A DNA stretch of 64,000 nt from Tipula vernalis (taxonomy: Eukaryota; Arthropoda; Insecta; Diptera; Tipulidae), in assembly GCA_958295665.1 (NCBI GenBank), contig OY282560.1:257033368-257097367 (forward strand). Reading direction: 5' to 3'. The notes under the pieces were generated by a model that worked only from the letters and a program-made list of their open reading frames with translations, made no database searches and was not told where the DNA came from. The translations under genes were made by a program, and so were the position numbers. Shown piece by piece: positions 1 through 64,000 of the stretch (positions are counted from its first letter, which is position 1; each line of letters starts with the position of its first letter).

Positions 1-474
1 ATATAGAAAAAATCATACCAAGAAGAATCAAACCACAGTTTTTACAGAAGTTTTCTATGGAGATAGACAAACAAGCCGGATTTCAAGGATATAGACAAAA
101 CAAAGTACAGTCATACCCCGCCTAACGTTGTTAATTGGTTCCGACGTTAGGCGAAACAACGTTATAAGGGGCAAAGTATGTACATATGTAGACGAATAGA
201 CGAGAAAATTTCATTGTTTTTTGTTTTTTATGTTTTTCAGTGTTTTTTTGCTTTGCTTACACAGCAGTGATGGAATTTTAGGTACAATTGTACTTTTTTC
301 GATACAATTCATTTGTAAAAGTACAATAGTACATTACAGTGAAATTCAGTACAATCTGAAATCATTAAACAGTTTTTCTTATGGGTTGTTTGCCTTATTG
401 AATTTAAAAGCACAAATTCAAGTAACTGAAAATTATAAAAATTGTATACGAGGTATACGATACAAAAATTAAAC

Positions 475-974
475 ATAAATCTTCAAATTTTTAGTAGTAT
501 CTCATTAATTAATTAATTTGTGGTTTTTGTAGCTTAATTTTTTATTAATTCCTTAATAAAAAAAATCCGACGTTCCGACCGCCATTGTCACAATTTATAC
601 AATAGTTTAAATGAAAACTTTTGATAACGTATGTTTTTCTAACGTAACTAGGGTAGAATTTTAAAAATGAAAAATACTCAGTTTAACGGAAAATTAATAA
701 TAAGTCAAAGGTAGCAGTGTCGGAAATAAGACAGACACTTGAATCTGCAGCAAAAATTCAGATAACTCGTTACAGTTTAAGTCAAATAAGAAGAGCAAGA
801 GATTTTCGTTATAAGGTGAGTTTGTAAATTTATCAGATATGGAGAGTACTATATCATAATTTGATGAGACGGCTCGTAATGTGATTCGAAATAGGATGGT
901 GAATGTGTTGACAAGGTTTAAGTCAAAAAATTATTTAGCAGAACAATTTTTTAGGAATTGAAGAAATTCAACAA
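475..974. other. Unassigned A+T-rich stretch
   Basis: No convincing gene. A short open stretch around 709-815 might be the decayed N-terminal part of the Penelope-like protein that becomes recognisable from about 975, but I see no motif that proves it. Confidence 0.3.
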
Positions 975-1078
975 ATTCAGGATAGTTAAAAGGTAAAACG
1001 TTTCCTGAATGAGCATCCCGATTTGTATGTATTGAAAAATGGTAAGGGTAAATTAACGATACTTATGGAAATAGAGTA

Positions 1079-1345
1079 CAGGTAAACCTCGTTTAACGAA
1101 CCCTCGAATAACGAATCCTCGAATTAACGAACATCCAAAATTGTTGAAAAATCTCGTATTACGAACTTCAAACCTCGAATATTATTATAAGTACAGTTTA
1201 TATACATAAATGGTAAAATTTTAGAAACCATACAAATATTTTTTCGCCAAAAATAGCACATAAAATTATTTACCTCGCACAACGAAACCTCAACTAACGA
1301 ACGGTTTTCAGGGACACAATACGTTCGTTAAACGAGGTTTGCCTG
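1079..1345. mobile_element. Pogo/Tigger-type MITE, 267 bp, TA duplication
   Basis: Terminal inverted repeats CAGGTAAACCTCGTTTAACG and its near-perfect complement at 1326-1345, flanked by TA at 1077-1078 and 1346-1347. There is no coding capacity. It splits the Penelope-like remnant between the LTILMEIEYR segment and the RT, so it inserted after that element. Confidence 0.85.
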
Positions 1346-1470
1346 TATAACAGAAATTCGGAATGTTGGTCAAAATTAAATGTATTCATTCGGTCTAGGA
1401 ACCTTCTGGAAAAAATTAATAAAAAATAGGTTAAATCCATCAAAAATTACCAAGGTATAACCAGGCGTAT

Positions 1471-1582
1471 ATTCTGTGGTCAAAAGGCAAAACAGCCTAA
1501 ATCAAATTTGATAATTTTTCTAGAGAGGTAGAAAAAGTTGAATTTTAAATTCATTTTTTGTTTTGCCTTTTGAGCACAGAAT
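1471..1582. mobile_element. Short inverted-repeat element (MITE-like), 112 bp
   Basis: Arms ATTCTGTGGTCAAAAGGCAA at 1471 and its complement ending at 1582 (one or two mismatches) enclose about 64 bp. It lies immediately before the YGLPK segment of the Penelope-like remnant and so looks like a second insertion into it. No clear target duplication. Confidence 0.55.
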
Positions 1583-2870
1583 GATACGGTCTACCAAAAG
1601 TGCCCAAAGTTGGTATTGTTTGCGACCAATCGGACGCTGTTTAGGTTCTCTATTGTATAATTTATCTGAATTTTTGTCTAATATTTCAAATTGTTATGTG
1701 GGAAATAACTTTCGGCTGTAAAAACGCGGAATATTTTAAAAATTAAATTAGAAATATATATCTACTAACAAATTGCTTCAGATATGGTTTCATTGTTCAC
1801 GAACGTTGACTCATCTTTGCTAATATTTTTTGTTAAACAATTTTGGAATAACATTAAAACAAATAGTAATACAAATTTGGAGTTAAATAATTTTGTAGAA
1901 GCGTTAAAATTAGTGATTGATCATACGTAATTTAGTTTTGGCGAAAGATGTTTTAGGCAAGCGCTTGGTTGATCGATAGGTTCGCCAGTTATTCCGACTG
2001 TGGCAAATCTATTGATTGAACACATGGAAACTAAAGTGTTGGAAGCATCTTCCGTCAAACCTATCCTCCGATCTATTGATAATTTTTTGGAGTCGTTTAA
2101 TAGACTTACTACGTGACTCACCAATGCGTTTAGCCTTTCTAGGCCCTATAGTAATACGTAATGATGATGTAAGTTTAACTACAGATTTGCGTCACAAAAA
2201 AACATGGTCGTTTCGGTACCTAGATTATAAAGCTTGGCTTCCATCATATTTCAAAAATAGTTACGGTACTCTTGTTACCGAGACGTGACTTTTCATTCTG
2301 AAAATTTCAAAATATTACCTCATGTTTCAATTCAAAACGGTTATCGGAGAAGTGTATTCACTAGAGGTATTAAAAATGTTATCGAAATATTTTGGAAAAT
2401 CCAAATTTAGTCGGTTAAAGTAATTGTTCATTTTGGCTCTTTATATTGAAATCCTATTCGAAAAAATAAAAATGCTTTTACAAAATTGGGATATACAATT
2501 TGTTGTTAGGGTATTTTAAAGTTTGGATATAGTTTCATTTAATAAATTAAAAGACAAAATTCCTATAGTCACAATCAAGAGTATACATAGTACGTTGGTC
2601 AAACGAAACAAAATTAAAAAAAAAAGGGGTTTAGCAACATATTTACGCTTCCATATACACGTTTAAACCGTCACACAGGGCGTTATCAAATCATTTGCCT
2701 CTCATTACTTTTAAATGACGCTGAAATACTTGATAAGGAGCAAAATCACAATAAAAGGCTAATTTTGGAAAGCTTTTATATCAAGAAACATTAAAATTCA
2801 TCTCAAAATTTATTAAATGCCAAGAAGTTTCCAAATTTTTATTAAATTATTAGGATAGCAAATTATAAAT

Positions 2871-3503
2871 GTATAACTTAAATTTTATACCCTAGTTAAT
2901 TTAGGGAAATATTTAATATCATACATTGTATAAATTGTACCCTTTAAAATGGCGGAGTATACCGCTGAAACGTCGACGGTTGTTAAACAACTGGATTAAT
3001 AGTATTTGCTTATTTATAATCCAGAAAAAATATGATAATAAATTATTCTGCACAACAAAATAAATTAAAATAATAAGGGTTGCGCGATATTCTCGTTGAA
3101 CTAAATCTTCCCACACTCATTTCTTAACGCTTTTTGATACCACGTTTGTTAAGCTGCTTGTTATTGAAATTCTTTCTAACAATTTTTCTAAAGTTGTACA
3201 TTTTGAGTTTGAATATACATAGTTTAAACAATCTCTTTAACTAAACCCTGTACTACCTTAGGCTGAACAATATAGTGCTGATATGTTTGTTTTTATAGTA
3301 TCACTAAACTTTACTTAGGCGTTGCCCATAATGCTAGTAATACCTTGCGCAGTGACATTATGTTTGCGATAGGAAATATAGGAAATATAAGTGTTCTCAA
3401 TCATTTAGGGTACTCGTGATAACGTTTTTTTTAAAAGTTTAAATCATTGGAATGCTCTTTCAACAAGTCCGTCACACAATCTGGGGTTCATTCAGCAAGT
3501 AGC
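2871..3503. other. No recognisable gene; ends with GTAGC target site
   Basis: A+T-rich sequence between the Penelope-like remnant and the Gypsy element. On the minus strand a frame with scattered stops (for example TPDCVTDLLKEHSNDLNF near 3430-3490) continues the frame at 8091-8247 once the Gypsy element is removed; I do not recognise the protein. Bases 3499-3503 (GTAGC) are one copy of the Gypsy target duplication. Confidence 0.4.
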
Positions 3504-3696
3504 TGTTGTATTTCTTGTTTAATAAAAATGATTCTATAATATTTAATTAACGTGTATTTTTATTAATTATCTTTTTTAGCTTCTTGTTCAGCCACGTGTC
3601 ACTTTATGTCTGCTGCTGTCTTCTTTATTTTCATAAGGTCCGTTCTTTTATTTCATAAGGTGCGTTCATTTATATCTCTTTGACACATATACAACA
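3504..3696 (-). repeat. 3' LTR of the Gypsy element
   Basis: 193 bp starting TGTTGTATTTC and ending ATATACAACA on the plus strand. It is matched base for base by 7898-8090. In element orientation it follows the polypurine tract. Confidence 0.95.
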
Positions 3697-3700
3697 TGCT

Positions 3701-3736
<36 letters not shown>
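3697..3736 (-). promoter_or_regulatory. Polypurine tract (plus-strand primer site)
   Basis: In element orientation a run of about 30 A residues followed by GGAGCA abuts the 3' LTR. This is where reverse transcription primes the second strand. The very long A run is unusual and probably length-variable. Confidence 0.8.
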
Positions 3737-3739
<3 letters not shown>

Positions 3740-3812
3740 CAAATTAATAATATCATAATACAAAAATTCTAGAATTATTACAATAAAAAAAATAAAAAAA
3801 AAAACTATCTAA

Positions 3813-3936
3813 CTATTGTCGAGACTCTCTTAATTCATCTTCTGTAAACGTAAATCTTCGAGGAGGTTTGATAGCACGCCCTGATCTTGTTCTTACGTAA
3901 CCTGCATCTGAATCGCTAATATTTTCAATATTATTA

Positions 3937-4021
<85 letters not shown>

Positions 4022-7000
4022 GACATTTAATTAAATGATCTACAATGCTAGAAGTTTGACAATTTGTGTTTGTAATATTACTGTTATGAGTTCTGTTCAA
4101 TTTTAAAATATGGATCCTATTACGCCGATATTCTGTTCCATCATTAGCTTGCACTATGTATGATCTTGGCATATCTTTCTCTAAGCATTTTTTAATAATT
4201 GCCGGACTCCATGGACCATCAGGTTTCAATTTAAACATGACCTTTTCACCTGGTTGTAGTACTGCTAAACTTTTTGCGGTTTTATCGTGATATTTTTTCA
4301 TGTTTTCTTGTTGTTTCTTTGTAGATTCGGCATACTGACTATATTCTATAACTTTTGGCTTTAGATTGAATGCCAATACAGGAAGTTTAGAGCGAATTTG
4401 CCGAGACATCAATAATTGCGCTGGTGAGGACCTTTCACCTTTTGGGGTATTACGAAGTTGTAACAGAGCAATGTATGGATCTGCATTTGACTCATATGCC
4501 TTTTCTAATATATTTTTTATTATTTTTACCGAGCTTTCTGCAAGACCATTCCCTCTTGCATAATATGGACTTGATGTAATATGAGTAATTCCCCATTCCG
4601 TTAGGAATTGTTTAAAGGCATGAGACTCAAATGGTGGACCATTATCCGACCGTATTTCTAATGGAATGCCATGTCTAGCAAAAATCGATTTTAAGTGAAT
4701 TATGGTTGATTCCGCGTTTGTGGACTTTAATTGAGCCACTTCAATAAATTTTGAATAAAAATCAACAACTATTAAATATTTCGTTTTCCGAAATTCTAGA
4801 AAATCAATTGCAACTATTTCCCATGGTAATGTAGTTATTGGACTTGGTATTAGTGGTTCTTTGCTGTTGGCACTTCTGTATTTAAGACACACATTACAAT
4901 TTCCAACCATATTTGTTATTTCTGTGCTCATGCCTGGCCAGAACAATATTCCTCTCACCTGATTTTTACTACGTTCTATCCCAAAATGTCCTTCATGAAT
5001 CAATTTTAACATATGTTGTCTTAATGATTGTGGGACTATAACACTAGTACCTTTAAATACTATACCGTGTATCACATGTATGTCACTTTTTATATTAAAA
5101 TACGGTTTTGTAAAATTTTCTATTAAACTACTCTTCTCAGGCCAGCCATTGTGGCAATATGAAATTAATGTTTGCAATGACTTATCTTTGGATGTCTCCT
5201 CTAATATAATATTTTTCATTTCCTTTGATACTGCTAAACTGTTATATAGTAAGTTAACATGAAGCATTATGTCCTCATCCATATCGTATTCTATCTCTGG
5301 TAGCGGTGCTCTCGACAAGGTATCTGCTATATATAAGAGATGACCAGGTTTGTAAACAACATCTAAATCATATGCTTGCAGTCTCATTAACATTCTTTGT
5401 AAGCGTACGGGAACATCTGCTAAAGATTTTTTAAATAACGTTACAAGCGGCTTATGATCAGTTTCGACTGTAACTTTTTGCCCATAGACGTACTGATGAA
5501 ACCGTTGACATCCAAATACAATCGCATACAATTCTCTTTCAATTGATGCATAATTTCGTTGTGATGAGCCAAGTGTTTTTGACGCATATGCCACAGGCTT
5601 ATTATTCTGTAAAATCACAGCACCAAGTGCTGACTGACAGGCATCGACAGATAAAACAATTGGTGAATTTACATCAAAATGAGTGAGTACTGATGAACTG
5701 CACACAATATTCTTTAATTTATTGTAAGCCTCTTCATAACATGCATTCCATTGCCAATCCGATTTTTTCTGTAATAGCGATCGTAAAGTTTCTGTTTCTA
5801 TAGCTAAATTTTTTATGTAAGATCCAATATAATTCACCATGCCAAGAAATCGCTGAAGATCCTTGACATTATTAGGAGAGGGCATTTCACGAATAGCTTT
5901 GATTTTATCCTCATCGGGATGCATTCCTTCCTTACTAAACACATTTCCAAGATATTTAACCTGCGACTGGCGAATCTTGCATTTGGACATATTAAATTTT
6001 ACATTTAACTCTGTAGCTCTACCCATTACCTTTAATAATCGCTCATCATGTTCCTTCATTGTCTGTCCCCATATAAGTAGATCATCAATGTATATTGATA
6101 CTCCAGGTAAATCACCAAATGCCTCTGTCATGATCCTATGAAATATTTCCGGCGCAGCATTAATTCCATATGGTAGGCGATTAAATTTGAAACGACCAAA
6201 TGGTGAGTTGAATGTACATAGTTTCGAACTTTCTTCATCCAGTGGAATCATCCAAAATCCACTGTTGGCATCCAGCGTAGAAAATACTGTAGCTCCCACC
6301 AAGCTTGATCGAATATTGTCAAGCGTGGGAATCGGATATCTCTCTCGTTGTATAGCTTTATTTAAATTTCGTGGATCTAAACAAATCCGAAGACCACCAT
6401 TTTTCTTTTCGACTATTACTATCGAGCTTACCCAGTCTGTTGGTTCTGTTACTTTTGAAATAACCGCAAGTCTTTCCATACGATCTAATTCAGATTTCAA
6501 TTTTTCTCTTAATTTGAATGGCACTTTACGCGGAGGATCAACAATAGGACGTACACAAGTGTCAACATATAGGTGACATGTTTTATTAATACAACCCAAG
6601 CCTTTGAATAGGGTTTCAAAATTATCAATATTATTACAGTACACTGTCTTTACAGCCTTTGATTTTCCGATAAAATTTAATTTGACCGACGTTTCAATAC
6701 CAACTATTGTAATACAAGAAATATTAACAATCACAAACTCAATGTCATTTTTCTTATCTTGATCATATACACATGTTAGTGTATATTTACCAACAACTGG
6801 AATTTGTCTACCACTAAAATCCTTTAATTTATATTGGCATGCCTCAATTTTTTGACCCGATACATTCAATGATTTCAAGAGAGTAACAGACATTACATTA
6901 ATTTTACATCCTGTATCTATCATTGCCTCAATTCTAACCTTATTAATTAATAAATCTATATACCATGAACCTGACATAACTTCTTTATTATTAATCTGAC

Positions 7001-7898
7001 CAACTACAAAAAATTCATTATCTGACTGTTCTTCCGCATTTACAGTGTCATCAACATTCACATTAAAAAGAGCTTTTTTATTCCTACAGACCTTAGCATA
7101 ATGATTCAGCTTCTTACACAAGTTGCACGTTGCACCCATCGCTGGACATCGCATAGCTTTGTGTTGTTGACCACATCGGTTGCAAATCTTCATGCTTGTC
7201 TCTCTATTATTTGAATAAACTCTCAATCGAGGCTCAATTTCCTGTTGTTGCTGAATATGCTGTTTACGACTTACTCCTCTGACGTTGACTGTACCAACAA
7301 AATTACCTGCTTGTCGAAGTTGCTCTGCTCCTTGTTGTGTGAGCTGTAGCGTTTTGCAAATTTCTATAGCTTTTTGTAAATTAACATTCTCCTCACGCAA
7401 TAAATGTTGCTTAATGAAGTGATTAGAATCATTTAAGCCACGAATTAGGATATCTTTAATAAGATCTTCACGTAGATCACCAAAATCACAAGTAAGACTT
7501 TTGTTTGTTAAATCCGTCACAAAGTCTTCGATCGACTCCTCAGCTGTCTGCATTCGGCTGAAGAAATTGTGTCTTTCTATGGTAATGTTCTTTTTTGGTA
7601 CGAAGTAATTCTCAAATTTGCTCACAAGTTCTTTATAGGTTATGTTATCAATATCCACATTAAATGAATTAAATACAATGAGAGCTGGATTTCCAATCAA
7701 ATGTAATAACATTGCCACTTTTCTTTGATCCGATTCCTGTTCATAACCTGTAGCGCGTAGATATATTTTAAAAGATTGTAACCAGAATCCCCAATTATGT
7801 GACAGACTTCCCGTCATGTTTAGAGGTTGTATCCGTCCTGATACACCTGATTTATTGTTTGTTTGTTTTTTATCATCACTTTCGTCTTCTGACACCAT
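3813..7898 (-). CDS. Gag-Pol polyprotein of Ty3/Gypsy element (1361 aa)
   Basis: One frame encodes the whole polyprotein. Domains in order: gag-like capsid region (about 35-190); two CCHC knuckles (about 239-272; the first is CX2CX3HX4C); aspartic protease with DTG at 328-330; reverse transcriptase (about 470-640) with YIDD at 603-606; RNase H (about 745-865: SVDA, then ETDHKPL and DTLSR); integrase with HHCC zinc finger (H968, H971, C1001, C1004) and D1032/D1085/E1121, a D-35-E spacing; then a C-terminal region with about 27 consecutive Asn (about 1285-1315). All catalytic residues I can check are present and there is no stop or frameshift. No env or separate gag. The start codon straddles the LTR/primer-site junction: A is the last LTR base and TG the first two bases of the primer-binding site, so gag has almost no leader beyond the LTR. 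The product would drive reverse transcription and integration of the element itself. Confidence 0.96.
3930..4020 (-). repeat. (ATT)n microsatellite coding poly-Asn
   Basis: About 27 uninterrupted ATT units (AAT on the coding strand) near the 3' end of gag-pol, translating to a poly-asparagine run. Pure codon repetition suggests slippage rather than selection on the protein. Confidence 0.9.
7886..7897 (-). promoter_or_regulatory. tRNA primer-binding site, probably tRNA-Leu
   Basis: In element orientation the base after the 5' LTR begins TGGTGTCAGAAG, complementary to an acceptor ending CTTCTGACACCA. I associate that end with tRNA-Leu. It overlaps codons 1-5 of gag-pol. Confidence 0.75.
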
Positions 7899-8090
7899 GT
7901 TGTATTTCTTGTTTAATAAAAATGATTCTATAATATTTAATTAACGTGTATTTTTATTAATTATCTTTTTTAGCTTCTTGTTCAGCCACGTGTCACTTTA
8001 TGTCTGCTGCTGTCTTCTTTATTTTCATAAGGTCCGTTCTTTTATTTCATAAGGTGCGTTCATTTATATCTCTTTGACACATATACAACA
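7898..8090 (-). repeat. 5' LTR of the Gypsy element
   Basis: 193-bp LTR apparently identical to 3504-3696. It should contain the promoter and R region. Followed by the second GTAGC target copy. Confidence 0.95.
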
Positions 8091-8247
8091 GTAGCTTGTT
8101 AAGTGCATTTGCTAAGGAATTAAGGTAGTTCTTCATTTTTCGTTTTTCTTTGAGCTGCTTTGATATAAACGAATCCAGTGGATAAGAATTGCCTTTCTTA
8201 AGAGCAATTGAATATAGATTATTATTGCTGTTTAACGGTAGTATCAA
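8091..8247 (-). other. Unrecognised short coding-like stretch
   Basis: A minus-strand frame of about 50 codons (SNNNLYSIALKKGNSY...) runs into the Gypsy target site. Without the Gypsy element it would read ...ALNKLLAE and stop just past 3498. Lys/Leu-rich, possibly helical; I do not recognise it. It may belong to the shell element. Confidence 0.3.
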
Positions 8248-8869
8248 GACTTAGATGTACCAAAAAAGGTAGTTTGAACCTGACCAACTAAAGTTCTCCA
8301 AAAGCACTCACAATTTCTAGATTAAATTGCTTTGGCTACAAGATTTAATGTTTGCCCGACTTGAGGTTGCAGTAAAAAACATGCAGCGGCCGAATTCTTA
8401 ACCGCAGCTACAATTTTTGGGTACTTCTTTGATATAAAAAACAACATTAAAAAAAATAAGTACAATTCAACTCAATTTAGTACAATATCATTTTAATTTT
8501 TAGTACAATTCCAAAAATGCATTTTCCATCACTGTTACACAGGGTTATTATTTTAAACGACGTTACAACGAAATACACCGACGATAGAGCGAGGTTTGTT
8601 CGCATTTTACTAACGACGTTACAGCGAAACGACGTTATGAGGAGGACATTGTACGGGGTATAACTGTATAACAAACGAAAAAATTATAGGATATAAATAA
8701 ATTTAAAAAAAAAATCTGCGAAACGGTTGCAGATATCCACATTTCGATGGGAAATTTGAATTCTTCGTGATCGTTTTACCCTAGCTCTGTATATAACTAA
8801 ATTTGACCAAAAATTGGACATAGATAAGAATAATCCTAAGACAACGATATACTCGTAACAAACGAAATA
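8248..8869. other. Right subterminal part of shell element; no gene
   Basis: Holds the right arm of the candidate pogo-like shell (to 8666) and about 200 bp of unassigned sequence up to the next MITE. No gene seen. Confidence 0.4.
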
Positions 8870-9428
8870 CAGTAGAATTCGCTTATAATGAACGGTCATG
8901 GGACAAATAATTTTGTTCATTATAAACGTGTGTTCATTTTAACCGTAAATACTTGGTTTGTGCATTCGAAACTAACTTACATATGTAACTTATGTAACTG
9001 TGATTTCCAAAAATTTACGAAAGTTAAAAAAAATACATAGACACCAGAAAAAAACTCAAAATATTTCCCTATTTCCGTTACATTGTTTCTAGTAATCTAG
9101 TATATGTATGCACTATACACGAATCCATACACACATTACATTAAAAAAAAAATATGTACGCAAAATTATGTGTGTGAATATGAATGAATAGACCAAAATA
9201 TAATTAAAAAAACGAAACAAATAATGATCGATGTTCATTATAACAGTAGATTTTTGTACTTAACAGGTATTGTAGGAACATCTTGTTCATTATAAGTTTA
9301 TAAACGAAGTTCATTATATGTAGTGGAAACAAGAAAAATTGATTATGTAAATTTAAGGGACTTAAAAAATCGTTCATACTAACCGTGTGTTCATTATAAG
9401 AAGGGTTTGTTATAAACGAATTCTACTG
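8870..9428. mobile_element. Pogo/Tigger-type MITE, 559 bp, TA duplication
   Basis: Termini CAGTAGAATTCG(C/T)TTATAA in inverted orientation, flanked by TA at 8868-8869 and 9429-9430. Several internal copies of TTCATTATAA in both orientations. No coding capacity. Confidence 0.88.
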
Positions 9429-9540
9429 TATATATTAAGAAGATCGATTCCTCCTTCAACAAAATTAGCTTTAACGTTAAGGTAAACATAAATGGTTTAA
9501 TTTATAATTCAATATAAAGTTATATTATTTTTCATTCATT

Positions 9541-10860
9541 GACAGATATCTTGCCAGCGGAGACAGCCAAGTTTCCATCAGCTTTGCGTTTGAACGCAAT
9601 TTGGCCCGTCTTAAAAGACAAATCACTGCCAGCGCTAACTAGAACCTAAAACCACATAGCTAGAAACAGCTGAAGGATTCAACCAGCGATGGAACTTTCC
9701 CCACTGTATTGGGGCTATTGACGGAAAACATATCCGAATAGTTGTGAGTAGTAAATGTACCCATTACAAAATTTGTACTTTTTGTAAGCGGCTAATTGCA
9801 GGCCAAATTAATTTTTGTTACATTTTCTTTAATAAATATTTATAAAATTGTGCTGAATTTTTTTTTTTGTTTTTAAACATTTTGAAGGCAAAAAATGTTC
9901 CTAAATTTCTCGTGACAACAAAAGTTTTTGCTAAATAAAATTTAATAAAAATTATTCTGGTTTATAATTAGCCGCTTACAAAAAGTATAAAAATAAGAGA
10001 CCATTAACCATTGATTATTTCATTATTTTTAGGCACCATCTCATTCAGGCTCAGAGTTTTTCAACTATAAAAATTATTTTTCAACCATTTTATTGGCGAT
10101 ATGTGATTACCGATACAGGTTCTTGGCAATTGATGTAGGGGCACAAGGACGGCAAAGTGATGGCGGCGGCTTTCAAAATTCAAGGATGGGTCAATAATTT
10201 TATAATGCTGCAATTTATTTACCCGATCCAAAAGAAATTGTTGAGAAGGGGGGGGGGGGCCTGTGTTACCATACCATTTATTAGGAGATTAAGCGTAAAT
10301 TACATATTCCGGTAAATCATCTGGCAATTTAAGTTACTCTCAATCGATTTTCAATTATCGTCAATCAAGAGCTAGACGAGTGATCGAAAACACGATTGCC
10401 TTACTTGCCAGTAAATGGAGAGTTTTAAAATATTCTCTGTGTGTGTTAGTACCGAAAGCTCAGACAAAGTTGTACTGGGTGTTGTTTGTTTGTACAGCTT
10501 TTGCTTAACGGAGGAGGAACAACAAAACAGGAATCGACAAAAGCACACCAACGAAAGTATTTAGTTCCAAAAATAGTAGACCGCGAGGACAATACTGGAG
10601 AGGTCACTGACGGAAGTTGGCGAGCAAATTTGGATAGCTTACCGCAAATTGCAAGACAAGGTATTATATTAATTCAAATAACTTTTTTCTAATTTAAATT
10701 ATGTATATATAAATATTAAACCTATTATTTTTTTGAAATTAGGAGCATATAATACAACTGCCTCAGCTATTGAAACTAAGGACACTTTAGCTAAGCATTT
10801 CATGACGGATGGCTCAATTCCGTGGCAATGGTCGATGGTGGAGTAAGCAGCTGTAATTAT
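9541..10860 (+). pseudogene. PIF/Harbinger nuclease (DDE_Tnp_4) pseudogene
   Basis: Plus-strand pieces match the Harbinger nuclease (HARBI1 family). WNFPHCIGAIDGKHI-like sequence at about 9690-9740 includes the first catalytic Asp. A probable intron follows (GTGAG near 9742 to TTTTTAG near 10031). Then GSEFFNYKNYFSTILLAICD and FLAIDVGAQGRQSDGG (second Asp) at about 10040-10160, and [20 protein letters not shown] at about 10380-10435. Stops and frameshifts break the frame (for instance after SDGGGFQNSRMG), so it is not functional. A minus-strand MADF/BESS-like frame lies just downstream, the usual two-gene make-up of such elements. I did not find its terminal repeats. Confidence 0.78.
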
Positions 10861-11470
10861 ATTCAGGACATACTAAATGCCCATAAAAGATAGGTTTATT
10901 GGTGAAACAGTATAATTCTTGAAATAATAGATGTAATTCTTTTCAGAGCCACATCTCAAATTTGATTTATTTTCGGGGAACGTCAGACGTCACCAACAAC
11001 ATTATTTTGCATGAATCCTAGTTTTAAATTTTGGTTAGATTAAGTATACCAATAATTTTGCTAGCCTTTGAAATTGTAATTCTCTCATGGTCAGGGTTTT
11101 CTACAGTTTTCCCTGGCCAAAATCCATTGACACGAAGTATTTTATTTATTTTGATTTATTTATATGACATGAAGTATTTTATTATAATCTTAAATTCAAC
11201 TATAGTAAACAAACTTCGATTGTTAATGGATTGTAGGGAGCTGTGAGAGTAGTCCCAAGTCAGCTGTAGTTGGCGAGATTGCAATAAACATTGTAAATTG
11301 CATTCTTGTTGTTGAGTTAATTTTTTTGTTTTACTTTAGTAAAGAATCAACCCAATGTGTTACCATGGTGCAAGCTATTTGGGAAATATTTTCCAAATAA
11401 CTATTGGTGAGATAGATAGCTTTTGTTGAATTTAAAGAAAATATTTTTTGGTTTTTGTTGTATTACATTT
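10861..11470. other. Spacer between the two Harbinger-related genes; nothing recognised
   Basis: A+T-rich sequence with no gene seen. Confidence 0.5.
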
Positions 11471-11471
11471 A

Positions 11472-12414
11472 TTATTTTTTAAATTTTTTGTAAAATTGGA
11501 CATCGTTAAGGCCACGCATGAAATAAGCCACTATGTCTCCGAAATGTTTTGCCCTGTCGTTCAGTCTGCGATCGCTTTGGTGTGTAGCACAGAATTGCAC
11601 CGCTGCTCCCACAAGCTTGTCGATAGATCCATTCACGCTGCCGTTGCCTTCAGACACCGCAGAACTTGGTCTGCTACCGGACAAACTCGAATTAGGCCTT
11701 TTTTTAGGTGGATTGTATTCTAAAAGTACAAAACACTAGATAATTATATTCGGACTTATAATTAACAAGCTGTATTTACCTGCACTTGTTGTCAGTGGGC
11801 TTGTTGATTCCTTCTTTTCTATGTTGGTTATTTGCCAACAAAATTAGCATACATTATTAATTAAAAACACTAAGTTTATTAAGTGTTTTAATTTTAATTA
11901 CATTCTTTTAACCAATCCGTCATCCAATTGACGCAATACATTAATGTGTTTGGGTATTGGTATAACAGTTTTTGCTGCAGGAGCCCCGCTCGGTATTCTA
12001 AGTTAACTGCGTTTGTAAAGAGTATATTGGTCCCTATGATATCTGAAAGCTTCCTTAAGCATATTTATAGAAAGGCTGCCATATTTTAAGGTTAGTTCTT
12101 TCAGAATGACCGCCCACTTCTTATTTATAATGCCAGGGCTTCTTTGCTGCACCGGCAAGCAGTAATTAAATAGGAGAGGCCTCGTCAAAGGCTTTGTTTT
12201 GATCGGCGCTTAACAGCAAACTACGAACCGTCTTTTTTAATTTATTTTTAGGTGTCTTTACTATATGGTCGGCGGTTTTAACCCCACTTGGCACTTGGCA
12301 TTCCACCCCATTCTCTGAAATCTGTGTTTCACCATTTTCTAAAGAAGATGCCTCCAGAATTTCATATTCGGACGTATCATTTAGATATTCTGTTCCATAT
12401 TCTAAATCATCCAT
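11472..12414 (-). pseudogene. MADF/BESS-like protein of a Harbinger-type element, broken
   Basis: Three minus-strand pieces in two or more frames. An acidic N-terminal part starts MDDLEYGTEYLNDTSEYEI (12414 down). A MADF/Myb-like DNA-binding segment follows, RPLLFNYCLPVQQRSPGIIN...YGSLSINMLKEAFRYHRDQY (12180-12010). A C-terminal piece near 11684-11472 ends with a BESS-like helix (DIVAYFMRGLNDVQFYKKFK). Harbinger-type elements commonly encode such a partner that helps the nuclease find the termini. Frame changes between pieces could be introns or mutations. Convergent with the nuclease pseudogene at 9541-10860. Confidence 0.6.
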
Positions 12415-12429
12415 TATGATGTTTTCAAT

Positions 12430-13300
12430 TTGTCAAACAGTATATGTAGTGCCACTAAATAATGTTTGTAGAAAACTTGGATTTTTTCCATGGGAACGTA
12501 AGTTTTTTGTATGGTAAAGGAGCATTTCGTTGCTAATATTGTGAAGAAAAATAACAACAAAAACTAAAATCTGAAAACTAAATCGAAACGCAGAGCGAAA
12601 ACAATACTGTGAATACATACTCACACTTTACTTAGTATTAAGTTGATCTTCAAATAAAATCTTAGGATTTAGAAAGTTTATTGTTGCTATTTAGTTTTGA
12701 GCAATATAAAGAAAATTTCAAATTTCTTTTAGTTTCTCCCTTAAGTGCTTTACCCATTGAGAAACGAAAAGAAAAATCGTGTTTACTTTTCTCGTTATAC
12801 ATAATTTCAAAATTATTGCTAGGTCCAAACAATACTATTTTCAATTTAAAAAATTCCAAAAATTTTTAATTGGCCGAGAAAATGAAAATTTACTTTTTTT
12901 CGTCCGACAGAAATTATTTGGAACCGAAAAAATTTACACTGGGTGCGAAAAGTATTTGCTCAAACGATTTATCCATTTTTTTTGCTTAACTTCTTTTGCA
13001 AAACAAAAAACCTATGTTGTATGTTGTAACCCTAAACGTAATTCGATTGTTCTCGAAAAAAAATATATTCCTTTGTTCTTGTCTAACTTGGGAAATCACC
13101 AATAGAGTAGGTATATATATAGAAAATTGTGTTTACTAAATACTGCGTTTTTAAATGGATTATCTAAATAAATCGGAAATTTTTGTTGATTTTGATATCG
13201 AATAATTTATTTTAAAATATATTCTGTCTATAGGTAAGTAGTATAATTGCTAAATGTGGTAAATTAATAAAATTTGTATAACTTATATTTTTCCATTTTA
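12430..13300. other. Nothing recognised
   Basis: A+T-rich sequence with short chance frames on both strands; no motif, repeat or gene I can support. Confidence 0.5.
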
Positions 13301-13316
13301 CAGGATTACAAAAATA

Positions 13317-13620
13317 GTGATTTTTTTTAAAAATGCCGAAACACGTGAATTAACAATAGCAGAACGTGCAGCAATTGTTACATTACATAAAGAAGGGTAT
13401 GTAACCAGAGAAATCTCGAAGAAACTTGAAATTCCACAAACAATAGTGTCATATACTGTTCGCCGGTTTAATACCACTGGAAGTGTGGAGTCTAAGCAAC
13501 GAATAGGGCGGCCCAGCTCCACAACAAAATGGGATGACAGCCACTGGAATACTTGCCAGTGTAAACAAAACACTTCCGAAACCAATTAGTAAAACCACCG
13601 TAACATATCGATTAAGGTAA
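13317..13620 (+). pseudogene. Tc1-like transposase, N-terminal fragment
   Basis: A frame from about 13332 reads RELTIAERAAIVTLHKEGYV and EISKKLEIPQTIVSYTVRRF, a paired-type helix-turn-helix, then IGRPSST, the GRPR-like hook of Tc1 transposases. After a frame change it continues ILASVNKTLPKPISKTTV and loses similarity by about 13620. The catalytic DDE part is absent, so this is a truncated copy. Confidence 0.75.
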
Positions 13621-14127
13621 CCTGTACCCGAATTCCGGTTCGATGACAAAATTCTCATATGGGTTTTATTCGTATAAAGAAACCTAAAGGTATAAAAACT
13701 CATGAAACGCGATTCCGGTTTGATGACTGAGAAATTAAAACTCATAAAGGATGTCAAAAAAACCCATGAAATATTTTTCTATGAGAAGTAATTTATTTAG
13801 ATGATAACATAAGTTTAATGCACAATCAGTCAAAAATTGTTTCTAATTTTTAATTTTTAGAGCCAGGAATTTAAATTTCGAAGCCTAAACTTATTGTGTT
13901 GTATGTCAAACTTATCAAAAAGAGATTAATTGATCCGAAAGGGACTCACATACGACAACCTTTTTTTGTATGTTGTTCTAATTCCAAGACACAATCACAA
14001 AAGATAATAAATTTCCACAATTTGCGTTTATTGGTAAAAATGGGCTTATATCAAAAAAATCTTTTATAATAACTCCCCAGATGTTGATATTGTTGATAGA
14101 CTAAATACTATACACAGTTCAAATTGA
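13621..14127. other. No gene; short direct repeat
   Basis: ATTCCGGTT(C/T)GATGAC occurs twice (about 13631 and 13711). Otherwise A+T-rich sequence without recognisable content. Confidence 0.4.
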
Positions 14128-14325
14128 AAACAATTATATGATTTTAATATGTTCCGAAGATTGTAAGAGAATTCAATCCAGTTTCGAACTGATGAGCTTA
14201 TGATTATGAAAAAATCAATCTTCTCATCAGGCCGCGGCGACTGAACTGATTATACCACAATTTACATTCTATATATACAGAATGTGCTGTGCGTTAAGTA
14301 CTAGCGAATCGTACTAATACAGATG
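14128..14325 (-). repeat. Dispersed SINE-like repeat, copy 1
   Basis: Shares about 190 bp with the repeat at 38175-38505. On the minus strand it has a box A-like TGGTATAATCAG and a box B-like AGTTCGAAACT about 68 nt apart, in a tRNA-like order, then an A+T-rich tail. Probably a tRNA-derived SINE; the promoter boxes are imperfect. Confidence 0.5.
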
Positions 14326-14339
14326 AATTCTCGTACAAT

Positions 14340-15226
14340 TTTTCACAAATAATTATAAAATATCTGATCATAACTTAACTTCATTGTTAATAAAAATGCC
14401 TGTACATAGCAAGAGAAAAATCGATGATAGTTCAGGGACTGCGAAGATTGATTTTGATTCACTATGAAGTGACTTACGAACTTAAAAATGGGAATATGTG
14501 GATGACTTGCAAGTTATTAAATATTGTGAAGAAAACCAACAAAGTGTGTGAATTATCTAGTAAACAGAAATTTTTGTTGGTTTTGCACGAGCCGTTTGTC
14601 ATTTATTTTTTAGCAAGAGAAAAATATACAAGTGTAGACCAGCCATCATTCACGGCGAGAACCATAATACCAAAATTTGATATAGGTGACTTGAAGTCGC
14701 CAAGTGACTCTTAGGTGAGAATCGTAATAGGGGCATTAATTCTTTTGGTTGTTTTCCAAAGTGAATTATTAATTCTGCTATCATTAGTTAATTTTCTTAG
14801 ATAGTGCTGATTTATCTTTTTTTGAATAAAATAAAAATAAAAATGTTTAAAGAACTTTTTATTAATATAAGAAACAAAAGTAAATTATATTACCTTTTAG
14901 TTCAAATTAGAAAAAAATGACATGCTAAAAACAAAGCATACATAAAGAAATCATTTCGGTTTTAAAATTTTGTGTTATTGATTATTAGAATTTGGTTACA
15001 GCTTTACTAATTTTTAGACGTTTTGATTTTGAAAATCGGTTTCCAGTACTGATTTAAATCAACATTCCGATATTTTTGCCTATCTCTTTTTCTAACGGTT
15101 GATGGTTAGCGCTGCCCAAGCGAGCAATGACCGAAATGTCCATATTTTAGGAAATGCCTCATTAACAAATGGAGTAAAATCCCGTCAAACAAAAAAAGAT
15201 TGGAAAATTCGATGCGCAGAGATATT
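14340..15226 (+). other. Unrecognised coding-like sequence
   Basis: Open stretches (about 14424-14714 and 15099-15284) with no recognisable motif; MPVHSKRKIDDSSGTAKIDF is readable from 14397 before a stop. Could be fragments of an unrecognised element; no function proposed. Confidence 0.2.
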
Positions 15227-15544
15227 CACGTCGATTATAGAATCCGCGGGAGCGAATCAATCGCGGATCGAAAACTGCATATAAAAAAAATAGGAAACAA
15301 TTGCGGCAAATCAAAGTATCCTAGAAAACTTCTATTGATTTACATGCAATTTGAATTTTTTGATTCACCGTACAAACGCAATAGTTTTGTAGCGTTTCTA
15401 AAACAATTTATTTTTAACGATTTGTAAAAAAATCCAAAGGGATTTCAATGAAACTATGATATACAATTTTTGTTTCCCATTTTTTTTATATGTAGTTTTT
15501 GATCCGCGATTGATTCGCTCCCGCGGATTCTATAATCGACGTGA
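15227..15544. mobile_element. Inverted-repeat (MITE-like) element with 70-bp arms
   Basis: Arms beginning CACGTCGATTATAGAATCCG (about 15227) and the complement ending about 15544 are nearly perfect over about 70 bp and separated by about 170 bp. ATT lies outside both ends (a possible 3-bp duplication). G+C-rich arms stand out from the A+T-rich surroundings. Confidence 0.7.
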
Positions 15545-17136
15545 TTATGAAATTGTAAGAGGATTTAGATATTATAAATTTTTCAATTGTGTTGTCCAAA
15601 ACTTTAATTTATTTAAATTATTCATTGCAATAAAACAAAATTTAATTTTATTAACTTCCTTGTAGTGTGTAATTTAATTATCTATTATGTTTAGTTTTAT
15701 AACAAAGATTTCTAGTAGAAGTAACTACCATATTTTCAGTTATACAACTACAGTCAGGAGTATTTAACGTAAATTTTGTTTTACTAACTAAAGGGAAATT
15801 CTGCCGTTTTTTGAAATTAAAAAAATATGATTGAGTTTTATCTTTTTATTTATTATGATTTGAAGGAGTTATCTGATGAATTCCATGCTTAAATCCCACA
15901 TCTACCGAAGTTAACATAAGGTTTGTCCTGTTCTTACTGTGTAGCACTTTATTATTGTCATCTGATGAGACTTCACCTTTAAAAAGAAAAGTCCCCTGAA
16001 AGACATTTTTCAAACCATCAAAAAGGCAAGTTGGAGCTGTTACTAAGGCCGCTCGAAGCACTTTGTACAATTTTTCCTCTACCTGCACTACGTTAGTGTC
16101 TCTTTCAAACTCATAGAGTACACAAAGTCTTAATGGCCATTTTCCTTCAGTTATGTTGACACGTCGAATTGATTAAATAAAGTGACTAACCTACATACAA
16201 TTTTACATAATTAACCTACCATGGACCACTCTTCCTAATAACATCGGTTTCATACAAAGTCTTATTACATACTAAACAAAAATTAATTCGAATTATGATT
16301 TAAATCCTATTTAATAGAAATGACAGAACTTTCCCTTATATCAAAATTTAAACTTACAACCAAAAATTTAACGAGATGGTATTTATCGAGTTCTGTAAAC
16401 ACTAAAGAATTTTACATATATTTTTTGCAAAAAAAATTTTGGTTTGCTATGTTGTAAATTCATAAAATCCTGTAAGTTAAATGTTTTTGCATTGAGAATG
16501 TTGTTACATATAATCGATGACAATTTAATTTCTAAATTCAAGATCGCCCCTGATATTGAAACCCTATTGATGAAACTTGATAAAAAATTATTACAATAAA
16601 ACAAATGATTATTAGTTTTACTTATAAATATTATTTATTAATGAGGACAGTCAATTAAGCAACACTGCACAAAACTATTTAACAATTTATTTTTTGTGTG
16701 TCTTTTATTAATTTTTTATAGATTTTTTCCTTTGCATTCAACAAATGAAAACAGTAAAATATTGAAGAGCATTAATTTTATTTCTACTCGTACCTAAAAC
16801 TTTATTATAATCGTTGAAAATTTAGTTTTTTACTTTTTTTAAATAAATTAATGCGAATAATTGAAATAATTATTTTCTAATTTTTTATAAATTTTAAACT
16901 ATTTTTTTATTATTTATTTTTTTGTTTTTTAAAAAGTTAAATAAACAATTTTTTGCTTTCTATAAAAACAAAACTGAACGATAATACGGTTTCAAATTAA
17001 AAATATTAATATCAATAATTTAAAAAAATAGTATTACTAATTCAGTGATATAGTGTATAAATCTTTTTCTAAATAATTCATTTGGAAATAATATATATTT
17101 ATATATATATATATGTTTCAAATTTAATAACAAAAT
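15545..17136. other. No gene seen; 3' flank of Ubr3
   Basis: Very A+T-rich, with TA and T runs near 16850-17115. No repeat or gene recognised. Confidence 0.5.
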
Positions 17137-17142
17137 TTTATT
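17137..17142 (-). terminator. Candidate poly(A) signal AATAAA for Ubr3
   Basis: AATAAA on the minus strand starts 5 nt after the Ubr3 stop codon. Unusually close to the stop; further AATAAA-like sites follow in the A+T-rich flank, so the real cleavage site is uncertain. Confidence 0.35.
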
Positions 17143-17147
17143 ATAAT

Positions 17148-17265
17148 TTAAAGAGAATCACGATGCCATACCCAGGTATGCTTAGTATGAGCAAATCTGT
17201 GTGCTAACCACTGAGACTCTAATAAGTTAAATCTATCTTCGCTTAAATAGAGAGGTTTCCCACGT
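17148..17265 (-). CDS. Ubr3: Ubr3 last coding exon
   Basis: 118 nt, 38 codons plus TAA. Encodes [19 protein letters not shown] and a His/Trp-rich tail, the expected UBR C terminus. CAG acceptor at 17266-17268. Confidence 0.9.
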
Positions 17266-20200
17266 CTGTAAATAAATTAAAAATAATTATATAAGACTTA
17301 TTTCAATTATGTTTGTAAGTTCGTTTGTATTACTTTAAATCACGATCCTCTTCGTCGTAATCATCAAGATACAGTGAACCCCACAAACAAGCCCTTCTTC
17401 CTCTAATTACAATAATATATGTCGACGTAATAACTAAAAATATTCCGGTACCTCCCCCGCAATTTATCGAGTGCTAAAAATAAAATAAAATAAAATAATT
17501 ATTTTAAGTATCGCAACTTTAACCACTGTTCAAATACACTTACCCTCACAGCCTCACAACAATCTTGTTCCTTACAACATTGTTGTTTTAAACATATAAT
17601 CGTTCCACACAATAAGCAGATAGCGCTTTCCTTAGGAACGGTTGAACATTGTGTACATGGTTGTTCGTGATAATACTAAAATTTAAATTATATTATCAAA
17701 TACAATTTTTATTATAAAAAAAACTTACTGTAAACAGTCTTTCATATTCTTTAGGTAAACCCAACAGCCTTGGTTGACTCCATGTTAAATGTTGGTTCAT
17801 TATTAGCTCACTCATATCTTCAGATGGCGGCGAAACGTCCATTAACTGCGTCAGCCAACTTTTTGGTACAGTAAATTCGGTGTCGGGAAGAAAGCAAAGC
17901 GCATCGGCACCATTAAAGAATTTAGAGTTTGTATTATTAACTAAATCCAAAAAATATATTAAACGTGAAAATTCTTCTTCCGCTGTTGTAATTTCTGGCA
18001 AATCTTGCCTATATAAATGATGTCGTAATAAAGCTGCTACACGTAGAAATGGTAAACTTAATTTTTGCAGTTCTACTTCCATTAAATTCAGATCAGACAG
18101 TTCATTTTTACACACCGAACGAAAGCGACGTAAGCTACTTGTATTAATAAGTACAAAAGCTAATGCTGAACCTAAATTGGATACCCCTTGATTCGAGATT
18201 AATTCAATTGGATAAGATTTTAAAATTTCATCACAGTCCTTTTCTGATAATTTCATACCAAATTGTACAACTATCTGATAATATAATAAGTTGTACATAA
18301 TTTTTACTATGCATGTGAAATGTGCTAAAAGTTTTGTATTAAAAAACAGATATATTATATTTAATTATATTCGAGTACCTATATATTTTTTACATCCTTA
18401 CCTAATTCTAAATGTAACGGGGCTAATAAAATAAATTTTATCATCATTGCACATGGGTCTGATAATATACTAATCATGTCGTTGACATTTGAACCGGTTG
18501 GTGCTTCCTCATTTAACGGAATTCCACATATAGCTGCCCATGTACGCCAAACAGGCCATTCAATCAATACGCGAACATGAACCGACAACACGTGAAGCAA
18601 AGGTACTGCAATTTAAATAAATTTTTATTAGTATTAGTTGGCGATGCTCCACGCTCAAACACCAAATCGGTATTTCAAACCGTCAAATCCATAATTTAAC
18701 AAACTTTTTTCTGAACATATTTGTTGTTTACTCGTGGACTAATATCACTAACTAACAAAAAGATTTTACATAATAAAACACAATATTTCGGTTTTGCCAC
18801 TTTTATTTTTATTTGTAATTAAAATTACGTTCGTTTCGGAGATTCACAAGGCACGTAAGCACCAAAAATAGGATGTAAAAACACTTTTTAGCATAATTTT
18901 AGTTAGTGTTTATTAGAAATTTGATAAAGGAGTAACATCCGAAACGATCGAAATTTCAATTTCAAATAAAAATAAATATCACATTAAGAAAGTGGCAAAA
19001 CCAAAATATTGTGTTTTATTATATAAAATAATTTTCATTTGTAATAAATATCAAAATTATTGAAAAACAGTTCAAATTCATAGTACCGCATTATTCTTGG
19101 AAAATTTTATTAAAATTGAATTGAACAAGCAATTTTATATTTTGACGGGCGGATTTTATAGAATAGAATGGTACTTACAGATTTGAATCATTTTTAATGC
19201 TTTCCTTATTTTACTTCAAATCAAAACCAACAAAAATGTCTACTAGAGTGTTTCATTTTGAATAATATTACAAAAGTGGCCGCGCTCATTTTGTGGTAGT
19301 ATGGAATAAAAAAAATGTGATACGACATTAATTGTGGAACGATTGGTGCTAAATTCGCTGAGCTCAAAGGATTAAAATGGCCGAATATGGTGAAATGGTA
19401 GTCATTTTACAGATTTTATTCTTGTAATTTTGAAAGCAGATATGCAGTGGTATATTTTAAATGAGCTTAGATCTTCATGACATGATTGGATGAAGGCTAA
19501 ACGGCTGTTAATTGGACGAAAAAGGTTACCCACGTAATTTTCCTCGTTTAGTGTCGGCTGAAGGCTCATTAATGAGACAAACCCCTTTAAAAAATATTTT
19601 TAACTGTAAAAATCGACACCGTTAAAGAAGAGAATAAGGAAAAATGGAAAGAAGTTCTAGTTTTTCTTAATACTTCTAAGTATTTCTATTTTTAAGTTTT
19701 TACAAAAAGTGATCAACTTTAATGAGACTTCCTAGCCACTTTGACAGAAGAACTTAATGTTACTTTTTTTCAGAAATGTTCTCTTTCAAATGGACAAACC
19801 CAGGCGCGGATTATATTATCCGAATATCGTTAAAAATATGATATTTTCCTCAAAAAAGTAAATTAATTACCTACGTTAAATTACAGTATAATTGTAAACG
19901 ATTAAAATAAAGTCACAATAATATATTCAGTAATTTTTAGCGAATCATATTCCTCAAAAATTTGTTTCTCCTTTTTTTATTGGTTGTTTTTAAGGAATAT
20001 GATTAGTGTGATAAAAATCGCTGAACGAATGAATGAATCAAACCATGAAATAGACTTAAAATAAAAATTAAAAGCTAACGCATATGGCCGGAAAATACCG
20101 TTTAAAACCCGTTTGGATCGTTTGCTTTTTGTTTTTCTTCTGTGATTTGTGGATTAACGTTATAATGTAACGTTTTAAAACTTTATATATGGTTACATAA

Positions 20201-23200
20201 CGTTATCTGACATAACATTAAAAAAAGTTTTAGGCCCTTTCCGAAAGTTATACTTATTTATTTAGACATTCTTATTTAAAAAGTATGTTGGCGAGGCAAC
20301 ATAGGCTGCGGTCGAATTAATTATAGATTTTTAGTGTTTGTTTTCTGTTAAATTATGCATTTTTTCTATTTTATACTGGTTCAATTCTTATAGCTATAAA
20401 GAATAAAGTATCTAAACATGAAACATTTACCTTTTTCTATTTCGTTTACCATCCAAAAATAAAAGGTAAATGCACATACCAAGTTTAGCGGATTTACTCG
20501 AGAATTTGACCGCAGCCTTAAAATAAGTACGTTTCTATAACTTTTACTAAAGATGCTTGTAAACCCGAAAGTAATCTGACTGAAAACGTCTGAGTTAAAT
20601 TCAACATGTAAACTGTGACTTGATTAAAAGTTATGAAAGTAGTCTGAGTTCCGTCAACTTAAATTTGGTTAGTTGAGTCAGCTTTTATATTGAGTTTAAC
20701 TTGAAACCTTTAATTTAGTTGAACTGACAGATTTATTCATACTGTCATACGGCAAAACGGTTTTACAAATTTTTGAAGTGATTTTAGTGGCTGCCATTAA
20801 ATCGCTTCAATCACACCTCCTCACGTCGAAAGTAGTCCAGAACTGTCTCTCATCTCTTAACGAGATGGAAGATCAGTTCAACATCCACATTTTATGGGTG
20901 CCCCAGGACATTTCATAAGTACAGTAAACCCCCGCTTTACGATGGGCTCGCAATACGATTAATCGCTTTACGATGAATCGACTCTACCAAAATCTAACTC
21001 ACTTTACGATTAAAAATCACAAAAATTCACTTACGATTTACATTTTGCCTTCATTTTTGATTTATTTTTTCTTTTCTTTTTTTTTTGTAAATAAGTATGT
21101 ACATACATAATACATATATAATATGTACATACATACAAATTTATTTTTTTTGTTATTTATTGCTCCTTCTCTATTTTAGCCATGATGAAGTTAATGGAAC
21201 GAATTACCATCGTAAAGCGGGGGTACAGGGAATATAAATGCCGATGAACTGGCTCGACGTGGTACAACGGACCACTTCTTAGAAAGCAGAAAGGATATTG
21301 AAATGCCTCTTGTGGTATGCAAACTGCTGCTTCAGGAAGAAGCTAGCAAGCTGACGAATGACAGATGGTCAAGTATCAATTATTGCGTAATAACTCGGCA
21401 GGTCTGGCCAATGTTGGACTTGGCGAGATCCAAACAGCTGATCTCACTTCAGCGAAGTCAGATCAGTGTGGTTGTTGGAGTGATTACGGGGCACTGTCTC
21501 ATAGGGAGGCATCCGAGTAGACTTGGTGTCTTCTCACATGAATACTGTCGTATTTGCGAGGACGAAGAGGAGGAAGAGCTCGTCTCCCCCCTCGTCTGGC
21601 ACGAAACAGACTAAAGTTTCTTGGGGCACCCCTCTTCAAAGACCTGACGGACCTCTGTAGGATAGACGTCAGGAGTATCCAGCGCTTTGTTAACAGCTCA
21701 AAATGGTTCCAATGAGTTGGAGGAAACAATTATTAGTGGTATGGCTACGGACCATTTTTGTGTCTATACCTGGTCCTAGGGGACCGCCACCCAAACCTAC
21801 CTAACCTAGTAATAATTTAGTCAATTTTTTAACCAAATTAATGTAATTTCACACCAAAACGACGTTTAAACTGTTAACTCGTATTTAAAATGAAATCTAA
21901 AATTCTGTTAAACTTTTCATTTGTGATATTATGAAGTAATTAAGTTTTATAAAAAATTTAATTAAAAATTATTTGTAGTTAAAATTAACGAAAAATGGCG
22001 GCAAATACGTCAATAAGTAAGAAAATAACTTTGGGAAAGGGCCTTAAAGTTAAATACGTTATAACGTTTCAAAAGAATTTTCGAATAAGTTTTCCGACAC
22101 TGTAACGTGATCGTTTAGCGGTTTGCATCTACGCGTAAAAACCTATGTAAATTCAAAATTTTAGGCTAAAGCCTTTTTATCGAGTGGCGACTATATGGCA
22201 ATTGTAATAGTATAAAAATTCCAAAAAATTCCACTCTGGATGAATGCCTTGCAGAATATATTGCATATAAGTATTTCATTCTAATTTCGATGAAGTACGG
22301 GGAAGTCTAATTGTTTTTTTTTTAACTATTAAAAACAATTGTATATGAACTTTCGTAAAGGGGACATGTCTGAAAAATTAAATAAAAAGCATTAATTTTG
22401 AAAAGTGTACATCTCCAAAAGTTTCGAAACTTTCTTTTCGACCTTTTCGAAATTATTGTTATACACACCGACACTGGTAGCAGTATGAATACAGGAGATA
22501 TGCCTATTTCAAACAAAATAGGTGTGGGGATATATTTCCATCACATTAAGACACACAGATGTGCCCTCTGAAAAAACGGTGTTGTCGAAATATATGAGAT
22601 GTGCAAAATTGTCGAGTAATCAATAAAAGAAAGGTAAACAGGATTAATTTAAATTAAATAATAACTAAGTTTTAAGCTTAAATTAGAAATCTTTCCAAAA
22701 AAAATAAAAAATTTACACATTGGAAAAATTGGAATAATATTTCTTCGATTGCTTCTTAGATTCAAATGATAATGGATGGGATACCTAAATGTACCTTTGT
22801 AAATTAATTAGCTACCAATGTAAATAATTCTATGAAAATAAAAATGGGATTACCTATAACAGACATACAAGTTTAGTTAGTTAAATTAAGATTCCCAAAA
22901 TGCACCCTACAATCGAGAGTAGTTTTTTTAATCAATTGTACTTAAATTATGGTGCGCTTTACAATCGGTGGCATTTTGACGACGAATTGATCAGAAATGT
23001 ATCTCACTTTTTTTGTTTCTGAAAAATATAAAAAAAAAAAAAATAATACGCAAAGCAGAGTCTGTAAAATAACTAATCGGGCTCTGCATCAATTGGTTCA
23101 AAATTAGTGTATACCATATACCTTTTATAAATAAAAAAATTAGCTCTGCGAATCCTTACATTTGTTAAACACCCTAATGTCTATACAAGCCCGAATGATG

Positions 23201-26200
23201 CAATACTTAAACGATTTGTTTGATCTCATTTGTTGTAGCATTGGGCATTTTCAGTTGTCGTAACATGTTGGCATTGAAAATTTGCTGACGGAAAAAATTG
23301 ACATTATCACAACGCCATAAAATTCTCGAAAAGTCGGTTGCATTTAGAAAACAACATGATTATTTTAATAAACACGTTGCCAACGGCTATTGGTGGGACT
23401 GAAAGCGCCCATTGAAACCAAGCCTTATATTCAAAATGATTATAATTTTCACTAAAAGCATTGCCACATGATTTAATTACAGACAAAAAAAAATGGAAAC
23501 CATTTTCCATTTAGATCTCACTCTTATTCGTAAATGAACTATTTAAAAAAAAATATATATATATTTTAAACAAAAACTATCAGTGTATAATCTTTTTTTA
23601 ACAAGTTTAATTTTTTTAATTTTTTTTTCTTGCCCTTTTCCTTTTCTACCGGCTTTGCTTTTTTCCTACTCATACGGTGTCTAGTTTCGAATTTACTTGA
23701 TGTGCAATAAAATTAATGTATATTTTAGTGAAAATTAGTAGTTTTTCATCGGGAAGCAGGGAAAACTTTAAAAGAAGAGTCAAATGGTTCAAAAAAGCAT
23801 TTCTGCAAAACAGTGTGTCATGAAAAGACATGAACTTGTACGAATTGAGAATTTATCGAGAAACAACCTCAAAAAGCTTACCGAAACATTGGAACGGTTT
23901 ATCGTAAGGGAAATTAAAAAGGATTCTTGTTTAAGTTACCCAAAGCTAACCACACAAATCAACGCTTCTTTCAATATAGATGGTGCGCCTTGAAACTCTC
24001 CGACGTATACTGAAAAAGATGGTTATAATGGTAGATTGGGTCGAAAAAAGCCATTTAGCGATTAAATTTTGCAAAATTTTATGCAAAGAAAATTGAGTTC
24101 TTGAAACGAGTTTTATTTATACAAGAAAGCAAACTGAGCATTTTTGGCTGTGGCGGGCGGCGAATGTTACTACCTACTATTAAATTTGCTACAGCCAAAC
24201 ATGGTGGCGGTTCTGTGATGGCATGGGAGTGTTTCACAGCGTCTGGAGGGAGTATGTGGCACTTAATCGACAGAATAATGAATGGATCAAAGTCCATCGG
24301 AATACTAAAGGCAAATTTACTTGAGAGTGTCGTTCAAAAGAGGGGTAAGTGGCGATAAAAGACAATTTTATGTTTTATCGGGACACCTATCCGAAACATA
24401 AGACCTACAATACAAGACAATTGTTATTCTATAATTGTCTTAAATTTAATAAAACACCAACGCAATGGCCTGATATCAATCCGATTGAAGACCTCTGGGC
24501 CCGTATTCTTGAAATTCACCGAAAAAATTCGCCGGCGACTTTGGTATGAAACAATTTAAATTTTCGACTGAAATGATGTATTTCACTAGAAAATAATGGG
24601 CGACTTTTTTTGATCGAATTTCAAGAATACGGGCCCAGGGCCCGTATTCTTGAAATTCATCGAAAAAAGTCGCCGGTGACTTTGGTATGAAACAATTTAA
24701 ATTTTCGACTCAAATGACGATTTCACTAGAAAATAATGGGCGACTTTTTTTGATCGAATTTCAAGAATAGCGGCCCTGGGCCCATATTCTTGAAATTCGA
24801 TCAAAAAAAGTCGCCCGTAATTTTCTAGTGAAATACGTCATTTCAGTCGAAAATTTAAATTGTTTCATACCAAAGTCACCGGCGACTTTTTTCGGTGAAT
24901 TTCAAGAATATGGGCCCTGGGCCCTGAGCCCGTATTCTTGAAATTCGATCAAAAAAAGTCGCCCATTATTTTCTAGTGAAATACATCATTTCAGTCGAAA
25001 ATTTTAATTGTTTCATACCAAAGTCACCGGCGAATTTTTTCGGTGAATTTCAAGAATATGGGCCCTGGAAAGAATTGGAAAGTCGGATTTGAAAGCATCC
25101 GATATCAAATAAAAATGAATTAATATAAAGGCAGTGAGTGATACATGCAAAAATTTCTCCTTTAAGGTAAAAAAATACAGCGCGCTGATTGGTTGAAATA
25201 GCTGTCACTTTTTTTAAGGTTATGTAATTTTGCCTCAAAGACAATAAAAATTCCCGTATACAAAATTGAACTATGTTCAGTTCTCTATTTTTGCCTTCAC
25301 AATGCCAATCACAATGATACCGCACCACACCGTTCGGTTAACCTGTCAAAGTAGAAAATTTAATATTACATATAATTTGACAATTCAACTTGCACAATGA
25401 CTTTTCTACAATTGCGCGGGCGCATTGTGTTTGGCAATTCGTAAAGGCGACATGACACGATACGACAAGGCACGGTGCGGTATCATTGTGATTGTACTAA
25501 ATGCAATATCGCCTACTTGTTGCGACTATTTTTATTGCCTTAAAGCAGAGATAAGAATAATAAGAATAATTTATTCTTATCTCTGCTTAAAGGCAAAAAT
25601 CGTACATGTATCCACTGCCTTAATTGACCTAAAAGTAGCCAAAAAATTGATGTGGTCAATGCCAATCCATTTTTTAGAGGTGTTCAAAAACTGGAGAAAT
25701 CCTACTAAGTAGATCTATTTTTTTTTAAATTTTAACTTTTAATTAACTATTTTCAGTAATCAACCGTGATGAATTACGAATATGAAAGTAATTTGAATTT
25801 GTGATTACGTTCAATTAATTTTAGTTTTGTTTAAATGCGTGGTTATAAATCTATAGTTTTTCATAAAATGTAAAAATGTAGACAACTGTAATTACCATTT
25901 ATTAATGTGAAGTTCGATTGGGCAAAATAAATCAGTCTAATGTAAAAAAGAAATGGTTTAAATTATTACGCGAGTTCGATTGGGCAGAATAAGTCATTTA
26001 TTTTTTGATTTAAATCAATTTTGACAAATCGTGATTTTCAATTGAAACAATTCAAGCCGACAAAAAAATTCGTCATTTTTAATCACTCCGAAATTTTTAC
26101 GAGTTTGTTAACTATGAATAAATAAATTGTATTATTAAAATAATTATTGTAACAAAATCAAATATAGATTTACTGATGGTTAACATAACCAACAAAAAAA

Positions 26201-29200
26201 TATTCACATACATTCTCCAATATAACGCGATTAGTCTGCTTGTGCGTTCAAAACTGGAGTTTTTTGACAATCTCAATCAAACTCGACATTAAAAATAAAA
26301 GAATTCATTTTTTTTACATAGACATTTTTGTTAGTTTTGTTCAAACCTAAAAAACAATTACTTTACCTATACAATCTCGTCTAGGCTTGTATCTAATACT
26401 GCTATTCGTTACAAAAGATCCATTTCTCTGGACGATTTCTGATTCTAAATTAGTTCTTGCGATAGATGTTACGAAAAGAAATAAACTTTGAAAAGTCGGA
26501 GAAACTCGTTTCGTTTTAAATTTACGATGAGTAATATTTGTCATATCTTCCATAGCACGACCCATGGCTTCGGATAACTTTGTAGATGTCTGAAAAGAAA
26601 GACAACACAAAAATAAAAAGATTATTGATTTTAAAATGTAATTATGTTTACCGGAGGTCGTTCATTTTCCTTAATTAATATCATTAGCTCTTTCACTAAG
26701 ACCTCAAATGAAGGTGGTGGAGCTCGTATAATTGGTGTTGGTCGATCTAATTGGGCACTCAACGGTAACACCGAATTCGACAGCTGCCGACAAACTGGAC
26801 ATAAAAATTCACCTCTTTCAACGTTTAGATTCTGTGGGCGTTGAGATGAATATAAGCTGTTAAGGTACGATTCGTGACACGCCAAATGAACATGATGTCC
26901 ACATGATTGAAGGTATACGCCACCTTCCCAGCTTAAATTGTTCGATATATACCATGATGATTCGCCGAATTTTGCCGATAATAATTCTACGCGACGGTTA
27001 AACGTTGAAAAGTAGCTTGTATCTTTATCTAATTGAATTTTATCACCTTCTGATAGCGGAAGTTTTAATCGATTAGATGATTTTTTACGATGCCCAATCA
27101 CACTGGTTGATTCTACTAAGACTACTAGACACACCGGGTTTGATTCTGTGCTTGAGCTAGTTGTATTACAAATTATACAATCGTATTCCTTCTCTCGTGG
27201 CTGTTCAACTTCAAATTCCTCATCTTCAGCAATATCCATTTCAACTGCAGATGACATGGCTTGTTCCATAAATTGTTTTTGCTTATTTGCAAACTCGTCC
27301 ATTAACTTTTGCTGCCTTTCTTTAGCCCGTTTAGTTCTCTCTTCTTTCTCTCTCTGTTCTTTTGCTTTCTGTTCTGCTTGGCGCTCTCTTTGGTTTGGCC
27401 ACAATTTTTGCCTTATTTCATTAATATTATGAGCACATCTTTCATCAGAATTTGCAATTTTTCGAAGAAGTTTTCCGATAAAATAAGGTCCATCCCCTAT
27501 TCGGGATTCCGCTGAGAAATTCATCAAAAATTCTCTATCACTTTCAACATTCGAAGATGGACCCGCTTCCATGTCTACATCGAAGTCATTATATCTACCG
27601 TCGACGTTACTAGATTTCTCCCGATCGTCTTCTTCTAACTCCTCTAATGAAAAACTATCTAATGTCCCACTTAAGTGAGAATGTAGTTTTAACAAAAGAG
27701 ATATGATACTTTCATTAACAGTTATTGTGTTGTCTGAATCCATGCTGCTACTGCTACTACCTTCAAGGAAACGTTTTTTACTGCTGCCGCTGACACACAA
27801 TCTCCTTGCGGCCGTAACATTTGAAGGTATCACATCAGATGTCCGACTCGGTATGGATACCGGTTGTACTCTTTGAAAAGGTAGCAGCATACCGGGTATA
27901 CTCGAAAGGTTTGCATTAAACATTTCGCTAGCGGTTTGTCGGATTGCCACCTCCATTCCACTAACAGAAATTCCAGATGCAGGCAGAGCTAATTGAGTTC
28001 CTATTCCTACCAAATTATTTAATGGATGTATCGCTTCTGTCATAGCAATTTCGGAAGAAGTAGATCGGATCGCATGACTATTTTGATTTCTTAACACCAA
28101 CGACTGTTCATGGCCCAAAGATAAATCTTCCGGTTCGGCCACTTCCATATTAGTGGCAGCAACTATTTCAAATGAATTATTTTCAAACTCACCAGTTGTG
28201 GCACTTCCACCAAGCATAGGCAATGTATCCGTTTCCGAAGAAACATCCCATTCTAAATCACTGTCAAAAGTTGTGGTACTATAATTTGCTGGAGATACCT
28301 GAGGCTCTGGAGGAGCTAATGATAATTTAGTAACGACTAAACGAAGATTTTCACTCAAGCAATCACCTGGATAGCAATTTATTAATTCGGGATATTCACG
28401 ATCATTTCGATACGAATTGCAGTGCGGTTTAGATGTATGACATTCTAAAACAGTTGATTTTGAATTCCTTTCACTAAAAGTGACAGCCATTTCTAATAGA
28501 AATACGGCTAACGCCAGTAGATGTTCCGACACATTATTATATGGTTGTACTGCTCTATAGAAAATTCCAAATAATGTAGCATGCAAAACACGAGAATTTA
28601 ATATGCAAGCTGGATCACTATATGCTTCTCCAACTGATTGGGGTAGTCGAAATGGCGGCCATAAATTTCCTGATTTAGGCATTCTATTCTGTTGTTTTAC
28701 GTACCCTCCAAAACGGTCCATGGAACATTGGAAATCTCGACGATGGACTGCTCTCAACAAAACATGCAGCGGATCATAATATTTTTCCCAAACGTCTGCT
28801 ATTGGTGTAAATAACCCTTGTTCTAAATTTTCCGATCCCTGAAGTGGACGACGATACACCGAAAGTGATTTTAAAAATTTCTCAAAATTACGGGAATGTG
28901 CGCTACCCGATCTTTCTGGCATTAATTCAAGTAATTGACTATGGGTTTTGTCGCCTGTTGCTAATAGAGCACTAATTTCAATAATACATTGTTTAGCTTC
29001 TGTATTTCCTAAATTGGTTCTCGAAGTTACAATTGTGGCTAAAAATGTTAATAGTCCCTCTAACATAATGTCTTGTTCGGAATCGAGTGACGCTCCTAAA
29101 GATCCCATTCCAAGCCATTCATTAACTCCAAAAACTTCAATGGCCGTTGTTAAAAAGGAATGTGCCGGTAAATGAGTAGCGCATAGTTGGAGAAAAAATA

Positions 29201-30853
29201 AATCCATATCAATCATTGAGTTGCAAAAATTTGCTTGAATATATGTCATTGCTTGTCCTTTAATTTGCAATCCATTTCGTACCCATATTCCTGCCAATAT
29301 CTCATAAAAGAGACTCTGAAAATAAAAACAAAAAACGTAAATTAATAAAAGCAATTTGAAGTAAAATTAAAAACAAAATTTTTTTTTAATTAAACGATCT
29401 ATATAACAGAAAATTCGATGCAACTCCCTGCTAGGAACAAGCATATTGTTCGATGGAAATACAAATCTGTACTCAGAATATAATTTTATATTTAGTACTG
29501 TACGTTTTTCAAGTACATAATGTGTAAAAATTGGTTGAATCATAAAAAAAATATTCTTTATATTCAATAGCTCTTTTACGACGGCTGAGCATTAATACGT
29601 TTAAAATAAAGATCTGTAGATTTGTTAACGAAATGTTTGAAAAGAGAAATTTTAATTTCGTTCCAAATGAATTGATTTCAGAACTAAAGCATTAACAAGG
29701 TAATTCAAGGTATCGGCGAAATTAAATGCGAAGTTACTATAAAAATCGTTCGTTTCTTGCAATAAGTTTCTGTTGAGTTGCAAAAATTTCAAAAAATTGG
29801 AACGAGTTTATAAAAATATTTTTATCGAAAATAGTTTCAAATAATTATGAGATATATAAATACATATACATATTATAATCGAAATTATTATATAAACAAA
29901 TAAATTTAAAAAATAAATCTCATGCGTAACATGATATTGGTTTGTATAAAACGTCTCTGTTCGTGAAATATTTATATGCACAATACAACATTTATTTATT
30001 AATTCTCTTAAACCATACAAAATTACAAAACTAAATATACAAATGATTGAATTTCATGGCAAGAAGATAGGTTTCCTTTGTCATGGTTTGTGTTGGAAAC
30101 CTCTAAAATTAAAACTAAAACAATTGGTGGGGGTCAAATTAAAATAGGTGGGGGGGGGGGTCATTTTAGCAAAAAGCAGTAAAAAAAATTTGTTGATCTG
30201 TTTTCGGAAGGAATGTCGAACTTTTCAAAGAAACATTTTTCTAAAATAAATACACCTTCCAAATTCCATCATTAGTTCCCTAGGTTTCTTTAATATAAAA
30301 TGGATAGGTTTTTTTTTATTTTTTATTTTTTTTATCTATGCAATCTTTTCTGGGGCTCAAGGCACTCTCAACTCTTTCGCAGTTAATTTTACCGTCCTAC
30401 TTTACGCAGTGGCAAATCGAGGACGTACGGCTATAGACCCGCTTTGTATAAACCACCTGCACATTGCATTGTTTCATGCCAACCTATAGTGCTGACATGA
30501 AAGGTGGGTCGGCCCATGGATTCTGCACTCTCAGCAGGGGGTCACAGTTGTGTTCATCGTCATCACCGATCGTAATCAGATGATGAAAAATCCCTTTTGC
30601 ATCCCGCCCCTATCGGGATTCGAACCCGGTACCTCCCGATCCAAACGCCGCAGCTTTAACCACTGCGCCGTTTGCTCGGTAAATGGATATGTTACCTGTA
30701 TTATAATATTTAAATTTTTAAATTTACCTAAAACACTTTGGTGGTGGCACATAATAGCCGCCTTCCAATGAGAACAATTTGCTAATTCGGAATACTTGTG
30801 AGTAAATACCCAATGGAACGATAAATTGAGTGACACAAGTAAAACATAGCCAT
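17148..30853 (-). CDS. Ubr3: E3 ubiquitin-protein ligase UBR3, 3' part (8 exons, about 1410 codons)
   Basis: Exons in transcript order: 30853-30696, 29315-26652, 26589-26367, 18605-18402, 18324-17729, 17675-17544, 17473-17334, 17265-17148. All junctions use GT/AG and keep the reading phase to a stop at 17148. The protein is a UBR-family ligase matching UBR3 rather than UBR1/2: [15 protein letters not shown], a coiled, charged stretch ([20 protein letters not shown]), a RING ([20 protein letters not shown]), HFTCIVK, then a Cys-rich C-terminal cap ([17 protein letters not shown]). UBR3 transfers ubiquitin to substrates in the cytoplasm; in Drosophila it is reported to act in apoptosis and Hedgehog signalling. 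The UBR box and N-terminal half are not in the 33 kb upstream in this window. The 7.8-kb intron is packed with transposons. Confidence 0.93.
17334..17473 (-). CDS. Ubr3: Ubr3 exon, CGxGTGIF C-terminal cap
   Basis: 140 nt. Encodes [20 protein letters not shown] and [16 protein letters not shown], a signature of the UBR C-terminal domain. Ends in phase 2, matching the next exon. Confidence 0.92.
17544..17675 (-). CDS. Ubr3: Ubr3 exon, Cys-rich segment
   Basis: 132 nt, 44 codons in phase 0 at both ends. Encodes [19 protein letters not shown] and further Cys pairs, which probably bind zinc. Confidence 0.92.
17729..18324 (-). CDS. Ubr3: Ubr3 exon, HFTCIVK to RLFT
   Basis: 596 nt. Starts [16 protein letters not shown] and ends [12 protein letters not shown], then a GTAAGT donor. 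Helical, Leu-rich part after the RING. Confidence 0.92.
18402..18605 (-). CDS. Ubr3: Ubr3 exon downstream of the large intron
   Basis: 204 nt. Encodes [16 protein letters not shown] to [11 protein letters not shown] acceptor at 18606-18608, GTAAGG donor. Joins in phase to the exon ending at 26367. Confidence 0.9.
18771..19021. mobile_element. MITE in Ubr3 intron, 251 bp
   Basis: Terminal inverted repeats TAATAAAACACAATATTT and complement, continuing into (C/A)GGTTTTGCCACTTT. Flanks are A+T-rich, so the target duplication is unclear. Confidence 0.8.
19022..20221. other. Ubr3 intron, no gene seen
   Basis: A+T-rich. Contains a lone CAAAACCAACAAAAATG at about 19225, the same terminus as the element family at 44.5-48.2 kb, but no partner end nearby. 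Confidence 0.45.
20760..21800 (+). pseudogene. LINE 3' end (RNase H and zinc-finger tail), interrupted
   Basis: Before the MITE, the plus strand reads [20 protein letters not shown] and [15 protein letters not shown]; after it, [21 protein letters not shown] sequence. Together these form the C-terminal RNase H of R1/LOA/I-type LINEs. From 21303 the frame reads [20 protein letters not shown] and [12 protein letters not shown], the C-terminal zinc-finger region. The RT and endonuclease are absent (5' truncation) and the frame breaks after the acidic stretch, so it is dead. Ends near CCTACCTAACCTAG. Confidence 0.75.
20922..21228. mobile_element. Pogo/Tigger-type MITE inside the LINE
   Basis: CAGTAAACCCCCGCTTTACG at 20922 (TA before it) and CGTAAAGCGGGGGTACAG ending about 21228. 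It separates the two halves of the LINE RNase H coding sequence, so it came after the LINE. Confidence 0.82.
22054..23783. other. Ubr3 intron, nothing recognised
   Basis: A+T-rich sequence with chance frames only. Confidence 0.5.
23784..24545 (+). pseudogene. Tc1-like transposase pseudogene
   Basis: Fragments in changing frames. At 23784-23990, [20 protein letters not shown] is the second helix-turn-helix. At 24100-24340, [20 protein letters not shown] and [17 protein letters not shown] are the central catalytic part. At 24375-24530, [16 protein letters not shown] and [14 protein letters not shown] are the last catalytic region, although its Asp is replaced (DTYPKH for the usual DNDPKH). Stops and frameshifts show it is dead. 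Its last codons (LWARIL) coincide with the first unit of the 140-bp array that follows. Confidence 0.82.
24497..25066. repeat. Four-unit array of 140-bp palindrome-ended repeats (two forward, two reversed)
   Basis: Units at about 24497-24636, 24638-24776, 24778-24917 and 24927-25066. Each begins and ends with GGGCCC(G/A)TATTCTTGAAATTC in inverted orientation. The internal sequence (TCGCCGGCGACTTTGGTATG, then TTTTCTAGTGAAAT on the other strand) shows units 1 and 2 are in one direction and units 3 and 4 in the other. Units are separated by 1-9 bp. MITE-like, or a MITE-derived micro-satellite. Confidence 0.9.
25128..25622. mobile_element. MITE in Ubr3 intron, about 495 bp
   Basis: AAGGCAGTG and CACTGCCTT ends with imperfect arms of about 35 bp, a second internal inverted pair (CAATCACAATGATACCGCAC at about 25308, complement at about 25478) and a small hairpin at 25540-25597. 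Looks like a fold-back element. Confidence 0.65.
25540..25597. repeat. Hairpin within the MITE
   Basis: GCCTTAAAGCAGAGATAAGA is followed by its complement after a short A+T-rich loop. It lies inside a MITE, so it is read as element structure rather than a microRNA gene. Confidence 0.6.
25623..26366. other. Ubr3 intron, short direct repeats
   Basis: AGTTCGATTGGGCA(A/G)AATAA occurs at about 25911 and 25974. Nothing else recognised. Confidence 0.4.
26367..26589 (-). CDS. Ubr3: Ubr3 exon after the RING
   Basis: 223 nt, phase 0 in, one base out. Encodes [20 protein letters not shown] and [16 protein letters not shown], matching the segment after the RING in UBR3. Donor at 26365-26366, acceptor CAG at 26590-26592. 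Confidence 0.92.
26652..29315 (-). CDS. Ubr3: Ubr3 large central exon with RING
   Basis: 2664 nt, 888 codons, phase 0 at both ends. Begins [20 protein letters not shown]. The middle third is poorly conserved and Ser/Glu-rich. A charged coil (about residues 655-720 of the exon) precedes the RING: CIIC, then a long insert, [13 protein letters not shown] and CPVCRQ. It is longer than the corresponding human region because of the low-complexity middle. Confidence 0.95.
29316..30306. other. Ubr3 intron, nothing recognised
   Basis: A+T-rich with a G run near 30152. Bases 30298-30306 (AAATGGATA) are one copy of the SINE target duplication. Confidence 0.5.
30307..30680 (-). mobile_element. tRNA-derived SINE, 374 bp, 9-bp target duplication
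   Basis: The minus strand starts with a tRNA-like head: box A GCGCAGTGGTTAAAG and box B GGGTTCGAATCCC about 40 nt later, then a unique body and an A-rich tail (30307-30345). AAATGGATA flanks both ends (30298-30306, 30681-30689). These are the marks of LINE-mobilised retroposition. Same orientation as Ubr3, and it begins 14 bp past the splice donor at 30694-30695. Confidence 0.9.
30696..30853 (-). CDS. Ubr3: Ubr3 exon upstream of the large exon
   Basis: 158 nt. Encodes [20 protein letters not shown], then [13 protein letters not shown], which runs in phase into [11 protein letters not shown] of the next exon. The spacing fits the equivalent UBR3 region. Another GT (30726-30727) exists but would break the phase. 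First base pair of the exon follows a CAG acceptor at 30854-30856. Confidence 0.75.
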
Positions 30854-30856
30854 CTG

Positions 30857-31393
30857 TTTAGTTGTTTTTTTTGTCTTTTGTAGTTGTATATTATAGTAAA
30901 GAACATATATAAAGTTACATTGAAAATATGACAAAAAATTGAACAAATAATGAAAAGAGAGCATTGATATTTACCGCATTGGTATTTAAATTCATTTTTC
31001 TTAAAAATGTAACATCAACAAAATAATTTTCTATTAAATTTGACATGTAATATTACAAAAAATCAAAAAAAACTCGAACATAATAATGAACTCTCGAAAA
31101 ATATCGAAAAGTTCAAAGCCATCTATTGGAATTTTCGCAACTAAAATCCACCTAGCGCAAATTTTAAGCGTAACTGCTTCTGTTTTCTACACCATCGTAT
31201 GAGGATGAGTAGTTGTGAGAAGCTAGAAGTACTTGTGAGTACTTTACTACCGTGAATGGAAGACAACTATTCTGCTGTGCTAAGAAAAAATGTCACAAGC
31301 GCCAAAAGTCGAAAAATGTGTTAGGGCATATTTGGATTCTGCAAACAAATATCTATTTTTCTGCTTTTTTAAAAAGCCAAATATCCTTCATTG
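30857..31393. other. Ubr3 intron or upstream, nothing recognised
   Basis: No gene or repeat seen. Confidence 0.45.
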
Positions 31394-31800
31394 ACACCCC
31401 AATTCTCATGGTCGCATCACGTCATTTTTCATGACTACAGTCACGTTACATCAATTCTCTTATTCTCTTAGTCGTTTGTTACGCCTAAAGTCACTTTATA
31501 CGACAGATGTCACTTGAATTTTGTAAGTGACAGGAGTCTACAACAAAATGGGAGGGCTAAATTTTCGTCCTAGTATTTTTTTAAATGTTTTTAATTGCGT
31601 AATTTTGTTCACTTGCTTAAATAAGTTGTTGTTTAGATTAATCCTTTTATGTTCTAAAACGATTTTATTTGTAATTTGGCCGACATCTTTATAGTTCAGT
31701 CGTGTCACTTGAACCAACTTCAAGAATATCAACTTTCAAGCGACGTGACGTGACTGAAGTTACGTCGTCTGAAATGACACGACTATGGGAATTGGGGTGT
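31394..31800. mobile_element. MITE, 407 bp
   Basis: Terminal repeats ACACCCCAATTCTCATGGTC and complement ending GAATTGGGGTGT. Subterminal regions are rich in GTGAC/GTCAC motifs in both orientations. No clear target duplication. Confidence 0.78.
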
Positions 31801-32009
31801 AAATGCCATAAAATCACGTTATTTAGTAGTCAAGTTTCATTAAGACATGGCAAACAAAAACAGAGAAATTGAAATTACTCAGAACTACAAAAAGGCAGAG
31901 GTGACTTTTTTATTAGCACGGCAGTATTATCGTCAACATTTAAAAATAAAATATATCTAGTAAGCTTTTAAATATAAATTCTTTCTGTGACGTTTTTATT
32001 GACATTTTA

Positions 32010-32225
32010 TGCCGAGTTTACGACCATTTTCTGAAGAAAAATTTTCAACAGGCAACCAATCGACGTAGTCTATTTTGTAAACAAATTTCCCATTCCGACC
32101 ATAATTCTTTTGTTTTCCATTTAAAATATATTGAATCTACTGAAAATTTTTCTTCAGAAAATGGTCGTAAACTCGCACTCAATCTGCTGAAAATTTTTCA
32201 TCAGAAAATGGTCGTAAACTCTTAT
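32010..32225. repeat. Three copies of a 35-bp motif, one inverted
   Basis: GAGTTTACGACCATTTTCTG followed by AAGAAAAATTTTCA occurs once forward (about 32012) and twice reversed (about 32138 and 32182). Possibly ends of nested copies of one MITE. Confidence 0.6.
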
Positions 32226-32573
32226 TGATTGAAATTTCAACATGTTAATCGATACAATATTTGTGAATAAATATTTTTTTAAATTTGAGTATAGCTGTCA
32301 GGAGAAATTTTGTTTATATTATTTAAAAAAATTATTTAAAATGGAAACTATAAACTTTTGTGACTAAGTAGTCGTACAAAATATAAACAATTTTGTAATT
32401 TTTATTCATGAATAACAATTTATAAAACTGGAGTGTCGTTTATGTATTATTATCACAATTTATATTTATAATTTTGCTAAAAGAAAGGTGCGGGAAAATT
32501 TTGCAAAATATCTGAATCTCAAAATTGATTTACATAAAAAAAAACAACAGTAAAATTTTCCCAAAGTACGCAC

Positions 32574-32615
32574 AAAATTGCTGTAAATCATTTTTTCTTG
32601 ATTTACAGCAATTTT
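32574..32615. repeat. 17-bp hairpin
   Basis: AAATTGCTGTAAATCA and its complement separated by about 8 nt. Too short for a typical pre-miRNA; no further support. Confidence 0.5.
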
Positions 32616-32644
32616 TTTTTTTTTTGTACCATAGAACTGGCAAG

Positions 32645-33280
32645 AAAGCCAAGTTTACACCTCCCGTAAACATGAACGCGAACAAAACATTTGTTGTTGA
32701 TAAATCTAACATTATTTGATTTTTTTTCATAAAACTGATTGGAATAAACTTGGAATAAACTTGAAATAGAATTATGTATCGAATAATTATCAAAATAATG
32801 AATAGAATATGAATATAACAACATTATTTTTAATTTCCCGATGATTGCACTTTGTTCGCAGTGAAATGTGTGTAAACTATAATTCACAAGGGTTCAGAGG
32901 AAGTCTAGACGAAGTGTAAAGGGAACAGAACGTGGATATGTTAATAGTAATGAATATAGATTTTTCTTTATTCACGATGTTTGTAAATTTTCGAATGCTA
33001 AATGGCATTGGAGAGTAAACAAACGCCGTGAACATACCGATTTCCTTTGTTCATTGAATTATTCTTGCCTGATTTCTCCAAGTAATTACTTTTTGTGGAT
33101 TTCAATTACGATAAGTGCAATTCGCAGTAATAAATGGAAATTATAAATTAAGTTTTTCATGATCAAAAAAATATCAGGAAGTGACATGAACAAAATTCAG
33201 CTTTTATATCTACCACTGATTTTTGTTCATTCAACATGATTCCATATTCACGTTCATAAGAGAAGTAAATTCGGCTTTAT
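32645..33280. repeat. Imperfect inverted-repeat element related to 62356-62475
   Basis: Left end AAGTTTACACCTCCCGTAAA...ATGAACGCGAACAAAA and right end TTTTGTTCATTCAACATGAT...CACGTTCATAAG are roughly complementary. A shorter relative lies at 62356-62475 (TTTACACCTCTCGCGAACGT). Confidence 0.4.
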
Positions 33281-33732
33281 ATGGAAGGAGAAACCGGGCC
33301 AATGATTAAATATGCATTTAATTGCCACTTCGATTTAGTATCGTTCATACGTATTTTATGGGCATAAAACAAGAAAAATAAAAAAATAAAATGTTTTGAA
33401 CTGCAATTAAAATTTCTGTAATTTTCCATTATCCTAAAAAAAACATATGTAAGCCTGTGATATTGACGGTATAATTAATTGGAGCATAATTTGATTTAGC
33501 AGTGTAATATTACACAGTTTAGTAATATCATTATCCTAAATGTACTTAACTATGTAATTGGAACATACTTCCACTTTTCGGAAAATGCGGATGGGTCGCT
33601 TCAATCAGTTTGTGAAAAAATTTATAAGTTAATGTTTTCTATTTTCTAGTCTAGTCTGTTTGTACGCGTTTTAAAAATAGTATCTAATAAATCACAATTG
33701 GTGTTGGACCGATGCGTATCGCGACTGATACA
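33281..33732. other. Nothing recognised
   Basis: A+T-rich, no feature seen. Confidence 0.4.
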
Positions 33733-33734
33733 TA

Positions 33735-33929
33735 CACACAGTTGCGAACAAAACATTTGCAACTAATACAACTTAATAATTCAAAGTAATATTGAAATTA
33801 AAAATTGCATTTAAAACATTTTTATAAAATAAAATAGAATAAAATTCGTATTACTTTAAAATTATTTAATGTATTACTTAAAGTACGTAGATTGTTATCC
33901 AACAGTTGCAAATGTTTTGTTCGCAAGTG
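33735..33929. mobile_element. Tc1/mariner-type MITE, 195 bp, TA duplication
   Basis: Arms containing TTGCGAACAAAACATTTGCA and its complement, flanked by TA at 33733-33734 and 33930-33931. Confidence 0.82.
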
Positions 33930-34143
33930 TATATATGTAAAAGTCACAAGATACTTTTTAAAAAATCGGCTGTCAGGCAAATTTCGTCCTACCATTTCCC
34001 AATATCCTTCTGGCTTTGGTAGCAATACCTCTGGCATCACCAAAATTTTATTCACATTACTACGCCTAGATGATATGAAAGAGGAACCGGCCGTATTTAT
34101 TTTATTTTGCAGGCTCAAACATGCAGTGAACAATGATATCTTT

Positions 34144-34397
34144 AGCTGCGTTTTTTTATTCGCTCCGGATAGCAGCTATCGAGAGCCGTCATATAAAAAT
34201 TGGCTCCCGATACCGCTAAATAGGTAGAGCCAAATGTATTTTATATCAAGTTTTCGCTAAACAATTGAATTAAAAATGATAGTTTGATGTTAAATAAGTT
34301 TAGTTTACCAATAAATAGCGCGCCACATTTAAATTTAGACATAGAAAAATGAAGGCTCTCGATAGCAGCTATCGGGAGCGAATAAAAAAACACAGCT
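34144..34397. mobile_element. MITE, about 254 bp
   Basis: Arms AGCTGCGTTTTTTTATTCGC and complement ending AAAAAAACACAGCT, with GATAGCAGCTATCG-type palindromes inside each arm. TTT outside both ends. Confidence 0.8.
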
Positions 34398-34399
34398 TT

Positions 34400-34876
34400 T
34401 AACGCCTAATTCAAAATATGACGTCTAATAACAATAACAAACTAATTAGTTCATTAGTTCGCGTGTTTAACATGTATTATCATTTTATGTAAGACGAAAG
34501 GTTACCATGCATGTACCATATAAGCAGCGCAAACATATTCTCAACTATCAAAATTCGATAAAACGCATTATGATTTAAATACTTCCGTACATTATAGTAA
34601 TTTCCTAAGCTGCATTTTTTATATCATTTTGTTATATGTATGTATATAAATAAATAAACAATGTTAACAAATATTTTAGTTAAATTGACATTTGAATGAC
34701 ATATAAACGTAATAGTATCAGTGAATCGCACCACATAATTGCTGTAATTTTTTTTCAATTTTAATGCCATAATTAAGTATTATTTTGAGTGAAAAGTGTC
34801 GTGAACATCCATTATCCAGAAATTGGAAATTTTTCATAGATGTGAATATGTAGTTCTATTTCTAGTTTATATGTAT
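34400..34876. other. Nothing recognised
   Basis: A+T-rich, no feature seen up to the target duplication of the next element. Confidence 0.4.
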
Positions 34877-35369
34877 ATTGATCGCAACGATTTATAACTC
34901 ATGGATGCGGCATACACAAAAATTATGATATGATAAAGAAAATTAAAAATCGTTCTTAGTGTGCGACAGAGATAGTAAAAATGTATCTTCCTTCTCTAGA
35001 ATTTCGAATTTTCAGAAATCAAATTCAAATTTATTTAAAAATGCGTATGAGTAAGAATACGATAAAACGGGTATGTAGTTACATCCGCAACCACTTACAC
35101 CACCCAATGGAATTTGAGCAAGATTTGATCAAAGTCATCAATCTTACAAAGTAACCATATTACTTATTAAAGCAATTTAATCTTTTTGATACGATTGATT
35201 GTTTATTCGAAACGGAAATAGTAAGATAAACAAAATAACTATAACCCTAAAAATCAATTAATATAGGAAACATAACAAATATTAAGTAATCAGCACAAAT
35301 TCTTAGTATAATTTAATCTTGGTTTATTGTAATAATATTATTTTTGTAATCAGTACTAGCGTAATATTA

Positions 35370-35661
35370 GTTGCATTTCTTGACGCATGGTGATCCGGAT
35401 CAGATCAAAATTTACATGTGAAGCAACAACATCATTTGATCCAGCATTGATTTTGGACCACAAATGGTGATCTAAAAGTAGTTGAACAATATTTTGTAAA
35501 TCGGCAAAGAATATGATGAAAACAGTACGAGTATGAAGAGATAGATTCAAAACAAAACGAGACAGAAAATTGAAAGTTGGTGTTTGTTTTTGTTACGCAT
35601 TTTGGTGTCGTTTCATGAGACATATCTGATTTGGATCAGATAAAACGCCAAGAAATGCGGC
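35370..35661. mobile_element. MITE inside copy A, 292 bp
   Basis: Ends GTTGCATTTCTTGACG and CGCCAAGAAATGCGGC with TATTA outside both. A similar lone TTGCATTTCTTGATG occurs at about 57266. Confidence 0.65.
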
Positions 35662-36159
35662 TATTATAGCAAATATAAACCATTTGCTCGCTAGAAGGAA
35701 GGTCCATTGTTTTATTAACCCTAAAACTCATGACTTTATTTTTTTACCTTCAACTCATGACTGGGGTCCGAACACACGCCACGCTTTTCTTGATAATAAA
35801 ATCAGTTCTATGCTGATAACATACTTTGTCATACATGGTTTTCTTCGTTTTTTCATAAGGAAGAGAATGGTGTAAGAGAAATCTGATTTTATTTACAGTT
35901 AGTTAATGAAAAATCCATTCGACGATTCAAAACCGGAAAAAATCAGTCAAAGCTCACTTTTGATCAAAATTTGTAATTTTTTTTTTTATTTAATTTTAAT
36001 AATTTTATTTTAATTTTAATAATTTTCATTGAAAAAAATAACTGTCACTTTAAATCAGTTAAAAAAGTATATTTATTTGGGGCATTGAAAATGACGAAAA
36101 TTAGAAAACTGAGAAGTAGGGAAAATCATTGAAAAGTAACCAACAATTTTGTTTTAAAG

Positions 36160-36500
36160 GTTTCTTCTAACGGGTAGTCCAGCTAGCGTTTGCTATTTCG
36201 ACTCTTCTACCCAAACTATAAGAAATTTATGCGGAAAATTCAGTAGAAATGAAATGCCTACAAGGCAATTTGTGGATTAATTTGTGAAGCGAGTTCGTGA
36301 AACTGGATTGTTATTGGTGATGGTTACGCTAACCATCCGGACTATCCAGGACTTGAAAGATCAAATCGAAGTTGTCATTGATGAGATAGCAGCCCATACA
36401 ATCGAAAATGTTCTAAAAAATTGAGTTGACAGAATGGGTACTGTAAAGCCAGCCGTGGAAGTCATTTGAATGAAATTGTGTTCCATACTTAATAGCAATG
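36160..36500 (+). pseudogene. Transposase remnant, N- and C-terminal parts joined
   Basis: SPASVCYFDSS-, RNLCGKFSRNEMPTRQFVD- and VKRVRETG-like residues resemble the N-terminal helix-turn-helix of a mariner-like (IS630-type) insect transposase. They pass directly into TIRTIQDLKDQIEVVIDEIA and a GYCKASRGSHLNEIVFH-like tail, which is the C terminus of such proteins. The catalytic middle is missing, so it is an internal deletion. One stop is visible in each part. Confidence 0.55.
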
Positions 36501-37782
36501 TATACTCTTTCTAATAAAACAAACCGCTTTGAAAAATATGCATTCGTCTTTGAATTTAGCTTGTGCTCCGCACATGCTTATAGTAAACTATTGAGGCAGT
36601 TCGTTAGTGGTTTGTTATACCGGGAGTTCACTGTATTTGACTATTATCCTCGGATTACATAATAATTGATATAAAATGTTGATTTCAATATAAAATTTAA
36701 AAATAACTTACCGCCACAAAATTTAAACGTCAACTCATGACTGTGGTTCATTCCCACACACGATTTCGCAACACACTGCTTGACAGCCAGCGATCAATTC
36801 AACCTGCAACCGACCTGACATAATTCAAAGACCTTCGAATTGAATTATGGTTCAGATCAGGAGTCGATAATACTGCTCGCTAACTCCGGAGCATAGTTCA
36901 AAATTCACATGCGGTGTAGTGTTTAAAATAATTTTCGTCATTTTATTATTAAGCGGAACCGTTGTCACCGCATAAATAAATAAGTTATAAAAAAGGCCAA
37001 ACCTAATCAAGATGGACGATTGGCACTAACCAAATCAATTGATTTAAACATATGTATCTGGATTATTTCCAGCACTATATCAGTCTCATACGGAAATTGA
37101 TACAATCATATTTACAAATTGGCAAAAACAATAATTAAATATTTTATTAAGATAATATTTTCTCAAATATCCAAAGAAATCAAGGAATTAAATACCACAC
37201 ATATCCGGCGGTAGTTACACAAGTAGGTTAATTATTTTCCGACACGATGAGTGAATTGAAATTTATTAATATAATGTAATATATCGATATATTATATACA
37301 GAATAAATATTTTTATTAAACACTTTTCAAAAAAACAATAAATCTTAAGATAATCAACTTTGTATATTTACGTTATTTGACTGAAATTGTAATTCGAATT
37401 TTTCATTTGTTGTGGTTTTTAAAGTTCATAGTTCATATACAGCCCGTTACAATTGATTAAATCCAATGAAAACAATGTAGCAAATACCCTTGTATGATTT
37501 AATTTTAACCCCCGTGTTATTTGAGTTTTTACTAAAATTTAAAGAACATTATCACTAAAATAATAGGCTGAACATTTATTTTTTTTTTTTTTTTTGAGTT
37601 TTAAAGTCGTACATATTGTTATTTTGTTGGGAAGTACAAAAAAAATGCATTTTTTTATTGTTACATGTGAATAAAAAATTCACGCCAGAATTTGAATAAA
37701 TACACGAAATAGTTTTATGAAATTGTATTTTTTTTTTAATATTTAGTTTATTTATTTATAATAATATATTTGTTTATTTATT

Positions 37783-39058
37783 TTAATAATGAGTGCTGCC
37801 TCCATTCTTTGAAATAAGCTCAAATATTCTATTGGGCATTGAATCGTATAGCGACTTCAAATAATTCAAAGAAATGTCGGCCCAAGCAGCTTTGATAGCT
37901 TCAATAAGCGACTCCTTATCATTATACTGCTTATCCCCCTTCACAAACCTTGCGAGAAAGCCATCCCCAAACGTTTTCCATAATATTTAAATCAGGAGAG
38001 TACGGGGGCCATTTAAGTAAATCGACGTTTTTCTTGGAAATCCAACCTTTTACAATCCTTGCCGTATATATAGGAGCGTTATCTTACTGATAAGTCCATT
38101 TCAGTGACCCAAACAGCTGTTGGAACTTTGGAAATGCTGAATCCAAAAAAGACAGATACGAGTATGAAATACCTTATTAATTGTTTGTTGAATGTTAATT
38201 AATCCATGTAATTTCTAATATGCTTGTAATTTCTAATCCAGTTTCGAACTGATGAGCTTATGATTTATGAAAAATCAATCTTCTCATCAGGCCGCGGCGA
38301 CTGGACTGATTATACCACAATTTACATTCTATATATACAGAATGTGTTGTGCTTTATGTTCTAGCGAATCGTACTAATACAGATAAGTCGCCGCGGCCTG
38401 ATGAAAAGATTGATTTTTTTCATAAATCATAAGCTCATCAGTTCGAAACTGGATTGGATTCTCTTACAATCTTCGGAACGTATTAAAATCATATAAAATT
38501 AAAACATGAAATACCTGCCCAGACCATACCCCTCCTTCCCTGCTATGATGTCGATTGAGAACTAGCTCTTCTTTGCATGCATAGGTCATGGAAATAATAG
38601 TTATAACCATCGGGCCCGTCTAAATTGAATTTTTTCTCATCCGAAAACATGACTTTATACCACTGGTTATTCCATGTCATATGCTCTTTCCCAAATTGAA
38701 GCTGATTGTTTTTTCGAGCTTCGTTTAATGGTGGCTTTTTCTTAATTTTCATCGGTTTAAGATGTTTAGCTTTCTGTATGGCGCGACGAACGGTTTGTAC
38801 ACAGATATGCAGAGCAGAATTGGAGGCAATACGAATTATTTTACGCTTATCTACCGGTTTTAATTTCGAAACAGAACAGCCTTTCATATTTTTTCCATAG
38901 TTTTCAGGATTTCTTAAATAATTTAGCACAACAGTGTGACTTCGGCCTAGTTTTTCGGCTATGAATCGGCTCGAATGTCTTTGATCGTGGTAAGCATCAA
39001 TTTTTCCCTTTTCAACATCGTTTAGGCTTTTGTTTTTCCCCATTTTTTTAAAAAACAA
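37783..39058 (-). pseudogene. Tc3-like transposase, interrupted by a SINE
   Basis: From 39058 down: MGKNKSLNDVEKGKIDAYHD, a helix-turn-helix (SRFIAEKLGRSHTVVLNYLR), WYKVMFSDEKKFNLDGPDGY with the first catalytic Asp, then frame loss near 38545. A retroposon occupies 38175-38505. Beyond it the frame resumes with DNAPIYTARIVKGWISKKNV (second Asp) and WPPYSPDLNIMENVWGW (third acidic residue), ending GGSTHY and TAA at 37783. Split plus at least one stop: inactive. It would bind the element ends and cut at TA. Confidence 0.88.
38175..38505 (+). mobile_element. Dimeric SINE-like retroposon, 11-bp target duplication
   Basis: Flanked by ATGAAATACCT at 38164-38174 and 38506-38516. It contains two copies of the repeat seen at 14128-14325, head to head: the left copy on the minus strand, the right copy on the plus strand. 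The right end is A-rich (ATAAAATTAAAAC) next to the duplication. The tRNA-like boxes are TGGTATAATCAG and AGTTCGAAACT. Confidence 0.75.
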
Positions 39059-39670
39059 TTAATAAAACAAAACAAAAGAAAGGAAAATGAACTGGATTTA
39101 TTCACGTGTAGCAATAAAAATGATTTTTTTTTACCGTGTTTAAATGAAAAACAAAAAAAGGAAATTTCCAAAGCCAACTAGAAAACAAATTTTTAGTCAT
39201 TTGATTAGTGATGAAATCATCTACCTTTCAGTATAGAAAAAACAATAGCGATAGAATCCAAAAGAGATGAATTCGGGAATTCCCATTTTTTTAATTTAGT
39301 GGATTTAATCTGCTGTAACGGACTGTATGTACTTAATATTTCAAGGGAAAAATACGCAAAAATAAATTAAATATTTTCTGAAAATAGGCAGCACAGTGTT
39401 TTATTTATTAAATTATGATTTAAAAAATTAAACATTTTGAATAACTTTCTGTATATCTTAAGTTTATTAAGAAAAAAAAACATTTTGAATAATTTTCGGA
39501 AATTCACTTGTTACAGTGCGGCTCTTACTTTACATTTTCGGTAATACGATTTTAGAATAAGAGGTATATACAATTCAAGTGAGTGAGAAGTTGTACCATC
39601 GTTTGTTGTGGTTTTCTATGATAATTTAGTTTTGTGCCGTATCCATGAGTTATAAATCGGTGATTGATCG

Positions 39671-42369
39671 CGAAGATCACTATTCCCGTGGTTCTATTCC
39701 CTTTACATACATTTATTCAACAGCATAGTCCAATTTTCAAAAATATTACCTTTGTTTGCAAAGTTTTGCCAGCAATCCAATTGTATTAACCAATGAGCCA
39801 AAATGTCCTTTTCGACCAATTCCTGACAAATCAATAGCATACATTTAAATTTTATAATTATTCAACATTTCATTAATGCTTCCTGTTGTATACAAATAAA
39901 GAACAACAACTCTTATAATTCTGTAAATATACCACTACCTAGCCACACTATAAAAAGCCATCAAGTTTACTTCTGAGTGGCATTAATGTCACTTTCTGTT
40001 CAAAAATCTCCCGATTTCTCGGAAATTCTGAGTGGGATTAATGAGTGTGCAGTGTATTTAAAGTGAGATAACAAATTTGTGAGGCAAGAAAATATGGAAA
40101 AAAATGATTACACTATTTGAACAGAAGCTTTAGCTAACTCCAAAATTATTGCTTTGTTTTCGTTCAAATATTCTGGTTCTTGACCAAATATGGCATACAA
40201 AAATGGAAATCAAATTTTTTCGGTTCTAAATAACTTTTTCGGTTTTCTTTATTAGATAAAAAACATACTTGAAAATTGACGTATTTTTTAGTTAATTAGG
40301 AATTTGCAAAAAAAAAAATTACCGAGTGTGCTATTTTTTGAACACCACTGTTTATAACGAAAAAATAAAAAATGAAAAAACATTTTCAAATTTTCAATTA
40401 TGAAATACTGTTTATGTAGCAATTTGAAAGCAAACTTCTTATTTGTTGATTTATATAAAATTATCTTATTCGCTTAAGATATTTTGATCCCTCGGGTAAT
40501 ATCTTTTAACCCTAATTTTTGTATCTGTAGTAATTCTTAAATTCTAGATGTTGGTGAAAGTTCGCTGATTTAAATTCCAATTATATGGGATTTTGCATTT
40601 CCCTTCCACCTAATTTTAAATTTGGTAGTAAAGGTAGTAAATTGGTAATAGATGAAATAGATTCACGTTACTTCACAAAAATATAGGTAATATAAAGAAA
40701 TACTTACTGTACTGGGGTTTTCTGATATATCTCACTAATCATTTATGAGTAATTCCTCGTTATAAATTTAAATTATAAATTAAATTATAAATTTACAAAA
40801 TATGTTGTTTTTATTAAACGTTTTTGACCCATAAGGCATAAGCAATTCAACTCTATTTACGACATAAAATTTAGCAGCTAAATTTCAGTTTTCGATACTA
40901 GACGTACAATCAATTGACCTTCCACCTTATGTAAGATTTGGTCTAAACTTTCATCACAATTAATTTTTGAATATGTATTGTATTTTAATACGTGTTAAAA
41001 TATTTTAAGTACATGACATCAATAAGTTGTATAGTTCATAGGATCAAACAAACACATTAAAATACGAGTAAGTAATGAAAGTAGCACTAAGAAAATGTAA
41101 TCTTTTAATTAATGTAAGTAAGCCATTTAATAGTTTGCTTACGGATTTATTTGTTTTAAAAAGGTGAACGTTTTTCATGTTACGGATTATTAAAACTTTC
41201 TTTAGTTTGGGTCACAAGTACTCACAAGTAGCAAATTTGTCCCAAAGGAAACAGCTAATATTATTTAACAGCACCGAATACTCATGATCAGAAATATACT
41301 CTTACCCCCATTTTTAAAAGCATTTATTATAAAACATAACTTATATTAAATTTTCTGAAAAGATTTCAATTAAAATCACATTAAAAATGTACAAAATGCC
41401 TTACACTTAACAAAAAATATCAGGGATAAAATATAATTATTTTTTCACTGGGCCTGTTTAGAAAAATTGTTTAATTTTATTGTTGTGATCAATGGAAGGA
41501 GTTCAGTAAAAAGGATCATTGTACTTTTACCGCTACTACCAAATATCGAATATCAACATCGTATATACAAGAGGTTGAGCGTTTTGGGATCATTGTTTGA
41601 TTTATTGAAAATACACTCCTCGAAATAACTTTAGAAAAAGAAGATAATCGTTGCTTGCACACTCGATATTTAATTTTTATTAATACGAGTAAATAAATTT
41701 AATATAATTTAACTAGCAAGAACGAAATTTTGAAGAAACAAAATGGTTACTTTATTAATAATTAAATGTTACTCCTTCTTGAACTTAAACTTTATAAAAC
41801 TTTAACAACTTGCTTTATAAAATGCGTACAACAGAATGTGAAAAATTCATTTTTTTTAAATAGCGCATAAGATTCCTAATTCAAATGGGAGACAATTTAT
41901 TTAACACTGTAGAAACGAGCAAGTGGTTTGGGCCACGTGCTAAAGGCAAAAGTTTTGTGGCAAGCGTAAAATTGAATAGAAAATCGCATCGTCTTAGTGC
42001 ATCTTAAAGTCTGTATTCCACTGATTGATTGATTGAACTGACTTCAAGTCAAAAGAGGACAAAAGAAAACTAATCCATTAGAGTGACAAAGAAAAAGCAT
42101 TATTATTTTTTTTTTATCAAGATTTTATGGTTAAATTTTTTCATCAGACATAAAACATAACCAATAATTATTAAAAAAATTAAGTGTTAGCATTAATTCG
42201 ATGATTTTCACATCTCAAAATTATCTAAAAAATTTATTATTATTAATTCTCATATCAGAATTATTATTTTTCGAATATTTTCCATCATATAATAAAAAAT
42301 TAAAAAAATCTCTACCATAAAATCGCCATGCTATTAAAATTATTAGTGTGTAGTGCGAGAAATATTTTC
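39671..42369. other. 2.7 kb with nothing recognised
   Basis: A+T-rich sequence with no gene, terminal repeat or repeat array that I can support. Confidence 0.5.
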
Positions 42370-42452
42370 ATCGTACACACTGATTTGAATCTCATGCATA
42401 AGGCAGACACAAAATACTATGGTATGAAAAACAAAACTAAAAATCGTGCTTA

Positions 42453-43339
42453 GGACTTGTCCGATTTCTGTGCGAAATAATATTTTTGTGATAAATTTGA
42501 TATTAGTGAAATAATTTTCTTTTCCATATTTGAAATAAGTTCATTTGCTGTCCGAATACTGAAATAATTTTGACATAATAGAATTGAAATTTGGAAATAC
42601 AACAAACGACAAATTGTACGTAGAGAGTTATTTAAAAGTGTATATATAAAAATGATAGAGGCAGAATTTTATCCAAATATGGTATTATTTCTTTTAATTT
42701 CGGGTTACATGTGTTTAATGAGAAGAACACGGAACTTTGCGCGACCTTTAATAATGGATCTCCTAAACTCCCAGGTATGATACATTTAAACTTACAGCTG
42801 GTATGTATGTTAGGTATTGCTCTCTAGCATTTTAAAATATTAACAAAATTCATTCTTTGCAGCGACCAATAATGTACACAATTCCCTCAACAAATAGTAT
42901 TGTTAATTCAATACTTAGTTATATTGATCCTGTGACGAGAATGGGGTTAAGGATATCGTCTAACACTTTCATCGCTATTAGTAAATTCTTGCCCAATAAA
43001 AACCATGGTTGGGGACCGGAAATGGAACTAATGATATTTTTGCTGTAGCTGGCAGGTGGGACTAGTTATAGAATTGTAGGTGCAGCAATGAACATGTCAA
43101 GATCCAAAGTTTGTGATATTGTTCACAAAATGTTGGACACTAGAATATGCTGGAACTAATTATATTATATAAATAAAATTAAATTAAATTATATAAAACT
43201 TATTTTGTTTACTTCACCGGCACATGTGATTACGGACATGTGAAAATTATAACACACCGGTGCTGTGATAATTTGGTTGTGTACAGTTTAACATTAATTT
43301 ATCACAAAAAATTATTTCGCACAGAAATCGGACACGTTC
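42453..43339 (+). mobile_element. PIF/Harbinger element nested in copy B, 887 bp, TTA duplication
   Basis: Ends GGACTTGTCCGATTTCTGTG and complement (two mismatches in 22), flanked by TTA at 42450-42452 and 43340-43342. Copies A and C show the empty site (ATCGTTCTTAGTGTGCGAC), confirming both ends. Only the 5' part of a transposase is present, so it is non-autonomous. Confidence 0.92.
42653..43180 (+). pseudogene. Harbinger transposase, N-terminal part only
   Basis: First exon from about 42653 (MIEAEFYPNMVLFLLISGYM ... MDLLNSQ), GTATGA donor near 42775, TTTGCAG acceptor at about 42862, then RPIMYTIPSTNSIVNS and, after an in-frame stop, LAGGTSYRIVGAAMNMSRSK with VCDIVHKMLD. The last segment is the helix-turn-helix that precedes the Harbinger nuclease. 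The DDE nuclease is absent. Confidence 0.72.
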
Positions 43340-44465
43340 TTATCTGCGACAATGAAAGTATAAATGTATCTTCCTTGTCTAGAATTTCGAATTTTCGGAA
43401 ATCAAATTCAAATTTATTTAAAAACGTGGGTGAAGAAAACACGAAATGAAATAGATTTGTATTTAGTTACATCCGCAACCACTTATACCATCCAATGGAA
43501 CATGAGCGAGATGTGTGATAGCCAATTAAGCCATCACAACAAAGTCATAAACTTACAAAGTAACCATATTAATTATTAATGTAATTATAATAACTCTTAA
43601 AATAACTCTTAAAATAAATCTTAAAATCAAAATCATATTAGCTAACTTAACAAATAATAAGTAATCAGCACAAATTATTAGTACTAGCGTAATATTATAT
43701 AAAGCATTCGCTCGATAGTAGGAAGATCCACTGTTTTATTAAAAATTGTACGTTAAAATAAAATCGTGTCTAAAATAAATTTCGTTGTTTTAAACCCTAA
43801 ATTAAAGATAAAATGTTCATAAATATCCAAAGAAATCAATGAATCAAATACCACACATCTGGCAGCAGCTAAGTAGGTTAATTATTTTCCGACACGAGTG
43901 AATTGAATTAATTGATATATTATATAATATATTAAGTAGAATAAATATTTTTATTAAACACTTTTCATAAAACAATAAATCTTGAAATACTAAACTTTGT
44001 TTATTTACGATGTTTGTCTGACATTGTTACTCGAATTTTTCATTTGTGTGGTTTTTAAAGTTCATAGTTCAGATATGTACTTAATATTTCAAGTGAAAAA
44101 TACGCAAAAATAATTTAAATATTTTCTGAAAATAGGCAGCAAAGTGTTTTATTTATTAAATTATAATTTAAAAAATAAAAGATTTTGAATATCTTTCTGT
44201 TTATCTCAAGTTTACTAGGAAAAAAAAGGTTTTGAATAATATTCGGAAATATAATTATTCCAGTGGCTCTTACTTTACATTTTCGGAAATACGATTTTAG
44301 AGTAAGAGGTATATACAATTCAAGTGAGTGGAATATATAAAAAGAGTTGTACCATCGTTGGTTGTTGTTTTTTATAGTAATTTAGTTTTGTGTCTTATCC
44401 ATGGAATAGAAATCAGTGATCGTACACTATATTTATGCAGATGTGTTAGTTGAAATGATCTCGAT

Positions 44466-44505
44466 CAAAACCAACAAAAATGTTTATACATTTCTGTTGG
44501 TTTTG
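44466..44505. mobile_element. 40-bp terminal-only remnant of the CAAAACCAACA family
   Basis: CAAAACCAACAAAAATGT and TTCTGTTGGTTTTG are joined by about 8 bp and flanked by TCTCGAT on both sides (44459-44465, 44506-44512). Both termini and the duplication remain but the body is gone. Confidence 0.75.
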
Positions 44506-44872
44506 TCTCGATTCAAAACCAACACTAATGTAATACTACAAGCCTGATTCAGTGATGAAGCACGCAGATACCCTCTTACCAAAACCAACAAAAATGTTTA
44601 TACAAGCCATAACCTGCTAAAATTCTCTCTTTAGAAAGCCTGATTGCGTTGATAGCTAACTTACACACATTTAATAATATATACTGAAGAGTGTATTGGT
44701 CACTACAAAAAACCATATAAAAAAAAATCAAATTTTTTTGTTTCTTACCACTACTAATTCCAGTTGATATCACACACTACTTAATATCAACTAACAATTG
44801 AGCATTTTACTCTCTGTTTTTTGCTCTTCTTCTACAACAAAACTCAATTTTACGAAATGTCAAAATCAAAAC

Positions 44873-44901
44873 CATAACCTGCTAAAATTCAGGAGGTTAT
44901 G
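44873..44901. mobile_element. 29-bp terminal-only remnant (copy in left arm)
   Basis: CATAACCTGCTAAAATTC meets AGGAGGTTATG and is flanked by ATCAAAAC on both sides (44865-44872, 44902-44909). These are the same termini as the 1436-bp element. It lies just before the truncated zinc-finger coding sequence. Confidence 0.8.
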
Positions 44902-44910
44902 ATCAAAACT

Positions 44911-45361
44911 CAGAAATCGTGAAGTGCGGAGAAGAATTTCCCGATGGACGCTCCCTCATGAATCATCGTCATTCGCATACGAATGTTACAGGGCGACAAT
45001 TCCCTTGTCGCGAGTGTGGCAAAATATTTGGTTCGCGTAGTTCACAACAAATTCATATACGTGTTCATACGGGTGAGAAACCTTACTGGTGCCGTTATTG
45101 TTGGAAAGCTTTTGCTGATTGTGGGACATTACGAAAATATGAAAGGATTCATACACGTGAGAAACCTTACGTTTGTTCAGAACATTACGATCACATCATT
45201 CGAGCCCTGACACCAAAAGGGGAAATTCCAATACACCTTATTACTGCCAAGTTTGTCACGAGTTATTTGTAATGTCACTAGATTTAATTCAACACAGTGA
45301 CATGAATACGGCCGTGAAGAGACAATCGATTGCAAGTAAATGTAGAACGGTGGAGAATTAA
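44911..45361 (+). pseudogene. Captured C2H2 zinc-finger gene fragment (left arm)
   Basis: The frame from about 44911 reads [20 protein letters not shown], a first finger lacking its first Cys. Then come [23 protein letters not shown], an HTGEKP linker, [23 protein letters not shown], and [12 protein letters not shown] frame change near 45185-45205 leads to a further finger, [20 protein letters not shown], ending at 45361. A possible last exon after TTTATAG at 45407 reads TEPRKYKRRRKLKPHELEKF to a stop at about 45510. Krueppel-type fingers with HTGEKP linkers are host transcription-factor features rather than transposase parts, so this looks like a gene piece picked up by the element. Truncation and frame change make it a probable pseudogene. 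Confidence 0.8.
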
Positions 45362-46043
45362 TTATAATATTTGTCATATCAATGTGTATTCTATTTTATA
45401 TTTATAGACGGAGCCACGAAAATATAAACGGAGAAGGAAATTAAAACCGCACGAGTTGGAAAAATTTCGTGCCGAAAAAATGGCAAATTATTTTCGGTTT
45501 TTATTTTGAGCATAATTTGCATTTTGATTTATATACCAATTAATATTCCAGTTACCAAAGTAAGACGGCAATAAAATAATATGAGAATGATAAAAAAAAA
45601 TCGTTACAAAAAAATTAAAAAGAAAAATTCTTTCTGTATACATTGTTTATAGTTTAAAAATTAAATAATTATGTCAAAAATAGTTTCTAAGATTTTTTAA
45701 TTACAAAAATAGTTTTTTAATGCCTCAGAAGTTGACCAATAAGTCGAAATATAAGGTTAAAAACTGAAGTTTTTTTTAATTAAATATTGGGTTTTATTTA
45801 AAATAAGCGGAAATTAAAATATTTAAATAAAATGACTGTTGCACATGATTCGTTTTTATTGGTTTAGATTTTACTCTCTTTTAGTTTCATAGTATGCGAA
45901 TGTTTATGTTTTCTACACTGTATTCACAACCATATATATATATACGCTGTCATTTCACAAATATATTCATCAGTATAGATACTTCTACAGCATTAGTATA
46001 CATTTGATTGGGCTTTCTAAAGAGAGAATTTTAGCAGGTTATG

Positions 46044-46284
46044 GTCAAAACCAAGTCTCGTTCCCTCCTTACACAGATACTATCAAAAAAATGTACACTA
46101 TATTTATTATGAATATATCACCTATACTTATCTGTTTTGTGTATATATACTTTCTGATTTATTTGTATGCATCACTAATACTACGCCTTAATGTACTTTT
46201 TTATACCTTAAGTGTTTGTACTGTTTGGCTTGTATAAACATTTTTGTTGGTTTTGCTTGAGTGTTTGTACTGTTTGGCTTGTAT
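46044..46284. other. 241-bp spacer between inverted arms, apparently inverted
   Basis: Starts GTCAAAAC and ends GCTTGTAT. Reversed in place, it would give both arms perfect 8-bp duplications (ATACAAGC and GTTTTGAC). About 150 bp of it (46064-46210) is also an inverted relative of 47730-47880. Confidence 0.85.
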
Positions 46285-46966
46285 CATAACCTGCTAAAAT
46301 TCTCTCTTTAGAAAGCCCAATCAAATGTATACTAATGCTGTAGAAGTATCTATACTGATGAATATATTTGTGAAATGACAGCGTATATATATATATGGTT
46401 GTGAATACAGTGTAGAAAACATAAACATTCGCATACTATGAAACTAAAAGAGAGTAAAATCTAAACCAATAAAAACGAATCATGTGCAACAGTCATTTTA
46501 TTTAAATATTTTAATTTCCGCTTATTTTAAATAAAACCCAATATTTAATTAAAAAAAACTTCAGTTTTTAACCTTATATTTCGACTTATTGGTCAACTTC
46601 TGAGGCATTAAAAAACTATTTTTGTAATTAAAAAATCTTAGAAACTATTTTTGACATAATTATTTAATTTTTAAACTATAAACAATGTATACAGAAAGAA
46701 TTTTTCTTTTTAATTTTTTTGTAACGATTTTTTTTTATCATTCTCATATTATTTTATTGCCGTCTTACTTTGGTAACTGGAATATTAATTGGTATATAAA
46801 TCAAAATGCAAATTATGCTCAAAATAAAAACCGAAAATAATTTGCCATTTTTTCGGCACGAAATTTTTCCAACTCGTGCGGTTTTAATTTCCTTCTCCGT
46901 TTATATTTTCGTGGCTCCGTCTATAAATATAAAATAGAATACACATTGATATGACAAATATTATAA

Positions 46967-47417
46967 TTAATTCTCCACCGTTCTACATTTACTTGCAATC
47001 GATTGTCTCTTCACGGCCGTATTCATGTCACTGTGTTGAATTAAATCTAGTGACATTACAAATAACTCGTGACAAACTTGGCAGTAATAAGGTGTATTGG
47101 AATTTCCCCTTTTGGTGTCAGGGCTCGAATGATGTGATCGTAATGTTCTGAACAAACGTAAGGTTTCTCACGTGTATGAATCCTTTCATATTTTCGTAAT
47201 GTCCCACAATCAGCAAAAGCTTTCCAACAATAACGGCACCAGTAAGGTTTCTCACCCGTATGAACACGTATATGAATTTGTTGTGAACTACGCGAACCAA
47301 ATATTTTGCCACACTCGCGACAAGGGAATTGTCGCCCTGTAACATTCGTATGCGAATGACGATGATTCATGAGGGAGCGTCCATCGGGAAATTCTTCTCC
47401 GCACTTCACGATTTCTG
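46967..47417 (-). pseudogene. Captured C2H2 zinc-finger gene fragment (right arm)
   Basis: Same coding sequence as 44911-45361, including the missing first Cys and the frame change. Both defects therefore predate the duplication of the element. Confidence 0.8.
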
Positions 47418-47426
47418 AGTTTTGAT

Positions 47427-47455
47427 CATAACCTCCTGAATTTTAGCAGGTTATG
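47427..47455. mobile_element. 29-bp terminal-only remnant (copy in right arm)
   Basis: Reverse copy of 44873-44901 with the same 8-bp duplication, so it was present before the 1436-bp element multiplied. Confidence 0.8.
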
Positions 47456-48188
47456 GTTTTGATTTTGACATTTCGTAAAATTGAGTTTTGTTGTAGAAGA
47501 AGAGCAAAAAACAGAGAGTAAAATGCTCAATTGTTAGTTGATATTAAGTAGTGTGTGATATCAACTGGAATTAGTAGTGGTAAGAAACAAAAAAATTTGA
47601 TTTTTTTTTATATGGTTTTTTGTAGTGACCAATACACTCTTCAGTATATATTATTAAATGTGTGTAAGTTAGCTATCAACGCAATCAGGCTTTCTAAAGA
47701 GAGAATTTTAGCAGGTTATGGTTTTGACTCAAGATATAAAAAAGTACGTTAAGGCGTAGTATTAGTGATGCATATAAATAAATCAGAAAGTATATACACA
47801 AAACAAATAAGTATAGGTGATAGATTCATAATAAATATAGTGTACATTTTTTTTGATAGGATCTGTGTAAGGAGCGAACGAGACGGCTTGTATAAACATT
47901 TTTGTTGGTTTTGCTCTTACATTTAAAACCTTATAGTTGAAAGTGTTAGTGCGAAAATAGAATAAAAATACTCATCTAACCAATGACAATTAGTTTTTTT
48001 TCATTATTAACATACCCAATTCTCCCTCCACAATTCGTTTGTTTTGTTTTATCTACAATTTGTAAGTTTTTCTCACTCATTTATATAATCTGTCGATCAC
48101 CAATACTTTCATGTATAAGCGCAAAATAAATTTCTAATATTGGTGACAATCAGGCTTGTAGTACATTAATGTTGGTTTTGTCTCGATT

Positions 48189-48536
48189 TGATAATTTTTG
48201 ACCATAATCAAAAACATCTATAATTCCAAGACGAACTATACGAAATTTAAAGGGACAAAGTGACGACTGCCCATAGTGTTAGTTGTGTACATATAAGCCT
48301 TCAATAATAAAACTAACCAACACTAATCTAATTTGTTTTGGTTTTGTGCTATGAAATATGAAAAAAAAAAACAAAAAATACATAAGAAACAACAACAATA
48401 TACATCACGGCAACGCCGTTTAATAATATCGTGTAAAAACAAATCCTATTTATGTGTATGTTTTGTGTTGGAAAATAATACCAATTACAATAACAACAAT
48501 GGTCGTACATATTTTTTGACATAAGGAAAAAGATGT
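48189..48536. other. No gene seen
   Basis: A+T-rich. A degenerate CCAACACTAATCTAATTTG...TTTTGGTTTTG near 48316-48346 may be another worn relative of the CAAAACCAACA family. Confidence 0.35.
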
Positions 48537-49176
48537 ATAACCCAATGCCACTACATAAATAGCCGTGACATCAGTCTAAAAAGTCAAACCACTAAATATA
48601 AAGAGGGGAATAAAGATTTTTATTTTCCTATGAAACGTAAACAAAATACTATGGGATTTTTAAACACATTTTTTTATATCGTCTCTATTTTCAATTTAAA
48701 TAAATATTTTTATTTACAAATATAAATAATTTGATATCAAATATATTGAAATGTAAATTGTGAACAATTTTGATTGAAATTAATAATCATTTATTAAGTA
48801 ATTTTGCATTTTTATAAAAATATTTGTTTCGGCATGCTTCGTGTTCCTCTAATCTTAATAAATTTATTAAGATTAGAGGAACACGAAGCATGCCGAAACA
48901 AATATTTTTATAAAAATGCAAAATTACTTAATAAATGATTATTAATTTCAATCAAAATTGTTCACAATTTACATTTCAATATATTTGATATCAAATTATT
49001 TATATTTGTAAATAAAAATATTTATTTAAATTGAAAATAGAGACGATATAAAAAAATGTGTTTGAAAATCCCATAGTATTTTGTTTACGTTTCATAGGAA
49101 AATAAAAATCTTTATCCCCTTAACACATACTACCACACATTTTTGTGTCATGGCTTTTTATGTAGTGGCGTTGTAT
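48537..49176. mobile_element. Long near-perfect palindrome (fold-back MITE), about 640 bp
   Basis: The centre is near 48862 (CTTAATAAATTTATTAAG). From about 48605 to 49119 the two halves are almost perfectly complementary (about 257 bp per arm), and similarity continues outward to TATAAC(CC)AATGCCACTACAT at 48537 and its complement ending about 49176. No coding capacity. Confidence 0.9.
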
Positions 49177-50114
49177 AACCTAACCTAACCTATTTTTATA
49201 ACACTCTAGACCAAAAATTGGCACATTTCATTGTGTTAAAAAATACGAATAAGCGTACATATTTTAATGCTTTACTACATGTTAAATATTAAAATATTAA
49301 GACACAATTCGATTTTTAATATTGACACCTTTTAAATTTAAATTATCTTAATAATTTTTTTATTAAATTCAAAAATGAATTCAAAAAGGTACAATATTTT
49401 TGTCAAGAGTGTACAAATAAAAAGTAAATATGTGTTTGTATGAAAGTACATGTAAAGTAATATGCGACGTTGCCGCCATCATTTAGTCACCAATACTACC
49501 TTCAGTAGTAATTACCAGACAATGACAAAAAATAGTTTGCTTGGAATTATAGATGTTTTTGCCATAATTATGGCGATCCACTAATACAAATACACATTTG
49601 ATGTAAGTCAAATCTTAACTGACTTGGTTTTGTGTTTCTTTCACACAACCACAGATTTTATATTTTTATCTCCCTTTATTTTGACTGACAAACTTTTATT
49701 CGCAATGGAATTCAGGCTTAAAGCAGCTTTATGAGAAAAATTGACTCACAGTAAACAAACGAAAAGGGGAAAAAAATCTCATGCTCCTTCTAAGAGACAA
49801 AGACAACGTTTTTTTCTTAATTTTTATTTTATAGCAAAATTGTATAGAATATTTTTGACAATGATTTTAACATAAACTACAGATTCAAAAATTATTCCTT
49901 GATGGACGAATGTTTCGAATTTTTATTACAAATAATAATGTCACAATAATTATCAATTTATTAAATTAGAAATATAAAATTGTAAATTTATTTTATATCG
50001 ACCCGAAATAAAAATAAAATCAAAAATTCACACTATAAAATTATCTTGACCATACAATTATTTGAGTGTGCGAGAAAATTTCCTCGTCTTATTCACTTTT
50101 CTGTGAGTGGTATA
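49177..50114. other. No gene seen; diverged direct repeat
   Basis: Starts with three AACCT units (49177-49191). A stretch around 49615-49760 (ACTTGGTTTTGTGTTTCTTT... to TTGACTCACAGT) resembles 50885-50990, so part of this region is duplicated on either side of the next element. Confidence 0.4.
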
Positions 50115-50853
50115 GTCGGTCTCCATTCGTCGCGACGAACAAAAATTGGCATGACGTCATGACAAAATGGTTATACATATTATACTTACAACTACTAAGA
50201 TAACAAATAATTATATTTTCTCTGTTTTTGTTTATAAAGTGCAAATCATTACAAGTGTCATGTTGGATAATGAGATAATAAAATATTCATTAAAACGAAA
50301 TCAAGACTTGTCCCCATTTTATATTCGTAGTTTTTAGTTTAGGATTTTTTTATTTTATAAAAGTAAATTAAATTCAAGGTGCTGACAAATATGTTAAGCT
50401 GAAAGAACTGTATTAAAGCTTTAATAATAAGAATGTCGCTCATTTTGCCACCGATAGCAATCAAATAAAATTCTCCAACTGAAATTACAATTAAAACTTA
50501 TGTATGACTGTATGCATGAGCCAAGTCTTGTTACAACAACCACTATTAAATTTAAATAATTCGAAAGTAACATTTCATTATCAATAAATCATGTTTATTG
50601 TTATTGTTTACAATTATTATTTTCTCTAATGATTTTCAACAAACAAATATTTTTTGGCATTGACACAAATTAATAATTGAGAGTAAAAAACACATTACTC
50701 TCAATTCGTCCTGACAAAATTTCAAAAAAGATGGATATTGTGATTTTTTGAACCATTAGTTTTGTTTATGTATTCATACCAATTTTGTCCAATAAATAAT
50801 AATTGGCACAGGCTCGTGCCAATTTTTCTTCGTCGTGACGAGTGGAGACCGGT
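50115..50853. mobile_element. Inverted-repeat element, about 740 bp
   Basis: GGTCTCCATTCGTCGCGACG followed by AACAAAAATTGGCA (50118) and the near-complement ending GTGGAGACC (50850). No frame of interest inside. Confidence 0.68.
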
Positions 50854-51622
50854 CATGACTCCACACTAACAAAATTTTTCCAGTCAAATTTCACTCAGCT
50901 GGTTTTTTGTTTCCTTTCCACAACTATAGAATATATATTTATATCCAATTTTAATTTTTACTCACAGTCAATTTTTCTCATATGACAAGGTATGTCTGAC
51001 AGCTGAAAGCACGTGGAGTGTGATGTCATTCTGAGTTAATTTGGATATTTTTTTGCGAATTGGTTTTGTTTTATAAAAATATTTTTAGGTTTTGGAAATG
51101 GAAATAAGTTTCAACGACTATACACGATAGAAAAAAACACAAATCTCAAGCAAACGGAGTCAATGTTACGAAATATTTAACTCGAAGTGACATCACAAAA
51201 AGGAAACATGGCGGCAGGTCGATTGGTTGGAACATACTTCTGTAAATATTTACATCATGCTTGGAATAGAGCCTTAAGATACCTCGAAAGTACCAATATT
51301 TTTGTAGTTTATTAGTTAACTAAAAATAAACCAATTGGCGCTGTTGTGACATAATAAATAAGGTGCTATTTATATTTCGTCCATGCTAATTAAATGTTGG
51401 TTTACTTATATTTAACTGAAACAGACTTTATATAGATTTATTATTTATTTTACTACGGCATTTAACTCGCTAATATAAATCTTCTGCGAAATCAAAGTTT
51501 GTCTTATAAAAATCTAAAAGAAATAGTATAATTTTAATGTTTTTTCTATGCTTGTTTCGGGGAATGTAGACAAATTATTTTAAATCGTATCATGACGTAA
51601 TATTAAACTGAGGCAATCATAT
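50854..51622. other. Nothing recognised
   Basis: A+T-rich; contains the second half of the diverged direct repeat noted for 49615-49760. Confidence 0.4.
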
Positions 51623-51630
51623 GTATGTAT

Positions 51631-52833
51631 CACTGATTTCTATTCCATTTCCATGGATAAGACACAAAACTAAATTCCTATAAAAAACAACAACCAACGA
51701 TGGTACAACTTTTTTTATATATTCCACTCACTTGAATTGTATATACCTCTTACTCTAAAATCATATTTCCGAAAATGTAAAGTAAGAGCCACACTAGAAT
51801 ATAATTATATTTCCGAAAATTATTCAAAACCTTTTTTTTTCCTAGTAAACTTGAGATAAACAGAAAGATATTCAAAATCTTTTATTTTTTAAATTATAAT
51901 TTAATAAATAAAACACTTTGCTGCCTATTTTCAGAAAATATTTAAATTATTTTTGCGTATTTTCACTTGAAATATTAAGTACATATCTGAACTATGAACT
52001 TTAAAAACCACACAAATGAAAAATTCGAGTAAAAATGTCAGACAAACGTCGTAAATAAACAAAGTTTAGTATTTCAAGATTTATTGTTTTATGAAAAGTG
52101 TTTAATAAAAATATTAATTCTGCTTAATATATTATATAATATATCAATTAATTCAATTCACTCGTGTCGGAAAATAATTAACCTACTTAGCTGCTGCCGG
52201 ATGTGTGGTATTTGATTCATTGATTTCTTTGGATATTTGTTAACATTTTATCTTTAATTTAGGGTTTAAAACAATGAAATTTATTTTAGACACGATTTTA
52301 TTTTAACGTACAATTTTTAATAAAACAGTGGATCTTCCTACTATCGAGCGAATATTTTATATAATATTACGCTAGTACGGATTAAAATAATAACATTTAT
52401 GTATACACAATAAAGCAAGATTAAATTCTAATAATTTGTGCTGATTACTTATTATTTGTTAAGCTAGCTAATATGATTAAACATTTATATTAATTGATTT
52501 TAAGAGTTATTATAATTACATTAATAATTAATATCGTTACTTTGTAAGTTGATGACTTTGTTGTGATGGCTTAATTGGCTATCACACATCTTGCTCATGT
52601 TCCATTGGATGGTATAATTGGTTGCGGATGTAACTAAATACATATCTATTTCATTTCGTGTTTTCTTCACCCACGTTTTTAAATAAATTTGAATTTGATT
52701 TCCGAAAATTCGAAATTCTAGACTAGGAAGATACATTTTTACTTTCTCTGTCGCACACTAAGAACGATTTTTAGTTTTAGTTTTCATATCCTAGTCTTTT
52801 GTATATGCCTTATCCATGAGATTTAAATCAATG
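51631..52833. mobile_element. TIR element with 8-bp duplication, copy C (1203 bp)
   Basis: Ends CACTGATTTCTATTCCATTT and AAATCAATG, flanked by GTATGTAT on both sides (51623-51630, 52834-52841). Opposite orientation to copies A and B and the least interrupted. No coding sequence, so the family is mobilised by something else. Confidence 0.92.
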
Positions 52834-52841
52834 GTATGTAT

Positions 52842-53348
52842 AAATCCTACAGTTTTGAGAAGCTAATGGTAGTAATGTTAAACAGCATAAATTACTTTTA
52901 AGCAGTTATATAACAACGAACCATACAAAAGCGTCAATCTCACAGCAAAATAAAATACGAACATTTAAAAAAAAAGAGAAGTAATGACTACAATATTTAT
53001 TGATCGTGTGCACCGTGCTTGATACATACAATTTCTAAGAATGAAATATCATATAATATAAAATTACGATAGTAGTAGTGTAATTTAGTTTTTAAACAAA
53101 GCAGAAGTAAAAATGAAATTTAAATTCGAATGTTTTCGCTTATGAATGACGGTGTGTTGTTTATAACTCAAAAAAAAAAAAAATATTAATACAGTACATA
53201 ATTTTACAGTATATACATATTTACTTTATAGTGTCAACGTAATTGGTTATTCTTTAAATAATAAGTGTGCTAATATGAATACAATTTTTAAATAGAACCA
53301 TAAATAATTTAAATTATTAGAAATTAGTTTTATATAAAAAAAAAAAAA
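52842..53348 (+). promoter_or_regulatory. Upstream region of the DUF4803-like gene
   Basis: About 500 bp of A+T-rich sequence between copy C and the start codon. No clear TATA or initiator can be singled out. A run of A residues directly precedes the ATG. Confidence 0.3.
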
Positions 53349-53834
53349 ATGTCTCTAAAATATATTAGTTTGGTGACGTTTTTAATAACAATTTTTGTAT
53401 CAGGTTGTGTGTCAGAAAGTGCTTCAGCTATCGATGAGTTAAGAGTTCAATTGATTGAATTGGAAAATGCATCTTGGAGCATTGTTCAAACGATGAACAA
53501 TGAAACCCGAGATGACGCACTAAATCGTATTTATAAATCTCATATGACCTTTGCAACAATTAATCTGGGAATAGATTATTATGAAAATGAATTTATTACA
53601 CTGAATTCAATGTATGAATGGAAATATCTTGAGCGGCATATCGTTACCATTACCAAACTATTTAGTGAACTTCGTCGAATTTTTTCTTTACAAATACAAG
53701 AAGGTTTGGATGAATTAGCCAGTATTGATTTTGCAGAAACTGTTGTTCAAGATTCACGATTTCCATTGAAGGCAATGTTACAAGAAATTTATGATGTTAT
53801 GGTGAAACAAGGAGTGTACTATAAAGGGATAGCA
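53349..53834 (+). CDS. DUF4803-like gene exon 1 (signal peptide)
   Basis: Encodes the signal peptide and about 140 further residues to VMVKQGVYYKGIA. The 3' boundary is tentative. Confidence 0.7.
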
Positions 53835-56183
53835 GTTAGTATTTTTTTTTTAATTATACTTCATACAATTCGGCTAGACGCATTAAATGTTCTAGTACAG
53901 ATAAGTCACGGTATTAAATTTACATAACAATTCTTTTTAAAAATGATTTAATCATTTTATGATCTATTGAACTAAATAAAAAGTTAACAAGGTAATACAG
54001 AAACAAAACCGTTTCTTTCGTGTTGGAAAATAGTACATAATAATAAAAGTTATCAAAGTTTGCTAAAATTCAAAAATTTATCCTATTGTTAAGTTTTTAG
54101 ACAATTAGTGAAATCATTATTTATAAGCAAATCATTATTTATTTTACATCATTTTACATGATTCACATTATGTATTTTATTAGTCTCTCTGAGCACAAAG
54201 TAACTTTTATTTTTATTTTTTTAATAAAAATGTAGTTGATCTTCCTCTTCCAGTGGGTCCCTTGAAGGGAAGCTAGTAAGTAACACTAAATTCACATATA
54301 CAACACCCAATCGTGGCAATTTTTTTCTTGCCATCACCGGGAATCTAACTCGGGACTCCCAAAATTTCAACTATTAAATTTATTGAAAATACAATAAAAT
54401 TGGGTTTTATTGATATTTTTTTTTCTTTCAAAAATTAGATTTTTACTAGGTATTTTTTTTGCTTTGGTGAACGAATTTGTAATTAATTTCATTATTATAA
54501 TTTTTTCATAATACTAAAGGTGACTAGCGTGATTTCCTTGTTTAAGTATTACGGATGAAAGCAAATATTAAACATGCAAATCAAGTTTAATCATACTTAT
54601 CTATAATGAATAAATATAATTTGAATTATTTGTAGGAGACAGATGTAAATATATGCAACGTGAAACAATCAACCCAACAGGTTTTAATACAATTGTACAA
54701 TGCGATTTCTGTGGCCGAATTTAAAGCCTATGTAATGATCAATCTAGCTTGGATTGTTTTACAAAGCTACGGAAGAGGTATAAAATAAACTGATTAATTA
54801 AATTTTCCCAATAAATATTCGTATTTTGGTTTCTCTACAAATAATTTAGAAAATAATGCAAATGAAGCAGTGCTTTTGAAAAAACAATTTGAAGAGCGAG
54901 CAACAAAAACACAATCTTTCTTACGCACAACACTTGGTCGTGCAGATCGTTCAGTTGCACGATGCGAGCCTTCGCAACATATTGAAGGTGAAACATATGT
55001 TCAGTTAACAAAGCTACTTCAGGGATATATTGAAAATGAAGTCGACCTCAATAATGACGGAACCTGTCGGGAAACATGCGATTATTATAAATTTACCGAA
55101 AGTCATGGTTGTTTCAAAGATAAATATTGTTCACAACAGCCAAAATGCCAAGGAAAGATAATAAACTGTCATTTTATTGATTCCGACATGTGGGTATGCC
55201 CAGCTTCTGGTACCAATACCTCGCGGCGATATCAATACATTGAATATGAGAATGGTCGAATTTTGGGGAAAAAAGGTTCATGTACACGGGGATCTGTAAA
55301 AGTTGATTCTTGGTGGAGATGGGTTTTCTGGCATTGTAGTTATTGTTTCTGCTATTGTGACGAACAAGGCGTTAAATCAGATAGATATTTTAGTTTAAAA
55401 GAGGTAAAATCTAATACGGCCGAAAATAAAGTAGTGACCGGTATACGATTTGTTAAAATAAATCGAGTAATTCACTTACAAATACAAGAAGGAGAACTAA
55501 TGTTGCATGGAAATATTAATCCAGATACCGTTAAGTGGAAGCCAGTAGAAGCATTTGATTTACGTACCACTAGAGGTATTCGAAATGGCGTGGATTATCA
55601 TACAATGACATGGGATAAACGAGCAATAGATTTAGATCAATTAGCCACAGCTGAAAAGGGTTATGTGGTTACAGGTAAATAAAAGAAAAACTGACAATAT
55701 CAAACATTAGCAAAAATATATATATTTTTTTTAAATTCAGGTTTAAGGTTCAGACTTGTCGGGCCACATTTAAATCTTGAAATACATGTGACGGAATTCA
55801 ATTCCACCAATGGTTTATTGATTGATCCACAAAATAAAAGTATTTGGGTATCAAATGATAATACGGAGACGAGCCCCGATAAACGAACGAGGGTATCATT
55901 CTATAAACCAGACATCCCTACCAACGTTTTGGGAAGTTTAGTTATAAAATCAAAAACAAACCAATTTCTGGAATTTACACATAGTGATATAGATGCCGAT
56001 GGTGCACAAACAACAGTCCCGTTTTTAGACGCTCAAGAGGTTTCTTCAGAACCAGCCGTGCCCTTATCTGGTATAGGAATATTCTATAAAGGCAAAGATC
56101 GATCTGGAGGCTTTATTGCACCAAAAATAATTACATACGATTTTTCTACGATTATCAGAACGCCAGCAAAGGAAAATCTTTAA
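53349..56183 (+). CDS. Secreted Cys-rich protein, DUF4803-like (4 exons, about 631 aa)
   Basis: Exons 53349-53834, 54636-54777, 54850-55674 and 55741-56183; junctions 2-3 and 3-4 have GT/AG sites and agree in phase. The protein starts with a signal peptide (MSLKYISLVTFLITIFVSGC), so it should be exported. The N-terminal half is helical and acidic. Exon 3 encodes a Cys cluster (CRETCDYYKF...CFKDKYCSQQPKC), a second group WHCSYCFCYC, then VVTG|LRFRLVGPHLNLEIHV across the last junction and WVSNDNT. This arrangement resembles the insect-specific family of unknown function DUF4803; the function is unknown. No transmembrane segment is expected; the hydrophobic stretch after 53834 is probably intronic read-through. 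The end of exon 1 is the least certain: donor GTTAGT at 53835, or GTGTAC at 53813, are both in phase. Poly(A) signals follow at 56244 and 56257. Confidence 0.8.
54230..54365 (-). repeat. Possible SINE remnant in intron 1
   Basis: The minus strand has GGGAGTCCCGAGTTAGATTC, a worn box B, followed by a body with TTCCCTTCAAGGGA. Box A is not clear. Confidence 0.35.
54636..54777 (+). CDS. DUF4803-like gene exon 2
   Basis: 142 nt. TGTAG acceptor and GTATAA donor. Encodes ETDVNICNVKQSTQQVLIQL to LQSYGR, ending with one base of the next codon. Confidence 0.82.
54850..55674 (+). CDS. DUF4803-like gene exon 3 (Cys-rich core)
   Basis: 825 nt. TTTAG acceptor, GTAAAT donor. Encodes ENNANEAVLLKKQFEERATK, the Cys clusters and up to EKGYVVTG. 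Confidence 0.88.
55741..56183 (+). CDS. DUF4803-like gene exon 4
   Basis: 443 nt including stop. TTCAG acceptor. Encodes LRFRLVGPHLNLEIHVTEFN to TIIRTPAKENL. Confidence 0.88.
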
Positions 56184-56243
56184 TTTTATTTAAGTTAGCA
56201 TTTGCAACCTTATATTAAAATATAGTTTTACACTATCGTATTT

Positions 56244-56262
56244 AATAAATTTTAAAAATAAA
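56244..56262 (+). terminator. Poly(A) signals of the DUF4803-like gene
   Basis: AATAAA at 56244-56249 and 56257-56262, about 60-80 nt after the stop codon. Confidence 0.65.
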
Positions 56263-56566
56263 TAATTTACTTTTGATTTCATTTGTTTGTTTTACTTTGT
56301 GAAATTGTTAGTAACCCTGGTGTAAATCAGCCCGTCCAAATAATCCGTAAACTTACAGTAAAACATTTAAATACAATAAGCAATAACCATTGAAATGAAT
56401 TGGTGAAGGTTACTAATTTTTTTTTCCTACATGCTAATGAAATTTGTTTACTATTTACTCTTTATTATTAAAATATACATAAAAATATTACGCCTAGTTT
56501 ATTCGTTAGCAATTCGTCATTCAATGACCCGTTCATTTTATTATTCGTTGTGTTTGTATTCTAAAG

Positions 56567-57132
56567 CAGCTATTCTTAAACTATGGGCCGCGACACAAAA
56601 TTGGATCGTCAGATTTTTATTAGGTCGCAAATTTTTACAGAGATCAACAATTCTCAAAGTACGTATGCATAATTTAAAAAAAAATTAATTACGGAAACAT
56701 TTAATCGTGAAACACTGTTTTAACCAGCTTATTACAAAACTTCCTGACACTCCGGGTGTTGTTCGGCTTTAATATTGTTATGATGGATTATTTAAATAAT
56801 GTCACCTGTTATATTTGAACTATAAGTCAATTGACTAATTTATAAAAAATGATGAGACACAAATTTAAGAAAAGTACACAGGAATTTTTCTGAAGAGTCT
56901 TAATCAAAAGGACACAGATGTTCCATCACAAGAATCCGCAGTGGAGGTATATAACTGTTTAACTATGAGGACTGCTCAATTATTTCTATTTAACTTCTTA
57001 TAAAATGCTCCTTTGATAAGAAAAAATTAGCCTCTTTGCCTTGGACTGGGCGTACGAATTACTGGTGAATGGGTCGCGAAAAACACTTTGAAAAAATGTG
57101 GGTCGCGACTCGAAAAAATTTAAGAACGCCTG
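56567..57132. mobile_element. hAT-type MITE, 566 bp, 8-bp duplication
   Basis: Ends CAGCTATTCTTAAACTATGG and complement of CAGGCGTTCTTAAATTTTTT, each followed by (C/T)CGCGAC. TTCTAAAG flanks both ends exactly (56559-56566, 57133-57140). CAG ends, 8-bp duplication and the TTCTTAA...CGCGAC pattern are typical of hAT MITEs. Confidence 0.93.
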
Positions 57133-57185
57133 TTCTAAAGCATTACTTTACCAACAATTACCATCATAAAAAAATCACCCTATCA

Positions 57186-57203
57186 CCCCCCCCCCCCCCC
57201 CCC
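57186..57203 (+). repeat. C18 homopolymer
   Basis: 18 consecutive C residues in an otherwise A+T-rich stretch. Confidence 0.9.
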
Positions 57204-57481
57204 TTACTGTTTTTGTCTAAAATTTTAGGTAATTCACACATTAGGCTACCATTAATAATACAATAGTTGCATTTCTTGATGTTTGATCCGTATAAACGAA
57301 TGCTTTACGACGAAATTTTGTATTTTTCGACAAGAGATAGCGACAGAGTTTGGTCCAATATATAAGATTCTTTCAACAAAACGATGTTCTTTTGGACAAG
57401 ATAGTACTCACTTGTTGATATTATTGCAATATACTGAAATATCGTTTACATAATCGTCCTAAAACAAGGTGTGCTGTTTCG

Positions 57482-57709
57482 TTACACGACACGGTAACAA
57501 TTTGTAGTCACGATATTGCTTGATGGAAGATATTTCGGGCTCCAAAATATTTCGAACTATGTCGAACTTATTTTCGCTGAGGGAGAGTAAGATTACCGAT
57601 CAATAAATTTCAGATCAAAGCATACCTTGTATACTACTTGCAACGCATTTTTGTTGATCGATAATCTATCAAGCACTATCGAGTGACCTATCGTTATCGT
57701 GTCGTGTAA
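57482..57709. mobile_element. MITE, 228 bp
   Basis: Ends TTACACGACACG(G/A)TAAC and complement ending GTGTCGTGTAA, with TATCAAGCA(A/C)TATCG-like inner parts. Confidence 0.75.
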
Positions 57710-60700
57710 TGATCGCAAGAAGGATAAGATGTAGACAGTAGAATAAAACGTACTAAGCCGGCTACAACCGACGTGCTATATTTTATTAACTAATCGATTA
57801 AGTTATCACTAATTTTTCTTTAATTACTTTCAAGACCATAAATCTAAGAGAATGTATGCAAGTGCAAATTTGCCAGGAGCCTTTCTTAGAAAACATTGCT
57901 AGATAGCTCAAGCAAAGGATATAAACCCAACGCTTACTCTCACTCAAAGAGAGGATAGAGACACGCCACGTCTACATTATAAAACGGCGTTAAAAAAATA
58001 AAATCAATTTGGCAGTTACACTGCTGGCGAACCGGTCCAAGTGCTGAAGGAAAAATGCACCACTTAAGCTTTTTATATGTTAAAGGCCAAATAATCGTCA
58101 CATAAAATTTCTACAAAATTTAATACCGGAATTGGTTGGACAAAATTTACAGAGGCCCAGTAGTTGCTTTCTGTAAAGTGTTGCATTAATCCCTTAGTTT
58201 GTGGTGTAGACATGCAGCACTTACTTATGCTTGCATTTAATTTGGTACACCCAATCCAAAAAATAAAAAATAAAATAAAAATTCAATGAATCGGAAAGAA
58301 ATTTTTCTCGAAATTGTTACATCCGTATATCAATAGTGCGCAAATTTCTTGACTACTTCTGACTGATCAGTCTTTTGAATCATCAAATATTGGCATCATT
58401 TGAGTTTTTTCTAATGGTATAAGAAAGAGGAAAACGTTGCACTGCAACATGCGAAATATAGACCAAATATTTTATAAATTCGCTGGTCTCAATTTTCATT
58501 TGCAATATTGGAGTAAGAATACTTTACATTGAATTTCCATTTTACCACTAATCAGTAAAAGGACTAAAATGCTGAACTTTTCCCCTCACCAAGTTTAAAA
58601 TTATGAAATACGATGTTATACCCGTAATTTATATTGAAATTACATATTGAGTCTAAGAGACTAACCACATGATTTTTATGTTTTTTGAAAATGGGCCGGT
58701 TAGTCCTACATTCGTTACAAGTATAAAATTTGTAGCATGTTGACTCTAGATCTTAATTAATAAACATTAGAATGAAAAAAACTCAATTTTCATGGAAAGT
58801 TATTTTTGGTTATTTTTTAGCTAAAAAAATTAAAATGAGTTTACGAGACTCAGCCCACGATCAGAGTTAATTTTTGTTTCCGAATATGTAACTAAATTAT
58901 TTAAAAAAAATAAAAATTGCTTATATTTTTTACTAATTTTACGGGTTTTGGCCTTTTAACAACCGTTCAGCCGTTATCGAAAAACAAATAATAACTTAAA
59001 CCACGGCGATACTAAAACGAGAAAATCTTGTTAATTTTTAACTTTCTCTCCACTGTGGTTCGGCAGTTTTCGCAAATAAAAATTATTTCATAAAGAGCTC
59101 ATCGCATCGCTTATGACGTTTTTAGTCTTACTAACGACTTTACTAATTTGACCGTTATCGAGATACCATATACAAAATAACACAACAACTCAAAAACGAG
59201 AAAAATTTCATTGTTCTTCCGTTTAATCCACTTTAACGTTATCAAAATATGTATGTATAACTAAAAGAAAGTGAAAAAAAAAATAAAAACAAAATTTTCA
59301 GTTTTTTCTTTTCTATAAATCAAGTGGTGGCAATTTTCACAAAATAGAAATATTTTATCCAAAACTTGGGCCACATGTGATTTTTTTGTTTCATGTAATT
59401 TTGTTCAGACGTTACCAAAATAAAGATAAAACGTCCAAAAAAAAAAAAATAAAAAACATAAATTCTACTTTTCCCTAAAATAAATTCTACTTCTACCTTC
59501 TCCACTTTAATTCCGGCGATTTTCACAAGTAATTTTTTTTTTTAAGAATACAACAAGCTGCGTTTAATAGTTTTTGTCACCAATAATGATATTAGTGAAA
59601 AACCACTTTTTCCACCTAAATGTCAAGTTTTTCCCGACTTCCAACTTGGGCGAATGGTAAGACATTTTTTTACTTCTACAACCATATAATATGTACATAT
59701 ATAGTATGTATACCTAAATCCAAAATTACAACCTAAAGCAACTTTTTCTTGGGTTAAACGAGGCTGATTATTGTCTAATTAAACGCTGATTATTACCTAA
59801 AATACCTCCATAAATTAAATTCACCATTTTTCAACATTGCATATTCTTTTGTTCCATGTTGTATAGACGTTTATCCATGGTGCTTTGAGGAGGAGGAAAA
59901 ACGTACATCCGGACGTATCTTAGAGGACAAGTCACAAATGTAAATAACAAAACAATTGCGTTCGGTACTTAATGAGATATTTTTGGAAAAAATAAAATAA
60001 AAGATATTGAAAAAGATAAAATAAAAAATATCGAAAGCAATTTTCGCCTTCATCAGCAACATTTGGTCATAAATGGTGATTTACCACAATAAAACGACTT
60101 AATATTGCGTATCAGAGAACATAAATAAATTAAAATAAATATACATAATATCGGCAGAAATACCGTAAACATGATTAATATCACATCCGTTGTATTTAAA
60201 AAAACAAAAAAAAAAATTCCACACGTTTGTCAAAACAAGAAATCCGGTGATAACGAATAAAAATAAAATTTATAGTAACGCAATTCACCAACTATATTAT
60301 TTTAATTATTGCCTTATCTGATGAGGAAAAATTGAATTTAAACACAAGTCAAAACACCCCTAAGTTCGTCTAGTCATCTAGTGAGACTTGCTTCCAAAGT
60401 CTTAACATTAAAATGATTTACCTACGTCTAAAATAAATCGGTTAATATTTGAATCGGTTAATTTGAAAACGACTAAAGTTGTATTTCTAAAAGTGTTACT
60501 TTGGTCATTTTCAAAAGTATCGATTCATTTATACACTCCTCCAATGTAAAGTGTATTTATAGCTTTACACCCGTGAATATTTAAGCAAATTTTACCTACT
60601 TCTCAAATTTGTTTTTTATAAATTTTAATATTTCTTAGAGTTTTTTAACAATGAAGAAAAGAGTTCACAAGAACAAAAAAAGTGCTTACTTTGAAACAAG

Positions 60701-61439
60701 CTAAGCGGTGCATTTATTTGTGAGGTAATTTAATTACCTTGAAACCAGTACTTTTAATTGTTGAAAAACTGGTTAAAAAACTTAAATGGAAATAATAGAC
60801 GTAATTTTGATCGCATACTAATGCAAAAAACAGAACTTTAAAGCTTTAGGTGTCATTACAAGGTGACATTTAAATAATTCTTAAACTTCTTTATTCTTTA
60901 AAAATGGAGCAATTGCAATCATTAAAACAACTGTAACCCACTGATTTTGAAAGTTAAATATCTCCCCCAAAAGCTGAACAAATTAAAAAGTTCAAATTCC
61001 GGGCCACCTAAATTACAATTTTAATTGTATGTATTCTTGAATTTAGATTTACGGTTAATTTACAAAAATATTGTCCTACCATTTGACGCTTAATAAATAA
61101 ACACCTACAAACAAAAACATAAATAATGTTACAAAAACTGAACCAAATGGCTATTTTGAAATTGCGTTTCACAAATTATTACATGTGGTGCTTGCTTTTA
61201 AAGTAAGCAATGTTCGTTCTGGTTCGAGTGAAACCTTTTTTGATCGTTAAAAACGCCAATAAATAATAAGATTTAGAAAAAGCCTTTTGAGCAACAAAAA
61301 GAAGATACAATTTACTATAATTTCAATAGTTTAAAGTTATAATAATAAAGACAAACGTACTTTTAACGAATTATAAATTAAACAATTTAATTCTATTTAA
61401 TTTATTGAAAACTCTCCTGATATTTCGGCTGATTAAGGT
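57710..61439. other. 3.7 kb with no gene seen
   Basis: A+T-rich. A worn motif similar to GGTTC(C)GGC(G/A)(A/G)TTTTC(A/G)CAA(A/G)TAA recurs near 59055, 59325 and 59510, suggesting an old tandem duplication. Nothing else recognised. Confidence 0.45.
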
Positions 61440-62070
61440 TACTCTATGTATGCGCCCCGAATGTAAAGGGTCTCCGTACTCCCTTTACGCATAACAAAAA
61501 CCGAAGGGTAGCAAAGGTGTTAAAAATTATAGAAATTAACCCGGTTCAAGACACCTAAGTAGCTAATATCTAGTTTGTTTTGTTAGTATTATATATGATA
61601 AAATAATTAGCACAATACAATTCAATTTATGTATAAACTTTATGCCCATTGAATACTTGAAATTTCCGAAAAGCGGATTCAAGTTCCCAAAATATTCCTA
61701 CAGAAATCAAAATTAATTTTACTAAACACTAGGAGATTTAAACCAACTCAAAAATAATTCACATGTATAAACAAATTATGAATTTGCCTTTTAGGTATAT
61801 TCCTAAAAATATCCGGAATTAAGTAACTTTATATATTAGTTATTATAACGATTTATTTACTATATAAATGTTATGGTGATATCTGTTTATGAATGTTCTT
61901 ACATTAGTTTCTGGCATAATTAAGCAAAAGATAGATTGATTGAAGTGTACGGCCAAGCCGTCGATGGCCGGTGCCACCATACAATATCCCTACACAACAA
62001 AATCGCAGGGCAGGAAAGGTTCATTAATTATAACAGAATCGGCCCGGTTATGGACCCCTAGGTAAAGCCG
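61440..62070. repeat. Two related repeat remnants
   Basis: GGGTAGCAAAGGTGTTAAAA...CCCGGTTCAAGACACCTAAGTA (61505-61565) and GGGCAGGAAAGGTTCATTAA...CCCGGTTATGGACCCCTAGGTA (62007-62068) are clearly related. G+C-rich against the background; likely ends of a SINE or LINE family I do not recognise. Confidence 0.55.
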
Positions 62071-62355
62071 ACCGTTAGAAATTTAAGATACAATACAATG
62101 ACAACACAATTCAAATCTATTAACTATTTCTAAAAACTAGAATCAACCAGCTTCTAGATATTCTAAAAGAAAAATTCAAATCATTAGTAATTTCATATAC
62201 TAATTATTTGCTAATAAGCTTAGTAATTAGCATGCACCCCTACTTCCCGTTCACACTCAGCTTCACAAATAAATAAAATGAATAGAAATTAATACAGATG
62301 TTAGTTAATTTGCCCTGCGCATGCCTACAGTACCTCAAGTAATTAACTAATATCT

Positions 62356-62475
62356 TAAGCCCAATTTACACCTCTCGCGAACGTGAACGTGGAATCATGT
62401 TGAATTAAATAATTTATTTCACAATGAAAATCGACATGAACAAAAATCTGTGGTAGGTGTAAAAGTTCAACCTAT
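62356..62475. repeat. Short inverted-repeat element related to 32645-33280
   Basis: CCCAATTTACACCTCTCGCG...AACGTGGAATCATGTTGAATT and TGAACAAAAATCTGTGGTAGGTGTAAA; the outer TTTACACCT and AGGTGTAAA are exact complements. Same words occur at 32.6-33.3 kb. Confidence 0.55.
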
Positions 62476-62664
62476 TTTACCATAATTTGTTTTGAAACTA
62501 AACAGTCGGATTTACATCAATATGAAAAACATGACATACATAATTTAGTTTATTGAATTGCAAGAGAAACTATATGTTTGCTTTGGCTGGATTATTACTA
62601 AAATAAAATGGATGATTTGAATGAAACGATCTTTATTTGGAGTGCTTTCATTGCATTTTTAATA

Positions 62665-64000
62665 CACTAGAGCCTCGAGTTGAGTCGATTCGACGTGCGC
62701 CGTTTCGACTTGCGTCGCAAAAAAATGTAACACCATAATTTCTATTTGCGTCCTATTTTGGACGCAAATCGAATTTTTTTTTTGTTACACGTGCATAAAT
62801 ACATAAAATGAAATATGATGAAAATAAGACAAAAAAATACAAAAAAAAATGTTTTTATGTATGTAGAAACCTAACAAAACGAACAATCCATAAAGAAGAA
62901 TATGCATTAAAATTTTAAAAGTAATTAGGGAATTCCCCTAAAATGGTTTAACTACCATTTGTGATGAAACTTTTTCATTCGTTTCTTTACTTTGGTGCGT
63001 ATTAGTCAAGTTTGAGCCCGTTCTTGTTTAATTTTAACAAATTATTTTGGTATGTACAATGCGTTATTCAAAATGTTTAGGTATTATTATGCATTAATTT
63101 TAATTTTATATTTTATGTTTAATTAGGAGTACGAGAAAATTTTATTTTAATCAATTATGGATCGTAAACGAGCAGCAATAAATAAACCGAAAAAACCTAT
63201 AAAAAAAGTGCTATCGCTAGGACAGAAGCTTGATGTTTTGCGAGGCTTCGAATCAGGTGAGAAATCAGCCAACATTGCAAGAGTATTAAATTTAGCTCCA
63301 ACAACAGTGCGTAGTATTTGTAGTCGGGATGCCACAAAAATTAAAGCTCTATCTGTAGTAACAACAGAAGCTCAAGTTAAAACTACAGTTATAACCAGAA
63401 GTTCTCTGTTGGTTAAAATGGAATCTCTTCTTTCACTATGGATCGAAGAGCAGACACAAAAACACATGCCCCTCAGCAAAATAATTATTCAGGCAAAAGC
63501 GAAAAAGATTTTTAATGATTTACAAGATATCGTCCCATTACGAAGTGAATCGTTCAATGAAAACTTTAACGCTAGTGGCGGTTGGTTCGAGCGATTTAAA
63601 TCCCGCGCAAATCTTCACAATATCCATTTAAAAGGGGAAGTAGCCAGTGCAGATCATACGGCCGCAGAGGAATTTTGTAAATTATTAAAAGATGTAGTGA
63701 AAGAAGGTGGTTACACTTCCCAACAAATTTTTAACGTTGACGAAACAGGCTTGTTCTGGAAACGTCTTCCAAAGAGGACATATATTTCAAAAGAGGAATC
63801 TGCTGCACCCGGCTACGAAGCAAATAAAGATCGGCTAACTCTACTTTTGGGTGGAAATGCAAATGGCGATTGCAAACTCAAACCCCTTCACGTATACCAC
63901 TCAGAAACTGCAAGAGCATTCAAAGGTATTGATAAAAAGAAACTTCCTGTCCATTGGCGTGCAAACAAAAAAGCCTGGGTTACTGGAGTTTTGTTTTCGG
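62665..64000 (+). mobile_element. Tigger/pogo element, left part (runs off window)
   Basis: The left end CACTAGAGCCTCGAGTTGAG is preceded by TA (62663-62664). GTCGATTCGAC, GTTTCGACTTGCGTCG and GACGCAAATCG motifs form subterminal repeats. An uninterrupted transposase frame begins at 63157. The right end is outside the window. Confidence 0.88.
63157..64000 (+). CDS. Tigger-type transposase, 5' part (281+ codons, open at window end)
   Basis: ATG at 63157, preceded by an A+T-rich leader; no stop in 281 codons. Domains: CENP-B-like N-terminal helix-turn-helix (SLGQKLDVLRGFESGEKSAN, ARVLNLAPTTVRSI); a second DNA-binding part (CENP-B/Tc5 type) ending GGWFERFKSRANLHNIHLKG; then the start of the DDE domain with first Asp in IFNVDETGLFWKRLP and GGNANGDCKLKPLHVYHSE. 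Family members (TIGD1-like) are about 500-600 aa, so roughly half is visible. The intact frame suggests a young, possibly active copy. It cuts and pastes at TA. Confidence 0.93.
   Translation, partial: MDRKRAAINKPKKPIKKVLSLGQKLDVLRGFESGEKSANIARVLNLAPTTVRSICSRDATKIKALSVVTTEAQVKTTVITRSSLLVKMESLLSLWIEEQTQKHMPLSKIIIQAKAKKIFNDLQDIVPLRSESFNENFNASGGWFERFKSRANLHNIHLKGEVASADHTAAEEFCKLLKDVVKEGGYTSQQIFNVDETGLFWKRLPKRTYISKEESAAPGYEANKDRLTLLLGGNANGDCKLKPLHVYHSETARAFKGIDKKKLPVHWRANKKAWVTGVLFS

Follow-up and report, generated by a model that had tools for sequence, protein, structure and literature searches.

Exchanged target duplications point to a 241-bp inversion between twin transposon copies in Tipula vernalis

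In a 64-kb window of the Tipula vernalis genome (the whole stretch of DNA analyzed, 64,000 nucleotides), a spacer of 241 bp (46044-46284) has very probably been inverted between two identical and oppositely oriented copies of a DNA transposon. The inversion is well supported, since the exchanged 8-bp target duplications of the two copies and a further 7-bp sequence, ACTCAAG, all become direct when the spacer is flipped. As to the route, hybrid element insertion, in which the ends of two copies cooperate, is given about an even chance of being the correct explanation.

Twin elements, flanks and host repeat

Copy 1 (44608-46043, plus strand) and copy 2 (46285-47720, minus strand) are both of a short form of 1436 bp and, as a direct comparison confirmed, exact reverse complements of each other; they had been described as inverted twins in an earlier note on this DNA. 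Each possesses perfect terminal inverted repeats of 33 bp that start with CATAACC (element ends, CATAACCTGCTAAAATTC). The outer and inner 8-bp flanks are ATACAAGC and GTCAAAAC for copy 1 and, correspondingly, GTTTTGAC and GCTTGTAT for copy 2. Neither copy has matching flanks as assembled; each outer flank is instead the reverse complement of the other copy's inner flank. Once the 241-bp spacer is flipped in silico, copy 1 is flanked on either side by ATACAAGC and copy 2 by GTTTTGAC, two perfect duplications at once. The flanks and their restoration by the flip had also been reported in the earlier note, and both observations hold. In the assembled sequence, the halves of the first duplication are located at 44600-44607 (plus) and, displaced, at 46277-46284 (minus), while those of the second are found at 46044-46051 (minus, displaced) and 47721-47728 (plus). 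Judged by the base composition of the window, a single 8-bp match of this kind is expected by chance with a probability of approximately 4.6e-5, and both together with approximately 2e-9. The breakpoints display neither deletion nor duplication, and the twins are identical.

Both the spacer and the flanks are supplied by a short repeat, H, which in its full form comprises 229 bp and ends in 29-bp terminal inverted repeats (CAAAACC...GGTTTTG). The twin pair sits within an outer H, which also holds a second, nested H. After the spacer is flipped and both elements are removed with one duplication each, the sequence reads CTCTTAC-outer H-CTCTTAC, with a 210-bp nested H inside and ACTCAAG on either side of the latter. 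In the assembly, the outer H is represented by its left terminal repeat (44580-44607, plus) and its remainder, H positions 43-229 (47727-47913, plus), with the 7-bp CTCTTAC duplication at 44573-44579 on the left and 47914-47920 on the right (both plus). The nested H (46046-46255, minus) has a shortened right terminal repeat, and its first 201 bp are 94-98.5% identical to the full copies in L013, L003, and L029 (loci elsewhere in the genome). The ACTCAAG copies (46256-46262, minus, and 47727-47733, plus) are opposed in the assembled orientation and form a direct duplication around the nested H only after the flip. This third duplication lay outside the argument of the earlier note.

Once the spacer is flipped and the nested H removed, the outer H measures 229 bp and aligns over positions 1-229 to L003 (96%), 1-227 to L029 (96%), and 1-229 to L013 (94%), where uninterrupted copies of H lie beside other insertions of the element. 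Read by eye, H is flanked by 7-bp repeats in L003 (CTTGTAT) and L029 (TTTCAAA), and by none in L013. Removal of copy 1 in the unflipped orientation also yields, by BLAST, a slightly gapped match of 232 bp to a full H (97.8% with L013). At the left junction, the flipped reading matches L003, L004, L013, and L022 exactly over 42-45 bp, and the unflipped reading contains a small gap; because the ends of H are inverted repeats, the host match at this junction is not by itself decisive for the orientation. The flip additionally restores a tandem repeat of 49 bp in the host, which is a weaker argument than it first appeared, H having inverted-repeat ends. The weight for the inversion is carried by the ACTCAAG duplication and by the outer H that reads from 1 to 229.

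The element and its family in the genome

The family was sampled in the organism's own genome (1.27 Gb, 340 contigs), with scores obtained for 40 of the 1577 candidates of a first look; 38 further loci (L003-L040) provided 39 copies besides the twins, with L024 contributing two. Most copies belong to a long form (about 1829 bp), compared with which the short form of the twins is missing some 391 bp of the zinc-finger region. The earlier note had regarded a lack of 8-bp duplications elsewhere in the family as a potential objection to its reading; with strict adjacency, a perfect 8-bp target duplication is present in 21 of the 39 other copies (19, plus L015 and L036). A 7-bp duplication occurs in six (L013, L019, L021, L026, L032, and L033), and such a mixture of lengths is unusual for one family. 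Seven copies (L005-L011) have common flanks, which match each other at all seven loci, and are not independent, being carried within one larger repeat. No matching duplication was found in five of the 39 (L018, L020, L024b, L038, and L040), three of which, L020, L038, and L040, represent truncated matches. In L005-L011, the short form lies within a repeat of about 4.76 kb that L041 (L041:2407-7170) and L042 have in common at 98.6%; in L041, this repeat has a TGAT-run end and a 23-bp duplication. Judged by eye, it resembles a retroelement in which the transposon travelled as a passenger.

Internally, the element reads as a disrupted C2H2 zinc-finger gene, with Pfam matches to zf-H2C2_2 and zf-C2H2. 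The truncated frame, recognized as an open reading frame with Pfam matches, is located at 44919-45272 (plus) in copy 1 and mirrored at 47056-47409 in copy 2. A protein search with the frame of the long form (137 aa) matched 84 proteins, almost all of them without a name; the best named match is a fragment from Culex quinquefasciatus that covers 49% of the query at 73% identity. The family carries the zinc-finger fragment, apparently a captured gene piece, in dozens of copies. As no transposase was seen within the element, it is considered non-autonomous. The lengths of its terminal repeats and duplications would fit either the P superfamily or hAT. The combination of a 7- or 8-bp duplication and terminal inverted repeats of about 30 bp, a feature of the P superfamily although not specific to it, is present in the family; the hAT feature is an 8-bp duplication throughout, but the copies here include both lengths, as counted above.

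The element also contains, at 44873-44901 (plus; mirrored in copy 2 at 47427-47455), an end-to-end remnant of the same family of only 29 bp with ATCAAAAC on both sides, so that remnant and flanks together span 44865-44909 (mirrored at 47419-47463). To judge by these letters, it would represent an extreme internal deletion in which only the ends and the 8-bp duplication were kept. A similar remnant of 48 bp lies beside a full copy in L027. Elsewhere in the window, an extended open reading frame at 3813-7940 (minus) encodes reverse transcriptase, RNase H, and integrase domains together with a long asparagine run, and marks a gypsy-like retroelement.

Insertion into H is a recurrent property of the family. 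The H sequence was recognized at the insertion point in six of 33 tested flank pairs (L003, L004, L016, L017, L022, and L025); the insertions in L004, L022, and L025 entered the same 8 bp of H (GTACAAAC, in either orientation), and the site in L017 is one base off. In view of this recurrence, two insertions in one H array are not surprising, which helps a route through two insertions. In a cluster formed by L024 and L025 (C1:241.010-241.022 Mb), element tips are joined to the end of another copy at its positions 54 and 65, and L024b has mismatched flanks (ACTAATGC/GTACAAAC); the arrangement would fit recombination between members of the family or their aberrant transposition. The same place (C1:241.01 Mb) offers a possible second exchanged pair, with CTTAAGAT in L024 and ATCTTAAG in L025, which is explained equally well by two separate insertions, as the family repeatedly enters the same H sites.

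Routes to the inversion

Hybrid element insertion, considered the likeliest route by a small margin, would start from one element that occupied ATACAAGC on each of two sister chromatids (or homologues). One sister's copy would contribute its right tip and the other sister's copy its left tip; acting together as a hybrid element, these would insert at GTTTTGAC, about 240 bp off, oriented so that the DNA in between is inverted. Two identical inverted copies and exchanged duplications would thus arise in one step. The nested insertions around the twins make the order of events readable: the outer H would have come first, followed by the nested H, the element at one or both sites, and the flip.

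A scripted hybrid element insertion (one copy at ATACAAGC, tips into GTTTTGAC) reproduces 44501-48000 letter for letter. A scripted homologous crossover between inverted copies yields the same letters at all three points tried, so the sequence does not separate the two routes. The earlier note had found the structure hard to explain except by two independent insertions followed by recombination. Inversion of the spacer stands, now with three duplications on its side; the exclusivity of that explanation does not, given that hybrid element insertion produces the same letters.

The close kinship of the twins also speaks against two independent insertions. Of the 741 pairs that can be formed from 39 near-full copies, themselves counted, they are the only one without differences, the median being 14 mismatches, and the nearest other copy among those compared, L003, differs by three mismatches and two gaps. 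Three private changes are shared by the twins and found in none of the 39 other aligned copies, in a comparison that covers the alignment apart from a middle stretch inside the 391-bp gap: a T-to-A change at element position 120 (where three of the 39 others have a gap), the loss of 2 bp following position 1159, and two additional bases, AT, at positions 1325-1326. At least two of the three, and perhaps all, lie in slippage-prone runs. Identity together with shared private changes suggests that the twins are parent and child, or that one was homogenized by copying over the other; two unrelated insertions they would not be. With 40 of the 1577 candidates scored, a closer or identical copy may exist.

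According to a study on the Drosophila transposon Galileo (PMC2775673), hybrid element insertion leaves identical copies and ectopic recombination chimeric ones, with an otherwise equal outcome. By this criterion, the identity of the twins would fit hybrid element insertion. Gene conversion within the palindrome would nevertheless fake such identity and erase the difference between the two routes, and identical twins likewise result from a local hop with subsequent recombination or gene conversion. Chimerism cannot be seen in these copies because they are identical.

A local hop (or conversion) followed by crossover is almost as likely as the hybrid route. More broadly, a route of two separate insertions and a later homologous crossover between the oppositely oriented copies is given somewhat less than an even chance. 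In its likelier form, one copy would have reached the same nested H by a local hop; gene conversion may or may not have taken part. This course of events reproduces the sequence of the window exactly and agrees with the repeated entry of the family into H (six of 33 flank pairs); besides, L024b, with its mismatched flanks in a direct-orientation cluster, looks like a recombinant between copies. Recombination is also the accepted route for the inversions made by Galileo and BuT5. It requires two or three events, however, where the hybrid route takes one step, the identical twins show no chimerism, and the three private changes that the twins share make strictly independent donors unlikely.

An assembly artefact, to which most of the remaining probability falls, is very improbable. 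In this case, the true locus would have an unflipped spacer or a single copy, and the assembler would have been misrouted through the 1.4-kb inverted repeat; inverted repeats of 1436 bp around a spacer of 241 bp are indeed a known trap. The 64-kb window contains no N letters, though, the contigs are 371-464 Mb long (three, of 464, 412, and 371 Mb), and ordinary long reads are longer than the structure, which covers only 3.3 kb in total. That there was no inversion at all, only two insertions that lost their duplications, or saw them decay, and have flanks that match by coincidence, can practically be dismissed: matching duplications are indeed absent from five of the 39 other copies, but two crossed exact 8-bp matches, at the chance level given above, and the third duplication would have to be accidental.

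Returning to hybrid element insertion, its complete form holds that one non-autonomous copy carrying a zinc-finger fragment gave rise, in a single event, to the 241-bp inversion and to its own inverted twin, and that the spacer may flip on if the twins still pair. Taken as a whole, this account is proposed tentatively, as a possible rather than a probable reading.

Related systems and implications

The closest parallels come from Drosophila. In inversion 2z3 of Drosophila buzzatii, opposed copies of Galileo lie at both ends and have exchanged their 7-bp target duplications (Delprat et al. 2009, PMC2775673); hybrid element insertion was rejected there because the copies are chimeric (PMC2775673). 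The present locus likewise has opposed copies of one DNA transposon at the ends of an inversion, with exchanged duplications. Unlike 2z3, which is of chromosomal scale with chimeric copies and 7-bp duplications, it involves 241 bp, identical copies, and 8-bp duplications. Inversion 2s of Drosophila mojavensis, associated with BuT5, shows exchanged duplications of 9 bp (PMC3355041) and resembles the twins in that a miniature element has exchanged its duplications; in 2s, by contrast, one copy is a footprint of 27 bp, and the inversion is large and fixed.

Hybrid element insertion and the related sister-chromatid and reversed-ends transpositions are documented for the P element and maize Ac (PMC2775673 and PMC8225341). 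In those events, as would be the case here, the ends of two copies cooperate to produce an inversion flanked by identical inverted copies; they were shown by experiment, whereas the event in T. vernalis is deduced from one assembled sequence. The miniature elements derived from the P element in Anopheles gambiae (PMC1562414) have terminal inverted repeats of about 30 bp, 8-bp duplications, and an interior unrelated to transposase, all of which are shared by the present family. The family departs from them in the 7-bp duplications of six of 39 copies and in the zinc-finger fragment inside.

The locus constitutes a well-preserved and very small case of a known kind of transposon-made inversion. 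Few natural inversions are still readable down to their target duplications, and this one is apparently young. The signature of exchanged duplications alone is no proof of two insertions and recombination, and the locus provides a clean population test case for hybrid element insertion versus homologous recombination. Should the twins continue to pair, recombination may turn the spacer back and forth, which, if true, would make it a standing switch.
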